Shown here piece by piece: positions 1 to 64,000 of a DNA stretch of 64,000 bases. Where the stretch lies: the NCBI RefSeq assembly GCF_006864135.1, contig NZ_SADV01000012.1, positions 50,608-114,607 of the forward strand, in the 5' to 3' direction. Source of the stretch: Lysinibacillus sphaericus. Lineage in GTDB: Bacteria; Bacillota; Bacilli; Bacillales_A; Planococcaceae. Below the pieces are notes generated by a model. It did no database searches and was not told the DNA's origin. It saw only the letters and a list, made by a program, of their open reading frames with translations. A program made the position numbers and the translations under genes. How positions within the stretch are numbered: position 1 is the stretch's first letter; the number at the start of each line of letters is the position of its first letter.

Positions 1-1
1 A

Positions 2-1753
2 ATCAGATATAATCCCCAAATTGAATCGTTTGGTTTAATGTCTGAAGGGGACATCTTTCCACTTGGAGAGGTTTCTGTGCAAATGAATTTCGCGGATCAT
101 CACGCTTTAAACTTTCTAACCTACAGTCTACTGGATGGAAAATTACCAACCAATGCTCATGAGGCAGCTATCGATTCCTGGTTAATTCCTTCTATAAAAA
201 AAGATCTTCAATTAGGTGATTCATTTGAACTGGATGGAAAAACATATCAACTGGTAGGTTTACTGAAAAATAATGATTCTACACAGAAAGATAAAATGGG
301 GCGATTATTAACGTATAAAAGTGAGTTTGCTATTGGAGAGGGAAGAATATTAATAGAAATTAACCAGAAAGCAGACTTAAACGAGGTTTTAGACGAATTA
401 AACTCAATTACTGAAGACAATAACATTGCTATTAATACTGATTTGATTCGAGCTTTGAAACCGGAATCGGATCAATCGATTTTGGCTATTCTAGTAGTTG
501 TAATTAGCATTGTTGTAATTATGACAATTGTTGTTATTTACAACACTTTTCAAATCAGTGTCGTAGAACGAATGAAGCAGTTCGGATTGTTGAGAAGTAT
601 CGGTGCTACACGAAAACAAATTCGACAAATTGTTATGAAAGAAGCTTTTGTGTTAGCTATCATAGCCATACCAATCGGCATTATATGCAGCTTATTGGCA
701 CTAGCTATTCTCCAAACCATTTTCTTGATTTTATTAGAAGATGGTCCAGATGTATTCAATATCGATTGGCAGATATTATTGATTAGTTCGATTATTACGC
801 TGATAGCCGTATTAGTATCCAGTTATTACCCTGCTTTTTTTGCAAGCAGAATATCACCATTGTTGGCAATTAGCAGTAGATTGTCAATAAAAAAAGAGAG
901 AATCAAAAAACAAAATAATAAGGTGCTAAGAAAACCTTTTTCATTCCCATTAAGTATGGCCATTAAAAATGTAAAAAGAAATAAAAATCGTTATGTCGTT
1001 ACTATTTTATCAATCATTATAAGTAGTGTATTGTTTATTACTTTTTCAACTTTAATGAACATCGCATTAACATCCAAACTTGTGAACGATCCGTCCGAAT
1101 CGGATCTTACAATCTATCTACAAGAAGAAAATAATGTTTCTTCTAAGAATCCGGAAGTTTTAGATCATTTAAAGTTGATTAAAAATGTATCCGAGGTTTC
1201 CGAACAAGACTTAATTTTTAAAATTGAATTGAAGGATACAACTCAATCCCTAGCGACTGTTGAAGACATCCAGAAGACTATTGGAAAAAAACACTCCATT
1301 ATAGTGGTCAATAACTTTGAAGAGAATAAAGCCAAAAATGAAGATGTTCTCATCATCAAAGTTCTTGTCTATGCTTTTATTGTGGTCATTTCTTTAATCG
1401 GTAGTTTAAATATCTTCAATACGATTACTATAAGCATCTTGGTTAGGCGAAAAGAACTGGCTGCACTAAAATCCATAGGTATGTCCCAAAAGGATTTGAA
1501 AAAAATGATTACATATGAAGCACTGATTTACGGTTTTTCTGGAAGCTTGCAAGGTATATTTTTCGGTTGTATACTTTCATATATTATTACGTATAATGCT
1601 ACTTCCGGTTTCTTGAAAGCAGAATGGTCGATTCCTTATATTGCTTGTTTTATTACGTTTGTTGCAGCTTTATTAATCAGTTATTTATCTGTTCTGCTAC
1701 CGCTGAGAAGAATCCGACAGGATAATATTATAAATACGATAAGAGAAGCATAA
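2..1753 (+). CDS. ABC transporter permease, FtsX/MacB type (5' end outside window)
   Basis: The frame is open from base 2, so the gene starts upstream of the window; the first ATG in view is at 38. Membrane protein of an ABC exporter or peptide-sensing/resistance transporter. It carries two FtsX-like four-helix units: the first around residues 143-275 counted from the ATG at 38 (long hydrophobic run, then a cytoplasmic ERMKQFGLLRSIGATRKQIR loop), the second around 425-565 (VRRKELAALKSIGMSQKDLK loop). A SMAIKNVKRNKNR stretch (about 305-317) precedes the second extracellular segment, as in other two-unit FtsX permeases. The cognate ATPase is not in view and is probably just upstream. A two-component system follows 87 bases later, the usual arrangement for antimicrobial-peptide or lantibiotic detoxification modules, but the substrate cannot be read from sequence. 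Confidence 0.9.
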   Translation: MRYNPQIESFGLMSEGDIFPLGEVSVQMNFADHHALNFLTYSLLDGKLPTNAHEAAIDSWLIPSIKKDLQLGDSFELDGKTYQLVGLLKNNDSTQKDKMGRLLTYKSEFAIGEGRILIEINQKADLNEVLDELNSITEDNNIAINTDLIRALKPESDQSILAILVVVISIVVIMTIVVIYNTFQISVVERMKQFGLLRSIGATRKQIRQIVMKEAFVLAIIAIPIGIICSLLALAILQTIFLILLEDGPDVFNIDWQILLISSIITLIAVLVSSYYPAFFASRISPLLAISSRLSIKKERIKKQNNKVLRKPFSFPLSMAIKNVKRNKNRYVVTILSIIISSVLFITFSTLMNIALTSKLVNDPSESDLTIYLQEENNVSSKNPEVLDHLKLIKNVSEVSEQDLIFKIELKDTTQSLATVEDIQKTIGKKHSIIVVNNFEENKAKNEDVLIIKVLVYAFIVVISLIGSLNIFNTITISILVRRKELAALKSIGMSQKDLKKMITYEALIYGFSGSLQGIFFGCILSYIITYNATSGFLKAEWSIPYIACFITFVAALLISYLSVLLPLRRIRQDNIINTIREA

Positions 1754-1761
1754 TACCAAAG

Positions 1762-1785
1762 GCCTGGCTATTGATATAGTCAGGC
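1762..1785 (+). terminator. weak hairpin after the permease
   Basis: Stem GCCTGGCT/AGTCAGGC with one G-T pair; no good T-run follows, so it may only partially terminate before the regulator gene. Confidence 0.35.
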
Positions 1786-1840
1786 TATTCTGATTTGATG
1801 GTAACTGCTAATATAGAGTGAGAGGAAGGAGAAGATATAC

Positions 1841-2539
1841 TTGAATAAAATATTACTTGTAGAAGACGATGAAGCTCTCGGTCTAGCCATTGAATTTTCA
1901 TTAAGAAATGAAGATTATGAGGTGATTAGAGCTACTAGTGTAAAAGAAGCGAAAAGCCAATTTAATGATAATATTTTTGACTTGGCTATCTTAGATATCA
2001 ACCTTCCGGATGGAAATGGTTATGACTTATGTTTGCACTTCAAAAAACAAAATCATGCAACAGCTATTATATTCTTAACAGCTTTGGATGAAGAGGCAAA
2101 TGTAGTAATGGGACTAGATATTGGCGGAGACGATTATATAACAAAGCCTTTTCGGGTTAGAGAACTTATGTCGAGAGTAAAAGTACAATTACGTAAACAA
2201 GCTAGATTGGAAGAAGTTTCAATGATTTTAATATCTGAAAATATAAAGGTGGATATGAACCAAGTAAAGGTCTATAAAAATCAAGGTATTGTTCCATTAA
2301 CAACCTTAGAATATAAGCTTTTGTTAACTTTTATGAAAAACGCTCACAAACTATTAGAAAGAGATGAAATCCTACTGAAAATAACAGAAGAAGATGATGT
2401 TTTTTTTGGTGAAAATACGTTATCTGTATACATAATGCGTTTAAGAGAAAAAATTGAAGATGACCCCAAAAATCCACAGTTTATCATTACTAAAAGAGGA
2501 TTAGGATATCATTGGGATAAGGATGTGAACCGAGAATAG
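1841..2539 (+). CDS. OmpR-family response regulator
   Basis: DNA-binding response regulator of 232 residues, full length for the family. The receiver domain (1-115) shows the acidic pair D9-D10, phosphoacceptor D52 in LAILDINLPDG, T80 and K102 in DDYITKPF. The C-terminal winged helix (about 130-228) has the typical LTTLEYKLL and RGLGYHW elements. It starts at TTG with ribosome binding site GGAAGGAG (1824-1831) nine bases upstream; no closer ATG is in frame. The kinase gene begins at the base after its stop codon, so the two are translationally coupled. It probably controls the permease operon just upstream, as is usual for these modules; that target is inference. Confidence 0.95.
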   Translation: MNKILLVEDDEALGLAIEFSLRNEDYEVIRATSVKEAKSQFNDNIFDLAILDINLPDGNGYDLCLHFKKQNHATAIIFLTALDEEANVVMGLDIGGDDYITKPFRVRELMSRVKVQLRKQARLEEVSMILISENIKVDMNQVKVYKNQGIVPLTTLEYKLLLTFMKNAHKLLERDEILLKITEEDDVFFGENTLSVYIMRLREKIEDDPKNPQFIITKRGLGYHWDKDVNRE

Positions 2540-3778
2540 ATGATGAAAAATACCGAATTGAAAGGTTATATGATAATACTGGTGGTTTTATTTTCTCTAT
2601 TTATCGTTTATCAGTTAATTTCACATCAAATATTTTACAATCATTTAAAAACAGATTCTATTACAGCTTGGGGAGAAATTACCGCTAAATTGATTGAACA
2701 AAATCCGGAGAATGAAGCAGAAATTATGAAAGTCTTTACAAGTAATTCTTCTGATTCAAGTAAGTATCAGGAGAAAGGGAGAGAAATCTTTAGGCAGTAT
2801 GGATTATACGAAGATTTGGAGACGAAACTTTTTCCACTTTTAAATAACCATATTTCTAGCTTTAATCAAACAATACTTTTGGGAATGATTTGTTTCGGAT
2901 TAATACTGTTTCTGGCAAACTATATACAATACAAGATTATTTTCAATAAAATTAAGCAACTTACATCAACTGCTAAGAAAATAATTGATGGAGATTACTC
3001 GGTTACAATAAATGAAAATAAAGAAGGAGAAATCGCCAAATTAGCTGTTTCATTCCGCTCCATGAAAGACATCATTAGAAAAAATATGAAGGATTTACTT
3101 GTAGAGAAGGAATTTTTAGGACGAATGTTGCAAGACATATCCCATCAATTAAAAACGCCACTTTCAACTATATCAATCTATAATGAAATGTTATTGATTG
3201 AAGACTTGCCCCGTCAGAAACAAGTTCAATTATTGCAAAATAATGAAATTCAAATCTCCAGAATGAATGTTTTAATTCAAAACTTGTTAAAAGTAGCGAA
3301 AATTGATGCCAAAGCAATTTCATTTAATAAAGAACCGTTAAACTTGGTGAATACTATTAAAGAAGTTTTGAATCGTTTGGAAAATATAATTAATGAAAGG
3401 GATTTGTCAATTGACTGGGACGGTACGGAGGAAGTAGTGATTATCCACGATAAATTATGGATGCAAGAAGCTTTGATGAACTTGCTAAAAAATGCGATTG
3501 AGCATTCTAAACCTGGTGAGAAAATCACACTTCAAGTCATGGATACACCGATTTATACAGAGCTCGTAATTCAAGATTTTGGAGAAGGGATTGCTGCTGA
3601 AGACTTACCACATATTTTTAATCGATTCTACAAAGCAAGCACTTCTAAAAAACATGATTCTACAGGGATTGGCTTGGCTTTAACAAAAGCGATTATTGAA
3701 GCTCATCAAGCTTTGATTAAAGTTGAAAGTGTGAAAAATGCTTATACAAAGTTTACAATTACCTTTATAAAATTTTAA
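2540..3778 (+). CDS. sensor histidine kinase, HAMP-HisKA-HATPase
   Basis: Membrane sensor kinase, 412 residues. Transmembrane segment 1 (about 9-29), an extracellular domain of about 80 residues, transmembrane segment 2 (about 111-130), HAMP linker (about 132-185), HisKA domain with phosphorylation site H202 in DISHQLKTPLS, and HATPase domain with N box (N318 in NLLKNAIEH), G1 box DFGEGI (346-351) and G2 box GIGLAL (376-381). TAG of the regulator abuts its ATG (TAGATGATG), so translation is coupled; ATG at 2543 is an alternative start. The extracellular domain is larger than in intramembrane-sensing BceS kinases, so direct ligand sensing is possible. Followed by a very strong terminator at 3881. 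Confidence 0.95.
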   Translation: MMKNTELKGYMIILVVLFSLFIVYQLISHQIFYNHLKTDSITAWGEITAKLIEQNPENEAEIMKVFTSNSSDSSKYQEKGREIFRQYGLYEDLETKLFPLLNNHISSFNQTILLGMICFGLILFLANYIQYKIIFNKIKQLTSTAKKIIDGDYSVTINENKEGEIAKLAVSFRSMKDIIRKNMKDLLVEKEFLGRMLQDISHQLKTPLSTISIYNEMLLIEDLPRQKQVQLLQNNEIQISRMNVLIQNLLKVAKIDAKAISFNKEPLNLVNTIKEVLNRLENIINERDLSIDWDGTEEVVIIHDKLWMQEALMNLLKNAIEHSKPGEKITLQVMDTPIYTELVIQDFGEGIAAEDLPHIFNRFYKASTSKKHDSTGIGLALTKAIIEAHQALIKVESVKNAYTKFTITFIKF

Positions 3779-3880
3779 AATGTTTTATATCTGAATCAGT
3801 TTTTAAGGTTGTAGTCGATCCGTGCAAAAACCATACAAAGTTTTCTACATGATTATACATTGTGACTTTACATAACAGAA

Positions 3881-3926
3881 AGGCAGTAGTAACAAGGAAC
3901 AAGTCCTTGTTACTACTGCCTTTTTT
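3881..3926 (+). terminator. strong intrinsic terminator of the two-component operon
   Basis: Perfect 18-bp stem (arm 3881-3898, 5-base loop, arm 3904-3921) followed by a run of T. Nearly the same hairpin with its flanks recurs at 29358-29400. Confidence 0.9.
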
Positions 3927-4111
3927 ATGAATATTATTGATAATTCAAATCTTCCAACCTATCCGTTTAGTTTTTAGAAGAAATCTAAGAGTTGCTGAGA
4001 AATAATTAGGTTGAGTGGATTCTATTATCGTTATAACTTAGTAAGATAATATTTCAAATTGTAAGAGAACAGTTATTCATTTAAACAAAGAAAATTTATA
4101 TCTTTAAAATG

Positions 4112-4196
4112 AAACAATTGGACAAAAGCGAGGTAAATAATAGGACTTTTGAAGAAAAATTACAAGCATATCAGAACTTTTGGTATAAGTCGATTT
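4112..4196 (+). pseudogene. 5' fragment of M29 aminopeptidase gene
   Basis: The stretch around GAGGTAAATAATAG followed by TTTTGAAGAAAAATTACAAG matches the translation start and first ~25 codons of the intact aminopeptidase genes at 18423 and 22199 (MTFEEKLQAYAEL). The ATG start is destroyed and homology ends near 4196 with a frameshifted tail. A remnant of the same duplication that produced copies at 18.4, 21.3 and 22.2 kb. Confidence 0.8.
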
Positions 4197-4508
4197 GCAT
4201 CTTCAACTACTGAGTATAAGCTAAGAGGGGGTATAGAAAAGAACACAATATAAAAAATTAGGTAGAGAGAAGGACCTGCTGAAATACTTTAGTTGATAAT
4301 CGAATGTACAGTTCAAAGAATATTTGAAAAGGAAGGAGAAGTTTTATAGGGATAATTTGTCATATTCATTCCAAAAATATACTGGTTTTTTATGTTATTA
4401 TAACTAATGATTGCTATCGAGATGTTGTGTCAAGCAATTGGAATTTATGTCCTTAACCCATCCTAGCTTTATAAAAGATGAGCAATTACCTCGCTTATTT
4501 GGTAAAAT

Positions 4509-4537
4509 TTGACAATTTGTTATACCTGTCATATACT
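4509..4537 (+). promoter_or_regulatory. candidate sigma-A promoter in the long region before the NRPS gene
   Basis: TTGACA at 4509-4514, 17-base spacer, TATACT at 4532-4537. If used it gives an untranslated leader of about 590 bases before the NRPS start at 5135. The rest of 4200-5134 holds no gene or clear structured RNA that I can recognise. Confidence 0.5.
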
Positions 4538-5134
4538 ATTGCCATGCTTTGCGATATATAAATATAAAACTTTGTACAGGTAATAAAATTTGATGTAGGA
4601 AAAGTTTACATTCGAGATTAGCTCAGTTTTAGTTGACGTTGGGTGGTTGCCATAGTTGATAAAGAGGATGCTTAAGGTTATTCATTAACACAGCAAGTAC
4701 ATAATGGATTTTTTAAAATCTACACTGTAACCGTTATTGCGTCGTTTACAAACTCGAACTAGGGGTTTGTGTAGTAACGGAACAAAAAAGCAATATAACT
4801 CCATACCTCTTATATTTTATTTCCCTTTAATTTTTAGTAACAGTCCAAAATCTTTCAACTCCCTCTAGTAAGTGAAATGAATATCCTTTCCATAATACTT
4901 ATAAGTGCATGTCCTACTGGAGTGAGTTCTTTGTTTGATCACCTGTATTATTATAAGGGTCAAGCCACGACTAATTCCACAACTGAAGCGTAGCGAAATG
5001 CGTTAGTAATCTTTAGTAAACATATTCCTCTCTTCTCACATTCAAGAGTTTCTATACACATTTATATAAGCAAAACTATACATTTTAAAATATTATCATT
5101 GTGTATTCTATTGATAATAATTAGGAGGATCAGT

Positions 5135-8100
5135 ATGAACCGATTTGTTAAAGTAGAAAATGCCCAGTTGATAACTGAGGCTCAATACGATGTAACAGAA
5201 AATCAGAAAGTATTATGGTTGGCACGTCAAATGGACATAGAAGCGGGCATTTATAATGAACCCGTATCTATACAAATAAAAGGAGACTTAGATCATAAAA
5301 AATTACAAAAGGCCTTGCAATATGTTGTAGCGAAACACGTAGCGTTACAAATGAATATTGTATCTACGAATAACGGTCTGAAGCAATTAAGGAAAGAACA
5401 ATTTCATGTAAACATGGATTTTTATGATTGGTCTTCCTATCCTAGCGCCATAAGAGATCAGATGTTGGACAAATCTTTGAAATTAAATCTTCACACAAGA
5501 TTTGATCTAACCTCAGATGCTTTGTTTCGGTTTCAACTGTATCAGTTGGAACCAAATGAATATCTCCTTCACATGATGTTTCATCATATTATTTATGATG
5601 GATGGAGTTTAGGATTATTCTTGCAAGATTTAGAACAGGCCTATTCATTAGATCTAACTTTTGAAATAGAAAAGAACAATCATAGACTACATATGTATGA
5701 AAAACTTTTACATAAACATCAAAATTATATTGGAACAGAGGATTATGTTACTTCAGAAAAATATTGGAGTATAAAATTAGAAGGTACCTTACCGTGGAGT
5801 GAATTTCCAACAAGTTGCGCAAAGTCACCTGTACCAACATATCAAGGAGGAGCTTTACAATATGCAATAAAGCCTTCTTTATCTAACCTTATAAAACAAT
5901 TTTCAAAGGAAAAGCAAGTTAGCTCATACCGTGTATGGCTAAGCATCTATGTTGTTTTATTACATCAAATGACAAATCAGACAGACTTGGTAGTTGGAAT
6001 GCCAATTAACACGAGAAGCAGTGACGAAGAAGCGCGAGAGGTATTTGGCTACTTTGTGAATACAGTCCCACTACGTATAGCATTTTCACCGACCGAGACT
6101 TTTACAGAGTTAGTTCAAAAAGTGAATGACTCAGTAAAAGAGGCTATTGCACATGGAGATTATCCATTGAACCATTTGATTCAGCAAGTTAAGAATCGAG
6201 AAGAAAATAACACGTCTTTATATTCAACAGTATTCAACATGGTGAAACTTCCGAATTTCAGAATGGAAGACTTAGAAACGAAAGTCATTACACATCAAAA
6301 TCGAATAAGTGTGTTTAATATGGTATGGCGATTAGTTCAAAACCAAAGTGATGCTTTAAATATTGAAATTGATTATAACGCAGGTATATATGATGAAAAC
6401 GACATACAGAACTTTATAGATAGATTTCAACATTTACTACAGGCATTGATAGAAAACAGTGACAAACCTATATCCAATCTAGAGTTGCTTTTACCACAGG
6501 ATATTGATGTTTATCAAAACACATTGGCTGTGAAAAATGTGCCGCCTATGACATTAGATCAACTCATTGATGAACAAGCGGATATACACCCAGATCGTAT
6601 TGCTATAACGATGGGTCAACAAAATATCACTTATCAAGAGTTACGGGTCTTGTCAAACCAAGTGGCACAAACTTTATTGCGCCAAGGATTTCAAAAACAA
6701 AACCGTGTAAGTATCATCATGAATCGTAGTATAGAAGCCGTTGTTTCAATGATTGGAGTATTAAAGGCAGGAGGTACCTATGTACCTGTGGAGCCAGATT
6801 TTCCTGTAGACCGGGTTCGTTTTATATTACAGGATAGTGAGTCAACTCATATTATTACAAGTCATAAGTTCAGTTTACAACATATTCAACTAGATCAAAA
6901 AGTTATTTTATATGAAGACATGTCTAAACAGTCCATTATTGAGCAAGCGAAACGAACACATGCAACGGAAGATGCCGCCTATATCATTTATACATCTGGT
7001 TCTACTGGAAATCCTAAAGGTGTATTGATTCCTCATAAGGGAGTAATTCACTTTATACAATCCTTAAAAGATACGTATCATTTTCAGAAAAATCACGTAC
7101 ATCTGCAATTTGCATCACTTATCTTTGATGCATCCGTCTGGGAAATCTATAGTAGTTTGTTAACTGGTGGGAGGCTTTATATTTTATCGGAAATAGAAAG
7201 AAAATCTTTCAACCACTTTATCGAGGCTATTGAGAAGCAACAAGTAAATTTTTGTCTTTTACCTACTGTATTTTTCCATACCTTAACGCAAGCGTCTCTG
7301 CATGAATTAGAAAAATTAAAATCACTAAACTATATATTTGTTGGTGGAGAGACATTGCTACCAGAAACAGTAAGAAAATGGCAAGAAAAAGTAGATTTAA
7401 AAATTCCGATTGTAAATGCATATGGTCCAACAGAATCGACAGTCTGTGTCGCCACATATCCGATTATCAACAAGGTAAATGAAACACAAGTAAATATACC
7501 AATTGGGAAACAGTTATCTCATACAGAAATCTATATTTTGAACGAACAGCATCAAATTTGTCCACCGTACGTACCTGGAGAGATTTATATTGGTGGGAAT
7601 AGCCTTGCGCAGAAATATGTCAATCAACCTGATAAAACAAAAGAATCATTTATAACTGTAAATTTACCAACTTCGTCTAAGGCAAGACTATATAAAAGTG
7701 GTGATCAAGGTCTTATCACACAAGATGGACAAGTTGAATTTTTAGGACGTATAGATAAGCAGGTGAAGATTCGTGGATATCGTATCGAGTTAGAAGAAAT
7801 CGAAGAACAAATGCTCCGACACCCATCTATTCAACATTCATCTGTGATAGTTTATCAGAATAAAAAAGGCGATCAGCAATTGATTGCTTTCTACATATTG
7901 CAAAAAGAGGCTATTGTGGCTGCTGATGATATTCAAGCATACCTTTCAGAAAAGTTACCTTATTTTATGCTACCGAATTACATGCAAGATGTTGAGGCGT
8001 TTCCTTTAACACCGAGCGGCAAGATAGATTATAACTCATTACAAAAGCAAGCAGAGTCTGTATTAGAAAACCGTACTCAAAGATATATTCCACCCAATAC

Positions 8101-11100
8101 AAATACTGAAATACAATTACAAAATATCTGGGCAGAAGTTTTACGGATGAATTCTGAACAGATAAGTATCGAAGATGATTTTTTCACGATTGGTGGACAT
8201 TCTTTACTCACAGTCCAAGTCATTAATCGTATTCATGCCAGACTCCGTGTACAGATAAGTTTAAAAGACTTATATGTATATCGAACGATTCATACATGTG
8301 CTGATTATATAGACCGATTAAATCCTATAGATATTGAAGACGTAATTCCACAAATTCCTGAACAAACGTATTACCCGTTATCCCATGCACAAAAAAGACT
8401 TTGGTTTTTATACAAAAGGTATCCAAAAGATCGAACATATGATATCCCTATCCAGGTACAAATACAGCCCGGTATACAAATCAAAATGTTGAACAAAGCT
8501 TTATATGAAGTTGTAAAACGACATGAAATTTTTCGAACGGTTTTCATGGAAAAGCAAGGGGAGCCTGTGCAACACATACGAGAAGAAATAGACGCGATAG
8601 CTACACACGTGGATATTACCAAAATTAAAAAGAGTAAACAAGCAGCATATAGGTTGAAGTGTATACGGGAGATTGATTCTAAAGAGTTTAATTTAGAACA
8701 GGGTCCATTATTCCGAACGATACTATTCACAGAGAGTGAAGATTGCTCTTGGTTATATTTGAATTTCCATCATATTATTATGGATGAATGGAGTTTACAA
8801 CGTTTTCTAAAGGAGCTATTGGAGGTATATGATGAAATATTACTAAATAAAATTGTGCATGCTACCAAACCTACTGTTAGATATGTTGATTATGTCGCAT
8901 GGCAATATGAACATCTTTCGTTAGGAACGTGGGAAATAGAAAAAAAATATTGGAGACAAGAGTTCCAAAACGTTCTACCTCAATTATCACTACCATACGA
9001 TCGAATGCGTCCTAGTACTCCTTCAAATCATGGTGCGGTGCTTTCTAAGAAAATAGACCAGATAAATTTGGCAGGATTAAAAAAACTTGCACAACAAGAG
9101 GAAGTTTCACTATTCATACTGCTATTCACTGCTTACACGCAATTTTTACAGCAGATATGTGGGCAGAATGACCTCATTGTAGGAACACCTGTGACAGGGA
9201 GACAACATACAGCATTTGAAGATGTACAAGGTTTCTTTGTCAACACAGTTGCAATTCGAGTAGATACAACAGATGCAGCTACAATGAAAGAATTGTGTGA
9301 AGTTGTAAAAGAGAAATGTCTTTTGGCATTCCAACATCAAAACTATCCATTTGATAAGGTAATTGAAGCAGTAAACCCTGAACGAAGAGCACATGATAAT
9401 CCAATTTTCCAAACTATGTTTAGTTATCAACAGTACTCAGCTCAACAACATAACTTGCATCGATTGGATATACAACCTGTAGAACAAGCAATTAGTAAAT
9501 TTGACTTATCTCTTACATTTGTGGAGGAAGATGATGGTCTAATTATGGATTTAGAATATAATACTGATTTGTTTGAAAGAACAACGATTTCACGTTTTGC
9601 AGAACAACTATTGCAAACTATCCAGATGATACAAACAGATTTTACTACATCTCTTTGTCAATTAAATATATTGAGTGATACAGATAAATCTATGTATCAA
9701 AAATTGAATGATACGTATATGGCGATACCACAACATTCATCAATACAGGAACGTTTTTATCGGCAAGTGTATAAAAGACCCGATGCGATCGCAATTTCTA
9801 CGGAGGATAGGTTATATACTTATGAAGAGGTGAATCATTATTCTAATCAAATTGCTCATTATTTGATTGAAAAAGGAATTCAGCTCAATGATGTAGTTGC
9901 CATTTTCTTAGACCGAAGTTTAGAAAGTATTGTATGTATGTTGGGGGTTCTCAAAGCTGGCGGTACCTATGTGCCTATTGATATTAAATATCCGCCAGAA
10001 CGTGTATCGTATATTTTAAATGACAGTAAGGCAAAGCTAATTCTAACGAAAAATTCTCTAAAAAAAGAATCACTATCTCATTATGAACAAGTAGCTGTAA
10101 TAGAAGATATGTTAGCATCGTCTGCGATTCAAGACATCTTAAACAAAAATACAGCGGAAGACACAGCTTATATGATCTACACATCTGGATCGACGGGAAA
10201 TCCGAAAGGTACATTACTCCGACATGCTGGCGTACTGAATTTAGTGGAATGGCGCTCACAAACATTCCATATAACAGAGCAAGATGTGTTATCTCAGTTT
10301 TACTCTCACAGTTTTGATTCGTCTGTTTCGGAAATTTTTTCAGCTTTATTAACTGGAGCAAGACTTCATTTGTTAAATGAGGAACAACGTTACTCTTCAC
10401 AGGCATATTTCGATGCAGTTTCTACTTATAACATTACGATTTCAGACGTGGCAACAGCCTTTTTTAAACAATTAGCAAATGGAGTTTCTTCAAAACAGCT
10501 CATTCCATTAAAAAGTTTACGTGTGCTAATTATGGGAGGAGAAGCTGCATCTGCAGAGGCTATTCGAATATGGCAATCTGAAATGAGTGATACTGTACAG
10601 ATTGTCAATGAATATGGACCTACGGAAACAACAGTTAGTTCGTTGTATCACTCTGTTTCTACAAAAGTGGATAGTACAGTTACCCAGATTCCTATTGGGA
10701 AGCCTATTGCTAATACAAAAGTCTATATCTTAAACGAAAACATGCAGCTGTGTCCAATAGGTGTAATAGGAGAACTGTACATTGAGAGTGTAGGAACAGC
10801 AATCGGGTATGTAAATCAGCCAGATAGAACCAAACAATCATTTTTATCTAACCCGTTTTCTAAAGAAAATCATTCTATTTTATATCGGACAGGAGATCTA
10901 GTACGCCTAGAATCAAATGGAAGTGTAGAATATATGGGTAGACGTGATAGACAAGTGAAAATAAGAGGATATCGTATTGAACTAGGAGAAATTGAAGATG
11001 TACTTGTGCAAGAGCCTCGCATTCAACAAGCGGTGGTTCTACCTGATGCAGAAGGAAAAGAATTACACGCATATTTCACTGTTCATAATCAAACAGAAAT

Positions 11101-12739
11101 AAGTATTGAAGAAACCTATAAGCATGTTTCCGCTACTTTACCGGAATATATGGTACCAAAAGGATATGTTTGTGTACACGAGATTCCTGTCACACAAAAT
11201 GGCAAAATAGATGTTCAAAAACTACTAGGACAGTATCAAATACAGTACCGGAAAAATAGAAATCATCAACCACCTGTTACAGAAACACAAAAGGTACTAG
11301 CTAATGTTTGGGCAGAAGTATTAAACATAAAAGACTTAAACATAAAAGATGATTTTTTTGCTCTTGGGGGGCACTCATTAAAAATTATGCCTACTTTGGT
11401 GAAACTAAAACCATACTTCCCTAACTTGCGTATACAGGATTTCTTTCACTATCGTACAATAGAAAAACTGGCGCGAAAAATAGATACAGCGCTTCAACAA
11501 GAAAACAGTATAGGAGCAACGGTGGGAGAGTATAAAAAAGAAAATAATATTCATATAGATAAGCAAGAAAACAATACGAAATGGGATACATTAATACATG
11601 CTTCACAACAGAAACCTCGTTGTATACTATTAACAGGCGGAACAGGTTTTCTTGGTTCCCATATCTTAGAGCAGTTATTATTACTACCTGATACAGTGAT
11701 TTATTGCCTAGTTCGGAATCAAAAACAAACTTCAATGGAAAACAAAGTACGAGAAAAAATGCAGTTTTACTTTGGCGAGGTTATATTAGAAAAAATGAAG
11801 CATCGCGTTCATATTATTGAAGGAGATTTGAGCAAAGAACATCTAGGCCTTACACCAAATATAAAAAAACAATTGATTCAAGAAATAGATACGATCATAC
11901 ATTGTGGAGGAGATGTGCGTCATTATGGAGACAGAGAACATTTTATCCAAGTCAATGTGGAATCTACTAAATACTTATTAGACATGAGTAAAGAAGCACG
12001 TGCACGTTTTCATTATATTTCAACAATTAGCATTTCTGGACATGCCCCTCATGATGCTAAAGAGTTTTTGTTCTCTGAACAAGACTTTGACAGAGGACAG
12101 CAGTTAGAAAATGTATATGTGGAAAGTAAATTTTTGGCAGAAAAATTAGTGAGAGAAGCAATAAAAGAAGGCGTCCCAGCAACAGTGTATCGTGTAGGAA
12201 ACCTAGTAGGGCAAACACTTGATGGGAGGTTTCAAGAGAATATAGAAGGTAATGCTTTTTATCGTTTGATAAAAGCTATCTTATTACTACAAATTGCACC
12301 GAACATTCATACGTATATTGATCTAGTACCTATCGATTTTGGTAGTAAAGCTATTGTACAATTGGTATGTACAAAGGAAACGGGAGGGGAAACTTTCCAC
12401 ATTTGTAATCCTGTTCAACTGGAATGGAAACCGTTTGTTGAATATTTGAAACAGAGCGGTCATCCTATTAAAATTGTAAATACTGAACAGTTTATGAACT
12501 TATTTAAAGACGATTCATTGTCTGATAAACAAAAATATGCTTTGGAATTAATGGTGCCTTTACTAGAAGAAACAGCTGAAAATTCTTTATCAATCCCAAC
12601 GTGTCAATATACTCAACGTTTTTTACAAGAAGTTGATGTGGTATGCGAATTACCTAATGCAAAGTTTGTATCTAATTTGATAGATTATGGATCTCGATTA
12701 GGTTTTTTCCCCGCTAGCAGAGAATATACTACGGTTTAA
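5135..12739 (+). CDS. nonribosomal peptide synthetase, C-A-T-C-A-T-R
   Basis: Two-module NRPS of 2534 residues. Start ATG 5135 has AGGAGG at 5123-5128; upstream in-frame codons lack a site. Domains: C1 (about 15-445, HHIIYDG at H150-H151); A1 (about 470-985, YTSGSTG near 616, NAYGPTE); T1 (S1023 in GGHSL); C2 (about 1075-1510, H1212-H1213 but HHIIMDE, Gly replaced by Glu); A2 (about 1530-2030, YTSGSTG near 1679, NEYGPTE); T2 (S2081 in GGHSL); terminal NAD(P)H reductase (TGGTGFLG at 2167-2174, Y2328-xxx-K2332). No thioesterase. An initiating C domain plus terminal R domain is the layout of enzymes making N-acylated dipeptide aldehydes. Specificity residues read by hand against GrsA: A1 D-A-W-L-F-G-A-V-C-K (closest to a known Leu code D-A-W-L-Y-G-A-V-M-K); A2 D-S-S-D-I-G-E-V-S-K, acidic pocket suggesting a basic residue. 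No phosphopantetheinyl transferase or exporter beside it. Confidence 0.95.
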   Translation: MNRFVKVENAQLITEAQYDVTENQKVLWLARQMDIEAGIYNEPVSIQIKGDLDHKKLQKALQYVVAKHVALQMNIVSTNNGLKQLRKEQFHVNMDFYDWSSYPSAIRDQMLDKSLKLNLHTRFDLTSDALFRFQLYQLEPNEYLLHMMFHHIIYDGWSLGLFLQDLEQAYSLDLTFEIEKNNHRLHMYEKLLHKHQNYIGTEDYVTSEKYWSIKLEGTLPWSEFPTSCAKSPVPTYQGGALQYAIKPSLSNLIKQFSKEKQVSSYRVWLSIYVVLLHQMTNQTDLVVGMPINTRSSDEEAREVFGYFVNTVPLRIAFSPTETFTELVQKVNDSVKEAIAHGDYPLNHLIQQVKNREENNTSLYSTVFNMVKLPNFRMEDLETKVITHQNRISVFNMVWRLVQNQSDALNIEIDYNAGIYDENDIQNFIDRFQHLLQALIENSDKPISNLELLLPQDIDVYQNTLAVKNVPPMTLDQLIDEQADIHPDRIAITMGQQNITYQELRVLSNQVAQTLLRQGFQKQNRVSIIMNRSIEAVVSMIGVLKAGGTYVPVEPDFPVDRVRFILQDSESTHIITSHKFSLQHIQLDQKVILYEDMSKQSIIEQAKRTHATEDAAYIIYTSGSTGNPKGVLIPHKGVIHFIQSLKDTYHFQKNHVHLQFASLIFDASVWEIYSSLLTGGRLYILSEIERKSFNHFIEAIEKQQVNFCLLPTVFFHTLTQASLHELEKLKSLNYIFVGGETLLPETVRKWQEKVDLKIPIVNAYGPTESTVCVATYPIINKVNETQVNIPIGKQLSHTEIYILNEQHQICPPYVPGEIYIGGNSLAQKYVNQPDKTKESFITVNLPTSSKARLYKSGDQGLITQDGQVEFLGRIDKQVKIRGYRIELEEIEEQMLRHPSIQHSSVIVYQNKKGDQQLIAFYILQKEAIVAADDIQAYLSEKLPYFMLPNYMQDVEAFPLTPSGKIDYNSLQKQAESVLENRTQRYIPPNTNTEIQLQNIWAEVLRMNSEQISIEDDFFTIGGHSLLTVQVINRIHARLRVQISLKDLYVYRTIHTCADYIDRLNPIDIEDVIPQIPEQTYYPLSHAQKRLWFLYKRYPKDRTYDIPIQVQIQPGIQIKMLNKALYEVVKRHEIFRTVFMEKQGEPVQHIREEIDAIATHVDITKIKKSKQAAYRLKCIREIDSKEFNLEQGPLFRTILFTESEDCSWLYLNFHHIIMDEWSLQRFLKELLEVYDEILLNKIVHATKPTVRYVDYVAWQYEHLSLGTWEIEKKYWRQEFQNVLPQLSLPYDRMRPSTPSNHGAVLSKKIDQINLAGLKKLAQQEEVSLFILLFTAYTQFLQQICGQNDLIVGTPVTGRQHTAFEDVQGFFVNTVAIRVDTTDAATMKELCEVVKEKCLLAFQHQNYPFDKVIEAVNPERRAHDNPIFQTMFSYQQYSAQQHNLHRLDIQPVEQAISKFDLSLTFVEEDDGLIMDLEYNTDLFERTTISRFAEQLLQTIQMIQTDFTTSLCQLNILSDTDKSMYQKLNDTYMAIPQHSSIQERFYRQVYKRPDAIAISTEDRLYTYEEVNHYSNQIAHYLIEKGIQLNDVVAIFLDRSLESIVCMLGVLKAGGTYVPIDIKYPPERVSYILNDSKAKLILTKNSLKKESLSHYEQVAVIEDMLASSAIQDILNKNTAEDTAYMIYTSGSTGNPKGTLLRHAGVLNLVEWRSQTFHITEQDVLSQFYSHSFDSSVSEIFSALLTGARLHLLNEEQRYSSQAYFDAVSTYNITISDVATAFFKQLANGVSSKQLIPLKSLRVLIMGGEAASAEAIRIWQSEMSDTVQIVNEYGPTETTVSSLYHSVSTKVDSTVTQIPIGKPIANTKVYILNENMQLCPIGVIGELYIESVGTAIGYVNQPDRTKQSFLSNPFSKENHSILYRTGDLVRLESNGSVEYMGRRDRQVKIRGYRIELGEIEDVLVQEPRIQQAVVLPDAEGKELHAYFTVHNQTEISIEETYKHVSATLPEYMVPKGYVCVHEIPVTQNGKIDVQKLLGQYQIQYRKNRNHQPPVTETQKVLANVWAEVLNIKDLNIKDDFFALGGHSLKIMPTLVKLKPYFPNLRIQDFFHYRTIEKLARKIDTALQQENSIGATVGEYKKENNIHIDKQENNTKWDTLIHASQQKPRCILLTGGTGFLGSHILEQLLLLPDTVIYCLVRNQKQTSMENKVREKMQFYFGEVILEKMKHRVHIIEGDLSKEHLGLTPNIKKQLIQEIDTIIHCGGDVRHYGDREHFIQVNVESTKYLLDMSKEARARFHYISTISISGHAPHDAKEFLFSEQDFDRGQQLENVYVESKFLAEKLVREAIKEGVPATVYRVGNLVGQTLDGRFQENIEGNAFYRLIKAILLLQIAPNIHTYIDLVPIDFGSKAIVQLVCTKETGGETFHICNPVQLEWKPFVEYLKQSGHPIKIVNTEQFMNLFKDDSLSDKQKYALELMVPLLEETAENSLSIPTCQYTQRFLQEVDVVCELPNAKFVSNLIDYGSRLGFFPASREYTTV

Positions 12740-12827
12740 ATGAGAATTAAAATGTGGTATACACATGATAAACTGAATGATTATTCGCCGTGGAAAAAGG
12801 GAAGCCTTAATCTGAAGAAGCATTTTG

Positions 12828-12859
12828 AAGAGCAAACGAAAGTTTGCTCTTTTTTTTAG
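12828..12859 (+). terminator. intrinsic terminator after the NRPS gene
   Basis: Stem AGAGCAAAC (12829-12837) with GTTTGCTCT (12842-12850), GAAA loop, followed by eight or more T. Confidence 0.9.
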
Positions 12860-12860
12860 T

Positions 12861-12950
12861 AAAGTAACAGTGTATTTCGCTCTGCTACATATGTTTATTT
12901 AATAGAAATTTTTCGATGAATCCATTTGAGTAGTCACTTCTTTTGTTTTC
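12861..12950. repeat. 90-bp direct repeat, left copy
   Basis: AAAGTAACAGTGTATTT through TTCTTTTGTTTTCTATTG. The right copy lies at 13647-13737 in the same orientation with scattered substitutions. The pair brackets the small gene at 13268. The left copy overlaps the end of an HNH remnant on the minus strand. Confidence 0.8.
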
Positions 12951-13026
12951 TATTGAAAGATCCTTTAGCCTTGTGAATTACTCTATGGTGGGTCGGACAA
13001 ACAATCATGATGTTTGGGGGAGAATT
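12934..13026 (-). pseudogene. C-terminal fragment of an HNH-type endonuclease
   Basis: Minus-strand reading gives an open stretch ending at a TGA (12936-12934) with NIMIVCPTHHRVIHKAKG near its start. The C-P-T-H-H-R-x-I-H-K pattern is the C-terminal zinc/HNH signature of HNH nucleases. No start codon or N-terminal part remains, so this is a remnant of about 30 residues. Confidence 0.6.
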
Positions 13027-13267
13027 GTTTTAAGTTAACGAGAACTCTTCAATTTGATATCCCTAGAAGTGGTGGAATCAATAGAAGTGTTGATATTTCG
13101 TGTAGCAACTAACAGAATGAAGATAGTAGTCGATGAATTTCACTTTCACCGAGAACGAAAATAATTGATTAATAGTAGTATAAAAATCTAAATGAACGTC
13201 TATATTGTAATTAAGAATTACGATTGATTCAAACGCTAATTTCGATTATCTAAAGGAGTGAAATAGT

Positions 13268-13525
13268 ATGAGCCACGACCAATATCATGAAGAACATGAT
13301 AATATCTTACATTACTGCTTCACATACAGCTTAGAGGTTAAATACTACTACATGATGGTGAAAGAACTGAAAAAGGGACGTAGAATTCAGGCAATTCAGT
13401 TAGGAGATAGACAATTATTGATATGTTCATATAAACTACCAAATTCAATTGATTTATGTGTACAGATTCCAATTGTACCATTTGTTAAACAAATGCCTTT
13501 AAAACCGTCCGTAATAAGCGAATAG
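13268..13525 (+). CDS. small hypothetical protein, 85 residues
   Basis: Good ribosome binding site AAAGGAGTG ten bases before the ATG, and a clear terminator after the stop, so it is likely expressed. The protein is soluble, rich in Tyr and His in its first half (YCFTYSLEVKYYYMMVKELKKG) and has no transmembrane segment or signal peptide. I do not recognise the family. It sits alone between two 90-bp direct repeats, in a neighbourhood of gene fragments, which suggests it arrived or was left behind by rearrangement. Confidence 0.6.
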   Translation: MSHDQYHEEHDNILHYCFTYSLEVKYYYMMVKELKKGRRIQAIQLGDRQLLICSYKLPNSIDLCVQIPIVPFVKQMPLKPSVISE

Positions 13526-13560
13526 GTGTTTTAAAGGCTTAGTATTTATAAAAAACGATG

Positions 13561-13586
13561 AAAGAGCCATTATAGGCTCTTTTTTA
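13561..13586 (+). terminator. intrinsic terminator after the 85-residue gene
   Basis: Stem AAAGAGCC/GGCTCTTT (13561-13568, 13575-13582) with 6-base loop and following T-run. Confidence 0.85.
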
Positions 13587-13646
13587 TATACATCGGCAAC
13601 GACTTTACAGATTGATACAATCAATAATAATTTAAGAATCTAATTT

Positions 13647-13737
13647 AAAGTAACAGAGTATTTGACTCTGCTACAAATGTTTATTTAAGAATAATTTTTC
13701 AATGAACCCATTTGAGTATGTTATTTCTTTTGTTTTA
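13647..13737. repeat. 90-bp direct repeat, right copy
   Basis: AAAGTAACAGAGTATTTGAC through TTTCTTTTGTTTTACTG; matches 12861-12950. Confidence 0.8.
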
Positions 13738-13741
13738 CTGA

Positions 13742-13843
13742 TGTACAGGTTGTGAAGTTTATACAACTGAAAATGAGAAGGTTGAAGCCAAATTGGAGTG
13801 GAACGGAAAATCGGAAATTATTAAATTGGACAGTAAATACTAA
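13742..13843 (+). pseudogene. C-terminal fragment of an unidentified protein
   Basis: An open frame of 33 codons, preceded directly by a stop and lacking a start, reads CTGCEVYTTENEKV then EAKLEWNGKSEI and ends at TAA 13841-13843. The strand-like alternating composition looks like the end of a real protein, not random sequence. It begins exactly where the right 90-bp repeat ends. Between here and 14230 I see only AT-rich sequence. Confidence 0.4.
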
Positions 13844-14283
13844 TGAAATCAACCTTCCTGCATTTTAAATTCGCAAACCATTAATTAGTTTTTTTATTTA
13901 TTCAGTCCTGCAATTCAATTCTACAATCTAATAGTTTTAAAACTTCTATAATAATAAAAGACTAAATAAAAAAAATATTCCAAAAAAAGAAGGGATTTTA
14001 AAACGATTGTGTAATATGTAATATTATAGAAAATAAAGAATTAATAGGGTTTTGGTTTATGGATTTTTTCTTTTAAACTTTTTGATAGTAGCTTTTCGAA
14101 ATTTATTAGATTCCAATTCTTTAAACAAACAATAAAAAAAGGATTTTTTGTGTAAATATTCCAATTTACGTGATATTTATAGCCAAAGTTGAAGTAACAG
14201 TGATAAATCACATCTTGAATATAGGATTATTAAATAATAAACCAAAAGTCAGCCTAAAAATACACTGAAAGGAGGTGATTTAT

Positions 14284-14301
14284 ATGCAATGGAATTATTA
14301 A
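14284..14301 (+). CDS. micro-ORF MQWNY, copy 1 (putative minimal RiPP precursor)
   Basis: ATG-CAA-TGG-AAT-TAT-TAA, five residues. Ribosome binding site AAAGGAGGTGA (14268-14278) is a near-perfect complement to 16S rRNA, at optimal spacing. A second ATG overlapping at +1 frame (14289) would give a 15-residue peptide beginning MELLI, but its spacing from the site is about 13 bases and its codons vary between copies. Proposed role by analogy with biarylitide clusters: substrate whose Trp3 and Tyr5 are cross-linked by the P450 at 14988. This role is inference. Confidence 0.7.
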   Translation: MQWNY

Positions 14302-14380
14302 TACTTAGTAAGGAAAAGTGTAATTCAACTTATTAAACCAAAAGGTAGCTTAAAAAATACATTGAAAGGAGGTAATTCAT

Positions 14381-14398
14381 ATGCAATGGAATTATTAA
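14381..14398 (+). CDS. micro-ORF MQWNY, copy 2
   Basis: Same 18 bases as copy 1, with AAAGGAGGT eight bases upstream of the ATG. The overlapping alternative frame reads MELLIFSKEECISTY here, differing from copies 1 and 3. Confidence 0.7.
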   Translation: MQWNY

Positions 14399-14477
14399 TA
14401 TTTAGTAAGGAAGAATGTATTTCAACTTATTAAAACAAAAAGCAGCTTAAAAAATACATTGAAAGGAGGTAATTCAT

Positions 14478-14495
14478 ATGCAATGGAATTATTAA
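14478..14495 (+). CDS. micro-ORF MQWNY, copy 3
   Basis: Same 18 bases and ribosome binding site as copy 2. The overlapping alternative frame reads MELLIFSKEECNSTY. Confidence 0.7.
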   Translation: MQWNY

Positions 14496-14574
14496 TATTT
14501 AGTAAGGAAGAATGTAATTCAACTTATTAAAACAAAAAGCAGCTTAAAAAATACATTGAAAGGAGGTAATTTAT

Positions 14575-14592
14575 ATGCAATGGAATTATTAA
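14575..14592 (+). CDS. micro-ORF MQWNY, copy 4
   Basis: Same 18 bases, ribosome binding site AAAGGAGGT. The tail of this last unit has lost one base relative to the others, so the overlapping frame here runs on to a 22-residue peptide ending NYYGCTC instead of stopping at 15 residues. That the MQWNY codons stay intact while the other frame drifts favours MQWNY as the selected product. Confidence 0.7.
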   Translation: MQWNY

Positions 14593-14661
14593 TACTTAGT
14601 AAAGAAAATGTAATTCAACTTATTAATTATTACGGGTGTACATGCTAACAATTATGATTAC

Positions 14662-14691
14662 AAAAAGACAGGGCGTATTCCCTGTCTTTTT
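14662..14691 (+). terminator. intrinsic terminator between the micro-ORF array and the P450 gene
   Basis: 12-bp stem AAAAAGACAGGG (14662-14673) with CCCTGTCTTTTT (14680-14691), T-rich 3' arm. It would end most transcripts of the array before the P450 gene, giving precursor excess over enzyme, a common arrangement in RiPP loci. Confidence 0.85.
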
Positions 14692-14913
14692 ATAATGTTA
14701 AAACAGGTGATAATGTGATAAATGCTTTTAGAGCTGTAGAGATTACGATTTATTTTTAATTAAAAAATTCAATTGTTATTCCTTTATGTGCTAGATTTAA
14801 AAATACCCAATTTGAAGAAGTGTATAATTTCGAAAATGATCTTTACAAATTTTTAGATATAATGTGAAATAATTCTTAAAATAATATCAATTCAGAAAAT
14901 ATACTTCCATTTT

Positions 14914-14941
14914 TTGTATACATAAGTTACACTTATATTAT
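14914..14941 (+). promoter_or_regulatory. candidate promoter of the P450 gene
   Basis: TTGTAT at 14914-14919, 16 bases, TATTAT at 14936-14941, about 47 bases before the P450 start. Weak -35 match. Confidence 0.45.
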
Positions 14942-14987
14942 AAATAATTTACTGATATTACCATAAAGAGATGTAGGAGGAATCGCT

Positions 14988-16148
14988 ATGACAAAAACAG
15001 AATTACAGTATAATCCTTTGGATTCGGAAACATTAAATAACCCATACCCGATTTACCATCAACTTCGTGAAAATTCCCCCGTTTTTTGGCATGAAGGTAT
15101 GAAATCTTGGGTTCTAACCAGATATGAGGATTGTAGGGAAGTTCTTCGTAATCACGAACTGTTTGCTAGGGATTTGCGACGTATTGGTGTTGATATTCCT
15201 GATATAAAAAATAACCTTCAAACTTTAGATCCGCCTGCTAATATGCCATTACGTAATCTAATGATAAAAGCTTTTAATTCTCAGGATATTGAAAGTATTA
15301 GACGTAGAGTTCATGATTTAATTGAGGACATTTACAAAAAACAAGTTTCTAATAAAGAATTTGATTTTATGAAAGAAGTTTCAGCTCCGCTTTCATTAAG
15401 TTTAACATGTATTTTGCTAGGCATAGAAGAACCAGACTTAGAATCTATTGTAGAAATATCTGATGCTATTGCTTATCAGATGGACTCCGGATTAGTACCA
15501 GAGAATGCAGAACTCGGTAATTCAGCAAGAAAAAAACTCAACGAACTTGTTGAAGAATGGTTGGCAGCAGAAGAACAGCCTGGAATTCTATCTTATATAA
15601 GAAAAAATAGTCAGAAAGCTAATATACCAGAACATTATGTGCGTAACACTACAGGCACAATGTTTACTGCAAGCTTTGGTACGTTATATGCATCTTTTGG
15701 TAATGCTCTACTTGTACTGTTAGAACACCCAGATATTCTTGATCAATTTAAAAATCAAGAGTTACTTGACTCTGGAGTTGATGAATTAATTAGATATGAT
15801 GGCCCAGCAACAGGAACAAGTCGTTTTGCAGTTGAGGAAACTAAAATTGGGGAAACTATCATTAAACCTGGTGAAATTGTTTTAACTTTACTTGCTGCTG
15901 CTAATAGAGATCCTGAAGTATATCCCGACCCAGATAGAATTATTCTAAATCGATCTGCAAAACCAAATCTTGGTTTCGGTTGGGGTCCGCATTCTTGTGT
16001 AGGGACTTTGTTTGGTAAACTAGCAATTCAACAATTAATAGTATGTTTACTCGAATCGCCTAGACGTTTACAACTGGTATCGGAACCTAAGCGACGCAAT
16101 ACGGCTACTGTACGTTGTATAGATGTATTACCTGTTTCATTTAATTAA
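14988..16148 (+). CDS. cytochrome P450, probable peptide-crosslinking enzyme
   Basis: Soluble bacterial class I P450 of 386 residues, needing ferredoxin partners not encoded nearby. Heme-binding loop FGWGPHSCVG with ligand C337; K-helix ExxR at E266-R269. The I-helix motif, usually (A/G)Gx(D/E)T, reads A228-S229-F230-G231-T232: the acidic residue used in oxygen activation is replaced by Gly, as is often seen in P450s that couple rather than hydroxylate. The HTRLR-like heme-propionate motif reads NMPLR (85-89). ATG has AGGAGG seven bases upstream. It directly follows four copies of a pentapeptide micro-ORF, the layout of biarylitide RiPP loci, so I infer it acts on MQWNY, joining Trp3 and Tyr5. 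Small-molecule oxidation is the alternative. Confidence 0.93.
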   Translation: MTKTELQYNPLDSETLNNPYPIYHQLRENSPVFWHEGMKSWVLTRYEDCREVLRNHELFARDLRRIGVDIPDIKNNLQTLDPPANMPLRNLMIKAFNSQDIESIRRRVHDLIEDIYKKQVSNKEFDFMKEVSAPLSLSLTCILLGIEEPDLESIVEISDAIAYQMDSGLVPENAELGNSARKKLNELVEEWLAAEEQPGILSYIRKNSQKANIPEHYVRNTTGTMFTASFGTLYASFGNALLVLLEHPDILDQFKNQELLDSGVDELIRYDGPATGTSRFAVEETKIGETIIKPGEIVLTLLAAANRDPEVYPDPDRIILNRSAKPNLGFGWGPHSCVGTLFGKLAIQQLIVCLLESPRRLQLVSEPKRRNTATVRCIDVLPVSFN

Positions 16149-16247
16149 TTCTCTTATACACTAAATGGTTAATTTATTAAAAGTAGTGATAGTAGGGGTA
16201 CCAACAACAAAACGCAAATTTTGTACGCTAAGCAATTTTTCGCATAG

Positions 16248-16288
16248 AAAAAGCCGATTTCCTGTACGTTAAGGGATTATCGGCTTTT
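16248..16288. terminator. bidirectional terminator between P450 and the minus-strand regulator
   Basis: Stem AAAAAGCCGAT (16248-16258) with ATCGGCTTTT (16279-16288); A-run upstream and T-run downstream serve both convergent genes. Confidence 0.8.
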
Positions 16289-16337
16289 GTTTATTCTATT
16301 ATTCTTAAATATTTAGGACTTGGTTTCACAAACAATA

Positions 16338-16667
16338 CTAGGCATTAGCATTTTGAATAAAATCTACCATTTCCTCCTTTAATTCAAGCGTAAATTCTGT
16401 ACGTGTACTGAGATAAAATTGATTATTACTAGACAGATGTACGTGTATAAGGTTTGCTGATTGCAATATCATAAGGTGACGATGGAGATTCCCTTTAGCT
16501 CCGCCTATATAATTTAAAATATCCGTAAACTTATATCTATTCTTTGAAAGAAACTGAAGTATTTCCAAACATTCTTTTTTTAAAATACTAAAGGTATGGA
16601 GCGGACGAAAGTGAAGAGAAGGAATTAGAACAACGTGCTTTATTGTTGGGATTTTTGAAGCGGACAC
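16338..16667 (-). CDS. winged-helix transcriptional regulator, 109 residues (5' end uncertain)
   Basis: A winged helix-turn-helix fold is apparent around residues 28-90: ILQFLSKNRYKFTDILNYI, then the recognition helix GGAKGNLHRHLMILQ and a wing NLIHVHLSSNNQFYLST. This resembles ArsR/MarR-type regulators. The only in-frame start, GTG at 16667, has no ribosome binding site, and the sequence just beyond is a dnaE remnant on the other strand, so the true 5' end may have been removed by a rearrangement. Convergent with the P450; it could regulate the P450 locus but nothing in the sequence shows it. Confidence 0.55.
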   Translation of the reverse strand: MSASKIPTIKHVVLIPSLHFRPLHTFSILKKECLEILQFLSKNRYKFTDILNYIGGAKGNLHRHLMILQSANLIHVHLSSNNQFYLSTRTEFTLELKEEMVDFIQNANA

Positions 16668-16679
16668 TTTAAAAAGTAC

Positions 16680-17795
16680 AATAAGAATGGAGCATTTAGT
16701 AGCATTCCTAAAGGAAAACCAGGTTTCTAATTGTGCTGTGGCCAGTATGAATTTATACCGTTTAACTTAGTATGTGTCTATCTTTAAGAAACACGAATTA
16801 AAGCCGACTATAGAATTAAGAGTTAATGTAGCTTTTGGTATTAATAATGTTTTACTTATATTACTTTATGCTAAGGATAATGAGGGCTATAGTTATTTAA
16901 TCAAAGCATCGAGTAGTATCATGCAACGAAATGATGAAGTTATGCAGTTGAATTGAGTAAAACCATATTCCAAGGGCATTATGGCAGTTATCCCAATAGT
17001 TGGAAATCGTTGATTAAACTCTATGAATGAAATCAAATTAATGAAAGAAATATTTAATGATTGCTTGTATATTGGTATAACACGTACATGCAATACTAGA
17101 CATTATGCCGAGCAAAATATTCAGGAGTTGGCAACTTCATTAGGTATACATATAGCAGCTCTAAATGAAAGTTATTGTCTTCAGAAGGAAGATGCTTATG
17201 CATATGAAGTAATAACAGCCATAGCGGAAGGTAAAAAGCTCGGTTCATTAGAGCCTGAAGATGTTTCGAAGTATCTTCCATTACCGGTTGAAGCAATGGT
17301 ACTGGAAACAAAACTAGCATGGCTTATAACAGTAAATAACATTCTAGAGGCAGTAATATCGATTTTGGAGAATATCAAGCTCATATGCCGGTTTATCCAT
17401 TAGATAATGGTGAAACACTTAATGAATGCATACACCGACTTGCATATGAAGGTTTGAAGATCCAAAAAAATGGCCATTTACCTAAAGAATATAAAGAGCG
17501 TTTAGATTTTGAATTAGAAGTCATTAGAAAAATGGGATGTAACTCTTACTTCTTAATAGTGGCTGATTTTACGGCCATTTTCAAAAAGGGAAGGTATCTT
17601 AACAGGACCAGGTGTGGTTCTTTTGCTCTCTAGTAGCATACAGTTACAAATTACTCAAGTAGATCCATTAGAGTATCAATTATTATTCGAACGATTTTTA
17701 AATCCATATCATATAGATATTGATTTTATAGACACACGACGATTTGAAGTAATTTAGTATGTAAATAAGAAATATGGTAAGGATCATGTTAAGGG
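16680..17795 (+). pseudogene. dnaE: DNA polymerase III alpha subunit (dnaE-type) pseudogene
   Basis: Fragments in several frames follow the order of a DnaE: PHP-domain start (RMEHLVAFLK, NLYRLT), PHP interior (KPTIELRVNVAFG, LLYAKDNEGYSYLIKASS near 16800-16910), middle part (NESYCLQKEDAYAYEV near 17160-17215), polymerase thumb/palm (NECIHRLAYEGLK, ELEVIRKMGCNSYFLIVADF near 17410-17570), and palm (QVDPLEYQLLFERFLNP, HIDIDFIDTRRFEVI then a stop, YVNKKYGKDHV near 17655-17790). Many stops, frameshifts and deletions; the rest of the palm/finger region and C-terminus are missing. Clearly dead. A genuine chromosomal dnaE is much longer and must be elsewhere, so this is a decayed extra copy, perhaps from a phage or plasmid. 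Confidence 0.85.
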
Positions 17796-18137
17796 ATAAT
17801 ACGATCTCAGGAGCGGGTGGTCAATTAGTACAGGTACCTGGATTATTGAGGAATTGTTCGCCATAAATAAGTATCAAAAAGAACATATTTTTATTATTGG
17901 AAATATTTCCATAAACCTGTTAAACTTATATAGTTTGCCAAAAACAGCATAAATTCGAAACAAATCAATCCCAAAAATATTGATTGATTAAAGAATAGGG
18001 TTATTTAAAAGTGGAAAAAGTTTCGACTTCAAACTTCGTATAATCCATACTGCCTAAAGATCCCCCGTCCTTTTTCCTAATACTCACTCGAATCAGAAGA
18101 ATTACTTTCTTAAAATAGTAATGCTAATCGTCCCAAT
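17796..18137. other. non-coding stretch after the dnaE remnant
   Basis: No open frame with a ribosome binding site and no hairpin of note. The end (from about 18110) begins to resemble the dispersed repeat R. Confidence 0.4.
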
Positions 18138-18400
18138 CTATCCGTTTTAGTTTTAGAAGAGATCTAAGAGTTGCATGAGAAATATTTCATAAAATAATTA
18201 AATTGAGTGTATTCTATTATCGCTATTCAAATAATATAATTTTCATAGTTTAATCCGATATTTAGTTTTTCCAGTTTACAAAAAGATTTAGCCACAACGT
18301 TATTATCATATCGTAATGAAAATACGTATAAAATCTCTGGAAAATCTGTACAAAAAGTATGGCATATAGGTAAGCAGTGGAGGACAATTCAAAAACTATT
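18138..18400 (+). repeat. dispersed repeat R, copy 2, plus decayed leader of the aminopeptidase
   Basis: Shares CCGTTTTAGTTTTAGAAGAG, GTGTATTCTATTATCG and CATAGTTTAATCCGA blocks with copies at 29460 and 3965. Bases 18290-18420 align by eye with the region upstream of the third aminopeptidase copy (22040-22198), including TTATCATATCG, CTGTACAAAAAGTATGG and TATTGGACAGA, but the small frame starting MSDKK there is destroyed here. Confidence 0.7.
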
Positions 18401-18422
18401 GGACAGAAGCGAGGTAATTAAT

Positions 18423-19652
18423 ATGACTTTTGAAGAAAAATTACAAGCATATGCAGAACTTGCGGTAAAAGTTGGTGTCAATATTCAACCTGGGCAATAT
18501 TTATTAGTCAATACATCAGTGGATGCATTGGACTTCGCCCGTTTAGTTGTGAAAGAGGCTTATAAGGCTGGGGCAGGACGTGTTCATGTTAACTTTTCGG
18601 ATGATGAAATGGATCTAGCTTACTTTGAGCATGCCTCAGATGAAGAATTTAATCGTTTCCCAGAATGGATAGTCAAAATGCGTGATGAGGTAATCGAACG
18701 TAAAGGAGCACTATTGTGGATTGATGCTGCAGACCCTGATAAATTAACAGGTATTTCAGCAGATCGTCTAGCTACCTATCAAAAGGTTTCAGGAGCTGCT
18801 CTAAGAAACTATCGCAACGCCGTCATGAAAAGTTTATTCGCTTGGTCGATTGTAGCCGTCCCTTCACCAAAGTGGGCATCGAAGGTGTTCCCGAGCTTAG
18901 CAGCTGAGGAACAAGTACCGGCATTATGGGATGCTATATTTAAAACAGTTCATATCGGTGAAGGCAATGCTGTTGAAAACTGGCGTGAATATGTAACAAA
19001 TTTAGAATCTCGTGCGCTCCTTCTGAACAATAAAAAATATGCGAAGCTTCACTATACAGCGCCAGGTACTGATTTAACAATTGCCTTAGTGCCACAACAT
19101 AAATGGATTACTGTTGGTGGTAAAACGCCAGATGATACGAACTTTATTGCTAATATGCCGACAGAAGAGGTTTATACGTTACCGATGAAACGGGGTGTAA
19201 ATGGCTATGTAAGCAATACAAAACCTTTGGTTTATCAAGGGAATATTATCGATGGCTTTAAACTGACATTTGAAGAAGGAAAAATTGTTAAAGCTGAAGC
19301 ACAGGTAGGACATGATTTATTACAGGAGCTTATTAATGTGGATGAAGGCTCTTGCTATTTAGGTGAAGTAGCACTTGTACCGCATGAATCACCAATTTCA
19401 GTATCGGGGATTTTATATTTTAAAACATTGTTTGATGAAAATGCATCGAACCATTTAGCAATTGGTAAAGCATATCCAACTTGCTTAGAAGGTGGAAGAG
19501 ATTTGGAAAACGATCAGCTTGAAGCGTTAGGTGCAAATAATTCAGTAACACATGAGGACTTTATGATTGGCAATGGTGAGATGGACATCGACGGTATTCT
19601 ACCAGATGGAACTGTAGAGCCAATTTTCCGTAAAGGTAACTGGGCATTTTAA
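18423..19652 (+). CDS. M29-family leucyl aminopeptidase, copy A
   Basis: Metallo-aminopeptidase of 409 residues, the usual length for the AmpS/aminopeptidase T family; removes N-terminal residues from peptides in the cytoplasm using two divalent metals. The family ligands can be placed: E315 in GEVALVPHESP, H321, H344 in NHLAIGKAY, Y351, and H377-x-D379 in THEDFMIG. The start is ATG 18423, with GAGGT seven bases upstream; the longer frame from 18399 is leader sequence. About 90% identical by eye to copy C (22199-23428). Followed by a GDSL-lipase remnant as copy C is. It is one of two intact copies among four homologous loci in the window. Confidence 0.93.
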   Translation: MTFEEKLQAYAELAVKVGVNIQPGQYLLVNTSVDALDFARLVVKEAYKAGAGRVHVNFSDDEMDLAYFEHASDEEFNRFPEWIVKMRDEVIERKGALLWIDAADPDKLTGISADRLATYQKVSGAALRNYRNAVMKSLFAWSIVAVPSPKWASKVFPSLAAEEQVPALWDAIFKTVHIGEGNAVENWREYVTNLESRALLLNNKKYAKLHYTAPGTDLTIALVPQHKWITVGGKTPDDTNFIANMPTEEVYTLPMKRGVNGYVSNTKPLVYQGNIIDGFKLTFEEGKIVKAEAQVGHDLLQELINVDEGSCYLGEVALVPHESPISVSGILYFKTLFDENASNHLAIGKAYPTCLEGGRDLENDQLEALGANNSVTHEDFMIGNGEMDIDGILPDGTVEPIFRKGNWAF

Positions 19653-19683
19653 GCTAAGCTTAATTAGTACATCAATACTCAAG

Positions 19684-19794
19684 ATGGTATTTAGTGTTTC
19701 AGCTGCTTTTACTCAAACTGAAAATTACCTGTCAATTGGAGATTCCTTGGCGGCTGGTCAAACACCATATCAACAGATTGATACAGGCTACTTC
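19684..19794 (+). pseudogene. 5' fragment of a GDSL/SGNH lipase gene
   Basis: Reads VSAAFTQTENYLSIGDSLAAG followed by QTPYQQIDTGY, containing the SGNH block I motif G-D-S with the catalytic Ser after the end of a signal peptide. The signal-peptide start is degraded and homology stops at about 19794, where an unrelated minus-strand gene fragment is joined. A parallel remnant follows aminopeptidase copy C at 23459. Confidence 0.75.
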
Positions 19795-19893
19795 TGTTCG
19801 AAAATCTTCACATATTTTATTAATATCTCTAGTAGGAAATGGCTTTTCTAATTCTATTTTAATTTCAGCTAGTTGTTTTAAAATATCATTCAT
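19795..19893 (-). pseudogene. 5' fragment of an unidentified small-protein gene
   Basis: Minus strand: ribosome binding site GAGGTG then ATG (19893), reading MNDILKQLAEIKIELEKPF and PTRDINKICEDFRTE before running into the lipase fragment. Coiled, charged start typical of small Bacillus proteins; truncated at the junction near 19795. The C-terminal remnant at 25059-25199 (minus) could come from the same gene, but this is a guess. Confidence 0.5.
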
Positions 19894-20076
19894 ATTTTCA
19901 CCTCTATAAGTGTGTCATTTATCTATTTTATCAAATTTGTTTATTAGACAAAGCACAAACCTTTCGCGTCGTTTTGGGAACCTTTCATTAAAGAATGTTA
20001 TTCAATAATATGGCCCGATTGTTGAACATTAGTTAGATAGCACTATTCAACTAAACTGCCCCGTTCGTATTATAAG

Positions 20077-20109
20077 GTCAACCGGAGAAATCTGGTTGAC
20101 TATTTTTTA
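20077..20109 (+). terminator. hairpin with T-run at the left side of the IS110 remnant
   Basis: GTCAACC (20077-20083) pairs with GGTTGAC (20094-20100), followed by TATTTTTTATT. Confidence 0.6.
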
Positions 20110-20119
20110 TTCAATTTAT

Positions 20120-20300
20120 AGATTGATAGTAGCCGGAGTAGAACGGACCAGCCCGTGGGACTTGATCCCGACAACTAAACTGTTCGCCCTCTACTTGTTA
20201 ACACATGATTAGGCTGGTTGGGACATTACGATCTCGTATAACAAGCGAAGATATGAATAACAAGCTAGATAGAGGTTACCGGTCAATACACTACCTTAGG
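20120..20300 (+). ncRNA. candidate bridge-RNA region of the IS110 remnant
   Basis: The non-coding stretch between the hairpin at 20077 and the transposase ATG is more GC-rich than its surroundings and contains partly complementary segments (AACGGACCAGCCCG, GGCTGGTTGGGAC; AACTGTTCGCCC). Position matches where IS110-family bridge RNAs are encoded. No covariance analysis was possible. Confidence 0.35.
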
Positions 20301-20311
20301 AGGAGATAAAC

Positions 20312-21027
20312 ATGAATCCAGTAGTTGGTCTGGATGTCGCAAAAGGTGAAAGTCAGATTCAAATGTTCTTGGATAAAAAAATGCCCTATAAAAATAGTGT
20401 GAAAGTTGAACATACGGTGGAGGGGCTTGAAAGATCGGAAAAATTAATCGGAGCTGCAGAACGCAATCCATTTCAATCAACTCTTTATCAAAGTCTTCTA
20501 GTCAGTTTGAATATGTATATTGATTTACTCCAATACTTCAAGTGTACCACCAACAACTTTCTACGTTGGTGCGTGAGATTGATGAGTTAGCGGCACAACT
20601 TGAAGAATATGAATTACTCCAATCAATCCCCGGTATTGGTGAAAAAATCGCTGCAACGATTATTTAAGAAATCGGAGAAATTGATCGGTTTAATCATCCG
20701 AAAAAGTTAGTAGCCTTTGCAGGACTAGATCCCAGTGCCTTTGAATCAGGTCGCTTTAAAGGCACGAAAAATCACATTACTAAACGCGGCTCGGCTAGGC
20801 TTCGTCACATGCTTTATACAGCTGTTCGTTGTTCTATTCGAGATAGTCGGAAAAAGAAAACAACACCTGAAACTATCGCACGAAATAAGCGATTACGAGC
20901 CTTCTACGATTTAAAACGTGAGGAAGAAAAGCCATACAAAGTAGCCATTATTGCTTGTGCAAATAAGCTTTTACATTGGATTTATGCGATTTTAAAAACG
21001 AAAACACCATTCCACGAAACTATATAG
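20312..21027 (+). pseudogene. IS110-family transposase, broken
   Basis: Ribosome binding site AGGAGGAG before ATG 20312. N-terminal start NPVVGLDVAKGESQIQMF is the first Asp motif of the DEDD nuclease domain. After about 50 codons most of the DEDD domain is deleted; the frame then continues with the C-terminal Transposase_20 domain (LLQSIPGIGEKIAATII, then in-frame TAA at 20665-20667, KKLVAFAGLDPS, RGSARLRHMLYTAVRCS). Internal deletion, frameshift and stop make it inactive. Confidence 0.9.
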
Positions 21028-21154
21028 TAACAGCATTTTCAAATTCAACAAAAACCTTCCAAATAGAATTCGGAGGGTTATTTGAGTTGCGGTTTTTAGT
21101 ATAGCATGAAGTGTTTTTTAATTTAAAAGATTTTTATTGACAATCTATTAGCGG

Positions 21155-21301
21155 GTTTAGTTTTTAGAAGAAATCTAAGAGTTGCTGAGAATTACTTAAG
21201 TTGAGTGGATTCTATTATCGTTACAACTTAGTAAGATAATATTTCAAATTGTAAGGGAACAGTTATTCATTTAAACAAAGAAAATTTATATCTTTAAAAT
21301 G
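21155..21301 (+). repeat. dispersed repeat R, copy 3
   Basis: Matches 3957-4110 nearly base for base (GTTTAGTTTTTAGAAGAAAT, GTTGCTGAGAA, TTAGTAAGATAATATT, CATTTAAACAAAGAAAA) and continues into the aminopeptidase fragment below. Confidence 0.85.
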
Positions 21302-21785
21302 AAACAATTGGACAAAAGCGAGGTAAATAATAGGTCTTTTGAAGAAAAATTACAAGCCTATCAGAACTTTTGGTATAAGTCGGTGTCAATATTCAACCAG
21401 GGCAATACTTATTAATCAAGACATCTGTGGATGCATTGGATTTCGCCCGTTTAGTTGTGAAAGAGGCTTATAAGGCTGGGGTAGGACGTGTTCATGTTAA
21501 TTTTTCGGATGAGGAAATGGATCGTGCTTACTTTGAGCATGCCTCAGATGAAGAATTTAATCGTTTCCCAGAATAGATAATCAAAATGAATGATGAGCTG
21601 ATCGAGCGGAAAGGAGCATTCAATTAATTGATGCTGCAGACCCTGATAAATTAACAGGTATTTCAGCAGACCTTCTAGCTACCCATCAAAAAGTATCGGG
21701 AGCTGCTCTGAGAAACTATCGCAACGCCGTAATGAAGGATTTAATCGCATGGTCGATGGTAGCAGTTCCTTCACTAAAGTGGACA
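21302..21785 (+). pseudogene. M29 aminopeptidase, copy B, truncated and mutated
   Basis: About 160 codons homologous to copies A and C. The ATG is lost (AATAATAGG in place of AATAATATG), a small deletion shifts the frame near 21380, an in-frame TAG replaces TGG in the PEW motif near 21574, and another frameshift follows near 21620. Homology stops abruptly at about 21783 after AAAGTGGACAG. The sequence is closer to copy C than to copy A at many sites (for example the MNDELIER segment). Confidence 0.9.
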
Positions 21786-21894
21786 GTTCATTCAAAAGAA
21801 AAGAATCTATTTTGATTAATCTCTTGTAAAAATGGATTTTAACTGTAGAACCTAGATTTACACAATTTTTACCAAACTTTTGAAAAAATGAGTT

Positions 21895-21992
21895 TAAAAG
21901 GCTTGATAATTCATTTAAAATGATTTATATTGATATCAAATGATATGTTTATCTATCAAAAATGATAACTTTTTTCAAAGAAGGGAGTGAAC
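21895..21992 (+). pseudogene. upstream region and first codons of a TetR-type gene, duplicated
   Basis: The block ATCAAATGATATGTTTATCT followed by ATCAAAAATGA matches 25213-25242, directly upstream of the intact TetR gene. The following GAAGGGAG and GTGAAGAAAAAC-TGA correspond to that gene's ribosome binding site and first codons, ended by a stop. Confidence 0.55.
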
Positions 21993-22039
21993 GGTGAAGA
22001 AAAACTGATTAATGGAATCAAAGTTTAGGAGGTAAATAT

Positions 22040-22198
22040 ATGAGTGATAAAAAACCCCATTTTTTTTTATCATATCGTGAAGAAAAAGCGTATGAAAAGT
22101 GGTCACGAGAAATTTCTGAGAAACCTGTACAGAAAGTATGGTATGAAGACAAGCGAGCGGATGATAAAAAACAATTGGACAGAGGAGAGGTAAATAAT
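22040..22198 (+). other. in-frame N-terminal extension or leader ORF of aminopeptidase copy C
   Basis: ATG 22040 preceded by TTTAGGAGGTAAATAT. Fifty-three codons rich in Lys, Glu, Tyr and Trp (SYREEKAYEKW, VQKVWYEDKRADDKK) run without a stop into the aminopeptidase ATG. Whether translation yields a 462-residue or a 409-residue protein cannot be decided here. Confidence 0.5.
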
Positions 22199-23428
22199 AT
22201 GACGTTTGAAGAAAAATTACAAGCATATGCAGAACTTTTGGTAAAAGTCGGTGTCAATATTCAACCAGGGCAATACTTATTAGTCAATACATCTGTGGAT
22301 GCATTGGATTTCGCCCGTTTAGTTGTGAAAGAGGCTTATAAGGCTGGGGCAGGACGTGTTCATGTTAATTTTTCGGATGTGGAAATGGATCGTGCTTACT
22401 TTGAGCATGCCTCAGATGAAGAATTTAATCGTTTTCCAGAATGGATCGTCAAAATGAATGATGAGCTGATCGAACGTGAAGGAGCACTATTAATAATAGA
22501 TGCTGAAGACCCTGATAAGTTTGCAGGTATTTCAGCCGATCGTCTAGCTACTTATCAAAAGGTATCGGGGGCTGCTCTGAGCAACAATCGCAACGCCGTA
22601 ATGAAGGATTTAATAGCTTGGTCGATGGTAGCAGTTCCTTCACCAAAGTGGGCATCGAAGGTGTTCCCAAACTTAGTAGCTGAGGAACAAGTGCCTGCAT
22701 TATGGGAGGCTATTTTTAAAACTGTTCATATCGGTGAAGGTAATGTTGTTGAAAACTGGCGTGAACATGTAACAAATTTAGAAGCTCGCGCGGTCCTACT
22801 GAACAATAAAAAATATGCGAAGCTTCACTATACAGCGCCAGGTACTGATTTAACAATTGCATTAGCACCACAGCATAAATGGATTACTGGAGGTGGTAAA
22901 ACGCCAGATGATACGATCTTTATGGCTAATATGCCGACAGAAGAGGTTTATACGTTACCGATGAAACAAGGTGTAAATGGCTATGTAAGCAATACAAAAC
23001 CATTAGTATATCAAGGGAATATTATCGACGGCTTTAAACTGACATTTGAAGAAGGAAAAATTGTTAAAGCCGAAGCACAGATAGGGCTCGATTTATTACA
23101 GGAGCTTATGAATGTGGATGAAGGCTCGTGCTATTTAGGTGAGGTAGCACTTGTACCACATGAATCGCCAATTTCAGCATCGGGGATTTTATATTTTAAT
23201 ACATTGTTTGATGAAAATGCATCGAACCATTTAGCGATTGGTAAAGCTTATCCAACTTGTTTAGAGGGTGGAAGAGATTTAGAAAATGATCAGCTGGAAG
23301 CGTTAGGTGCAAATATTTCAGTAACACATGTGGACTTTATGATTGGCAGCAGTGAGATGGACATCGACGGTATTCTACCAGATGGAACTGTAGAGCCAAT
23401 TTTCCGTAAAGGTAGCTGGGCATTTTAA
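22199..23428 (+). CDS. M29-family leucyl aminopeptidase, copy C
   Basis: Same enzyme as copy A, 409 residues from ATG 22199 (site GAGGAGAGG about nine bases upstream). All metal-ligand motifs are present: GEVALVPHESP, NHLAIGKAY and THVDFMIG. The frame is also open upstream to an ATG at 22040 with an even better site (TTTAGGAGG), which would add 53 residues (MSDKKPHFFLSYREEK and onward). That extension is charged and not part of the M29 fold; it may be a separate small leader protein now fused in frame, or the true start. In copy A the equivalent leader is decayed, so it is not needed for the enzyme. Followed by a GDSL-lipase remnant. Confidence 0.92.
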   Translation: MTFEEKLQAYAELLVKVGVNIQPGQYLLVNTSVDALDFARLVVKEAYKAGAGRVHVNFSDVEMDRAYFEHASDEEFNRFPEWIVKMNDELIEREGALLIIDAEDPDKFAGISADRLATYQKVSGAALSNNRNAVMKDLIAWSMVAVPSPKWASKVFPNLVAEEQVPALWEAIFKTVHIGEGNVVENWREHVTNLEARAVLLNNKKYAKLHYTAPGTDLTIALAPQHKWITGGGKTPDDTIFMANMPTEEVYTLPMKQGVNGYVSNTKPLVYQGNIIDGFKLTFEEGKIVKAEAQIGLDLLQELMNVDEGSCYLGEVALVPHESPISASGILYFNTLFDENASNHLAIGKAYPTCLEGGRDLENDQLEALGANISVTHVDFMIGSSEMDIDGILPDGTVEPIFRKGSWAF

Positions 23429-23458
23429 GTTTTTGATTTGAAGAAAGGAGTAGAGCAG

Positions 23459-23550
23459 ATGAAACGATTACTAAGCATAATTGGTGCAACTATATAGGTG
23501 TTTCATCTGCTTTTGCTCAGACTGAAAACTACCTCTTTAATTAGAAGTAA
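23459..23550 (+). pseudogene. signal-peptide fragment of a GDSL/SGNH lipase gene
   Basis: ATGAAACGATTACTAAGC reads MKRLLSIIGATI then TAG; the continuing frame matches the VSSAFAQTENYL segment seen at 19700. Good ribosome binding site (GAAAGGAG) remains. Only about 28 codons survive. Confidence 0.65.
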
Positions 23551-23574
23551 AATGCATTCAAAGGAGATAGGCCA

Positions 23575-24957
23575 ATGAATTTCTGGGAAGTTGTTTTGAT
23601 AGTTGTAAATTTTAGTATATTGAGTTGGATACTGTTAATAGGCAGGGAAACGAAAAAGTGGACTAAATTAGCTACTTTGGTTGCCGTTGTAATGGTTACA
23701 GTTCAGCTAGTGGCAGAAGGTTTTAGATGGCAGATGATTCCAGCATATGTATCCCCAGTTATCTTGATTATATGCTATTTATTAGCTGAGCGGAAAAAGG
23801 GGTTCAGAAACAAGAGTATATTCATAGTTAAGTCTTTGTTGTTGTGCATCTATTTGTTTGTAGCAGTTGCGCTACCCTTACTTATGCCAGTATTTTCATT
23901 TGAAGAACCAACTGGCCCACATAGGGTCGGTACGAAGCTATATCATTGGGTTGATGATCAGAGAAATGAACCATATTCGAAAAATCCAACCGATCGACGC
24001 GAACTAATGGTGCAAATTTGGTATCCTGCAGATGAAAAAAGCAAGGGGGATCGAGAACCTTATATTCGTAACATAAATGAGCTCTCCAAGGGATTGGAAA
24101 AAACATTGTCCATTCCTGCATTTGCATTCAGCCACATGGGTTTGGTAGAATCTCATTCGTTTATGGATTTACAACTCTCAAACTCAGAGAATCATTACCC
24201 CATATTACTTTTCTCTCATGGTTTTAATGGTTTTCGTAATCAAAACACGTTTGAAGTTGAGGAATTGGCTAGTCAAGGATATATTGTTCTAGGTATCGAT
24301 CATACCTTTGATGCTGCAGCTACCGTCTTTCCAGATGGTCGAACTGCTTACGTACAGCCCTTCAATTTAACTGATTTTAACTTACGTGATCGCCACATCA
24401 AATTATGGAAAGAAGATGTCACTTTTGTACTTGACCAGTTAGAGAAGCTTAATCAAAACGATGAGACCGGCTTCTTTACAGGAAAGATTGATACCTCGCG
24501 TATTGGAATGTTTGGGCACTCTTACGGTGGGGCTACCGCAGCACAAGTACTTGCAGAAGACTCTCGTGTCAAAGCAGCGATCGATATGGATGGCACATTG
24601 CATGGGGAAGTTTTCCCTGAAAGTGGGATTGGAAAACCATTTCTGCTCATGAGTGCAGACATAAATGAAGATTCTGATGAAGATACCTATAAAGACAAGG
24701 TTCGCAATGAACGTGGGTTAGCTGGCGGTGGTATGTCAATGGTCATTCCCCATACGGATCATTCAAGCTTCACTGATTTACATTTGTTCTCCCCTCTGTT
24801 GCAGAGCCCAGGGGAAAAACCAAAGGAAGTTCATCGCATTATTAACGAATTCAGCCTGGCATTTTTTGACCAGTATGTAAAACAGAAAGATGACGGCTCA
24901 ACCCTTAAAAGGCTGAAGAACAAATACCCGGAAGTGAATTTTAAAGTAAACCGTTAA
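23575..24957 (+). CDS. membrane-anchored alpha/beta hydrolase, PAF-acetylhydrolase/dienelactone-hydrolase type
   Basis: Protein of 460 residues. The first 110 residues form four hydrophobic helices; the rest is an alpha/beta-hydrolase of the platelet-activating-factor acetylhydrolase-like superfamily. Visible elements: oxyanion-side motif LLFSHGFNGFRNQN (about 210-223), nucleophile elbow FGHSYGG with S316, acid region AAIDMDGTLHG (about 335-345) and catalytic His in HTDHSSFTDL (about 395-404). ATG 23575 is preceded by AAAGGAGAT. Such proteins hydrolyse short-chain esters or lipids at the membrane; the natural substrate is unknown. It stands alone between a lipase remnant and a remnant on the other strand. 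Confidence 0.9.
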   Translation: MNFWEVVLIVVNFSILSWILLIGRETKKWTKLATLVAVVMVTVQLVAEGFRWQMIPAYVSPVILIICYLLAERKKGFRNKSIFIVKSLLLCIYLFVAVALPLLMPVFSFEEPTGPHRVGTKLYHWVDDQRNEPYSKNPTDRRELMVQIWYPADEKSKGDREPYIRNINELSKGLEKTLSIPAFAFSHMGLVESHSFMDLQLSNSENHYPILLFSHGFNGFRNQNTFEVEELASQGYIVLGIDHTFDAAATVFPDGRTAYVQPFNLTDFNLRDRHIKLWKEDVTFVLDQLEKLNQNDETGFFTGKIDTSRIGMFGHSYGGATAAQVLAEDSRVKAAIDMDGTLHGEVFPESGIGKPFLLMSADINEDSDEDTYKDKVRNERGLAGGGMSMVIPHTDHSSFTDLHLFSPLLQSPGEKPKEVHRIINEFSLAFFDQYVKQKDDGSTLKRLKNKYPEVNFKVNR

Positions 24958-25058
24958 CCTTATGCAGAAACCAACTATATTAAAAAAATATTCTGCAATT
25001 AAATGAAGTACAATCGGAGTTTATTGTGAGAAATTGCTTAAAAACCAAGTAATGTCAT

Positions 25059-25199
25059 TCATTTCTCTTTTGATTTAATTTCATCAGCGTCATTTAAATA
25101 ATGAAATGCTAAAAATAGAACATTCAAAGTACTATCCGTTTCAGTAGTTAATTCTTTTTGAAAAGCTACATTCAACAGCTGGACACTTTGTTTTAAATG
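25059..25199 (-). pseudogene. C-terminal fragment of an unidentified protein
   Basis: Minus strand, no start: HLKQSVQLLNVAFQKEL, TETDSTLNVLFLAFHYLND, ADEIKSKEK then TGA at 25061-25059. Protein-like composition and good codons; truncated at about 25199 where the TetR upstream region begins. Confidence 0.5.
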
Positions 25200-25255
25200 A
25201 TTTATGCTAATTTCAAATGATATGTTTATCTATCAAAAATGACGACTTTATACAG
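25200..25255 (+). promoter_or_regulatory. conserved TetR upstream block
   Basis: About 50 bases shared with 21911-21965 (ATGATTTATNNTNATNTCAA and ATGATATGTTTATCTATC). Contains short inverted motifs (GATATGTTTATC) that could be the regulator's operator. Duplication of the block with a decayed gene start at 21.9 kb. Confidence 0.4.
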
Positions 25256-25271
25256 AAAAAGGGAGAGATTG

Positions 25272-25859
25272 ATGATGAAGAAAGAATTATCAGCGTTGAA
25301 GGAAGCGAGATTTAATGCAATTCTTGATTCGGCTACTATATTGCTTGTTGAAAATCCTACTGCTTCGATGAATGAAATTGCGGAATATGCGGGAATTGGC
25401 ATTGCTACACTTCATCGCTACGTCGAAAGCAGAGAGAAATTGATGCTGTTCTTGGGCCATCGGGCTATACAACTGGTAAGTGATACCGTAAACCAAATTC
25501 CACTGGATGAGGAAAGCAGCGAAAACTATATCCCGGAACTCATTGAAGCGTTAATCCCCTTAGGTGACAAAATCTATTTTCTAGGTCATGATGCATCTGT
25601 ATTCAACAACAAAGAATTAGGTGAAGCCGAAGTGAAGGTAAGGGAGCCCATACGACGCGTTATTGAGCTGTTACAACAAAGAGGTTACTTTCAGCAAACG
25701 GTTAGCAGCGAATGGATTTTGAATACGCTTTATGCCCTGCTTTTCCATACATGGGAACAGGTACATGAAGGTAATGTGCCTAAAAAATCGGCTACAGAGC
25801 TTTTTTTAAATACGTTTTATCATGGTTTCAAAGCTAAGGACGAGTTCAAAGGGGATTGA
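25272..25859 (+). CDS. TetR/AcrR-family regulator
   Basis: 195 residues from ATG 25272 (GGGAG at 25261-25265; ATG 25275 equally possible; the longer frame from 25239 has no site). N-terminal helix-turn-helix about 10-56: ARFNAILDSATILLVENP, then MNEIAEYAGIGIATLHRYV, a standard TetR recognition helix, followed by a helical ligand domain. A GNAT acetyltransferase follows 59 bases downstream in the same direction and is the likely regulated partner. The upstream block is duplicated at 21.9 kb. Confidence 0.9.
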   Translation: MMKKELSALKEARFNAILDSATILLVENPTASMNEIAEYAGIGIATLHRYVESREKLMLFLGHRAIQLVSDTVNQIPLDEESSENYIPELIEALIPLGDKIYFLGHDASVFNNKELGEAEVKVREPIRRVIELLQQRGYFQQTVSSEWILNTLYALLFHTWEQVHEGNVPKKSATELFLNTFYHGFKAKDEFKGD

Positions 25860-25918
25860 ACTGATAAATACATGATAATTAACATCAATAATATAGAAAG
25901 AGAAAAGGAGACTAGGGA

Positions 25919-26524
25919 ATGAATCAATTCACTATTGTAAAGGCTGATCATCGATCCATGGTCGGCGCCAAGCTAAATGTAATGGCATTGGAATACATGG
26001 CGTTTCCACTTGCAGGATCAGAGGACAAGAACAAAGTTGAAGGAACATTTAGTACCCTATGGCGGCAGGAGAACAATCGTTTTAGTCATCAATACGCTTA
26101 TGAAGCTCAAATGGACGGGCAAACTTTAGGGATGATTACTTGCTATCCCATACCCGTTTTAAATCGTCTTCCCTGGCCAACTTTTAAACAGTTGTTTTCA
26201 TTCCGAAAGCTGGGCCTTGTTATTTATAACATTCTGAATATCAAAATGCTTTATTCCATGATCACCATGAAGGAGGGAGAAGATGACGAGTTTCACATCG
26301 GAACAATTGCATTATTGCCCGAAAGCCGGGGACTGGGAGTAGGTACCAGGCTGCTTGAGTTTGCCGAGGAACAGGCCTGCCTGCAAGGCTTCGCCAAATG
26401 CTCTCTGACGGTAAAGAAAGAGAACCATCTTGCCATTAAATTGTATCAGAGGATAGGCTACCAGATTACAGGTGAAATCAATAAACCAAAGTTATCGTTG
26501 TACAAAATGGTTAAAAATTTATAA
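25919..26524 (+). CDS. GNAT-family N-acetyltransferase
   Basis: 201 residues. The acetyl-CoA binding motif A is clear: FHIGTIALLPESRGLGVGTRLL (R-G-x-G-x-G/A, about 122-143), followed by motif B NHLAIKLYQRIGYQ. A hydrophobic segment near 85-120 (LGLVIYNILNIKMLYSM) sits between the two halves. ATG preceded by AAAAGGAGAC. Probably co-transcribed with the TetR gene upstream. Substrate unknown; could be a small molecule or a protein N-terminus. Confidence 0.9.
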   Translation: MNQFTIVKADHRSMVGAKLNVMALEYMAFPLAGSEDKNKVEGTFSTLWRQENNRFSHQYAYEAQMDGQTLGMITCYPIPVLNRLPWPTFKQLFSFRKLGLVIYNILNIKMLYSMITMKEGEDDEFHIGTIALLPESRGLGVGTRLLEFAEEQACLQGFAKCSLTVKKENHLAIKLYQRIGYQITGEINKPKLSLYKMVKNL

Positions 26525-26741
26525 ACCCACAAATATTTACAAAAAGAGTTGTGCCGTATTACCCATTGATTAAAGATAATTAAGTGAGTTTTAACCGCAA
26601 ATAAGCAGGGTTTAATAGAAGTGCATCCTACTAGTTCAAAAAACTTTATGGCAGAGTTTGATACTCTCGGATTAGAATTTTTGAAAAAAATCCAATCATA
26701 TTCTCGTCTATTAACTGAATCTAATTTTAGGAGGTCAATAT

Positions 26742-27776
26742 ATGATTAATAAAAAAATTCCATTAATAGTGGCAACAACGTTAGTATTTTGCGGATCAGT
26801 TTCAGGATTAAATATGACTAAACCGGCATTAGCAGCAGACAGTAATGTACAAGATGTAAACATTCTCCCATATAAAATATCAGAAGAACTAACTCGAAAG
26901 ATTGAGGGAGCTTCGCCATCGGATGTATTCTCAGTAATTGTTAGTTTTAATAAAACACTCAACAAAGAAGACTATGCGAAACTTGAAAAGGAAATTGGCG
27001 AATTTTCAAGAAGATATACTTATGATACCGTTATTAGTGGTTTTGCTGGAGATTTAACCAAAGAACAGATTTTATTGTTGAATAAAACATCGTTTGTCAC
27101 ACTTATTGATGTAGACCAGATAGTAACAAATTACGATGATATCATTGTTGAATCAACTTTTAGCAAGGATAGAAGTGGATGGATCGGTGAATTTTCTGAC
27201 TATCCACATAAAGATAAAGTTCGTTATAAGCTCCAATTCTCCCTTAAGTCACTACCTAAAGAGATAAACAATAAACGAAAAGGTCTATACTTAAGTGGAT
27301 ATAATGGAAGTGACGATTTATTTATGTTTGTTAAGAAGAGATTGGATACAAATGATCGGCTAAAACCGAATACAAAATATAGTGTGACATTTGATTTCGA
27401 TATAGCCACAAATGCTAAAGATGAAATAGGTGTAGGTGGATCTCCTGGTAAAAGTGTATTTGTGAAGATTGGTGCAACCAATACGGAACCGATCCCGGTT
27501 ATGGATGAAACAGGATTTTATTTAATGAATATTGATAAAGGGAACCAAGGAGTAGAAGGTAAAGATGCATTTATTATTGGGGACTTGCAAAAAACGACAA
27601 TAGATAGTGAGAAGTATGAGGTAAAACCTTTTAATAATAACCAACGCCCTTTTATGGTTGAAACCAACGATAATGGAGAATTATGGTTATTAATTGGCAC
27701 AGATTCCGCTTTTGAAGGTGTTACGAGTATTTATTATCCTCGTATTAAAGTGACCCTAAAAGAAGTGAAAGAATAG
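26742..27776 (+). CDS. exported protein with an inhibitor I9-like domain and unknown C-terminal domain
   Basis: 344 residues with a Sec signal peptide (positive MINKK, hydrophobic to about 25, ALAADS cleavage near 32). Residues about 50-125 (VFSVIVSFNKTLNKEDYAK, TYDTVISGFAGDLTKEQI, TSFVTLIDVDQ) have the alternating strand-helix-strand pattern of the subtilisin propeptide/inhibitor I9 fold, but no protease domain follows. Instead residues about 130-344 form a beta-rich domain (GWIGEFSDYPHKDKVRYKLQ, VFVKIGATNTEP, ELWLLIGTDSAFEG) that I cannot name. ATG preceded by TTTAGGAGG. It may act as a secreted protease inhibitor or chaperone; this is inference. Confidence 0.75.
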   Translation: MINKKIPLIVATTLVFCGSVSGLNMTKPALAADSNVQDVNILPYKISEELTRKIEGASPSDVFSVIVSFNKTLNKEDYAKLEKEIGEFSRRYTYDTVISGFAGDLTKEQILLLNKTSFVTLIDVDQIVTNYDDIIVESTFSKDRSGWIGEFSDYPHKDKVRYKLQFSLKSLPKEINNKRKGLYLSGYNGSDDLFMFVKKRLDTNDRLKPNTKYSVTFDFDIATNAKDEIGVGGSPGKSVFVKIGATNTEPIPVMDETGFYLMNIDKGNQGVEGKDAFIIGDLQKTTIDSEKYEVKPFNNNQRPFMVETNDNGELWLLIGTDSAFEGVTSIYYPRIKVTLKEVKE

Positions 27777-27939
27777 AAAAACCTGAGCATAAACGAGGAA
27801 TCTTTCACATTAAAGAACTCTAATTCCATTAGAGGTGTAACAAGTTGTCCACTTGAAGACAAAGCTGTTCTTCGTTTAAGATTGAAAATGAAATAAAAAG
27901 TTTCAGTTGATTAATACAAGAAATTAGGGGGCAAATGCC

Positions 27940-28875
27940 ATGAAAAAAGTACTTTTTATCCCCATGCTTTTAAGTTTCAGTATAATAAGTGCATGCTCTG
28001 ATAAAGAAGAAACACCTAATGTGCCGAACAAGCCACAAGAGGAACAAGAATCTAACGTGCCGAGCAAGCCACTAGAGGAACAAGAATCTAACGTGCCGAG
28101 CAAGCCACTAGAGGAACAAGAATCTAACGTGCCGAGCAAGCCACAAAAGGAGCAAGAATCTAACGAACCAAACAAGTCACAAGAAGAGCATCAATCAAAC
28201 GAAAATCAGGAACCGTCCAAAACAAATAAGGGAAACACAGAAGCATCTCTTACACAGGCTGGTGTATTAAAAAATATTAAGAGCCAGCTTAAAACTAATT
28301 TAACTATAACTTTACCAAAAGGGCTTCCGATATCAGATGGTACATTTTTAACTGCAACAACGAAGGCGGAAGCTAACCAAGTTGAAATACTATTTTTTGA
28401 AAGTAAAAAGTATTTGCCAATCAATGATCCGAAGCTTAAAAATTCAAAGACAGCTACTGTAATTGCAAGACTAGTAGTAAAGCAATATCAGAATGCTAAA
28501 GAAGCAAATGAGCAAATTGCTTTTGTGAACTTTAGTCAAAATGGTGGTCAAGAGGTTGATCTTGGCTATAACATTAAAGGTTATCAAGATGCAGGAGCTG
28601 GTTCTTTATGGACTGGTTGGAATGAGGGTAGATGGGCAATTGAAACACATACACGAACAGACAATCCAGAAGCAGGTGTGAAGCTTGCAAAACAGGCAGT
28701 CCAATTTCTAGAAACACATATGCTACCAATTCCAAAACAAAACGGTTTTGCACGCTTGGATGTTTATGAATCAGGGAGTTTGATTGTTTGGCAGGACGAA
28801 AAACTTGTTTATACGCTTGATTCAATCAAAGAGCCACTTAAAGCACTTGAAATGACCACAACTTTTTACCATTAA
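27940..28875 (+). CDS. lipoprotein with 12-residue tandem repeats
   Basis: 311 residues. Lipoprotein signal peptide with lipobox ISAC, lipidated C19. Residues 28-87 are five tandem 12-residue repeats of the type VPSKPLEEQESN (36-bp units, 28021-28200; units 2 and 3 are identical at DNA level, later units diverge), forming an acidic, flexible Pro/Glu-rich stalk through the wall. The C-terminal globular domain (about 105-311) includes TNLTITLPKGLPI and AGSLWTGWNEGRWAIETH and is shared with Bacillus lipoproteins of unknown function. ATG has GGGGG-type weak site. Stands alone; terminator downstream at 29000. Confidence 0.85.
   Translation: MKKVLFIPMLLSFSIISACSDKEETPNVPNKPQEEQESNVPSKPLEEQESNVPSKPLEEQESNVPSKPQKEQESNEPNKSQEEHQSNENQEPSKTNKGNTEASLTQAGVLKNIKSQLKTNLTITLPKGLPISDGTFLTATTKAEANQVEILFFESKKYLPINDPKLKNSKTATVIARLVVKQYQNAKEANEQIAFVNFSQNGGQEVDLGYNIKGYQDAGAGSLWTGWNEGRWAIETHTRTDNPEAGVKLAKQAVQFLETHMLPIPKQNGFARLDVYESGSLIVWQDEKLVYTLDSIKEPLKALEMTTTFYH
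28021..28200 (+). repeat. five 36-bp coding repeats in the lipoprotein gene
   Basis: Period 36 bases, in frame. Unit GTGCCGAGCAAGCC(A) plus CTAGAGGAACAAGAATCTAA. First, fourth and fifth copies carry substitutions; a minus-strand shadow frame arises from the same repeats. Confidence 0.95.
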
Positions 28876-28999
28876 CGAATAGTATGGCTCCTTCAAAGGA
28901 TAATCTGTTTTAGTTATGGGTATGGTAATGAAGACATTTGGTTTAGATAGAATCGCCAAACGGATGTTTTGTATTAAAACTTTTTTAGTCACGTTAAGC

Positions 29000-29027
29000 G
29001 CCTGTGTTGAATCGACACAGGCTCTTT
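29000..29027 (+). terminator. intrinsic terminator downstream of the lipoprotein
   Basis: Stem GCCTGTGT (29000-29007) with ACACAGGC (29015-29022), followed by TCTTTTC. Confidence 0.75.
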
Positions 29028-29287
29028 TCAAGTTGTTAGGAATTGCCTATGAGAGAGAACAATTTGTAAAAGATCATTACATGCAGGGAAAATGATTTAA
29101 ATGCCTAGCGCGATTTCAGTAATGGATATTGTATGATAAAGTTGGAATTTTGCAACATCTGGAAGCATTATGATAATCTAACATAGCGTACAGCATGAAG
29201 AGTTATTATGTAGTACGAGTGTGTATGTAAGAGCAGTACCGTGTAGCAGATGTTAGCTTGGAATAAATTGGGAAGCAATGGCATCAG

Positions 29288-29660
29288 TTTTTAAGGTTAT
29301 AGTAGACCGGTGCAAAACTATTCTACATGTTTATATATTTTGATTCTACATAACAGAAAGGCAGTAGTAACAAGGTACAGATCCTTGTTACTACTGCCTT
29401 TTTCATGAAAGTAACAGCTATTGGATATAATACAATTTCTTGAAGTAGTAATACTAATGCGTTTCCGTTTTAGTTTTAGAAGAGATCCAAGATTGCATGA
29501 GAAAAATTATATAAAGATTAAGTGGATTCTATTATCGATATTCAAGTAATTTCCATAGTTTAATTCGAGATGTAGCTTTTCCTATCGTTACAATTTAGTA
29601 AGATTATATTTCCAATTGTAAGGGGACAGTTATTCATTTGAACAAAGAAAAAATATATCC
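29288..29660 (+). repeat. dispersed repeat R, copy 4, including terminator hairpin
   Basis: ATCAGTTTTTAAGGTTATAG corresponds to 3795; the hairpin arms 29358-29375 and 29383-29400 are the same as at 3881-3921; 29470-29660 carries the later blocks (TTTAGTTTTAGAAGAG, ATTCTATTATCG, AGTTATTCATTTGAACAAAG). Here the block is not followed by an aminopeptidase fragment. The stretch 29030-29287 holds no recognisable gene. Confidence 0.75.
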
Positions 29661-29681
29661 TTAAGGTAATAATAAAACCAA

Positions 29682-29840
29682 TGAGTTTTCTAATAGCAAA
29701 CCTTATTGGTATGGGAGGAATGTTGATTACTATATTTTGTAGTTATGGTTTAAATAAGAAATCAAATCTAATTATGATTTATCATCTACAGATTTAACAG
29801 AGATACAACAGATTACAAAAAAATTAGCCAGATATTAATA
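29682..29840 (+). pseudogene. possible remnant of a small membrane protein gene
   Basis: ATG 29694 region reads MSFLIANLIGMGG then MLITIFCSYGLNKKSN; after a frameshift the next frame continues YDLSSTDLTEIQQITKKLARY and a stop. One hydrophobic segment then a charged tail, split by a shift. No family recognised. Confidence 0.3.
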
Positions 29841-29895
29841 AAATCCATAAAATCAAATGGATATTGAACTTTTATTAAGTTCCTAAGGAGGAAAA

Positions 29896-29997
29896 ATGGA
29901 AAAGCATGAGTTAATTAAATTAGTACTTATTGATTTAATGGGGAGATGGAAGCCTCAATACTATCGGTTAAATGAAAATTGCGAAGGTTGTATGTGA
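29896..29997 (+). CDS. small ORF, 33 residues, unknown
   Basis: Good site CTAAGGAGG directly before the ATG. Reads MEKHELIKLVLIDLMGRW and ends with NENCEGCM. Could be a real small protein or the start of a truncated gene; it lies in a region of remnants, 63 bases before the DUF418 gene. No function assigned. Confidence 0.35.
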   Translation: MEKHELIKLVLIDLMGRWKPQYYRLNENCEGCM

Positions 29998-30060
29998 AGC
30001 ACACAATTAATTTTTGGGGATTTTTAATACTATAAATATAATTATATTAGGAGAATTGAA

Positions 30061-31080
30061 ATGAATAAACTAAATTCGTATACACGAATAGATATTATGG
30101 ATTACTTACGAGGATTTGCTTTGCTGGGAATACTCATTGTAAATGGTTACCAGATGTTAGGTTTTTTTTCTGATAGTGAGTTACACGGTGCACTATATTC
30201 AATATTTAACAGAAAATTTTACCCTATTTTATTCTTTTTATTTGGATCTGGGTGCTATCTTTTTATGAATCGATCCAATCAAAAAGTAAATAATAGATAC
30301 CCTTTGTTTTTACGTAGAATCTGTTTTTTATTTGTATTAGGACTTATCCATACATTTTATGCACCGCCAGGAATTAATGATGTATTAACGATTTATGCTG
30401 TACTTGGCCTGTTTATTGTAATATTTTTCAAAAGAAATAAGTGGACCAACTTAATAGTAACGGTTACAATAATAGCCTTATCTATAGTTACAGCTTTTTG
30501 TCAACCGCCGTATTATGATGATTTTAAAGTATGGCTATACACCCTATCCTACATAAGTCAATGGTTTGCATTGGTGATGCTAGGCTATACGATGGGACAA
30601 TTTAAATTTTTTGAAAATGTCTATGGAAAATTAAAGTATATTTCGATTTTTTTAATCGTTAATATTTGTATTTATGCATCTTTATTTTATGTAAGGAAGT
30701 TAGAGATTCATCCGGTGGTACCTGAAATATTAGAAAGTTATACGGTAGCTTCTATCATTGCTAGCAGTTTTCTTATTATTTTACAATGGGACAAGGCAAA
30801 AGTGATATTAACACCATTAAAGTTCTATGGACAAATGTCTTTAACAAATTATCTTGCACAAAGTCTTTTACTAATTGTGTTTAGTATCATAATTGGTTTT
30901 ATACCTATTAATTCATTAATTGTGTGCTTTATAATCCACGCTATTTTAATTACTTTTAGTATTGTTTGGTTAAAGTATTTTAAAATGGGACCAGTTGAAT
31001 GGTTATTAAGATATTTTACATATTGGAGTAAAATTCCCAATAGGAAGAAATCTGTTAGAAACAATTTAGAAAGTGTTTAA
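30061..31080 (+). CDS. DUF418-family membrane protein
   Basis: 339 residues, multi-pass. It opens with the family's IDIMDYLRGFALLGILIVN motif and shows eight to ten hydrophobic helices; the C-terminal DUF418 part contains KFYGQMSLTNYLAQSLLL, the conserved G-x-M-x-L-T-N-Y-x-x-Q signature. Homologues (YeiB and relatives) are membrane proteins of unknown function, related to acyltransferase-3-like proteins. ATG preceded by AGGAGAATTGAA. Single gene. Confidence 0.9.
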   Translation: MNKLNSYTRIDIMDYLRGFALLGILIVNGYQMLGFFSDSELHGALYSIFNRKFYPILFFLFGSGCYLFMNRSNQKVNNRYPLFLRRICFLFVLGLIHTFYAPPGINDVLTIYAVLGLFIVIFFKRNKWTNLIVTVTIIALSIVTAFCQPPYYDDFKVWLYTLSYISQWFALVMLGYTMGQFKFFENVYGKLKYISIFLIVNICIYASLFYVRKLEIHPVVPEILESYTVASIIASSFLIILQWDKAKVILTPLKFYGQMSLTNYLAQSLLLIVFSIIIGFIPINSLIVCFIIHAILITFSIVWLKYFKMGPVEWLLRYFTYWSKIPNRKKSVRNNLESV

Positions 31081-31253
31081 ATGTTTAATCACTTTATTTA
31101 AGGAGACAGGCCAACTGCTACAGCTAACGGGGGGATTTTGTGCGAAAAGGATTTCAAAAATAAACAAGCTTTAAAAAGTTATCTATCACATTCAAAAAAG
31201 AGCATGTTATGATCAATAATTTTACCATAGTTATTTTTAAAACAAGAACTAGG

Positions 31254-31381
31254 GCTGATTTCCGTTCGATTGAGCGCTGTCCTGGGGGCGGTCGATAAGA
31301 CTTCGTGTCTTTCCTCGCTCTAGAGTATCATCTATGACGTTAAAGCCAAAAGGAGTAGCTCGGTCTTCACTTCAATCAATT
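31254..31381. repeat. intergenic repeat family S, copy a
   Basis: Left end GGCTGATTTCCGTTC, right end CTTCACTTCAATCAAT. Other copies: 34803-34870 (partial), 43629-43701, 44697-45057, 62181-62273. It lies in a 660-base gene-free region (31081-31740) that otherwise shows nothing. Confidence 0.7.
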
Positions 31382-31700
31382 GCTGACTAGTTGTTTTTCA
31401 TCTCTGTAAAAAACAACAGATTATCCGACGTTATATATTATAGTTACAACATATATTCTCGCACCCAATTTATTATCATAACAAAATATTCCCGTTAAGA
31501 AAATTAAGAGAGAGGGAATGCGTGTTCTTATTTTACCACGGGATTTTTCAAATTGAAATGTTCACACTTAAATAACTTGGATTACATAAGTCGTTTCAAT
31601 GAAAACCTTCTTTTACACTATCTTATCAAGTGAATCCTGAATTTATCGAGTACTCAAAGTACTTTACTTTAACGGGGTTTTAGGTCTATTTAGTAATATG

Positions 31701-31734
31701 AAAAGATCAGGTTCAAATAGGAGCCTGATCTTTT
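31701..31734. terminator. terminator of the TPR gene (bidirectional)
   Basis: Stem AAAAGATCAGG (31701-31711) with CCTGATCTTTT (31724-31734); A-run/T-run on both sides. Confidence 0.85.
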
Positions 31735-31740
31735 ATCGTG

Positions 31741-32226
31741 TTATTCCCAAGTTTGATCTAGCATATCGCTGTAAAATTTAATGGCCTTGCTATATTGTTT
31801 TATACCTTTATGATTAGTAGTTTGAATTACTGTGTTTAATAAAGTTTCCATAGCCTTTGAATGCTCGCTAAGATTATAAAGTGTCATCGCATAGAAAACC
31901 TTTAAATGTTCGGCTTCTGGAAACTCACTTAGGGCCTGTTCTAGAATACGTTTTGACTGTTCATATTGCCCTAATGCACGATAGGTACTGCCTAATCCTA
32001 AATAAGCATCTACTAAAAATTCGGGTTTAAGTCCTAATTGAATCGCTTTTTCATAGTGAGGGACAGCCTCTTGTTCATTTCCTAATGAATCATATGTCCA
32101 TGCACATTGAAATTGGTAGTAGCCATTTTCAGGCTCTTCTTTAACTAAAGCAACCATTAATTGATTTGCTTCTTCCAATCGAGCATTCTCTCTTAATGTA
32201 ATGATATGTTGTACTCGCTTATCCAT
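31741..32226 (-). CDS. tetratricopeptide-repeat protein
   Basis: 161 residues made of about four TPR units: ANQLMVALVKEEPENGYYQFQ, AWTYDSLGNEQEAVPHYEKA, YLGLGSTYRALGQYEQSKRI, AMTLYNLSEHSKAMETLLNT, each with the W/L-G-Y-A-P pattern. No signal peptide; a soluble protein-protein interaction scaffold. Homologues are common in Bacillales as stand-alone TPR proteins. Partner unknown. Reads toward the strong terminator at 31701. Confidence 0.88.
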   Translation of the reverse strand: MDKRVQHIITLRENARLEEANQLMVALVKEEPENGYYQFQCAWTYDSLGNEQEAVPHYEKAIQLGLKPEFLVDAYLGLGSTYRALGQYEQSKRILEQALSEFPEAEHLKVFYAMTLYNLSEHSKAMETLLNTVIQTTNHKGIKQYSKAIKFYSDMLDQTWE

Positions 32227-32559
32227 TTTTTGTATCCTCTATCTTTCTATTTTTTCTAATATTTAATAATTTTAAACTTTTGAATTCATATTGTATACTT
32301 GGTTCAAGTTTTAAAAATTTCACTTTTCTATATTATCACGCATATTAAATAGATAAATATAAAGTAAGTATCTGTAGGAAATCGACAACAACGAAGTGGC
32401 TCAACGCTCGTTTTTCAATTAATAAAATAATAATGGGGTGAATAAGAATGCTTGATCGTTCTATGGAGAAAACACGGGAATGTTAAAAAGAAAGGGAGTG
32501 ATAGAACGAAGAGTACAATGTGAAGCTCTTCTATATAAAAAGAAAAGAGGACGATTATA
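32227..32559. other. divergent intergenic region
   Basis: Separates the divergent TPR and hydrolase genes. AT-rich; a tiny frame (ATG 32449) of 12 codons without a site. Nothing else seen. Confidence 0.4.
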
Positions 32560-33405
32560 ATGAATAATTATCAAAGCATCTTTAGTGAAGGATTTGATTT
32601 AAAATATTGTGTGAAGGGACAAGGTAAGCCGATATTGGTAGTGGGTAGCAGTGTATATTATCCGCGCTTGTTCTCGGAAAATTTATCTAAACATTTTCAA
32701 TTTATCTTCTTAGACCATAGAGGTTTTGCGAAGCCTCCACGTTCTTTAAAGAAAGAAGATTATACTTTAGATAAAATTGTTGAGGACATCGAAACAGCAA
32801 GACAATGGCTAAAGCTTGAGGATTTCATCATTTTAGGACATTCTGGGCACGCATTTATGGCTTTGGCATATGCCGAAAAATATCCTCAGTATGTTCAGAA
32901 GGTCATTTTATTAAATTCAGCACCAACAAACAGTCAAGAGAGACAGCAGCAAAGTTTTTCATTTTTTAATGAGACTGCTAGTGCTGAGCGTACAAAGCAA
33001 TTTGAGCATGATATTGCTTTTTTAGAGAAGGATATTCACTATGATCCTGAAAGACGATTTGTGCATATGTGTATTCGCATGGGGGCGCATAGCTTTTATG
33101 ATTATACGTTCGATGCTGCTTATATGTGGGATGGCGTCTATACAAATATGGAAGTTATTGATTACCTTTGGGGTGTAGCTTTTGCTGAACAAAATCTAAT
33201 CCAATCTATGGCTCACTTAGATAAGCCTATTTTTGTAGGGTTAGGGAGATATGATTATTTAGTCGCTCCTGTTTCGCTCTGGGGTGTCATTGATTATTCA
33301 AATGAAAATGTGAAGAAGGTCATTTTTGAAAAAAGTGGCCATAACCCAATGTTTGAACAACCGGATATATTTGATAGAGAATTGATTGATTGGATTAATG
33401 AATAA
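32560..33405 (+). CDS. alpha/beta-fold hydrolase
   Basis: 281 residues. Oxyanion region GSSVYYPRLF and HRGFAKPP, nucleophile elbow LGHSGHAFMALAYAEKYP with Ser at about 95, acid near YDYLVAP (about 233-239) and catalytic His in EKSGHNPMFEQP (about 263-274). These are the marks of the proline-iminopeptidase/epoxide-hydrolase-like group. Cytoplasmic. ATG with GAGGA upstream. Single gene; substrate unknown. Confidence 0.88.
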   Translation: MNNYQSIFSEGFDLKYCVKGQGKPILVVGSSVYYPRLFSENLSKHFQFIFLDHRGFAKPPRSLKKEDYTLDKIVEDIETARQWLKLEDFIILGHSGHAFMALAYAEKYPQYVQKVILLNSAPTNSQERQQQSFSFFNETASAERTKQFEHDIAFLEKDIHYDPERRFVHMCIRMGAHSFYDYTFDAAYMWDGVYTNMEVIDYLWGVAFAEQNLIQSMAHLDKPIFVGLGRYDYLVAPVSLWGVIDYSNENVKKVIFEKSGHNPMFEQPDIFDRELIDWINE

Positions 33406-33458
33406 ATGGCCATAATTTCAACTAAAGTTTGATTAATAGCCTATACTAAATAAAATGT

Positions 33459-33499
33459 ACCCTATAAGATAGGCACTAAAAAAGTCTCTCTTATAGGGT
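33459..33499. terminator. hairpin between convergent genes
   Basis: Arms ACCCTATAAGA (33459-33469) and TCTTATAGGGT (33489-33499), loop of 19 bases; T-run weak. Confidence 0.45.
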
Positions 33500-33559
33500 T
33501 TACATGGAATATGACGGAGCGGAACTTTTGTCAAAGAAAACTGATTGATAAATATTAAT

Positions 33560-33985
33560 TTAATTACGAGAAGTGAACGTAAGTGCCATCTTATCTAATA
33601 CAGTAGCTATTGTAATCCCTACTGAATATCGAAGCAAATCCTCAACAAGAAAACCTTTGCCAAGTATCAAAGCCCCGAGCGTTGTCCCACGAATCTGATT
33701 AATCCAGTCTTCCTGATACAACTGGCTAAATTCTATGCCGAAGCTAAACAAAAAACTGAGCCGAATGGCTGTTAGGGTACTCTTACGCACTAGCAACAAT
33801 CGAAATCCGAAATAGACCATCATAGCCCAAAGCATGTCCCCTGCGTTCTGTGCTACCAATGACGGAAGTAGAAGACTCCATTTTCTAGATGCTAGACCTA
33901 AAAAGATGGTGATCACAATAGCTATCAAATAAGCTATTCGTATATTAAAGTAGTGTAAGTTGCTAGATTTATGCTCATTAGTCAA
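33560..33985 (-). CDS. DUF2809-family membrane protein
   Basis: About 141 residues with four hydrophobic segments: YLIAIVITIFLGLASR, LLPSLVAQNAGDMLWAMMVYFGFRLLL, LSFLFSFGIEFSQLYQ and a C-terminal one. The motif GDxLWAxMVYFGFR and FGIEFSQLY is typical of DUF2809. I chose TTG 33985 (GAAAGAG nine bases upstream); GTG at 33994 touches the site directly. Function unknown. Confidence 0.8.
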   Translation of the reverse strand: MTNEHKSSNLHYFNIRIAYLIAIVITIFLGLASRKWSLLLPSLVAQNAGDMLWAMMVYFGFRLLLVRKSTLTAIRLSFLFSFGIEFSQLYQEDWINQIRGTTLGALILGKGFLVEDLLRYSVGITIATVLDKMALTFTSRN

Positions 33986-34084
33986 TAGAATCACTCTTTC
34001 GGTTGTTAATATTAATTCATTATCTCATATTTGATGTCCGAAGATTGATGTGTACATACCTTTGACTAAAGATTACTAAATTAT

Positions 34085-34657
34085 TTAGTTCACCGTGTAT
34101 TCTTCTTTAAGTAATCCGTATATTTCCAAATCTACAACTCCTTTACCAGACCATAATGCAGCTTGTCTTATAAGTCCTTCTTGAGAAAATCCATTTTTTA
34201 GGAGCACCTTTTTAGATGCCTCATTTAATGGCATAACCTCAGCCTGTATGCGATTTATATTAACTTCCTCAAATAAAAAATTGACAATTATTTTAACTGC
34301 ATCTGTCGCAAGGCCCTTACCCCAATAGTTCTCTGCTAAAAAGGTACCAATCGTAACCATATTCACTTTTTGATTAAAATCCATTGCTTCTATAATGCCC
34401 ACTAATTGATCGTTATGAGACTTTTGAAAAATGCCCCATTTAACTCTCGTTTTCTTTTGATAATCTCTGTCAAAGTGTCCAATCATTTTACGTACTGTTT
34501 GGATATTATGCTTCGGGAGTATCCCACAATATTCAAAGACTTTTTCATTATCATAGATTGCAAATAATTCTGGTAAATGTGCATCTTCAATTTTCTTTAG
34601 CATAATATTATCGGAGCTTAATAATGGGAACTCTGCAAACACTTTTTCGATATTCAT
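34085..34657 (-). CDS. GNAT acetyltransferase, RimJ/RimL type
   Basis: 190 residues. Shows the RimJ/RimL layout: LPLLSSDNIMLKKI-like start, FGILPKHN region, acetyl-CoA motif TIGTFLAENYWGKGLATDAVK (about 103-123), then NRIQAEVMPLNEASKKVLLKNGFSQEG (about 135-162). ATG 34657 preceded by AAGGAG at nine bases. Acts in the cytoplasm on a protein N-terminus or small amine; substrate unknown. Confidence 0.92.
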   Translation of the reverse strand: MNIEKVFAEFPLLSSDNIMLKKIEDAHLPELFAIYDNEKVFEYCGILPKHNIQTVRKMIGHFDRDYQKKTRVKWGIFQKSHNDQLVGIIEAMDFNQKVNMVTIGTFLAENYWGKGLATDAVKIIVNFLFEEVNINRIQAEVMPLNEASKKVLLKNGFSQEGLIRQAALWSGKGVVDLEIYGLLKEEYTVN

Positions 34658-34802
34658 AGCATACTCTCCTTATTTTTTTTACGTTTTTCGTACATTATAT
34701 TGTAGAAATGATTGGAAACCAATCTCTTTTTTTTGAAGGAGGTCTTTAAATAAATCAATCTAAGCATCTAAATGGTGGGATGATAAAACGATGCCTTTTA
34801 AT

Positions 34803-34870
34803 GTTTTATCAGTGCGAAAGCGAAGCGGCAGCAACAATACACCTAGTCAGAACTTAATCGACCACACACT
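34803..34870. repeat. intergenic repeat family S, copy b (partial)
   Basis: GTGCGAAAGCGAAGCGGCAG then CAACAATACACCTAGTCAGA and AACTTAATCGACCACAC, matching the right half of the copy at 44697-45057. The remaining gene-free sequence 34871-35052 shows nothing else. Confidence 0.7.
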
Positions 34871-35052
34871 ATGGTGATTATTGAAATAAAAACATATTGA
34901 AAGGCATTCTTTTATTATGTATAATTTTACTATATTATACAGAAAGTGAGTGATTTATGATGATAGTCAGCTCTATTTTTCCAACAAACCAATATAAGGT
35001 GTGGAAGAAGTAAGAATAATAGATTCTTCTGCACGAAATCGGAGGAATTGAA

Positions 35053-35811
35053 ATGTATAGTAATTACGGACCTTTATGTACAGAACTTTATGATTTGACA
35101 AAACCAGTTGGATATTCTATTGGTGGGGATATTGAATATTATCTTGAACGCTTAAAAGGAACTAAGGGAAGAGTACTTGAAGCGGGAGCTGGCTCTGGAC
35201 GCTTCTTAATCCCTTTACTTGAAAATGGATACGATGTTGAGGGAATTGACTACTCACCTGAAATGTTAGATTTATGCCGAAAACACTCCATTGAAAGAGG
35301 GTTAAAGCCAAATTTATATGAAGGTAACTTAAGCAATTTTTCATTAGACTCAAAATATGAAGCGATTGTTATGCCGACAGGTTCGTTCTGTTTAATCGAG
35401 AATTCAAAAGATGCGATGGATGCATTATTATGTATGTATAAACATTTGATCCCTGGAGGACGCCTAATTGTAGACATGCTTTTACCTACAGACTGGCGAA
35501 CAGGGGAAATTACTTCATCCTACTATGAAATTTCGCAAGAGGAAGGAATTGCAATAGAAAGAAAAGCCGTTGAAATGAACTGGATCGAGCAATATACGCT
35601 AACCATTTTAAAATATGAAAAATGGCGAAATGGTAAATTAATTGATTCAGAGTTACAAAGATTTCCATTGAGATGGTACGGAATAGAAGAATTCAAGCTT
35701 ATATTAACAAACATAGGTTTTTCTAATATTACTTGCTCGGCTGAATATGTTTATAACAAGAAGCCTTCAAAAGAGCATTCATTAATTACATTTGAAGCTG
35801 TTCGTAAATAA
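35053..35811 (+). CDS. class I SAM-dependent methyltransferase
   Basis: 252 residues. SAM-binding motif I GRVLEAGAGSGRFLIPLL (about 37-54), acidic strand-2 residue in VEGIDYSPEMLDLCRK, motif II/III regions YEAIVMPTGSFCLIE and LIPGGRLIVDMLLP. ATG preceded by CGGAGGAATTG. Strong terminator after the stop. Substrate unknown. A decayed partial copy of this gene lies at 36865-37030. Confidence 0.92.
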   Translation: MYSNYGPLCTELYDLTKPVGYSIGGDIEYYLERLKGTKGRVLEAGAGSGRFLIPLLENGYDVEGIDYSPEMLDLCRKHSIERGLKPNLYEGNLSNFSLDSKYEAIVMPTGSFCLIENSKDAMDALLCMYKHLIPGGRLIVDMLLPTDWRTGEITSSYYEISQEEGIAIERKAVEMNWIEQYTLTILKYEKWRNGKLIDSELQRFPLRWYGIEEFKLILTNIGFSNITCSAEYVYNKKPSKEHSLITFEAVRK

Positions 35812-35815
35812 ATAT

Positions 35816-35864
35816 ACCTGCTAGATATGAGCTCAGAAAGTAGCTAATATCTAGCAGGTTTTTA
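35816..35864. terminator. terminator after the methyltransferase
   Basis: Perfect 13-bp stem ACCTGCTAGATAT (35816-35828) with its complement (35847-35859), then TTTTTAG. Confidence 0.8.
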
Positions 35865-35885
35865 GATTTAATCAATTCTTTTTTC

Positions 35886-36659
35886 TCATACCTTGTCCAA
35901 TGCTACAGATTCCTGTACCGTTGATCGCTTAAAGTTAAATTCATTCCAAATCGAGTCTTTCTCATCCAGCAGTTCTTTTCCTTTCCAAATGATATCGTTA
36001 ATTTTACCTTCGTAAGCAATGGCTCGACCAAATGCAAATGAAATAAAATATTCATTCCAGGATTGGAAGATAGGGCTGGCGGCGTCAGCAGCTCTCTCTA
36101 TATAGTTCCATGCCTGCTCTTCGGTTAAATAACCAACTATGTAGCTCCATCTTGCAATATTTATAGCTCGCTCAAAATCCCATGCAGCAATAGTGTTTAC
36201 CTGGTCAAAATCGGATTTCGTAAAGGAAAGCCTTTTCATCATCCCTTCTTGGGCTGATTCGTAGCATTCCTGCGATTTCCCCACCTCTTCCTCTGTAAAA
36301 GACTGACCCGCTTTCAATGCTAGAAGCAGCTCATTAAACTTCGTACGGTGTCCTTCCGATAGCAGCCATTCCAGAGTTTGTACAGCCTCCTCTGTATTAT
36401 TAACCTCCCAGGCAGCAGAAAGGCCATCTTTCAAAATTTCAGGATTTTCCATCACCTGCAATGTCCGTGGCGACTCAAGTCGATAAAGAGCGAGGGTGGC
36501 GCCGTAGGCAAGCAAATGCTGTTTCTCTTTTGGTAAACGGTTAGCCAACTCCAGTTCTGTTCGTTGTTTTTTATTCTTTTTATTAAATACATTGACCGCT
36601 ATAGACATAGCCACGAAAATTAAAACTACAATCCCTACAATAATTAGAAAAATCTTCAA
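35886..36659 (-). CDS. membrane-anchored DUF1266-like protein
   Basis: 257 residues. One N-terminal transmembrane helix (FLIIVGIVVLIFVAMSIAV), then a helical cytoplasmic domain. The C-terminal half contains AAWDFERAINIARWSYIVGYL, AWNYIERAA and SWNEYFISFAFGRA, the W-D-xx-R and W-xx-(Y/F)-xx-(S/G)-xxx-GR pattern of DUF1266. Start is TTG 36659; the site GGAGAGG is about 11 bases upstream. Function unknown. Confidence 0.75.
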   Translation of the reverse strand: MKIFLIIVGIVVLIFVAMSIAVNVFNKKNKKQRTELELANRLPKEKQHLLAYGATLALYRLESPRTLQVMENPEILKDGLSAAWEVNNTEEAVQTLEWLLSEGHRTKFNELLLALKAGQSFTEEEVGKSQECYESAQEGMMKRLSFTKSDFDQVNTIAAWDFERAINIARWSYIVGYLTEEQAWNYIERAADAASPIFQSWNEYFISFAFGRAIAYEGKINDIIWKGKELLDEKDSIWNEFNFKRSTVQESVALDKV

Positions 36660-36864
36660 ACCATCACATTCCTCTCCATATTTTTAATGCGGCACAGTTT
36701 AATTTAGAATCACTCGATTCCAAAAAATATAGTAAAATTATACATCTTGAGTAAATGATATACAATACGACTATTTAATTACTTATCATCGATTGTAAGG
36801 ATGCATTGATTGATTGGCGTAGAAGCTTTTGTATGAGTGATAGAAAGGAATTAAAGAAAAGAGA

Positions 36865-37030
36865 CATGGAGCGGAAGTTGGCTCTGAACGTTTCATAATG
36901 TTGAGGATTGTTCATTTGAAATTTTGATTCATGAAGAGGTGAAAATAATGACATCACTATCAAGTGAAGATGGAAATGCATGTGAAAGAAAATCCATTGA
37001 AATGAACTGGATCGATTAATATCACTACTA
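36865..37030 (+). pseudogene. remnant of a second SAM methyltransferase copy
   Basis: GGAGCGGAAGTTGGCTCTGA reads GAEVGSERFI against motif I of the gene at 35053; further on SSEDGNACERKSIEMNWID then TAA matches that gene's EEGIAIERKAVEMNWIEQY. The middle is deleted, frames are broken. A nearby duplication that decayed. Confidence 0.7.
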
Positions 37031-37103
37031 GATTTTAGAGAAGAAAGTCGCTAAGTATAATCCATTTTTTTCTTGCTTTATTTTTACTGTATAAAGGAAA
37101 AAT

Positions 37104-37988
37104 ATGATTGTTTATATTTCGATGAAGAAAGAAGGGTTTTCCATGCATAAAGATATGAATTATGGTAGCGACTATAAATATATTCCAGCAACATCAATTT
37201 GGAGTGGAGATGGTGTAGAAGTATTGCCTGATTTATACCAACATACGATTCAAATTGTTAATATCGTACTCTACGGTGAACCTCATAAGAAAGAGTTCGT
37301 ATTAGTTGATGCAGGCATGCCAAAAAGTGCAAAGGAAATTATTTCAATAGCCGAGGAGAGATTTGGATCAAATAGTAAACCTAAAGCATTAATTTTAACG
37401 CACGGGCACTTTGATCATGTTGGGGCGATAATTGATCTAATTGAACATTGGGGTATGCCGGTTTATGCTCACATATTAGAATTACCTTATTTAACTGGTA
37501 TGAAAAATTATCCTGAACCTGATCCTGTTGTCAATGGTGGCTTAATAGCGAAAGTATCATCAATTTTCCCGAATGAAGCTACAAACTTAGGAAACAACGT
37601 TGAGGCGCTTCCGTCAGATGGGAGTATTCCATATATGGATGGTTTTCGTTGGATTCATACGCCGGGTCATACGCCAGGGCATATATCTTTATTTCGTGAA
37701 GAGGACCGAGCTTTAATTGTTGGAGATGCATTTGTTACGGTTAAACAAGAATCGCTCTACAAAGTATTGCTACAAAAAAAAGAAATTAGCGGACCGCCAC
37801 GATATTTCACGACGGATTGGCAGGCTGCTTGGGATTCCGTTAAAAAATTAGAAGCATTAAAACCTTCAGTTGCTATTACAGGACATGGATTACCGATGAA
37901 GGGGGAAGAGCTTACTAGAAATTTGCATAAGTTAGCGACAGAATTTGAGCAGATTGCTTTACCTAATCACAGCAAATTCTTGAATTAA
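37104..37988 (+). CDS. metallo-beta-lactamase-fold hydrolase
   Basis: 294 residues from ATG 37104 (AAAGGA five bases upstream); ATG 37122 or 37143 (with AGAAGGG) are possible shorter starts. Zinc motif THGHFDHVG (HxHxDH, about 106-114), third-ligand region IHTPGHTPGHIS, distal Asp in LIVGDAF and His in ITGHGLPM. The fold includes glyoxalase II, lactonases and arylsulfatase-like enzymes; the long insert and length (about 290) resemble lactonase-like members. Substrate unknown. Single gene. Confidence 0.9.
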   Translation: MIVYISMKKEGFSMHKDMNYGSDYKYIPATSIWSGDGVEVLPDLYQHTIQIVNIVLYGEPHKKEFVLVDAGMPKSAKEIISIAEERFGSNSKPKALILTHGHFDHVGAIIDLIEHWGMPVYAHILELPYLTGMKNYPEPDPVVNGGLIAKVSSIFPNEATNLGNNVEALPSDGSIPYMDGFRWIHTPGHTPGHISLFREEDRALIVGDAFVTVKQESLYKVLLQKKEISGPPRYFTTDWQAAWDSVKKLEALKPSVAITGHGLPMKGEELTRNLHKLATEFEQIALPNHSKFLN

Positions 37989-38046
37989 TATATTAAAAGG
38001 TCTATGTAGGACGAAGAAATACAATGAAGATATTCGTTCTAAATAA

Positions 38047-38280
38047 GAAAAAAGCGGCACTTCCAATTGATAGTTGTGTCTAACAATTGAAGTGAGGCTT
38101 ATACTAAATTTCTGATTAAATTGTCGTATTTTCCTTGTTCACCTTAATGTTATTTTCATGACTGATGATATCTTTATCAGTCATGCTTGAGTGCATTCCA
38201 TTTTTTATGTTCTATATTGAATATATCTATCATTAATAAAAATAAAAAAGGCTGTAGCAAATATAAACTTGCTACAGCCT
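38047..38280 (-). terminator. two hairpins in the gap before padR
   Basis: Perfect stem 38249-38260 with 38269-38280 (AGGCTGTAGCAA / TTGCTACAGCCT) and an imperfect stem 38053-38097. Both have an A-run on their left, so they would terminate minus-strand transcription, yet no minus-strand gene is nearby; they may be repeat relics. Confidence 0.4.
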
Positions 38281-38389
38281 GAATTGGTTCATGCCCCTTG
38301 ATGGCGCAATATCATATATTTTATCATAAGATACTTTATTGTAATATATTTTGTTTATTACAACATTTCAATAATAAATAAAAAGCCTA

Positions 38390-38418
38390 TTGACAAAAAA
38401 ATGCAGAATCGTTATAGT
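38390..38418 (+). promoter_or_regulatory. padR promoter
   Basis: TTGACA 38390-38395, 17-base spacer, TATAGT 38413-38418. Confidence 0.85.
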
Positions 38419-38423
38419 CAATT

Positions 38424-38439
38424 TATTCAACGTTGAATA
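38424..38439. promoter_or_regulatory. PadR operator 1
   Basis: Perfect palindrome TATTCAACGTTGAATA just downstream of the -10 box. The same core recurs at 39024 before the ABC operon. Confidence 0.8.
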
Positions 38440-38455
38440 TAAAAAGGTGATTATT

Positions 38456-39004
38456 ATGACAAGGCTATTAGTTCTTGCTATGTTAGGGCTAAAACCAATG
38501 ACTGGCTATGATATTAAAGTAATGCTTGAATTAAGTGACGCTGAACGATGGGGTGGTGTGCTAATCGGCTCGATCTATAATGCTTTAAAGAAGCTTGAAA
38601 AAGATGGTTATATAGAGGTGGCTAGTATTGAATCCACAGGTCTTCGACAAAAAGCAATTTATCAAATTACTGAAAAGGGCAGGGCACATGAGCAAGAATT
38701 AATTATCGAGGCTCTTGAAAAATCCTCTGTAGTTTATCCTACAACTTTATATTCTGGTGTGTCCTTTGCATTTAAACTGCCAAAAGCTAAAGCGGTGGAT
38801 GCATTAGAAAAACAAAAAAAAATTTTGGAACAAGAAGAAAAGGCGATCAATACTGGTTATGAGGCAAAATTAATTGCTATGCAAGGAAAACTACCAGCAT
38901 TAACACAACTAGCATTTGATAATATGCTTGAAATTGTTCAAGTACAATCAAAATTTGTACATCAAGCTATTGAAATTATGAATAAAAGTGACTCTCTCGA
39001 ATGA
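38456..39004 (+). CDS. PadR-family transcriptional regulator
   Basis: 182 residues from ATG 38456 (AAAGGTGA upstream; the longer frame from 38390 overlaps the promoter). Winged helix about 1-80: LLVLAMLGLKPMTGYDIK, SIYNALKKLEKDGYIEV, AIYQITEKGR, followed by a helical dimerisation domain. Negative autoregulation is suggested by the palindrome over its transcription start, and control of the following ABC operon by the second palindrome. PadR repressors of this kind often respond to drugs exported by the adjacent transporter. Confidence 0.93.
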   Translation: MTRLLVLAMLGLKPMTGYDIKVMLELSDAERWGGVLIGSIYNALKKLEKDGYIEVASIESTGLRQKAIYQITEKGRAHEQELIIEALEKSSVVYPTTLYSGVSFAFKLPKAKAVDALEKQKKILEQEEKAINTGYEAKLIAMQGKLPALTQLAFDNMLEIVQVQSKFVHQAIEIMNKSDSLE

Positions 39005-39023
39005 GGGAGTTAAAAAATAGCCA

Positions 39024-39043
39024 TATATTCAACGTTGAATATA
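39024..39043. promoter_or_regulatory. PadR operator 2
   Basis: 20-bp perfect palindrome TATATTCAACGTTGAATATA, 25 bases before the ATPase start. Confidence 0.8.
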
Positions 39044-39067
39044 CAATGTTAATTAAGGGGAGAAAAT

Positions 39068-39763
39068 ATGAAGAAGCTCATTCATGTTAGCCAATTAACG
39101 AAAAATTATAAGGCTAACTGTGTCGTTGATCATATAACCGTTGACATTATAGAAGGTGAGATAGTAGCTTTAGTAGGCACAAATGGTGCTGGGAAAACTA
39201 CAACGATTGGTATGCTTCTTGGAATTATTCCTCAAGACAGTGGAACGATTGAATACTGGACATCCGACTACAAAAAGGAAATAGGTACGCAGCTTCAATC
39301 AACGCCTTTTTTCGAAGGCTATTCTGTAGAGGATAATGTGAAATTATTTGGGGCATTCTATGGAATTTCGCTGACAAAAAGTGAAATTGATGAAAAACTC
39401 GCCACTTTTGATTTATTACATGTTAAAAAAACGCTTGCTATTAAATTGTCATTAGGACAGCAAAAACGTCTAGCAATTATCGTGACAACTTTGCATAATC
39501 CCAAACTAGTAATTTTGGATGAACCTTCTGCTGGATTGGATCCTAGAGGTCAAAGAGAAATTCAACAGATCATTAAACGCTTAAAAGATAGTCGGGTTAC
39601 TGTGTTATTTTCTTCCCACGATATGTTGGAAGTAATGAATGTTGCTGACAGAGTGTTAATTATGCATCGCGGGAAAATAATGGCGAATGGCTCACCAAAT
39701 GGTTTAATGGAGCACTATCAAACGCAAAATTTGGAAGAATTATTTTTTGAATTAACGAAGTGA
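39068..39763 (+). CDS. ABC transporter ATP-binding protein
   Basis: 231 residues. Walker A GTNGAGKTT (about 37-45), Q-loop, signature LSLGQQKR (about 129-136), Walker B LVILDEPSAGLD (about 148-159), H-loop in LFSSHDM. ATG preceded by AAGGGGAG. Part of a three-gene padR-ATPase-permease unit; probable drug or toxin exporter of the CcmA/DrrA type. Confidence 0.95.
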   Translation: MKKLIHVSQLTKNYKANCVVDHITVDIIEGEIVALVGTNGAGKTTTIGMLLGIIPQDSGTIEYWTSDYKKEIGTQLQSTPFFEGYSVEDNVKLFGAFYGISLTKSEIDEKLATFDLLHVKKTLAIKLSLGQQKRLAIIVTTLHNPKLVILDEPSAGLDPRGQREIQQIIKRLKDSRVTVLFSSHDMLEVMNVADRVLIMHRGKIMANGSPNGLMEHYQTQNLEELFFELTK

Positions 39764-39774
39764 GGAGCGAGAGG

Positions 39775-40485
39775 ATGGGGGCTATTTTCGTATTAAATTT
39801 GAAATCTAGTATAAAGGATATGTATTTACTTTTTTGGTCACTAATAATGCCATTTGCGGCAATTATTGCGTTAAGGATATTTTTACCGAGCTATGCGGGA
39901 AATTATGTAGAAGGAATCATTGCCATAAGTGTATTTTTCTATTCATTTATGACCACTGCTTTTATAGCATTATCGCAAAGAAAAAGAGGCGTTTATAATT
40001 TACTTCATGCTACACCAATGCCTTTATGGAAATATATCGTCAGTATTTCTAGTGCATGGGCTATAATAGCGATTATTTTATCCTATATCGTGCTTTTATT
40101 TGCTATCGTTATCAATCAACTAAACTTTTCTTTTAATAGCCTCTTATACTTGACACCGATTATTTTAATAGCTTCGTTAAGTTTTGTTTTTTTAAGCTTT
40201 TTTATTTCAAGTCTCGTGAAAAACGAGGGACATTTAAGTATGACTGCAAATGTACTGATGATACCAATGCTACTTTGTAGTAATGCATTTTTTACAATGG
40301 AAAAAGCGCCAAATCTAATACAATATATTAGTGTGATAAATCCATTTGAATGGTTTGTAAATGGAATTAAAGCCTCGTTTCTAAATAATGTTAGTACATG
40401 GGGAGAATCTTTACTTCTTTTATTGGGATGCCTTGCTGTGACACTTATCATTTCCCTAAAAACATTCAAATATAGCGACCAATAA
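39775..40485 (+). CDS. ABC-2 type transporter permease
   Basis: 236 residues from ATG 39775 with GAGGAG (39762-39767) overlapping the ATPase stop; GTG 39760 is an alternative. Six hydrophobic segments (LLFWSLIMPFAAIIAL, AIIAISVFFYSFMTTAF, AWAIIAIILSYIVLLFAIV, LTPIILIASLSFVFLSFFI, NVLMIPMLLCSNAFF, LLLLGCLAVTLIISL), standard for ABC-2 permeases. Partner of the ATPase at 39068. Confidence 0.92.
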   Translation: MGAIFVLNLKSSIKDMYLLFWSLIMPFAAIIALRIFLPSYAGNYVEGIIAISVFFYSFMTTAFIALSQRKRGVYNLLHATPMPLWKYIVSISSAWAIIAIILSYIVLLFAIVINQLNFSFNSLLYLTPIILIASLSFVFLSFFISSLVKNEGHLSMTANVLMIPMLLCSNAFFTMEKAPNLIQYISVINPFEWFVNGIKASFLNNVSTWGESLLLLLGCLAVTLIISLKTFKYSDQ

Positions 40486-40622
40486 CTATTATAGAAATGG
40501 TCATTTCAGACTGTAGATAAACTTGCAAATCCTCGCCATTTACCACATTTGTGGGTAGATCTGGAAGGTTATAAAAGCTAAAAAGAGAATATTTTAGTAA
40601 CGATGCTAGAGAGGGCGATGGG

Positions 40623-41007
40623 ATGAGTAAAACGTTATTTAGAATAGGAACTACTTATATTCCAGTCAGCAATGTTGAACTATTATGCTGAGTGGAATAT
40701 AGGTAAATTGGGAGCAGAATGTAGTTACTGAGATAGTGATAAGGCTATTCTTAATTTTGCTAATCAACGCTCAAATTTCATTGATTGCTATGGGAAAGAG
40801 CATTTTTCGATTACTTTTGAGGTAGACGGATTAAGTGCATTAGAGACGATTCATAAAATTTTTAAAAATAAAGGATTTAGAGTTGGAGAAATTGACAACA
40901 GGGGGCATTCGGGAAGGAATTTTGTTTTTTACGATTTTGACGGAAATAAATTTGATGTGTGGAGTGAGCTGAGTCCCACTTATAAAGAATACAAGGGTGA
41001 TGAGTAA
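40623..41007 (+). pseudogene. VOC/glyoxalase-like protein, frameshifted
   Basis: ATG 40623 reads MSKTLFRIGTTYIPVSNVE, the usual start of a glyoxalase/bleomycin-resistance-fold protein, then a stop and shifts. A later frame reads ILNFANQRSNF, KEHFSITFEVDGLSALETI, FRVGEIDNRGHSGRNFVFYD then FDGNKFDVWSE, the C-terminal half of the VOC fold with metal-ligand-like E. At least two disruptions; inactive. Confidence 0.8.
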
Positions 41008-41182
41008 ACCATTATTAAAAGGTAATTCCAATTTCACTAAATTTCCCAGAAAATTATTTAAAGGTGGGGAAATTTCAAGAAGGAGAGACGAAATTTTATC
41101 TTGCCTGATCGAGATAGAAATACGCTAGGAGTTTGTCAATAAACTATATAGAAACATTATTTCCTGAACAGAAGATTTATAG

Positions 41183-41210
41183 AGGGCCACTTACTATTAT
41201 AAGTGACCCT
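41183..41210. terminator. hairpin in the gap 41008-41368
   Basis: AGGGCCACTTA with TAAGTGACCCT, one mismatch, 6-base loop, no T-run. The rest of this gap shows nothing recognisable. Confidence 0.35.
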
Positions 41211-41368
41211 TAGTAACAAAGCTTCGGAGGTGTAAGACTAAACCAATCTTACATTACTAACATATGATACGATGTTATTTTTGCATAGTTAATTGCCTGA
41301 GAAATAGTGTAACTTCTATCAGATGGTTTCTAACACCCGCTGAAAGAAGTTAAAGCCTCCGGCGAATA

Positions 41369-41721
41369 TCATTTTAAAGGCATGAATGCTGAGGGATTTA
41401 ATTGTTCTGATTCTATTACAATACCAGTTAATCCTTTATCCGTTTTAGTTTCATGCCATTCACCCTTTTCCCAAAAAACTGCATCTCCAGGCTGGACTTG
41501 ATAGTATTGCGCCTGTTCATTTCTTACAAATCCTTTGCTTTCAATAATTAAGAAAAGCTGGGGAACTACAGCTTGATGATAGCCATAACACCGTTTTCTT
41601 CTAAATACATACACCCAATACTAGCGGATGCTTCAGTTTCAATAATTCTAGACATAATAAAACTTGACTTAAATTGTGTTATATTTTTGCCATTCTCTTT
41701 GGACAATTGATAAAATTTCAT
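41369..41721 (-). pseudogene. cupin-domain protein, frameshifted
   Basis: Minus strand ATG 41721 with CGGAGG twelve bases before it: MKFYQLSKENGKNITQF, SRIIETEASASIGCMYLEE, then a one-base loss near 41590 shifts the frame; the rest (GYHQAVVPQLFLII, VQPGDAVFWEKGEWHETKT) is the cupin barrel with the G-(x)5-H-x-H-like and PGDAVFW motifs. Twenty bases downstream of the methyltransferase gene, so probably its operon partner before the mutation. A single sequencing error cannot be excluded. Confidence 0.7.
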
Positions 41722-41741
41722 TTGATTCCTCCGAACTTAAA

Positions 41742-42656
41742 TTACTTTTTCACAGCATGGACGTAGTGAATTGTTTCAAAGGCGGTTAAATAATCTTTTC
41801 GATTGTCAAAATAAAGCTCATTAATTGTATCTGGCGATAGATGTTCGTAAATAAGCAGACCTGAGTTTTCTAACATTTTTTCCATTTCTTTATAAGTAAA
41901 ACATGATTTCATCGGTTCACCACTTGCTGCAGCCATTTTTACCATGTTATCTACTCTGTTTGATATTCCTTGTTCTTTAAATAGTTTTTCATCTGCATAG
42001 TCCAACACTATCGAACTTCCTGTTGGTACATTGGCAAATAAGTGATCAATTAAACTTGAAATTTCATCTTTCGTTAAATAATAGGAAACACCTAGTAAAC
42101 TAAAGAAAGTTTTTTTATTGCCGAAGCCGCTATTTATTAGATTTTGATAGGAAAACTTTTTTGTGAAATCCAACGAAATGAAATGTACATTGCTTGGAAG
42201 CTTTAAATTGACTTCAGCTAATCTTTTCTTTTTAAATTCCTGTGTTGCAGGGTGATCAATTTCAAAGATTTTTAAATTGTTTTCAAGTTCCGGATGTCTT
42301 AGGCTAAATGTATCTAACCCTGCTCCGAGCATAACATATTGCTGTAAACCTAACATGATTTCAGTTAACAAAACTTTTTCACAATATGCCGCACGTGCCA
42401 AGGGGGTAGGGGAGAGCTGAGTTTGCACAATCCATTTTAATAGCTCTTCAGTTTGTCCATTAAGTTTTACAGCGATTTCTTTGTTAAAAAACTGGATACC
42501 TTGAAGCATATTTGTTTGAATGTCATTGAACTCTTGTTGTGTGATTATTTTTTTTGCTAGGTAGTCATCAAAAATTTTAGGGGTATCGAATTGACTATGA
42601 TAGGCTCTACTAAAAGCTGAGATTAATGAAGTTAAACTGGATTCATCTTTGTTCAT
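41742..42656 (-). CDS. SAM-dependent methyltransferase, LCM/Ppm2 type
   Basis: 304 residues from the minus-strand ATG at 42656 (AAGGAGAG six bases upstream; the frame open to 42674 overlaps the site). The family pattern is visible: RAAYCEKVLLTEIMLGLQQYVML-GAGLDTFSLR (SAM motif), then FEIDHPATQEFKKKR, VHFISLDFTK and SLLGVSYYLTKDEI. Homologues are putative O- or carboxyl-methyltransferases often found with secondary metabolism genes in actinobacteria. Preceded by a promoter and a terminator-like palindrome in the 5' leader, so expression is probably controlled by attenuation. Confidence 0.9.
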   Translation of the reverse strand: MNKDESSLTSLISAFSRAYHSQFDTPKIFDDYLAKKIITQQEFNDIQTNMLQGIQFFNKEIAVKLNGQTEELLKWIVQTQLSPTPLARAAYCEKVLLTEIMLGLQQYVMLGAGLDTFSLRHPELENNLKIFEIDHPATQEFKKKRLAEVNLKLPSNVHFISLDFTKKFSYQNLINSGFGNKKTFFSLLGVSYYLTKDEISSLIDHLFANVPTGSSIVLDYADEKLFKEQGISNRVDNMVKMAAASGEPMKSCFTYKEMEKMLENSGLLIYEHLSPDTINELYFDNRKDYLTAFETIHYVHAVKK

Positions 42657-42671
42657 ACAAGTACTCTCCTT

Positions 42672-42709
42672 CAAAAAAATAGGATTCTCCTGGCCAGGAG
42701 AATCCTATT
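42672..42709 (-). promoter_or_regulatory. attenuator-like hairpin in the methyltransferase leader
   Basis: Perfect 32-bp palindrome (42678-42709, centre CTGGCCAG) followed on the minus strand by seven T, ending one or two bases before the ribosome binding site. The only good promoter (42735-42763) lies upstream of it, so the hairpin must be read through to express the gene. Confidence 0.65.
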
Positions 42710-42734
42710 GTACAGATAAATTCTGTAAAAGTAA

Positions 42735-42763
42735 ATTATTGCATAAATTACTTTTTTTGTCAA
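42735..42763 (-). promoter_or_regulatory. promoter of the methyltransferase
   Basis: Minus strand TTGACA (42763-42758), 17-base spacer, AATAAT (42740-42735). Confidence 0.7.
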
Positions 42764-42802
42764 GTTTTAAGTGCTGAGAATTCACTAAATTTAGAAATCT
42801 TC

Positions 42803-43489
42803 TTAATCAAATTTTTGGATAAATATTTTCCCGTTCGGTTGAATTTCTGCATAGAAAACTTCTTCGATTGATTGTATATTTTCCTTTTTTAATTCGTTGT
42901 CTAACCATTCTCTACTTTTTCCAACTTCCAGTAGATTTTGTGTCAATAGCTTCCCATCTGTGATAACTTCAATGGGGATAAAAATCGGAGGTGGAGGAGA
43001 TATTTTTAAATCCATCTTTTGCGTGCCTTGAAATTCAGGCTTTTTCAAAATACTAAGCATGCCATTTGGTTCTAATATTGCATAGTCAATTTCTGTAATT
43101 GAAAAAATTTGATATTGTCTAATCATCATCGTAAGGTCATCAATATTTATTTTAGTGTTTGCTAAAGCTTTTCTATCTATTTTTCCTTTTTTAATAACGA
43201 TTGTCGGTTGTCCATCAAGGAATGTTCTTGCTTTTCCGGATTTTAGAGCGATATAACTAATTAAAGTAGTAAGCGTACACCAAACAATTAAGCTTACTAA
43301 AAATTTTGTGAATACAATTGTTTTTAAAATTACCATGTTGGCTGCAATAGAACCAATTGTAATACCAGTTACGTAGTTAAAGAAGGTTAAGTGACTTAGT
43401 TGTTTTTTACCTAGAAACCTCGTAAGTGTCAGAAGAACGAAAAAAGTAATAACCGTTTGAACAACTACTTGTATATAACCTGTGTACAA
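42803..43489 (-). CDS. YetF/DUF421-family membrane protein
   Basis: 228 residues from TTG 43489, with GATAAGGAG upstream. Three N-terminal hydrophobic helices (VVVQTVITFFVLLTL, FFNYVTGITIGSIAANMVI, KFLVSLIVWCTLTTLISYIAL) with the family's RFLGKKQLSxLTFFNYVxGI motif, then the DUF421 cytoplasmic domain (DGQPTIVIKKGKID, EIDYAILEPNGMLSILKK, WLDNELKK). YetF-type proteins are germinant/spore or membrane proteins of unclear function in Bacillus. Confidence 0.93.
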   Translation of the reverse strand: MYTGYIQVVVQTVITFFVLLTLTRFLGKKQLSHLTFFNYVTGITIGSIAANMVILKTIVFTKFLVSLIVWCTLTTLISYIALKSGKARTFLDGQPTIVIKKGKIDRKALANTKINIDDLTMMIRQYQIFSITEIDYAILEPNGMLSILKKPEFQGTQKMDLKISPPPPIFIPIEVITDGKLLTQNLLEVGKSREWLDNELKKENIQSIEEVFYAEIQPNGKIFIQKFD

Positions 43490-43628
43490 ATTCTCCCACT
43501 CCTTATCTAATTCCTAGAATACCCAATGAAATTTTAAAAGATACCTCAATACAACAACACAGGTGGATTCAAATTTATTAAAAATCTAACAGAATCAATA
43601 CATTATTGGATCTTCATCATAATGTAAG

Positions 43629-43701
43629 GTTGATTTCCGTTTTGCTTCGTCTCCTCTATCGCTAATCCCCAAGGAGTCGCCGCGTCTCCATTCCAATCAA
43701 C
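43629..43701. repeat. intergenic repeat family S, copy c
   Basis: Left end GTTGATTTCCGTTTTGC, right end CTCCATTCCAATCAAC, inner CCCCAAGGAGTCGCCGCG. Located in the 338-base gap between YetF and the nucleotidyltransferase. Confidence 0.75.
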
Positions 43702-43827
43702 GTATTAAGGTATACGTTTCAACAAATTGTATTTCTATTTTTGGTAATGAACTTATAATTATCAATAATGGGAAAAATACTCTCGTTTTGGTAATATAAG
43801 TATTATCTGATTAAAAGGAGAGGTTTT

Positions 43828-44634
43828 ATGGATTCTAGAGTTCCGATTCAAGTTCAAAAAATTTTAAATGAATATATAACCCTAATTCAAAATAAACTAC
43901 CGAATATCCTTGAAGGTTTCTATTTACATGGTTCAATTGCTCTTGACGCTTACATAAACGGTTCTAGTGATATCGACTTTATTGCAGTTGTCAATAGATC
44001 CTTAACCGAAGAAGATGCGAAAGTAATAGCCGATCTTCACAAAGAATTAAATCGACAATACAAGGATACAGGGATGGATGGTTGTTATTTACTTGTTGAG
44101 GATATTGGCAAGAAACAGAGTGAAGTAAAAGGTTGTTTAAACGTAAACGAAGGCAAAACAAATTGGGGAAATGATCATATTAACCCAATTACTTGGTGGA
44201 TTTTAAAAAATAAAGGTATGACAATTTTAGGACCGGATGTAGCTACATATAGCTTTAATGTAGATGAGAGTATGCTTGGTGAGTATGTACTAGGAAATAT
44301 GAACAGTTATTGGTCGAATAGATTAAAAAAAATTAAAAAATATAAAGCATTTTTAATACCAAATAAATTAGTTGATTTAGAAGTAGAGTGGTCAATAACA
44401 GGGGTTTTACGGCAATTTTACACACTGCAAGAACAAGATATTGTTTCAAAAGTAGATGCTTGTAAATATGCAATACATCATTTACCAGAAGAATTTCATA
44501 ATATTATTAACGAAGCCATTAGTATTCGAGAAGGTTCCACTATTCGTTATTGTAATTCGAAAAAACAACGCATTGATGACACTATTCAATGTATGGATTA
44601 TATACTTAAGCAATGTAATAGTGTCAAAAATTAA
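43828..44634 (+). CDS. aminoglycoside nucleotidyltransferase-like protein
   Basis: 268 residues. N-terminal nucleotidyltransferase fold with GSIALDAYINGSSDIDF (about 34-50): the G-S-x8-S-D-x-D signature of ANT(3'')/ANT(9) and related enzymes, plus a C-terminal helical DUF4111-like domain (about 150-260). ATG preceded by AAAGGAGAGG. Members inactivate streptomycin or spectinomycin by adenylylation, but many Bacillus homologues of this divergent type have no proven drug activity, so resistance is only possible. Confidence 0.85.
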   Translation: MDSRVPIQVQKILNEYITLIQNKLPNILEGFYLHGSIALDAYINGSSDIDFIAVVNRSLTEEDAKVIADLHKELNRQYKDTGMDGCYLLVEDIGKKQSEVKGCLNVNEGKTNWGNDHINPITWWILKNKGMTILGPDVATYSFNVDESMLGEYVLGNMNSYWSNRLKKIKKYKAFLIPNKLVDLEVEWSITGVLRQFYTLQEQDIVSKVDACKYAIHHLPEEFHNIINEAISIREGSTIRYCNSKKQRIDDTIQCMDYILKQCNSVKN

Positions 44635-44696
44635 TGAAATGTGGATGCATCAAAAGTTGGCGATGACATTTGTTAAAACGTCTACTATGTAAATAG

Positions 44697-45057
44697 TCGA
44701 TTGGAGTGGAGACTGGGCGACTCCTCGGGGATCAGCGTCTCAGATGAGAGACCCTGCAGCGCAGCGGATGTTTTCTGTGCGAAAGCGTAGTGTTAACGTA
44801 GCGGCAGCAAATGTTTTGACTGTGCGAAAGCAACACCAAAAGCGGCTCATCGGACGCCCCCAGGAAGCTCTGCGCGTCAGCGGCAAAGTTTTATCTGTGC
44901 GTAAGCGTAGCGACAGTAACAAATGTTTTCTGTAGCAAAAGCAAAGCGGCAGCTACAAATGTTTTTTCTGTGCGAAAGCGAAGCGGCAGCAACAAATGTT
45001 TTCTGTAGCGAAAGCGAAGCGACAGCAACAAAGCGCCCAGTCGGAACGGAAATCAAC
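44697..45057. repeat. intergenic repeat family S, copy d (long, with internal sub-repeats)
   Basis: Left end CGATTGGAGTGGAGAC, right end GAACGGAAATCAAC. Inside are about five degenerate 32-35 bp units of the type GCGAAAGCGAAGCGGCAGCA followed by ACAAATGTTTTCTGT, giving GC-rich reading frames on both strands that are not genes. Largest of five family members in the window. Confidence 0.85.
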
Positions 45058-45214
45058 CACACGTTTTGGTGATGATCCAAAATTAATCAGTCTTAAATGA
45101 CAATTAGGCTCTAGGGGTAGATAGTATGAACAAAAATTATGTAAGCGCCGTGATAAACAAAAAGGGGAAATCGTCTAATTAAAGTGTTTCCTCAAATTGA
45201 AAGGGGAAAATTAA

Positions 45215-45772
45215 GTGAATCAAGCTCTACTTATTATTGATGCGCAGCAAGAATTAATAGATGGTAATGAGAAAGAAAGGGCTGTTTTTAAGAAGGAACA
45301 GCTTATTAGAAATATCATTTTAGTCATCGAAAAAGCAAGAAAATCCAATGTTCTAGTCGTCTTCGTAAGGGATCTCGATGTTGCTGAAGGTAAAGGGAAA
45401 GGATTCGCTATTCATAATGGCATTAATGTTCCTAAAGAAGCAAGGGTTTTCGATAAAAAAGCAACGAATTGTTTCCATGGGACTGAACTGTTAAATCATT
45501 TTCGATCTCAAGAAATTAAACATGTTGTTGTAATGGGGTGCTCGACGCAGCACTGTATAGATAGCGCCGTAAGAACTGCGACTATTAGCGGTTTGGATGT
45601 CACGTTAGTTGGTGATGGTCATTCAACAGCGGGTAGTGATGTTTTTAGTGCAGAACAAATTATAAAGCATCCTAACAATACACTTCATGGTCATTACAAT
45701 GTCGAACACTTTTCTGTTGTTAGAAATTCGGAAGAAGACTTGTTTCATCCTACACATGATTCTTATAGATAA
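45215..45772 (+). CDS. isochorismatase-family cysteine hydrolase
   Basis: 185 residues from GTG 45215 (GAAAGGGGA upstream). Catalytic Asp in LLIIDAQQELI (D9), Lys in the FDKKATNCF region (about 85-95), and nucleophile Cys in VMGCSTQHCIDSAVRTA (about 108-124). Homologues include nicotinamidase-like and N-carbamoylsarcosine-like amidohydrolases. Stands alone with a terminator at 45841. Substrate unknown. Confidence 0.92.
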   Translation: MNQALLIIDAQQELIDGNEKERAVFKKEQLIRNIILVIEKARKSNVLVVFVRDLDVAEGKGKGFAIHNGINVPKEARVFDKKATNCFHGTELLNHFRSQEIKHVVVMGCSTQHCIDSAVRTATISGLDVTLVGDGHSTAGSDVFSAEQIIKHPNNTLHGHYNVEHFSVVRNSEEDLFHPTHDSYR

Positions 45773-45840
45773 GAAAGAACATTCAAGGGCATTCAGATAA
45801 AATTAAATTATACAGGATCTCTTACTGGCTTGATAAGAAA

Positions 45841-45888
45841 AGCTTATATCTTAAATTACAAAGTAATAAAAGATATAAGCTCTTTTTT
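45841..45888 (+). terminator. terminator after the isochorismatase-family gene
   Basis: 12-bp stem AGCTTATATCTT (45841-45852) with AAGATATAAGCT (45870-45881), then CTTTTTTAT. Confidence 0.85.
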
Positions 45889-45996
45889 ATGGTCTGTTCG
45901 TAGAAATTGTCGATTTTCTAGAGGAGAATCCTTTGAAGCAATATAAGGATGTATCTATTATTAGTATATAAATTGTAATTCGAAAGGTGGATTTGT

Positions 45997-46572
45997 ATGA
46001 CGATATATATTGCACTTCTTAGAGGAATTAATGTAGGCGGGCACAATAAAATAATCATGGCACAATTAAGAAGTTCTCTTGAGCAACTAGGATTACATAA
46101 TGTGAAGACATATATCCAAAGTGGAAACATCCTTTTTGAATCAGAGGAAACCGAGGAGCTTTTGCATAGGAAAATTCACGATAAAATAAAAGAGGATTTT
46201 GGGATATCTAGTGTTGTTGTTATGAGGACAGCAGAAGAAATACTACAAATTGTTAGTCAAATTCCTTTTTCAAATCAGGAGATTTCACAAGCGGAGCAAT
46301 CCTGTAAAGGAGAATGCTTGCATGTTGCTTTGTTGCCGGCAGCTCCTTCGAAGGTCAATAGCGACATGTTTTTATCCTATGCAAATGAAAGAGAGCTTAG
46401 TGTCATTGAAGGAAGAAATGTGTATCTATTATTTCATGACAGCATTCGAAACTCCAAACTCGGTAATCATCTGAAAAAGCTTGAAATTCCAGCAACTGTC
46501 CGTAATTGGAAAACGCTCATGAAACTTTCAAGTATGGTCGAGGAATTCAAACATAAGAAAAGTGAACAATGA
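45997..46572 (+). CDS. DUF1697-family protein
   Basis: 191 residues; starts MTIYIALLRGINVGGHNKI, with LHNVKTYIQSGNILFES and the C-terminal RNWKTLMKLSSM, all diagnostic of DUF1697. ATG preceded by GAAAGGTGG. Cytoplasmic, function unknown; very widespread in bacteria. Confidence 0.93.
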   Translation: MTIYIALLRGINVGGHNKIIMAQLRSSLEQLGLHNVKTYIQSGNILFESEETEELLHRKIHDKIKEDFGISSVVVMRTAEEILQIVSQIPFSNQEISQAEQSCKGECLHVALLPAAPSKVNSDMFLSYANERELSVIEGRNVYLLFHDSIRNSKLGNHLKKLEIPATVRNWKTLMKLSSMVEEFKHKKSEQ

Positions 46573-46744
46573 TTTTAATTCTGGCAATAAAATGACTGTA
46601 TATCCAAAAAATTCATGATTTGTTCATAAATTGCTGTGAATTATGTGGTAAACTAGTAATGTCATGGTTAACAGACGAACACGCATAAAAAAGTCTAGGT
46701 ATTCACGGCACTGAGTACCATTTTTAAGACAGTAAGAAAACACC

Positions 46745-47165
46745 TTATTTTACAACCAGTTGACGGTATTGAACCGGCGACTGGTTGTTTAATTTCGTTT
46801 TAATTCGAATATTGTTATAATAGTAAATGTATTCTTCGACAATATTTATTACACACGCATTTGTTGTGCGATAAATATCATCGAGGTAGAACGTTTCAAT
46901 TGGGGAATTATCAGCGGGCGTGCCTTTACGAGACATGCTCATGATAATTCCTTTTTCTTTGACTGCTTTCTGATACGCGTAAGATGTGTAAACAGAACCC
47001 TGATCGCTATGCAGGATACAGCCTTCTGGTAAATCGGGCAATTGATTTAGTGTATCTAAGACAAAGTCGGTGTCTTGTGTAAAACCACCATTGTATACGC
47101 AATAATCTTACCATTAAATAGGTCTAAGATACTTGAAAGGTACATCATAAGAAGCGAGATTAATG
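46745..47165 (-). pseudogene. IS3-family transposase (orfB) C-terminal fragment
   Basis: Minus strand. The readable part gives LHSDQGSVYTSYAYQ (second Asp of DDE) and NSPIETFYLDDIYR (the Glu), then YYYNNIRIKTKLNNQSPVQYR, the classic IS150/IS3 orfB end. Upstream pieces SSILDLFNGKIIAYT (first Asp region) lie in another frame near 47110-47150. OrfA and the N-terminus are missing. A possible terminal sequence TGTCTTAAAAATGG lies at 46718-46731. Confidence 0.9.
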
Positions 47166-47302
47166 CAATAAAGAGGTATAAGTTATTTATAAAGGAACGA
47201 TTAAGAAGGGGAGTTTTTTTAATAAAGCCATACTTTGTGTGATGCTATGTTCTTTTATTGCATGAGCGTATTGTGAGTATCTGTTTAAAAATTTAAATAA
47301 GA

Positions 47303-47331
47303 TTGACAATTGTTGATTACAAACGTAATAT
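47303..47331 (+). promoter_or_regulatory. promoter of the blaI-type gene
   Basis: TTGACA 47303-47308, 17-base spacer, TAATAT 47326-47331. Confidence 0.8.
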
Positions 47332-47355
47332 TTGTATATGGATTACATTTGTAAT
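47316..47355. promoter_or_regulatory. two BlaI-type operators
   Basis: ATTACAAACGTAAT (47316-47329, overlapping the -10 box) and ATTACATTTGTAAT (47342-47355), both matching the ATTACA/TGTAAT half-site rule of BlaI/MecI operators, centres 26 bases apart. Confidence 0.75.
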
Positions 47356-47377
47356 ACAAGGAGGTGAGTTTTATATT

Positions 47378-47776
47378 ATGAAAGAATTACCTAAAATATC
47401 CGAAGCTGAATTGGAAGTTATGAAAGTTCTTTGGTCAAAATCACCGCAAACAGCAAATGAAATAATTAAAGTATTAGAGTCAACAACGGATTGGAAACCG
47501 AAGACAATTCGAACACTTATTACTCGATTAGTCCAAAAAGAAGCCATTTCTTTCCATCAAGATACAGGGCGTATATATGCATATTTTCCTTTAGTGTCAC
47601 AAGATAAGTATCTTCAAGTAGAAACAGAATCATTACTTAAACGTTTCTATGGTGCAGCATTTAAACCTCTACTTGTGAACTTCTTAAAAGAAGAAAAGTT
47701 GTCTTCAGAAGATATTAACGAACTCAAACGTATTCTGGATGAGAAGACTGAGGAAAATCAGAGGAAGGAAAGCTAA
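47378..47776 (+). CDS. BlaI/MecI/CopY-family repressor
   Basis: 132 residues from ATG 47378 (AAGGAGGTGAG upstream; the longer frame from 47303 overlaps the promoter). Winged helix KISEAELEVMKVLWSKSPQTANEI, KPKTIRTLITRLVQKEAISF, GRIYAYFPLV, then a dimerisation tail with the family's Q-x-x-ES-LLKRFYGAAFKPL region. The following gene is an M56 antirepressor-type membrane protease, so the pair forms a BlaI/BlaR1-like switch. Autoregulation is indicated by operators on its own promoter. Confidence 0.94.
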   Translation: MKELPKISEAELEVMKVLWSKSPQTANEIIKVLESTTDWKPKTIRTLITRLVQKEAISFHQDTGRIYAYFPLVSQDKYLQVETESLLKRFYGAAFKPLLVNFLKEEKLSSEDINELKRILDEKTEENQRKES

Positions 47777-47778
47777 TA

Positions 47779-49470
47779 ATGATGGATATGTTTATGAACG
47801 TCTATCTACCTCACTTTTTTTATTGGTTGATAGAAACCTCAATTATGGCAAGTATTCTAGTTGTTCTAATCTTATGTGTAAAACTCTTGTTTAGAAATCA
47901 GTTAAATCCACGATGGCAATATCTACTTTGGATGATATTAATTGTAAGACTTTTATTGCCATGGTCTTTTAGTAGTACCTACAGTATCTATTCTATCTTT
48001 TCATACAGTAATGGGACTACTGTTACAACTGTTTCTTCTTCAAAAGAACATATGAAAGAATCGACAGATATAAACTATTCAAAAATTACTAAAGAAGATT
48101 CCTTTGTAGCTGGTTCAACCCAAGTAGCTAAGGAAAATAAGAAACAAAGTCGTGATGAGACTTTTTCTTCTTTTTATACAATCCTTATATACATTTGGCT
48201 TACTGGGGTTATCATTTTGGGCTTTACTATTATCATTATAAATAGGCGTTTACTCCACTTCATAAAAAAACAGCCTATGATTACAGATCAGAGGATTGTC
48301 ACAATCTTTGAGAATTGTAAAAAATCTATGTCTGTTCAACAGAAAATCCCACTTTTTTTTGCTGGCAATATTTCAAGTCCAACTGTAGTCGGATTTATTA
48401 GGCCAAAGGTGTTATTGTCAGGCGTACACTCGAAAGTATTAAATGAGCAACAGCTACGATACATTTTTCTTCACGAATTAGCCCACATCAAACGAAGAGA
48501 TGTTGGGGTGAATTGGCTTATGTATGGCTTACTCATTCTAAATTGGTTTAATCCTATTCTTTGGTATGCCTACTCATGTATGAGAGAAGATCAGGAATTA
48601 GCCTGTGATTCATTAGCTCTTACATATATAAATTCAGAGGAGCAACTTGCATACGGTCATACTATTATTAGCCTTTTAGAACACTACTCAAATTTTTATC
48701 AAATACCAAGTTTAGCAAACTTAAGTAGAAATAAAAAAACTTTAAAAAGGAGGATCCTTATGATAAAAAAATTCAAAAACTCTTATCGTTGGTCTGTATT
48801 TGGCGTTGCTACTTTAATCGCTGTCTCATCTATATCTTTAGTAAATGCACGTGTAGATAAACCGACTAACCGGATGAATGAAAATACGGAATTAAATGAA
48901 GAAAAAGGGAAAACAGAGGTGGTCCAATTAAGTGTCAAAAATAGCGAACCAACAAACGGTCCACTTACAGAAGTAGGTCAGTGGAAATTTTTAGGTAATG
49001 GTTATAATAAAGCTACATTAGTTAATATAAAAAATGTAGACAAAACCTATGATATGGGTGCTATTAAATTTACTATTAAATCCATCAATTTTGTACAATT
49101 GACAAATTTACCTGAGTTTACTGTAAAACGAATCAAAGAGAAACATGGTAAAGATCTCAATGATGAATTAAATTTAATTGATATATCTTATAAAGTTGAA
49201 AATACAACCGATAAAGATATAGTTTTCTACCCTGTTGATACACTTACAATTAATAATAAAACTCAAATTAAATCGAAGGATTTTGTGCTTCAAACATCTG
49301 ATTCGCAAATCTTTATAAATAAAGTAGTCGATGAGAGGTATATTCTTATTCCTACTTTAGAGGTTCCATTTAGTGAAATTAATACGATAAATATTAATAC
49401 GAGTGATGTATTGAACAAGGAAAACTCTACAATTTTAAACCCGAGTAAAAATATAGGAATTAATTTATAA
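47779..49470 (+). CDS. M56-family membrane metalloprotease (BlaR1/MecR1-like) with non-beta-lactam C-terminal domain
   Basis: 563 residues, starting two bases after the regulator stop. N-terminal transmembrane helices (LIETSIMASILVVLILCVKLLF; LLWMILIVRLLLPWS; TILIYIWLTGVIILGFTIIII), then the M56 gluzincin domain with H232-E-x-x-H236 in FLHELAHIKRRD and E in REDQELACDS. After a fourth helix (about 340-357, FGVATLIAVSSISLV) the extracellular part (about 360-563) is a beta-rich DUF4352/telokin-like domain (WKFLGNGYNKATLV, LIDISYKVENTTDKDIVF), not the penicillin-binding sensor of BlaR1. So signalling probably responds to something other than beta-lactams. No controlled beta-lactamase gene follows. 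Confidence 0.9.
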   Translation: MMDMFMNVYLPHFFYWLIETSIMASILVVLILCVKLLFRNQLNPRWQYLLWMILIVRLLLPWSFSSTYSIYSIFSYSNGTTVTTVSSSKEHMKESTDINYSKITKEDSFVAGSTQVAKENKKQSRDETFSSFYTILIYIWLTGVIILGFTIIIINRRLLHFIKKQPMITDQRIVTIFENCKKSMSVQQKIPLFFAGNISSPTVVGFIRPKVLLSGVHSKVLNEQQLRYIFLHELAHIKRRDVGVNWLMYGLLILNWFNPILWYAYSCMREDQELACDSLALTYINSEEQLAYGHTIISLLEHYSNFYQIPSLANLSRNKKTLKRRILMIKKFKNSYRWSVFGVATLIAVSSISLVNARVDKPTNRMNENTELNEEKGKTEVVQLSVKNSEPTNGPLTEVGQWKFLGNGYNKATLVNIKNVDKTYDMGAIKFTIKSINFVQLTNLPEFTVKRIKEKHGKDLNDELNLIDISYKVENTTDKDIVFYPVDTLTINNKTQIKSKDFVLQTSDSQIFINKVVDERYILIPTLEVPFSEINTININTSDVLNKENSTILNPSKNIGINL

Positions 49471-50021
49471 TATATATTGAAACAGCTAGCTAAATTGAAC
49501 TGTCCTCCAATTGACAATACAATGTTTGTGAAGGATTGTACTTAAATGAACGGGGTGCTTTACTTGAAGACCATTGAATTGTTTGGACAACTCCTTTTTC
49601 TTAATTTAAAAATTGATTATTTATATAAAAGATTGATCATTATACGTTGGACCATGAGGAGATTTTATGTAAAATACATTTTAAGAATTAAAAGTTCCAT
49701 ATGAGTTTAAAGAAAATGCCAATCAAATGTAAATAATAAAAGGTTAGAGGAACAACGTTGAACGGTTTCTCTTTTTGAAATAATTTTTAAAGCATCTCTT
49801 ATTGTTCTGCTTTACGTCAAAAAGGAGTAGAGCATTTTCTTCTTAGATTAACGGTGTTGTTTAGAATTCAGATAAATAATACGCTTTAGAATCAACGGTG
49901 TAACTTACTTGTCTAAATCAAAAAACTGTTGAGGGACTTGATGAATTTGCGAGATTGATTGAAGATAGAAGAGATCTGCTAAAGCAAGAATTTGAAAGTC
50001 AACCTTTTTGAAGGGAGAATA
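49471..50021. other. gene-free region with AACGGTG motifs and a gene tail
   Basis: Contains motif copies at 49544-49560, 49850-49862 and 49892-49904 (AACGGKGT). From about 49915 an open frame without a start reads TVEGLDEFARLIEDRRDLL then KQEFESQPF and TGA at 50011, the end of an unidentified protein just before the Fic gene, possibly its antitoxin. Confidence 0.45.
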
Positions 50022-50626
50022 ATGATGCTAGAAAATAAATTGGGTATCAACAACCAGCTTGAATTGAATCGTACAGAAGAACGACTTTCAAAGAAGAAAG
50101 CCAAAGATTTATACGATTTAGGAAAGAGGAATGAAATAAAAGTAGGCACATTCAAGGGTCTTTCTGAAATCCATCAATATCTATTTGAAGATGTTTACTT
50201 CTTTGCTGGAAAAGTTCGAGAGGTCAATCTAGCAAAAAGTAATTTCCGATTTGCGCCAGTAATGTATCTTAACCAATCTTTGAATCACATAGATAAAATG
50301 CCACAAACTACTTTTGATGAAATCGTTGAAAAGTATGTTGAAATGAATATCGCCCATCCTTTAGAGAAGGCAACGGCAGAGCGACGAGGATATGGTTAGA
50401 TTTAATCTTTAAGAAAGAACTTCATAAGGTTGTTGATTGGAATAAGATTGACAAGGAAGATTATTTACTGGCTATGGAACGTAGTCCGATTAGAGATATT
50501 GAAATTAAGCATTTGCTACAAAATGCTTTGGTAGATGAAATTAATAGCCGTGAAGTTTTCATGAGAGGGATTGGTATTAGCTATTACTATGAGGGATTTA
50601 CTGAATATGACATTGATGATTTATAA
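50022..50626 (+). pseudogene. fic: Fic/DOC-family AMP-transferase, frameshifted in the active site
   Basis: ATG 50022 with GAAGGGAG upstream. Residues 1-115 read as a Fic protein (LYDLGKRNEIKVGTFKGL, EIHQYLFEDVYFFAGKVREVN). At about 50358, in the catalytic HPFxxGNGRxxR motif, one T is missing: HP is followed by LEKATAERRGYG, whereas adding one T restores HPFREGNGRATRIW. The downstream frame then runs DLIFKKELHKVVDW and ends NIDDL at 50626. Full length would be about 201 residues. Inactive as sequenced, or a sequencing error. Confidence 0.88.
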
Positions 50627-50782
50627 AAAAGAGTGCTGTTTAAATTATCTTAGGGTGACAACCTTCAACGTGTAGTAAATAGTCCGTACATATTATATAT
50701 AATATGTTTGGTCTATATTTCTGTTCGTAATTGGAATTGGGTGTTTGATTGGAAATTATCTCAATTATTTTTAAGGGAGATT

Positions 50783-50830
50783 GTGAAGAATTGTACTTAA
50801 ACTAACGGTGCAGCATTCCTGTTTGAAGGA
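50783..50830. repeat. AACGG motif repeat, copy near the IS110 remnant
   Basis: GTGAAGAATTGTACTTAAAC then TAACGGTGCAGC; matches GAAGGATTGTACTTAAATGA then ACGGGGTGC at 49530-49560. Confidence 0.6.
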
Positions 50831-50921
50831 TGATCGAGGTCTTGAAAGAAAAGGAGCCTTCTAGTATGATGCATGAGTGTCAACGACCATTGACCCATCA
50901 TCAAACAAGGAGGACTCCTTT

Positions 50922-51005
50922 ATGCATTCTAAATGGAATAATAAAATTAATCAAGAAACTGAAAATACATTCGTTGTTCGTATGGATATTGCCAAGCAGG
51001 AGTAG
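50922..51005 (+). pseudogene. IS110-family transposase N-terminal fragment
   Basis: ATG 50922 with ACAAGGAGGA upstream reads MHSKWNNKINQETENTF then VVRMDIAKQE and a stop; V-V-x-M-D-I-A-K-Q is the first Asp motif of the IS110 DEDD nuclease (Gly replaced by Arg). The rest is deleted. Confidence 0.75.
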
Positions 51006-51149
51006 AAGGTTACTTTAAACAAATATACCAAAGTGAAACTATAAATTTCATATCTATATTGAATGAAAATCTGAAAGAAAATGTGCAATAAAAAGAACAG
51101 CTAACAATTAAGCTAACTGTTCAAAGGGTTCTATAAAAGTGAAATATTA

Positions 51150-51494
51150 TTAGGTGTTCATATCAATAGATCTTACTTGGTAATTATCTTCAGAAGTATC
51201 TACAACAGCAGATATTTTCCTATTCTCATTATCAACAACATGACCTTCTAAATATACTTCATGTGTTGCATATTCACCTGAAGAACTAACTTCATTTATT
51301 GTAATATCGATATTTTTTTCCTTTTTAAAATGCTCAACTGTAGCTTGTATTGCTTTTTCTTTAGTGTTTGCCCATGCTTCTTCACTAAATTCCTTAGGCA
51401 AACCTTGGTCGATAAGGAAAAAAGCTATTAGAGCTAGAGCGATAATTGTAGTACCACCAAAAATAGCTATAAATTGAATTTTTTTGTCTTTCAT
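51150..51494 (-). CDS. small membrane-anchored protein, 114 residues
   Basis: One N-terminal transmembrane helix (IAIFGGTTIIALALIAFFLI, about 9-28) then an external domain of about 85 residues rich in Lys/Glu and beta strands (ITINEVSSSGEYATHEVYLEGHV). Typical of exported Bacillus proteins of unknown function. ATG 51494 with GAGGTAAG upstream. Not in an obvious operon. Confidence 0.75.
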   Translation of the reverse strand: MKDKKIQFIAIFGGTTIIALALIAFFLIDQGLPKEFSEEAWANTKEKAIQATVEHFKKEKNIDITINEVSSSGEYATHEVYLEGHVVDNENRKISAVVDTSEDNYQVRSIDMNT

Positions 51495-51851
51495 AAAAAC
51501 TCTTACCTCAAATCATGTTTTCTTATTATTTTTTAACAATAGTAATTCTACAACACGATTTTAGTTTTAACAATTAAATTTGAGTTACATAAAACTTATA
51601 ATTTTGTAAGTTTTAGTATCAATAAATATACACGAGTGTTACTGAATGTAGTGTAGTGTTATACCAATCCTAATTTAGAATAATGAATTTGGAAAACCAT
51701 GCTTTTATGGATAAAATCGACTGTTTTTTCTTTTTAATACACTTACCGCAATACAATTTTTCAATTGTAGTTTTACAAAAAAAGATTGATCATTTAAAAC
51801 AAAATTCGATTATTTAAAATAAAGATTGATAATTGATAAGAAAGTTTGATT

Positions 51852-51881
51852 AAAAATCCTGTGTTGATGTGCAGGATTTTT
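51852..51881 (+). terminator. orphan terminator
   Basis: AAAAATCCTG (51852-51861) with CAGGATTTTT (51872-51881) and T-run. No intact gene precedes it on this strand. Confidence 0.6.
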
Positions 51882-51887
51882 TCTTAT

Positions 51888-51940
51888 TCCACAATCGGGC
51901 CAGATTATGAAATTATTTAGACAGTTTAGTTCAATAAGAA
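51888..51940. repeat. ACAATCGGGCCA repeat
   Basis: ACAATCGGGCCAGATTAT and CAGTTTAGTTCAA recur in reverse complement at 20005-20060 (ACAATCGGGCCATATTAT, CAGTTTAGTTGAA). A short dispersed repeat. The gap 51495-52167 otherwise shows no gene. Confidence 0.5.
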
Positions 51941-52167
51941 ATAGCAATTAAAAAAATGATATATTTAGAAATAAAGGGATGAGGTTTGCGAAATGAAGAA
52001 AAAGGAACTATCCTTTTAGTTTTGCAACGCCATCAATAAAGTATAAAGTAATCAACTACTTAAAGGTATTCTGAAGTTCAAGTCCCTAAGAGTCTAGGAG
52101 AATAAACGGAAGTATCTATTATAATATTTATTCATTATTTTTCGCTATACAACTAAAAAGGAGTGGA

Positions 52168-53238
52168 ATGATGTTTTTCTTAACACGTGAACGACAGGAA
52201 GTATTCAACGCAGCACATACATATCCATTTGAGGAAGAGTTCGATGCTGAATTTGAAGATCATTTATATGAGCATTTAGCCGAGTATATAGATGTCTTAC
52301 CACAAAAGTTTCAGTCGGGAATTATTGAACGAACTTTATTCCGAAATGATACTTTAATGGAAGAATTTGAAGAATGGTGCAATGTGACAATTGAGCAGTT
52401 CACAACTAAGAGTAATGCTATTTATGAAAAGCGTGAAGCAATTGTTGAACGCTTTAATCCTTCAGCACAAACCGTTTTTTCACAATCATTTCATGATGGT
52501 AAAATTTTAAATGCTGAGCAACAAGGAAATAATTTTACGCTTCTATTAGATATGAGTGGCGGGTTTACAGTCGAGTCAATTGTGCAGTTAGTTTTTCATG
52601 ATGCACAAACAGAAGGTAATCTAGAAGGTTATTACGTGTATGACGAATTAATAATGATCGAAGGTAGATTTGCATTACGAGTTTTATCTAGTTTTGGTAG
52701 CCCTTATGCTGAATGGACGATTTTCTTCAAAGATGTGACAGCAAAATACTTGTATCGTCCTGCAGTTTATATTGAACCGGGAGAAGTCGCTACGTGGGAT
52801 GATTATGTTATTGCGCTAAACCTAGATGACAAATACTATATTGTAAAAGATATGCACTTTGTAGAGATTGATTTGGCTACTCTTTCGCAAACGGATAATG
52901 GGATATTTGCTGGAAGGGTATTACTTGGTGATAGCTTTGAGGAGGCAAGAGAGCGAATTTATTGTGCTACTTATGAAGATCCAAATGCTCATTTTAGTGA
53001 GCCTATTCCGACTGATGAGTTGTTATTTGCTATGTTTGATTTAGACCAAAATATACGAGTACGTGCCTTTAACACAATTTTTGCACTAGGAGAGGATGCT
53101 GCATATATCGTTAATGATGCGCTACGTAAAGTCGATGTAAGCGCAGATGAAAATATGTATTTTGGCATTATAGCAAGCCATTTCGATCAACTCGGTTGTT
53201 TAGAGGATGATGTAAAACTGAAATGGCTTAGGGAATAA
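52168..53238 (+). CDS. DUF4085-like protein
   Basis: 356 residues, soluble, acidic. ATG 52168 (AAGGAGTGG upstream; ATG 52171 alternative). The first two-thirds fits the DUF4085 pattern (IVERFNPSAQTVFSQSFHDG, ILNAEQQGNNFTLLLDMSGGF, YYVYDELIMIEGRFALRVL), and the end (DELLFAMFDLDQNIRVRAF and onward) looks like a short HEAT-repeat module. Function unknown; single gene with a terminator. Confidence 0.7.
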   Translation: MMFFLTRERQEVFNAAHTYPFEEEFDAEFEDHLYEHLAEYIDVLPQKFQSGIIERTLFRNDTLMEEFEEWCNVTIEQFTTKSNAIYEKREAIVERFNPSAQTVFSQSFHDGKILNAEQQGNNFTLLLDMSGGFTVESIVQLVFHDAQTEGNLEGYYVYDELIMIEGRFALRVLSSFGSPYAEWTIFFKDVTAKYLYRPAVYIEPGEVATWDDYVIALNLDDKYYIVKDMHFVEIDLATLSQTDNGIFAGRVLLGDSFEEARERIYCATYEDPNAHFSEPIPTDELLFAMFDLDQNIRVRAFNTIFALGEDAAYIVNDALRKVDVSADENMYFGIIASHFDQLGCLEDDVKLKWLRE

Positions 53239-53245
53239 GAAGAGT

Positions 53246-53290
53246 GCTGTTCAAAACGTTCTCCGATTGAACAGCCTTTTTGTTTTTTAA
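53246..53290 (+). terminator. terminator after the DUF4085-like gene
   Basis: GCTGTTCAA (53246-53254) with TTGAACAGC (53267-53275), then CTTTTTGTTTTTT. Confidence 0.85.
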
Positions 53291-53409
53291 AAGCCAGTAT
53301 AGCTTGAGATTTATTTTATCGTAAATTTTTTAATACCTGAAAAACATCTTTTCTTTTACTAGCCGAGCTAATAGATTATCCTACATTACTCCATTAAAGG
53401 GCGCAATGG

Positions 53410-53577
53410 ATGGATGATGACCAGGAAGTAATGTCTTTAGTATATATCGGTATAGTAGCAATACAACTAGAGAGAAAATGTCTTCAAGAACAAGTATGTA
53501 ACAATGCTATTGGTTTAATCGAACGTGGTGCAGATCTTGAACTTTCGGAAGAAGTAGATCAAAAAGGTTATGTATAA
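53410..53577 (+). pseudogene. 55-residue ORF, probable gene fragment
   Basis: MDDDQEVMSLVYIGIVAI, ERKCLQEQVCNNAIGLIERG, ADLELSEEVDQKGYV. No ribosome binding site; protein-like helical composition suggests a truncated gene. Family unknown. Confidence 0.35.
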
Positions 53578-53633
53578 AAGCTAGATTGCTGTATCCATTT
53601 GGTATGGATTCTATATGGAAAATATATAGTATC

Positions 53634-53661
53634 TTGACAAATTGTGTTTTTTAATTAAAAT
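53634..53661 (+). promoter_or_regulatory. promoter of the arsR-type gene
   Basis: TTGACA 53634-53639, 16-base spacer, TAAAAT 53656-53661. Confidence 0.7.
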
Positions 53662-53665
53662 TAAG

Positions 53666-53687
53666 TATGTTTAAAACTTTAAACATA
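53666..53687. promoter_or_regulatory. ArsR-type operator 1
   Basis: Inverted repeat TATGTTTAAA-AC-TTTAAACATA, directly downstream of the -10 box. Its core recurs at 54042-54077. Confidence 0.8.
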
Positions 53688-53699
53688 AGGGTGGGAATT

Positions 53700-54020
53700 A
53701 TGGAAAATTTTAATTGCAATAACAAAGAACAAGTTTTAGAAAAATTTAAATTATCAACCCCCATTTTCCAAGCACTTGGTGATGAGAATCGTCAACAAAT
53801 CATCATTCTATTACTCACACATGATAGCCTAAACGTAAATCAATTAACAGAAAGAATAGAGCTTTCTAGACCAGCCGTTTCCCATCATTTGAAAATTTTA
53901 AGACAAGCAGGTTTAATTACTTTTAACCGGAATGGGAATGAAAAATATTATTCATTAAGTTCTAATGAGTTTCTAAAACAAATCAAAGAGCTAATTCAAA
54001 CTATTGAGCAAAGCTATTGA
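53700..54020 (+). CDS. ArsR-family transcriptional regulator
   Basis: 106 residues from ATG 53700 (AAGGGTGGG upstream; the longer frame from 53667 runs through the operator). Winged helix: STPIFQALGDENRQQIIILL, LNVNQLTERIELSRPAVSHH, LKILRQAGLITFNRNGNEKY. The absence of an ELCVCDL cysteine motif argues against arsenic sensing; the signal is unknown. Followed 85 bases later by an EamA exporter gene, with the same operator between them. Confidence 0.95.
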   Translation: MENFNCNNKEQVLEKFKLSTPIFQALGDENRQQIIILLLTHDSLNVNQLTERIELSRPAVSHHLKILRQAGLITFNRNGNEKYYSLSSNEFLKQIKELIQTIEQSY

Positions 54021-54041
54021 TTTGTTCTTTTTTACCAAACA

Positions 54042-54077
54042 ATGTTTGTATGTTTAAAAATTTAAACATACAAACAT
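54042..54077. promoter_or_regulatory. ArsR-type operator 2, 17-bp inverted repeat
   Basis: Arms 54042-54058 and 54061-54077 are perfect complements with a 2-base spacer, containing the TATGTTTAAA/TTTAAACATA core of operator 1. Could also fold as RNA, but lacks a T-run. Confidence 0.8.
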
Positions 54078-54105
54078 CGTTCAAAAGATTAGGAGGGTTT
54101 AAATC

Positions 54106-55041
54106 ATGGGAAATAAAAATAAAAATCAATCGAGAAACATGTATTTATTAATGCTGCTCGTTCCTTTGTTTTGGGGTGGAGCCTTTGCGACAGCAAAGCA
54201 TGTCATTACGGAAGTTCCACCACTTGTTGCAGCTACACTACGTTTTGGCATAACAGGCATAATACTCGTTACATTCATAACAATTCAGAAAGAATGGCAG
54301 TGGCAAGTAATCAGAAATCGATGGCAAGGTTTATTATTTATTGGCTTTATCGGAATTTTCGGTTATAATGCTCTTTTCTTTACGGCATTGAAGTATACTT
54401 CAGCAACAAATGGTGCGTTAATAATAGCTGCGATGCCTGTATTCACGATGTTAGGGGCAGTCTTATTAGGTAAAGAAAAATGGAATAACAAATCTGGAAC
54501 AGGTTTAGCTTTATCGATGATTGGCGTAATTATTATTATTGTCAAAGGGTCCCTTTCTGATTTGTTTTCTCTTTCTTTTAACTTAGGAGATATTCTTTTT
54601 GTCGGGGCACTTTTATGCGGAGTTATTTATGCATTAATGGGTGAATCCATGCTTAAAGGTATACCAGTAATGCTATCGAATACTATTATGCTGTTATCTG
54701 GTGCTGTTTTCCTAGCGATCAGCACGGTATTTGAAGGCGGTTGGAATCAAGTAGTTACTATGTCGGTCCAAAGTTGGATTGAAATGTTTTATATGGTCGT
54801 TTGTGGAACATTGATTGGCTATGTTATTTTTAACAAGGGTGTAGAGAGCTTAGGAGGTAGTAAAGCAAGCTTGTATTTAAACTTGACGCCTATAGTCGCA
54901 ACATTACTTGCAGTTATTGCGTATGGCAGCTCAATTACATTGATACAAATCGTTGGTATGGTGATGGTGCTGGTAGGTGTTTATATTGCTACTAATATAA
55001 CAAACCAAAGTAATTCAGTACGAAGTCAAGTAAAGGCTTAA
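54106..55041 (+). CDS. EamA-family (DMT) transporter
   Basis: 311 residues with ten transmembrane helices in two EamA repeats: LLVPLFWGGAFATAKHVI, PPLVAATLRFGITGIILV, IGIFGYNALFFTALKYTSAT and LGDILFVGALLCGVIYALMG, SLGGSKASLYLNLTPIVATLLAVI. ATG preceded by TTAGGAGG. Drug/metabolite exporter; probably repressed by the ArsR protein upstream via operator 2. Confidence 0.94.
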   Translation: MGNKNKNQSRNMYLLMLLVPLFWGGAFATAKHVITEVPPLVAATLRFGITGIILVTFITIQKEWQWQVIRNRWQGLLFIGFIGIFGYNALFFTALKYTSATNGALIIAAMPVFTMLGAVLLGKEKWNNKSGTGLALSMIGVIIIIVKGSLSDLFSLSFNLGDILFVGALLCGVIYALMGESMLKGIPVMLSNTIMLLSGAVFLAISTVFEGGWNQVVTMSVQSWIEMFYMVVCGTLIGYVIFNKGVESLGGSKASLYLNLTPIVATLLAVIAYGSSITLIQIVGMVMVLVGVYIATNITNQSNSVRSQVKA

Positions 55042-55185
55042 TAGAGAATACATAATCATTTTGAATTAGGTAAAGAAATTTAATACTTCTGTCTTAACAA
55101 ATAGCCCGACTCCAAATGCTTTATTCAGAAAGACGTGCTATGCAATAAATGTATAAATTTTTCAATGTCATAAGGTAAAACCAAG

Positions 55186-55223
55186 ATACCAGGAACTCAT
55201 TTATTTGAGCCTGGTATTTTTTT
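55186..55223 (+). terminator. terminator after the EamA gene
   Basis: ATACCAGG (55186-55193) with CCTGGTAT (55210-55217), inner CTCA/TGAG, then TTTTTTT. The region 55224-55507 shows no gene. Confidence 0.8.
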
Positions 55224-55507
55224 ATTAGATATTTTCTCTCACTTTAAAATTGTCTTTCTATCAAGACAATTTAAATCAGCGAAATTAGAACTGCTGACCA
55301 ATTGTATTAGTTTATTATAGTTAATAATTTTGTAAGGAATGAGTAAGGAAAAAGAGATGATCGATTCGTACAATTAAAGTATAGGAGAGGGGGAAATTCT
55401 ATTACGGATTAAGCGTGCTAAAAAGGTTATCAATTAATGGCAGCTACTCTTAAAAACATAGCTCTTTAGAGGAGTATTTCTTAAATAAACGAACGGAGAG
55501 AAAATCC

Positions 55508-55789
55508 ATGCTTAAACTGATAGAACTAGGATGGAAAAAATATCGATTATCTAACTATTTTATAGAAATAATCATTTGTATTGTGGCGACCTCCTGTCCT
55601 ATTGAACTTGTGTCGTGGGGATTTAAAAATGGAAGCGGACTAATGCTATTATTAGATATTCTTGTTAAAACGACAGTGACTATTATTATAGCTATTATTT
55701 TATTACGTTTAATAATTGATAAATTCAAGAATAGTTATAGGCTGCTGCTATTCAACATAATGAGTGTTGTTTTTATTATCATGCAATAA
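55508..55789 (+). CDS. small membrane protein, 93 residues
   Basis: Two to three hydrophobic helices (FIEIIICIVATSCPIELVSWGF, LDILVKTTVTIIIAIILLRLII, LLLFNIMSVVFIIMQ). ATG 55508 with GGAGAG upstream. Lies 25 bases before the ABC-2 permease gene in the same direction and could be its small partner. Family unknown. Confidence 0.65.
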   Translation: MLKLIELGWKKYRLSNYFIEIIICIVATSCPIELVSWGFKNGSGLMLLLDILVKTTVTIIIAIILLRLIIDKFKNSYRLLLFNIMSVVFIIMQ

Positions 55790-55814
55790 CAAACTGAAGA
55801 GGAGAATTCGTTCT

Positions 55815-56507
55815 ATGCTCTATTTACTGAAACTGGAAATGAAAAAAATTAACTTAGGTTGGTATGTGAAAGGTGCGATGATCGCAAACATCATGATAAC
55901 TGCAGTAGTGTGTTCCGTAATTTTTATTGCACAGAGGGAGGGGGATATACCCATTTCAACGTACGAAGAAGTTAATGTACTGATTGGTGCAAGCGTGAGG
56001 GCAACGTTTATTGTGTTTGCCTCTGTATTAATTGCGAAACTAGTTATTGAAGAGTATAAAAATAGAACAATTTTGCTTATGTTCACGTATCCTGTTAGTC
56101 GCAAGAAACTGATTGCTAGTAAATTGACCTTGATTGCTTTTTTAACATTCATGACAACGATGATGTCGAATATCGTTGTTGCGGGTCTATTTTTGATCAT
56201 TAATACTTATTTTCCTATCGTCCCATTTACAATAACTGCAAGCCAGTTCATAGGTGAAGCCATAAACATAGTACCTTTTGCTATTGCCGCAACAGGAACA
56301 AGTTTAATTCCTTTCTATTTTGGAATGCGTAATTATTCTGTCCCGGCTACTATTGGTTCATCGCTTCTCGTGGTGGCAATTGCTTGTGCTTATAACCCAG
56401 AAATTTCTTTGGTGACCTTCATTCCACTGCAAATAGGGCTTGGAGCAGTTGGAGTAATAATTGCGTATCTAGGTATTCGTAATATTGAAAACGTGGATGT
56501 GGTGTAA
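55815..56507 (+). CDS. ABC-2 family permease subunit (no ATPase nearby)
   Basis: 230 residues from ATG 55815 (AGAGGAGA ten bases upstream; the frame from 55764 lacks a site). About six transmembrane helices, with EEYKNRTILLMFTYPVSRKKLIASKL (about 85-110), the conserved cytoplasmic loop of lantibiotic-immunity-type ABC-2 permeases. Its ATPase would normally be adjacent; none is present, so it is orphaned or works with a remote ATPase. Confidence 0.85.
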   Translation: MLYLLKLEMKKINLGWYVKGAMIANIMITAVVCSVIFIAQREGDIPISTYEEVNVLIGASVRATFIVFASVLIAKLVIEEYKNRTILLMFTYPVSRKKLIASKLTLIAFLTFMTTMMSNIVVAGLFLIINTYFPIVPFTITASQFIGEAINIVPFAIAATGTSLIPFYFGMRNYSVPATIGSSLLVVAIACAYNPEISLVTFIPLQIGLGAVGVIIAYLGIRNIENVDVV

Positions 56508-56586
56508 CAGGAAGTAATGTAAAATAGTTCTAGATATAAATACTTGTACTTACAACAAAAAACAAAAAGAGAGAAGGCTACTAGAA

Positions 56587-56772
56587 ATGGGAATGATTAT
56601 AGGCATTATAACAGGTGCAGTGTTGGGAATAATTTTAGTATTAATCAGTATGATATTATTTTGGATAAGCAAGAGAAAACAACAAGAGAATCAATATGCA
56701 ATATGGTTCATGGTTGCAGGTTTTATAGCGTTATTTACATCTGGAAGTAATGCTTTAAGGTATTTCTTATAA
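56587..56772 (+). CDS. small membrane protein, 61 residues
   Basis: Two hydrophobic helices (IIGIITGAVLGIILVLISMILFW and AIWFMVAGFIALFTSG) around a charged SKRKQQEN linker. GAGAGAAGG nine bases before ATG 56587. Same direction as the two previous small membrane genes. Unknown family. Confidence 0.6.
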   Translation: MGMIIGIITGAVLGIILVLISMILFWISKRKQQENQYAIWFMVAGFIALFTSGSNALRYFL

Positions 56773-56923
56773 GGAATTATTTTTGGCTCAAAATAAGGAT
56801 TTGTGCAAGACTTCAACGATACGGTTGTTCTATTTGATAAGAAAAACTTATGGATTTCCACGTGAATTCATAAATTTCTTTTATGTTATTTGTTTGATAA
56901 CATAAGAAAAAGGAGGCGGAAAG

Positions 56924-57667
56924 ATGAAAATTTTTGATGCACACTTTCACATTATTGATTTTAATTATCCTATTACTGAAAATCAAGGATATATACCACC
57001 TAGCTATGTTGTTGAAGATTACCAAAAAGATACAGCGACTTATCATATTGTAGGTGGTGCAATTGTATCAGGTTCTTTTCAAGGTTTTGACCAAGATTAT
57101 TTAGTAAATGCTTTAGAGAAAATGGGTTCTGCATTTTGTGGTGTTACGCAACTACCGTTTGCGGCGACAGATGATGAGATTATGGACTTATATAAAAAAG
57201 GTGTATGTGCGCTACGATTCAATGTGAAGCGTGGTGGTTCTGAAGATTTATCCAAGCTCGATTATTTGGCGAGACGTGTGTATGATTTAGCTGGTTGGCA
57301 TAGTGAATTATATATCGACGCAAAAGATTTGCCTGAAATTGCACCGACGATTGAAAAATTACCAGCGATTTCAATTGATCATTTGGGAATATCCGAGGAA
57401 GGCTTTCCTCATTTGTTACGCCTCGTAGAAAAAGGTGTACGAGTAAAGGCGACAGGTTTTGGTCGTGTGGAGCTCGATGTAGGACATGCTTTGAAATCTA
57501 TTTATGCTGTCAATCCTGAAGCGTTAATGTTCGGTACAGACCTGCCGTCCACACGAGCCAAAAGACCCTTTGCTTATGCCGATGTTGAACTAATTCAAGA
57601 ATTGTTTGAGGCAAGGTCAGCTGAGAAAATTCTGTATCAAAACGCGATGGATTTTTATTTCAAGTGA
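56924..57667 (+). CDS. amidohydrolase-family (PF04909-like) hydrolase
   Basis: 247 residues, TIM-barrel metal hydrolase. Metal motif DAHFHI (HxH at about 7-9), SIDHLG (about 151-156, His ligand), and FGTDLPSTR (about 206-214, catalytic Asp). Homologues include 2-pyrone-4,6-dicarboxylate hydrolase-like and aminocarboxymuconate decarboxylase-like enzymes; which reaction is unknown. ATG with AAAAAGGAGG upstream. Single gene. Confidence 0.92.
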   Translation: MKIFDAHFHIIDFNYPITENQGYIPPSYVVEDYQKDTATYHIVGGAIVSGSFQGFDQDYLVNALEKMGSAFCGVTQLPFAATDDEIMDLYKKGVCALRFNVKRGGSEDLSKLDYLARRVYDLAGWHSELYIDAKDLPEIAPTIEKLPAISIDHLGISEEGFPHLLRLVEKGVRVKATGFGRVELDVGHALKSIYAVNPEALMFGTDLPSTRAKRPFAYADVELIQELFEARSAEKILYQNAMDFYFK

Positions 57668-57686
57668 GAGTTAGAAATCGCTAATT

Positions 57687-57716
57687 GCCTTTCACAAATG
57701 TGGAAGGCTTTTATTT
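57687..57716 (+). terminator. terminator after the amidohydrolase
   Basis: GCCTTTCACA with TGTGGAAGGC (57687-57708), then TTTTATTTTG. Confidence 0.75.
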
Positions 57717-57835
57717 TGTCTGTGAGATTATTTAATAATATTAAAAAACAGACAATAGGTATAGAGCGTTAACTACACTAATACCCATTGATAATAGTCT
57801 GTAATGATCATTGGAGCTTTTGGCAATCTAGCCAG

Positions 57836-58747
57836 TTAGTTTATACTGTGAGCATTGTTATTTTCTTTACGAATATCTTCTTTCTTTATGTTGGCAATAA
57901 ATACACCTATTAAAGTCATCAAGCCACCAGTTATGGCAGAAAAATGCGGAACTTCACCAAGCCAAATCCATGCGATAAGAAATGCAAAAACAGTGGTTAA
58001 ATAAAGCGTACTTGTTGCTTCAGCTGCCCCTGTTCGCGAAGTAACATAAGCTAGCGTAAAATATGGAATGATTGTTGGAAAGATTCCAAGATACAAAATG
58101 ACTAATGTTGCATTTAACGGGGCATCCATTATTGCTTCACTTAGGCCGGGTGAGAATAGTAGCATAAAAATAGTACCTGACCAAATGGCGTACATCGTAA
58201 AGGGAATAGCGCCGTATTTTTCTAGATAACGATGTTGAAAAACAAAGTAAATACTTTCTGAAAGGGATGCTACTAAAACTATGACAATGCCAGTATTCAA
58301 AGTAAAACTTTCAGTTGAACCTCCTACAGAAATAAATGCTACACCACAAAAACCAACAAGTGAACCAACCCATCCCCATAAACTAAGCTTCTCACGATAA
58401 AAGAATACAGCTAATAAAGCCGTTATTATTGGGGTTGTTGAAACAAGTAAACTTGCAACGCCAGCACTAATCGTTTGCTCTCCATAATTTAGTGCTACTT
58501 GATAAACGGTGAAACCTAAAAAGCCAAGTAATAAAATAATGGGGATATCTTTTAACTCAGGCAAAGGAGTTTTTCTAATAACTGCTATGATTAGTAAAAC
58601 GAATGAGCCGATTAATAATCGTAAAAGTGATATGTGTTCAGGTGAATATGCCATTAATGCCACCCGTATTCCTGGAAAAGCCGATGCCCATATTATGATT
58701 GTTATGAAATGAGCAGAAATAATTTTAAGATCTAATGTTTTTAACAT
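57836..58747 (-). CDS. EamA-family (DMT) transporter, divergent from MocR gene
   Basis: 303 residues, ten helices: HFITIIIWASAFPGIRVALMAY, LLRLLIGSFVLLIIAVI, ILLLGFLGFTVYQVALNYGEQTISAG, second EamA repeat GIFPTIIPYFTLAYVTSRTGAA and LYLTTVFAFLIAWIWLGEVP. Divergent from the MocR-type regulator gene across 119 bases, the common arrangement in which that regulator controls the exporter. Confidence 0.94.
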   Translation of the reverse strand: MLKTLDLKIISAHFITIIIWASAFPGIRVALMAYSPEHISLLRLLIGSFVLLIIAVIRKTPLPELKDIPIILLLGFLGFTVYQVALNYGEQTISAGVASLLVSTTPIITALLAVFFYREKLSLWGWVGSLVGFCGVAFISVGGSTESFTLNTGIVIVLVASLSESIYFVFQHRYLEKYGAIPFTMYAIWSGTIFMLLFSPGLSEAIMDAPLNATLVILYLGIFPTIIPYFTLAYVTSRTGAAEATSTLYLTTVFAFLIAWIWLGEVPHFSAITGGLMTLIGVFIANIKKEDIRKENNNAHSIN

Positions 58748-58866
58748 GAATACACCTCGTTATCCAACCATTTAATTTTATGTTTTCAATATTAATAGGA
58801 TTTTGGTAAAATTTCTCCAACAGGTTAAAATGAAAAAAACCAACCAGTTCAGAAAAGAGCGTATAT

Positions 58867-60282
58867 ATGAAAAAACCAAAATATCAATTGATTATAGATT
58901 TTATAAAAGGAAAAATTGCTAAAGGGGAGTGGGCGATCGGAAGTCCCATACCAAGTCAGCGTAATTTAGCAAAACAGTTTGAGGTTAATCGTAGTACAGT
59001 CATAACGGCATTAGAGGAACTAATGGCAGATGGGCTACTAGAAGGGAAAGCAGGGAAGGAAACGGTCGTCACCAATAATACTTGGACTTTGATGGGGGCA
59101 AAAACCTCGACTAACTGGAATGGAAATGTCAGATTAGGCATTCATAAACCTAGCGTTTCGATGGTGCAGGAGATTAACGAAGCGGAATCAAATACGAATC
59201 TTATTCAATTGAGTAAAGGGGAATTATCACCAGAGATGTTCCCGTTAGAAGAGATGAAAACCATCGTTCAAAAGGTTTCGAATCAATTAACTTCGTTTGG
59301 CTATGAAGAGCCGAAAGGAAATATGAAATTACGGCAAGCCATTAGTGACTATTTAAAGGTAAGAGGGGTCGAAGCGTCTCCGGCGTCCATTCTTGTAGTT
59401 TCTGGAGCGCTCCAAGCTTTACATCTAATCTCGATTGGACTTCTAAAAAGAGGTTCGACGGTGTTGTTAGAAATGCCGTCCTATCTATACTCGTTGACTG
59501 TTTTTGAGTCAGCAGGGATGGAGTTGCAAGGATTAGCAATAGACAACGAGGGGATTATTATCGATTCAATTTATCCGACAAAGGAAAAAGGAAAAAATAT
59601 TTTATATTCGATTCCGACCTTCCATAATCCAACAGGCGCTTTAATGCAAGAAGAAAGACGTGCGAAATTAATTGCATACTGTGAAAGAGAGCAGCTGCCA
59701 GTTATAGAAGATGATGTGTACCGTGATTTATGGATTGACAATCCACCACCTAAACCATTGAAAGCAATGGATCTATACGGAAATGTATTATATGTTGGAA
59801 GTTTATCGAAAACCCTTAGTCCAGGATTACGAATTGGTTGGATCGTTGGCTCGGAGTCAGTCATAAATCGATTAGCAGATTTAAAAATGCAATCCGATTA
59901 TGGATCAAGTACACTTTCACAACTCGTTGCAGCAGAGTGGCTAGCTAGTAATTTCTATGATGATCATCTTGATAAAGTAAGAGAACAACTTAGCATTCGT
60001 AGAAAAATTGCTTTAGATGCACTGGATAAATATTTGAGCCCTTACGCTACGTGGGACATCCCAAAAGGTGGATTGTTCATATGGGTGAAAATAAAGCCTG
60101 AATTTACAGTGAAAAGGCTATTTGAAAAAGCATTATCCAACAGTATTCTTCTAAATCCCGGTAGTATTTATGCTGAAAAATCGGGACAGTTTATAAGAAT
60201 CTCCTATGGGTATGCCTCACTCGATGAAATGAAAGAAGGCATATTCCAATTAAGTGAAATTATAAAAGGAGGGGTTAAATGA
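58867..60282 (+). CDS. MocR/PdxR-type GntR regulator with aminotransferase domain
   Basis: 471 residues. N-terminal GntR winged helix (about 1-68: YQLIIDFIKGKIAKGEW, SQRNLAKQFEVNRSTVITAL) fused to a fold-type I aminotransferase domain (about 110-465) with PLP lysine K315 in GSLSKTLSPGLRIGW, and YxNPTG-like TFHNPTGALMQ. Such proteins sense PLP/amino-acid ligands and regulate neighbouring genes; here most likely the divergent EamA gene. Overlaps the next gene by four bases (ATGA). Confidence 0.95.
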   Translation: MKKPKYQLIIDFIKGKIAKGEWAIGSPIPSQRNLAKQFEVNRSTVITALEELMADGLLEGKAGKETVVTNNTWTLMGAKTSTNWNGNVRLGIHKPSVSMVQEINEAESNTNLIQLSKGELSPEMFPLEEMKTIVQKVSNQLTSFGYEEPKGNMKLRQAISDYLKVRGVEASPASILVVSGALQALHLISIGLLKRGSTVLLEMPSYLYSLTVFESAGMELQGLAIDNEGIIIDSIYPTKEKGKNILYSIPTFHNPTGALMQEERRAKLIAYCEREQLPVIEDDVYRDLWIDNPPPKPLKAMDLYGNVLYVGSLSKTLSPGLRIGWIVGSESVINRLADLKMQSDYGSSTLSQLVAAEWLASNFYDDHLDKVREQLSIRRKIALDALDKYLSPYATWDIPKGGLFIWVKIKPEFTVKRLFEKALSNSILLNPGSIYAEKSGQFIRISYGYASLDEMKEGIFQLSEIIKGGVK

Positions 60283-60917
60283 AACTATTAAACAAATTGC
60301 CAAAAAGTAACCCAAAATTACATGTAGACTTCATTAAAGATGGCTGGATTCCGATGAAAGAACCAAAAAAATTAATAAGTGCTATTTTGTTATCTATCCC
60401 TTTAATGATTGTCGCTTCAATGATCTCTATTGGGGTAATAAATATTTTTTCTAGTATTTCATTGAGAGATTTTGGATTTACTTCTGCTGGATTATCAATA
60501 ACCATTAACTTAAGCGTTATTTTGGGAATCGTCTTACTATTAATCATTCACGAACTACTTCATTTGATATTCATTCCTAATTTTATGAAATCAGAAAAAA
60601 CTTCTGTAGGGCTAACTCTGTTCGGGGGTTTTGTCATTACGGAAGAAGAAATTTCAAAATCAAGATATATATTCATTACGATTGCACCTTTTATGATACT
60701 TTCAATAATTTTCCCTCTAATTTTCAGTGCATTTGGACTTTTAACAACGACATTAAAGTTCCTGATTATACTAAACTCGATGGGATCGTCAGTTGATTTA
60801 CTAAATCTTCTTCTTATAATGAAACAGGTGCCGAAAAATGCAACTTTAAAATGTAATGGATCAAACACTTATTGGAAAATTGCTCAGACTGAACAAAAGG
60901 GTAAAGATAACGAATAA
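60279..60917 (+). CDS. DUF3267-family membrane metalloprotease-like protein
   Basis: 212 residues, four to five hydrophobic helices, with HELLH (H-E-x-x-H) in IIHELLHLIFIPNF (about 89-102), and GLTLFGGFVI, the DUF3267 signature. Start overlaps the MocR stop by four bases, so translation is coupled and it is probably in the same operon. May be a site-2-type intramembrane protease; not demonstrated. Confidence 0.9.
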   Translation: MKLLNKLPKSNPKLHVDFIKDGWIPMKEPKKLISAILLSIPLMIVASMISIGVINIFSSISLRDFGFTSAGLSITINLSVILGIVLLLIIHELLHLIFIPNFMKSEKTSVGLTLFGGFVITEEEISKSRYIFITIAPFMILSIIFPLIFSAFGLLTTTLKFLIILNSMGSSVDLLNLLLIMKQVPKNATLKCNGSNTYWKIAQTEQKGKDNE

Positions 60918-60951
60918 GTAAAAAATAGAATTATTGAAAGAGGAAGAAGAA

Positions 60952-61856
60952 ATGAAATCAACCCGCATGTTTAGTATTTTAAATTTAGTAGTGAATCATC
61001 AAAAAATGACAGCTCAAGAATTGGCTGAAAAGCTTGTAGTGTCGAAACGAACTATTTATCGCGATATTGAATCACTGAATTTAGCGGGAATTCCTATAGT
61101 GAGTTATCCAGGTCAAGGTGGGGGATTGGGGATTTTAGCCAACTATAAACTTGATAAAAAGTTTTTCTCTATTGATGAATTACAAACTATACTAATTGGT
61201 TTGGATGCACTAAATAGTATACATACAGAAAATAATATTAAACATCTAATTACTAAAATTGTGGAAAAAGATGAGCAAACGATACTTAAAAATGCTGATA
61301 TTGCCATCGACTTATCATCATAGTTCACGGATAACAGCTTTCAAGATTATGTAATACCCTTTAGAAAAGCAATTAGAGGACAGTTATTAATGGCAATTGA
61401 ATATCAATCAAAGTCTGGTTATAGCAAAAGAACAGTAGAACCATATAAACTACTATTTAAATACTCATCGTGGTATCTATATGCTTTTTGTTTGGAGGGG
61501 AATCAGTTTCGTTTGTTTAAACTTAACCGTATTTTGTCTTATCATATTTTGACTGAACAGTTCATTGCCAAAGAACACGGAATTTCAGATTCAAGCCTCT
61601 TTTTTGAAAATAACTATTTTAAGGAAAATGATACTTTGTTTGACGTTGTACTGCAATACGAAAAGGAAGATGAAGCTTTTTTAATGAATAAGATAGGGGT
61701 ACAAAAATTCAATTTCATTCAAACAGCGCAAAGTTTACATTTAAAACTTCCGATGTATCATGGGTCATTGATTTCGTCATTCATTTAAAAGACAAAGTAA
61801 AAGTGCTTGAACCTCTTTTTCTAGTAAATAAATTAAAAACACCATTAAAAAAATAA
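60952..61856 (+). pseudogene. YafY-type HTH/WYL regulator, interrupted
   Basis: ATG 60952 (AGAGGAAGA upstream). HTH_11 domain MKSTRMFSILNLVVNHQKMT, ELAEKLVVSKRTIYRDIESLN, GIPIVSYPGQGGGLGIL; then an in-frame TAG at 61321-61323 after DLSS; the same frame continues with the WYL domain (GQLLMAIEYQSKSGYSKRTVEPYKLLFKYSSWYLYAFC). Near 61785 a frameshift displaces the end (KDKVKVLEPLFLVNKLK then TAA at 61854-61856). Full length would be about 301 residues. Two lesions, so probably dead. Confidence 0.85.
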
Positions 61857-61868
61857 GTAGTTTTAATG

Positions 61869-61900
61869 AAAGTTGACAGGGTTATGTCAACTTTCTTTTG
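61869..61900 (+). terminator. terminator of the WYL pseudogene
   Basis: AAAGTTGACA (61869-61878) with TGTCAACTTT (61885-61894), then CTTTTG. Confidence 0.8.
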
Positions 61901-61908
61901 TTATTCTT

Positions 61909-62109
61909 ATTGTCAATAGTTGTCCCATTTATTGTGGAAGTGAATTTTATATAGAAAAGCAATGTGTTAACTTCGGTGATCTCATAACAGCAAATGGGAC
62001 TGCAACATTGGAATTTGCAAAAGAAATTATGAATCATCTAAAAGTATATTCAGAAGAGAAGATACAAAAATGGTATGATTTTAATAAAAATGGTTTTTAC
62101 GAAGAATAG
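61909..62109 (+). pseudogene. DJ-1/PfpI-family protein, C-terminal fragment
   Basis: Reads EKQCVNFGDLITANGTATLE then FAKEIMNHLKVYSEEKIQKW and YDFNKNGFYEE, the C-terminal third of DJ-1/PfpI (type 1 glutamine amidotransferase-like) proteins (V-x-D-G-x-L-I-T-A-x-G-x-A-x-x-E-F-A). No N-terminal part or nucleophile Cys elbow remains. Confidence 0.75.
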
Positions 62110-62180
62110 TATTTTTGGAACGATTGAAGGTTAGAAGAAAATGAAATCTTTCTTTGTTAAAACGGATGTCATGAATATAA

Positions 62181-62273
62181 GTTGATTTCCGTTCTGAACG
62201 TCCCCAGGAAGCTTTGCTCTGTGTGAAAAGCAAAGCGTCAGCTACAATGCGCCTAGTTGGAACGGAAATCAAC
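62181..62273. repeat. intergenic repeat family S, copy e
   Basis: Ends GTTGATTTCCGTTC (62181-62194) and GAACGGAAATCAAC (62260-62273) are perfect inverted repeats of 14 bp. Confidence 0.85.
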
Positions 62274-62304
62274 TATACGTTATGATGAAGGGCTATATTT
62301 TTCA

Positions 62305-62760
62305 TTAGGCTAGACCTTTTATATATTTCGTAACATTCCCTAAACAACAACTACCTTGAGGGTTATTTACCTCACAGCCACAACGGTTTTCTTTTATATT
62401 TTCTCGAATATGTTCTAATGGATTAGGAGCGAGTTCATTTTCAACATGTTGTTTAATTTTTTCTTTAGTCCAATCAAAACAATAACAAACCGGTGTACTT
62501 AATGAATCATCCTTTTGATGTACATCTATCTTTATATCAGATAGAAGATACTCTTTATTGCTCGTATCAAAATAAACGACATGACAATCTTTAGTAGCAC
62601 AAAAATAGTGATTATCCATAGCGTTGATAGATCCTAATACAGATGGTTTCATCATTGATTTAATAGTTATTAGTTGTACATTTTTAGCTTTATTTTTACA
62701 AGAGGGACAACTAATAGTGTTTTCATTTTTAAGGCCACTACAACAATGTTCCATCGGCAT
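62305..62760 (-). CDS. CopZ-like cysteine-rich metal/iron-sulfur protein
   Basis: 151 residues, 14 cysteines. N-terminal zinc-ribbon-like part (HCCSGLKNEN, CPSCKNKAKNVQ), middle NHYFCATKDCHVVYFD, and a BFD-like [2Fe-2S] motif VCYCFDWTKEKIKQHV (C-x-C-x14-32-C-x2-C form, ending RCGCEVNNPQGSCC). This is the layout of CopZ N-terminal zinc/[2Fe-2S] domains, which receive copper or electrons in Archaeoglobus CopZ. ATG 62760 with GAGGTGG upstream. No copper ATPase nearby; a stand-alone gene. Confidence 0.85.
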   Translation of the reverse strand: MPMEHCCSGLKNENTISCPSCKNKAKNVQLITIKSMMKPSVLGSINAMDNHYFCATKDCHVVYFDTSNKEYLLSDIKIDVHQKDDSLSTPVCYCFDWTKEKIKQHVENELAPNPLEHIRENIKENRCGCEVNNPQGSCCLGNVTKYIKGLA

Positions 62761-63111
62761 TCCACCTCGAATATTTTATTTTCAGTCGTTAACGTTCAAT
62801 ACCCGGCATTCGTACTTAATACAACTTATTTAGAGTATAAACCATGTACGAAGGTAGAGGGGAAAGGAATTCTATTTATCACATAAATTGAAGCATAATC
62901 TTGACAAGACAGTGAACACACAACGAGTTTAGTGTTAGAATTCTTTTTTGAAAATCATTACCGCTTATTTTACAATGAAATTAATGCAAAAAGAAAAAAG
63001 CATTATTTAGCGTGAACTACATTCTGATTTATTAGCAAGTCTACATTGGGAAGCAGTTTAAATTATCGTTTAGGTTTTATACAATAAAATACTTTTAAGG
63101 TGATAAATAGT
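62761..63111. other. gene-free stretch
   Basis: No frame with a ribosome binding site on either strand. A plus-strand frame at 62624-62886 is the shadow of the CopZ-like gene and its leader. Confidence 0.4.
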
Positions 63112-63285
63112 ATGTTTTTAGGATTTGAATGGCTCCCTAAAAAATGGGGGAAAAGAAAAGTTTCGGAGCGGTTTCTTCAAGCGAAATTTACTGAAGAAGG
63201 TAAAGGGATTACGATTACTACATATGCTATTGATTTATATATAATATCGATTCCTTTAGAAGTGAAAAAATATAATTCACTTTAA
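63112..63285 (+). CDS. small ORF, 57 residues
   Basis: ATG 63112 with AAGGTGATAAATAGT upstream. Reads MFLGFEWLPKKWGKRKVSER, then strand-like ITITTYAIDLYIISIPLEV. No homology recognised. Could be real or a fragment. Confidence 0.4.
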   Translation: MFLGFEWLPKKWGKRKVSERFLQAKFTEEGKGITITTYAIDLYIISIPLEVKKYNSL

Positions 63286-63297
63286 TTTCTTTTAGCT

Positions 63298-63345
63298 GGT
63301 GTCCAAGCCTCCGCTGAAATAAAGGAGGTCGGACTAAGAACGATT
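63298..63345 (+). other. CCTCC/GGAGG hairpin, dispersed repeat
   Basis: GCCTCCGCTGAAATAAAGGA(GG) forms a small stem; a related sequence lies near 41325-41365 (CCGCTGAAAGAAG, GCCTCCGGCG). Remaining gap to 63575 is empty. Confidence 0.35.
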
Positions 63346-63575
63346 TTCTTCACCATGAAGTGAAGGAAACCGTTGATACATCAATGTTTATAGAGGAAGG
63401 TTGTTGCAGTAAGGGTCTCTTATAATGCTTTTTTACAAGTTAAGAAATGGTATATATGATTTTATTTAGAAAGCGCACTAGCAGCGTTTTTCTGCAAAAT
63501 TCCAAAAAACCTTGTATTAACTACGTTCTACGCCTTTGTATGAGTTTGGATCGTTAGAAATCTTAATTTTGATTA

Positions 63576-63833
63576 TTATATTTTAATTTTTAACTTTATC
63601 ATGAATAGAATTATTACTAAAATCATCAGAAATAGACCTAGATTGAGTAGCCCATGTCCTAAGGGATAGTTTATTGCATATTCTTTTTGAAATTCCAATA
63701 GCTCTTGACTACTTATAGAATTAATATCTTGTAAAGGGAAAAGGATTATTTGTAATAAAGATCCAATTACTATTAAACAAAATGATAAAAAAATAATGCT
63801 AAAAAGTGTTATCTTATTAAAAATAAATCGCAT
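63576..63833 (-). CDS. small membrane protein, 85 residues
   Basis: Two transmembrane helices (LFSIIFLSFCLIVIGSLLQIILF and LLNLGLFLMILVIILFMIKL) with a loop ISSQELLEFQKEYAIN. ATG 63833 with GAGGTGA upstream. Unknown function. Confidence 0.65.
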   Translation of the reverse strand: MRFIFNKITLFSIIFLSFCLIVIGSLLQIILFPLQDINSISSQELLEFQKEYAINYPLGHGLLNLGLFLMILVIILFMIKLKIKI

Positions 63834-64000
63834 AATGTCACCTCAGTTTTATCTCTATTTTTTAGAATAGACGTTTTTACTCAATAAAGGTTGTTCGAGA
63901 CAAAAAAGCGCCCAAAACAAGGTGAGGGCACTGAAAAACTTACGTTTTCATAAAAGCGAACCTTTCTCAGATAAAAATAAGGCACTTCTTGTTCGATTTT
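63834..64000. other. window end, unresolved
   Basis: Minus strand has an open stretch (EVPYFYLRKVRFYEN) running from the window edge; it may be the end of a gene outside the window or a transposon end. Not callable. Confidence 0.2.

Follow-up and report, generated by a model that had tools for sequence, protein, structure and literature searches.

The window analysed here, a 64-kb stretch of a Lysinibacillus sphaericus contig (NZ_SADV01000012.1), contains a tandem array of very short genes, each encoding the pentapeptide MQWNY, followed on the same strand by a cytochrome P450 gene. The features of the locus are the following.

13843..16194, plus strand: whole conserved cassette (5' region, array, terminator-like hairpin, P450), from blastn against the KCTC 33748 locus
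14239..14626, plus strand: tandem array, period 97, four units (Tandem Repeats Finder)
14269..14276, plus strand: Shine-Dalgarno AAGGAGGT, copy 1 (pattern scan)
14284..14301, plus strand: precursor gene copy 1, MQWNY and stop (sequence)
14366..14373, plus strand: Shine-Dalgarno, copy 2 (pattern scan)
14381..14398, plus strand: precursor gene copy 2, MQWNY and stop (sequence)
14463..14470, plus strand: Shine-Dalgarno, copy 3 (pattern scan)
14478..14495, plus strand: precursor gene copy 3, MQWNY and stop (sequence)
14560..14567, plus strand: Shine-Dalgarno, copy 4 (pattern scan)
14575..14592, plus strand: precursor gene copy 4, MQWNY and stop (sequence)
14657..14696, no strand assigned: terminator-like hairpin in the array/P450 interval, with a T-run on either side (scan and folding; also in the KCTC 33748 locus)
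14975..14982, plus strand: likely ribosome binding site of the P450 gene, AGGAGGAA (read from the sequence)
14988..16148, plus strand: cytochrome P450, 386 aa, predicted MQWNY cross-linking enzyme (Pfam, PDB sequence search, AlphaFold/Foldseek)

The 18-mer ATGCAATGGAATTATTAA, which encodes MQWNY and a stop codon, is present in the window at exactly four sites, all on the plus strand. The ORFs start at 14284, 14381, 14478 and 14575 (spacings 97, 97 and 97), together span 14284-14592, and in each of them AAGGAGGT ends 7 bases 5' of the ATG. This confirms the sequence-only reading of four identical 18-bp ORFs, exactly 97 bases apart and each with its own near-perfect ribosome binding site. Tandem Repeats Finder describes the repeat as a single array (14239-14626, period 97, 4.0 copies, 92% matches, score 641). 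When the four units were aligned with gaps, 98 columns resulted, of which 20 were variable; none of these 20 fell within the 18 columns of the ORF (hypergeometric P 0.010), so that the ORF is indeed the most conserved part of the repeat. The ungapped version of this test gave P 0.0006, a value inflated by an indel, and on its own the invariance of the ORF is modest evidence. By chance, 0.005 five-codon ORFs with the aromatic-x-aromatic pattern behind an AAGGAGG would be expected per 64 kb (first-order Markov model of the window, both strands, 200 simulations), versus the four observed. Throughout the 5.1-Mb genome, the pattern of ribosome binding site and ORF start with up to two mismatches was detected at four sites, all in the array, and the reversed pattern, used as a control, at none.

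The ATG of the P450 gene lies 395 bases beyond the last MQWNY ORF. The ORF at 14988-16148 was correctly recognized as a P450 gene, its product matching Pfam p450 with an E of 5.4e-25. In a sequence search of the PDB, seven of the eight best rows were RufO or P450Blt, and the top row was 22yx, a P450. An AlphaFold model of the enzyme (mean pLDDT 90.2) was compared with the PDB by Foldseek, where ranks 1-13 were all RufO or P450Blt (TM by query length 0.87-0.95), with an E of 2e-27 or better versus 5e-23 for the next P450. P450Blt (Micromonospora MW-13) and RufO (rufomycin) share the fold of our enzyme at about 33% identity and have pentapeptide substrates; both are described as acting on MRYLH (PMC12186263, PMC10929621), in contrast to the MQWNY encoded here. 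These neighbours in sequence and fold, together with the MxYxH genes carried by related loci, place the P450 among the pentapeptide-modifying enzymes, in line with the earlier proposal.

A second locus of this kind was found in Lysinibacillus sp. KCTC 33748, a member of the same genus. The P450 of that locus shares 98% identity with ours, and three ORF copies make up the array, with spacings of 57 and 55 owing to shorter spacers. All seven copies of the MQWNY ORF in the two loci are identical, compared with 86% identity in the 5' flank (327/380) and 93% in the gap between array and P450 (329/354). The two P450 genes differ by 25 synonymous and 8 non-synonymous codons (dN/dS 0.0089/0.108, about 0.08). 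When the window was aligned by blastn with 13 kb at the KCTC 33748 locus, only 13843-16194 aligned, and the conserved unit therefore consists of the array, the hairpin and the P450. Neither a peptidase nor an exporter gene is present within this cassette. An ArsR-like gene (16338-16667) was rejected as a component, as it lies beyond the cassette. Farther along the window there are two M29 aminopeptidase genes (18399-19652 and 22040-23428), 90% identical over 417 residues; the short ORFs between them (20312-21027) look like transposase remnants, and the one tested (20312-20590) had no Pfam match.

Among 101 related genomes, the array pattern and a P450 98-100% identical (E below 1e-200) occur in the same two, so the co-conservation of array and enzyme that had been suggested as a check was indeed found. 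In another 12 of the 101 genomes, the P450s present do not exceed 34% identity. At E 1e-60, the P450 was detected in 2 of 32 genomes of the genus, and in 398 genomes of the class no match was found beyond the source genome. Tandem repeats arise readily and other arrays are present in the window, which would fit a decayed or neutral repeat that happens to lie beside an unrelated P450. Such an origin is extremely improbable in view of the seven identical ORFs retained despite remodelled spacers, the dN/dS of the P450 and the co-occurrence of array and close P450 in the same two genomes.

An NRPS gene (5099-12739) is located 1.5 kb before the array. Its product has condensation and adenylation domains, two of each, ends in a reductase-type domain and is predicted to make a dipeptide aldehyde or alcohol. 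RufO, among the closest solved relatives of the P450, is reported to nitrate the Tyr of MRYLH, feeding an NRPS (PMC12186263), and the P450 could likewise nitrate or hydroxylate a single residue of MQWNY as a building block for the neighbouring NRPS, with no cyclic peptide being formed. This is unlikely. There is no NRPS within 6 kb on either side of the KCTC 33748 cassette, and the first 1167 residues of the NRPS have only 21-32% matches in that genome (best 27-31%); the NRPS is therefore not part of the conserved unit, and a link to it was rejected. Furthermore, His235 and Glu239, which hold His5 in RufO, correspond to Thr227 and Gly231 here.

The terminator that the sequence-only reading placed after the array is a less secure assignment. 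The stem of the hairpin at 14657-14696 folds (z -1.59), TTTTT follows it on the plus strand too, and it is kept in the sister locus; however, the terminator scan found it on the minus strand only and at chance level (1 found versus 1.0 expected in shuffles). Short ORFs with Trp and Tyr codons, then a terminator-like hairpin, then the P450, is also the order expected of a transcription attenuator, whose leader peptides would be the MQWNY ORFs and whose target would be the P450. We regard this as very improbable and rejected it: no complement of at least five bases to the GACAGGG arm of the hairpin was found within 14201-14650, hence there is no classical antiterminator. In addition, of the relatives whose locus is known, the two nearest have their pentapeptide gene 3' of the P450, where it cannot attenuate that gene, and four near-perfect ribosome sites, one per unit, would be superfluous for attenuation. 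Upstream, a 12-base stretch (14203-14214) could base-pair with the ribosome site of copy 1 (14272-14283), both being present in KCTC 33748 as well. A structured 5' region was rejected, since shuffled sequences fold comparably (z -0.80). Rfam searches of the 5' region returned two matches only, far below their gathering scores, and the promoter scan was uninformative, because it found 10 sites versus 15.3 expected.

Precursor genes were searched for within 3 kb at related P450 loci; a candidate had to be an ATG ORF, 5-8 codons long, in which residues 3 and 5 are both aromatic, with a ribosome site of at least 4 bases. Such ORFs were found at 19 of 27 loci, the window and its sister included. 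In Bacillus arachidis, the P450 is 65% identical and MNYNH is encoded 69 bases 3' of it; in Sporolactobacillus shoreicorticis, the P450 is 61% identical and MIYDH is encoded 40 bases 3' of it. Precursors of Actinomycetota are MSYDH, MTYDH, MRYDH, MRYDHCL or MDYSH, and the more distant ones are MRYLH and MRYEY. The MRYDHCL form, found in three Streptomyces loci (L033, L034 and L035) 115 bases 5' of the P450 match, has two residues beyond the usual five. Relatives in the MxYDH/MNYNH clade have one precursor copy each in the loci examined. The expectation that homologous P450 genes are accompanied by a pentapeptide ORF thus holds at most loci but fails at eight of the 27 (L028, L029, L038, L039, L043, L044, L047 and L050), where none was found within 3 kb. 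L043, L044, L047 and L050 (28-30% identical) are probably other P450s. L028, L029, L038 and L039 are members of the clade, with P450s 40-55% identical to the MQWNY enzyme; a scan of both strands over 13 kb yielded no more than one GTG ORF, which lacks a ribosome site and lies 6.3 kb off, in L029. Another precursor type, a distant precursor or an orphan enzyme are possible alternatives for these four.

In the tree, B. arachidis and Sporolactobacillus join the MQWNY pair with 100/100 support, and this group lies inside the MxYDH clade; Trp-X-Tyr is therefore most simply derived from Tyr-X-His; the root is a midpoint root, five of the 24 forks are open and the letter make-up of the Bacillota rows is unlike that of the rest. 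The tree and the residue table comprise 27 loci; L045 (partial), L046, L048, L049 and L051-L103 were left out from 80 loci. The first four of these were scanned and no precursor was found, while L051-L103 (28% identity or less) lie outside the precursor scan. Four Bacillus-type proteins (P0004, P0005, P0007 and P0008; 65-69% identical) lie outside the locus comparison, so that it covers the precursors of the nearest relatives only in part. The B. arachidis YX15 locus (L104) resembles ours in the Asn between the two aromatic residues, but has a Tyr-X-His core in a single copy after the P450, versus Trp-X-Tyr in four copies before it. It is carried by a mobilizable plasmid (NZ_CP127373.1), where the P450 and MNYNH (about 8578-12400) are flanked on one side by an annotated IS6 transposase and on the other by what looks like a similar stretch that carries no annotation; this arrangement points to a mobile cassette.

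Genes for a PGM1-type ligase and an amidinotransferase are present near the P450 in Sporolactobacillus and on two Streptomyces plasmids, and a PGM1 association of Asp-4 precursors is described for 47 clusters in PMC13417212. The MxYDH-branch loci L105, L106 and L025 (P450 42-61% identical) have a pentapeptide gene with a clear ribosome site, as here, but they combine a Tyr-X-His core and one precursor copy with the ligase and the amidinotransferase. The core encoded in the window is Trp-Asn-Tyr instead of the Tyr-Asp-His of that branch. Ligase and amidinotransferase queries had no match in the source genome or in KCTC 33748. The same searches recovered homologues (41% and 67-68% identical) on plasmid W02 with both queries and on plasmid W03 with the amidinotransferase, the sole query run there. 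On the B. arachidis plasmid, where two other ATP-grasp genes are present, neither query had a match, and the ligase query had none in the genome of the MSYDH locus L026 (G438). The absence of these partners is therefore not special to Lysinibacillus and could have an earlier origin.

The residues of the enzyme were compared in an alignment of 80 rows, made up of the window P450 and 79 of the 120 proteins listed among 289 related ones. Four rows are Lysinibacillus-like (97-100% identical) and 76 are others. RufO is described as contacting the peptide backbone through residues 84, 188 and Arg231 (PMC12186263), and two of these three contacts are kept in the MQWNY enzyme. Residues 84 and 188 align with Q78 and R181, which are invariant and at least 90% conserved, respectively, whereas Arg231 corresponds to Gly223; the mapping is a manual count along the RufO alignment, in which the RufO chain has Gln where PMC12186263 gives Glu84. 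The pocket for residue 5 is different. His234 and Glu238 of P450Blt (His235 and Glu239 of RufO) are replaced by Thr227 and Gly231, and the RufO-type network that holds His5 is missing. Residue 227, whose RufO and P450Blt counterparts are reported to contact the side chain of residue 5 (PMC12186263, PMC10929621), is Thr in the four Lysinibacillus-like rows and Asn (55), Gln (15), Leu (4) or Ile (2) in the 76 others. Residue 275 aligns with RufO 284, beside Val283 and Leu286, which are described as lining Tyr3 (PMC12186263); it is Thr in the four rows, and Gln (75) or Val (1) in the others. The correspondence of residues 227 and 275 was likewise counted by hand on the RufO alignment. Ten columns with at least 80% agreement among the 76 differ in the four, 275 being one of them and 227 (Asn 72%) not. 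T275, Y312, A324 and N327 occur in none of the 76 other rows and K325 in one; N327 is also present in two MRYLH enzymes. The changes are not confined to the pockets, since conserved columns are also altered at Y312, A324, K325 and N327.

MQWNY has been described by Padva et al. (JACS Au, July 2026; PMC13417212) from four strains of Lysinibacillus that differ in copy number. Their loci have the same precursor in the same genus, with multiple bytA copies and a bytO-type P450 as here; one strain has six copies, against four in the window. The multi-copy MQWNY finding is therefore already known, and the earlier remark that no example with Trp-X-Tyr, tandem precursor genes or a Bacillales host was known is overturned. 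This was the only paper on Lysinibacillus and biarylitides found among open-licence PMC papers. Its available sections single out the Trp at position 3 of MQWNY as noteworthy and present a model of an MxWxY complex in which Trp3 is near the heme, its indole N occupying the position that Tyr3 takes in typical peptides; the model suggests a C-N link from the indole nitrogen of Trp3 to Tyr. Relative to these sections, the proposed MxYDH-branch origin, the limits of the cassette and the two pocket changes are additions.

As in biarylitide loci, a five-residue precursor is encoded by an 18-base gene preceded by a ribosome site of its own, here in four copies; residues 3 and 5 of the precursor are aromatic (Trp3 and Tyr5); and 395 bases away lies a P450 that sequence, fold and tree place in the P450Blt/BytO group. 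Very probably this is a minimal RiPP locus of the biarylitide type, in which MQWNY would be the substrate of the adjacent P450Blt/RufO relative, predicted to join Trp3 and Tyr5 oxidatively. The four genes would flood the cell with MQWNY, the tandem copies raising precursor supply, and the hairpin may keep P450 transcripts below precursor transcripts. The P450 would oxidise Trp3 and couple it to Tyr5, with a loss of 2 Da, after which unlinked housekeeping peptidases would probably trim Met-Gln to leave cyclic Trp-Asn-Tyr. A linked peptidase is not required, since characterised biarylitides are described without a dedicated one; for myxarylin, a prolyl oligopeptidase encoded elsewhere is proposed for the trimming (both PMC12951456).

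The locus may descend from the MxYDH branch by replacement of both linked residues, accompanied by matching changes in the two side-chain pockets of the enzyme; the precursor gene would have been placed upstream of the P450 and amplified in tandem, with no PGM1-type ligase or amidinotransferase. We propose tentatively, as a possibility somewhat short of an even chance, a switch of specificity from a Tyr-X-His ancestor, in which Tyr3 to Trp and His5 to Tyr went with Asn to Thr at residue 227 and Gln to Thr at residue 275. Its product would be the first Trp3-Tyr5 biaryl RiPP, made from an amplified gene without ligase or amidinotransferase, with bare cyclic Trp-Asn-Tyr as the end product.

Genes of 18 bases are missed by annotation pipelines, and these loci show that they can be duplicated and persist. 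Comparison with the MNYNH and MIYDH enzymes yields a small set of residues that may decide which aromatic pair is joined. If the bond is made, Trp-X-Tyr would be added to the cross-links obtained from one P450 and a five-residue substrate, which would be useful for making rigid cyclic tripeptides.
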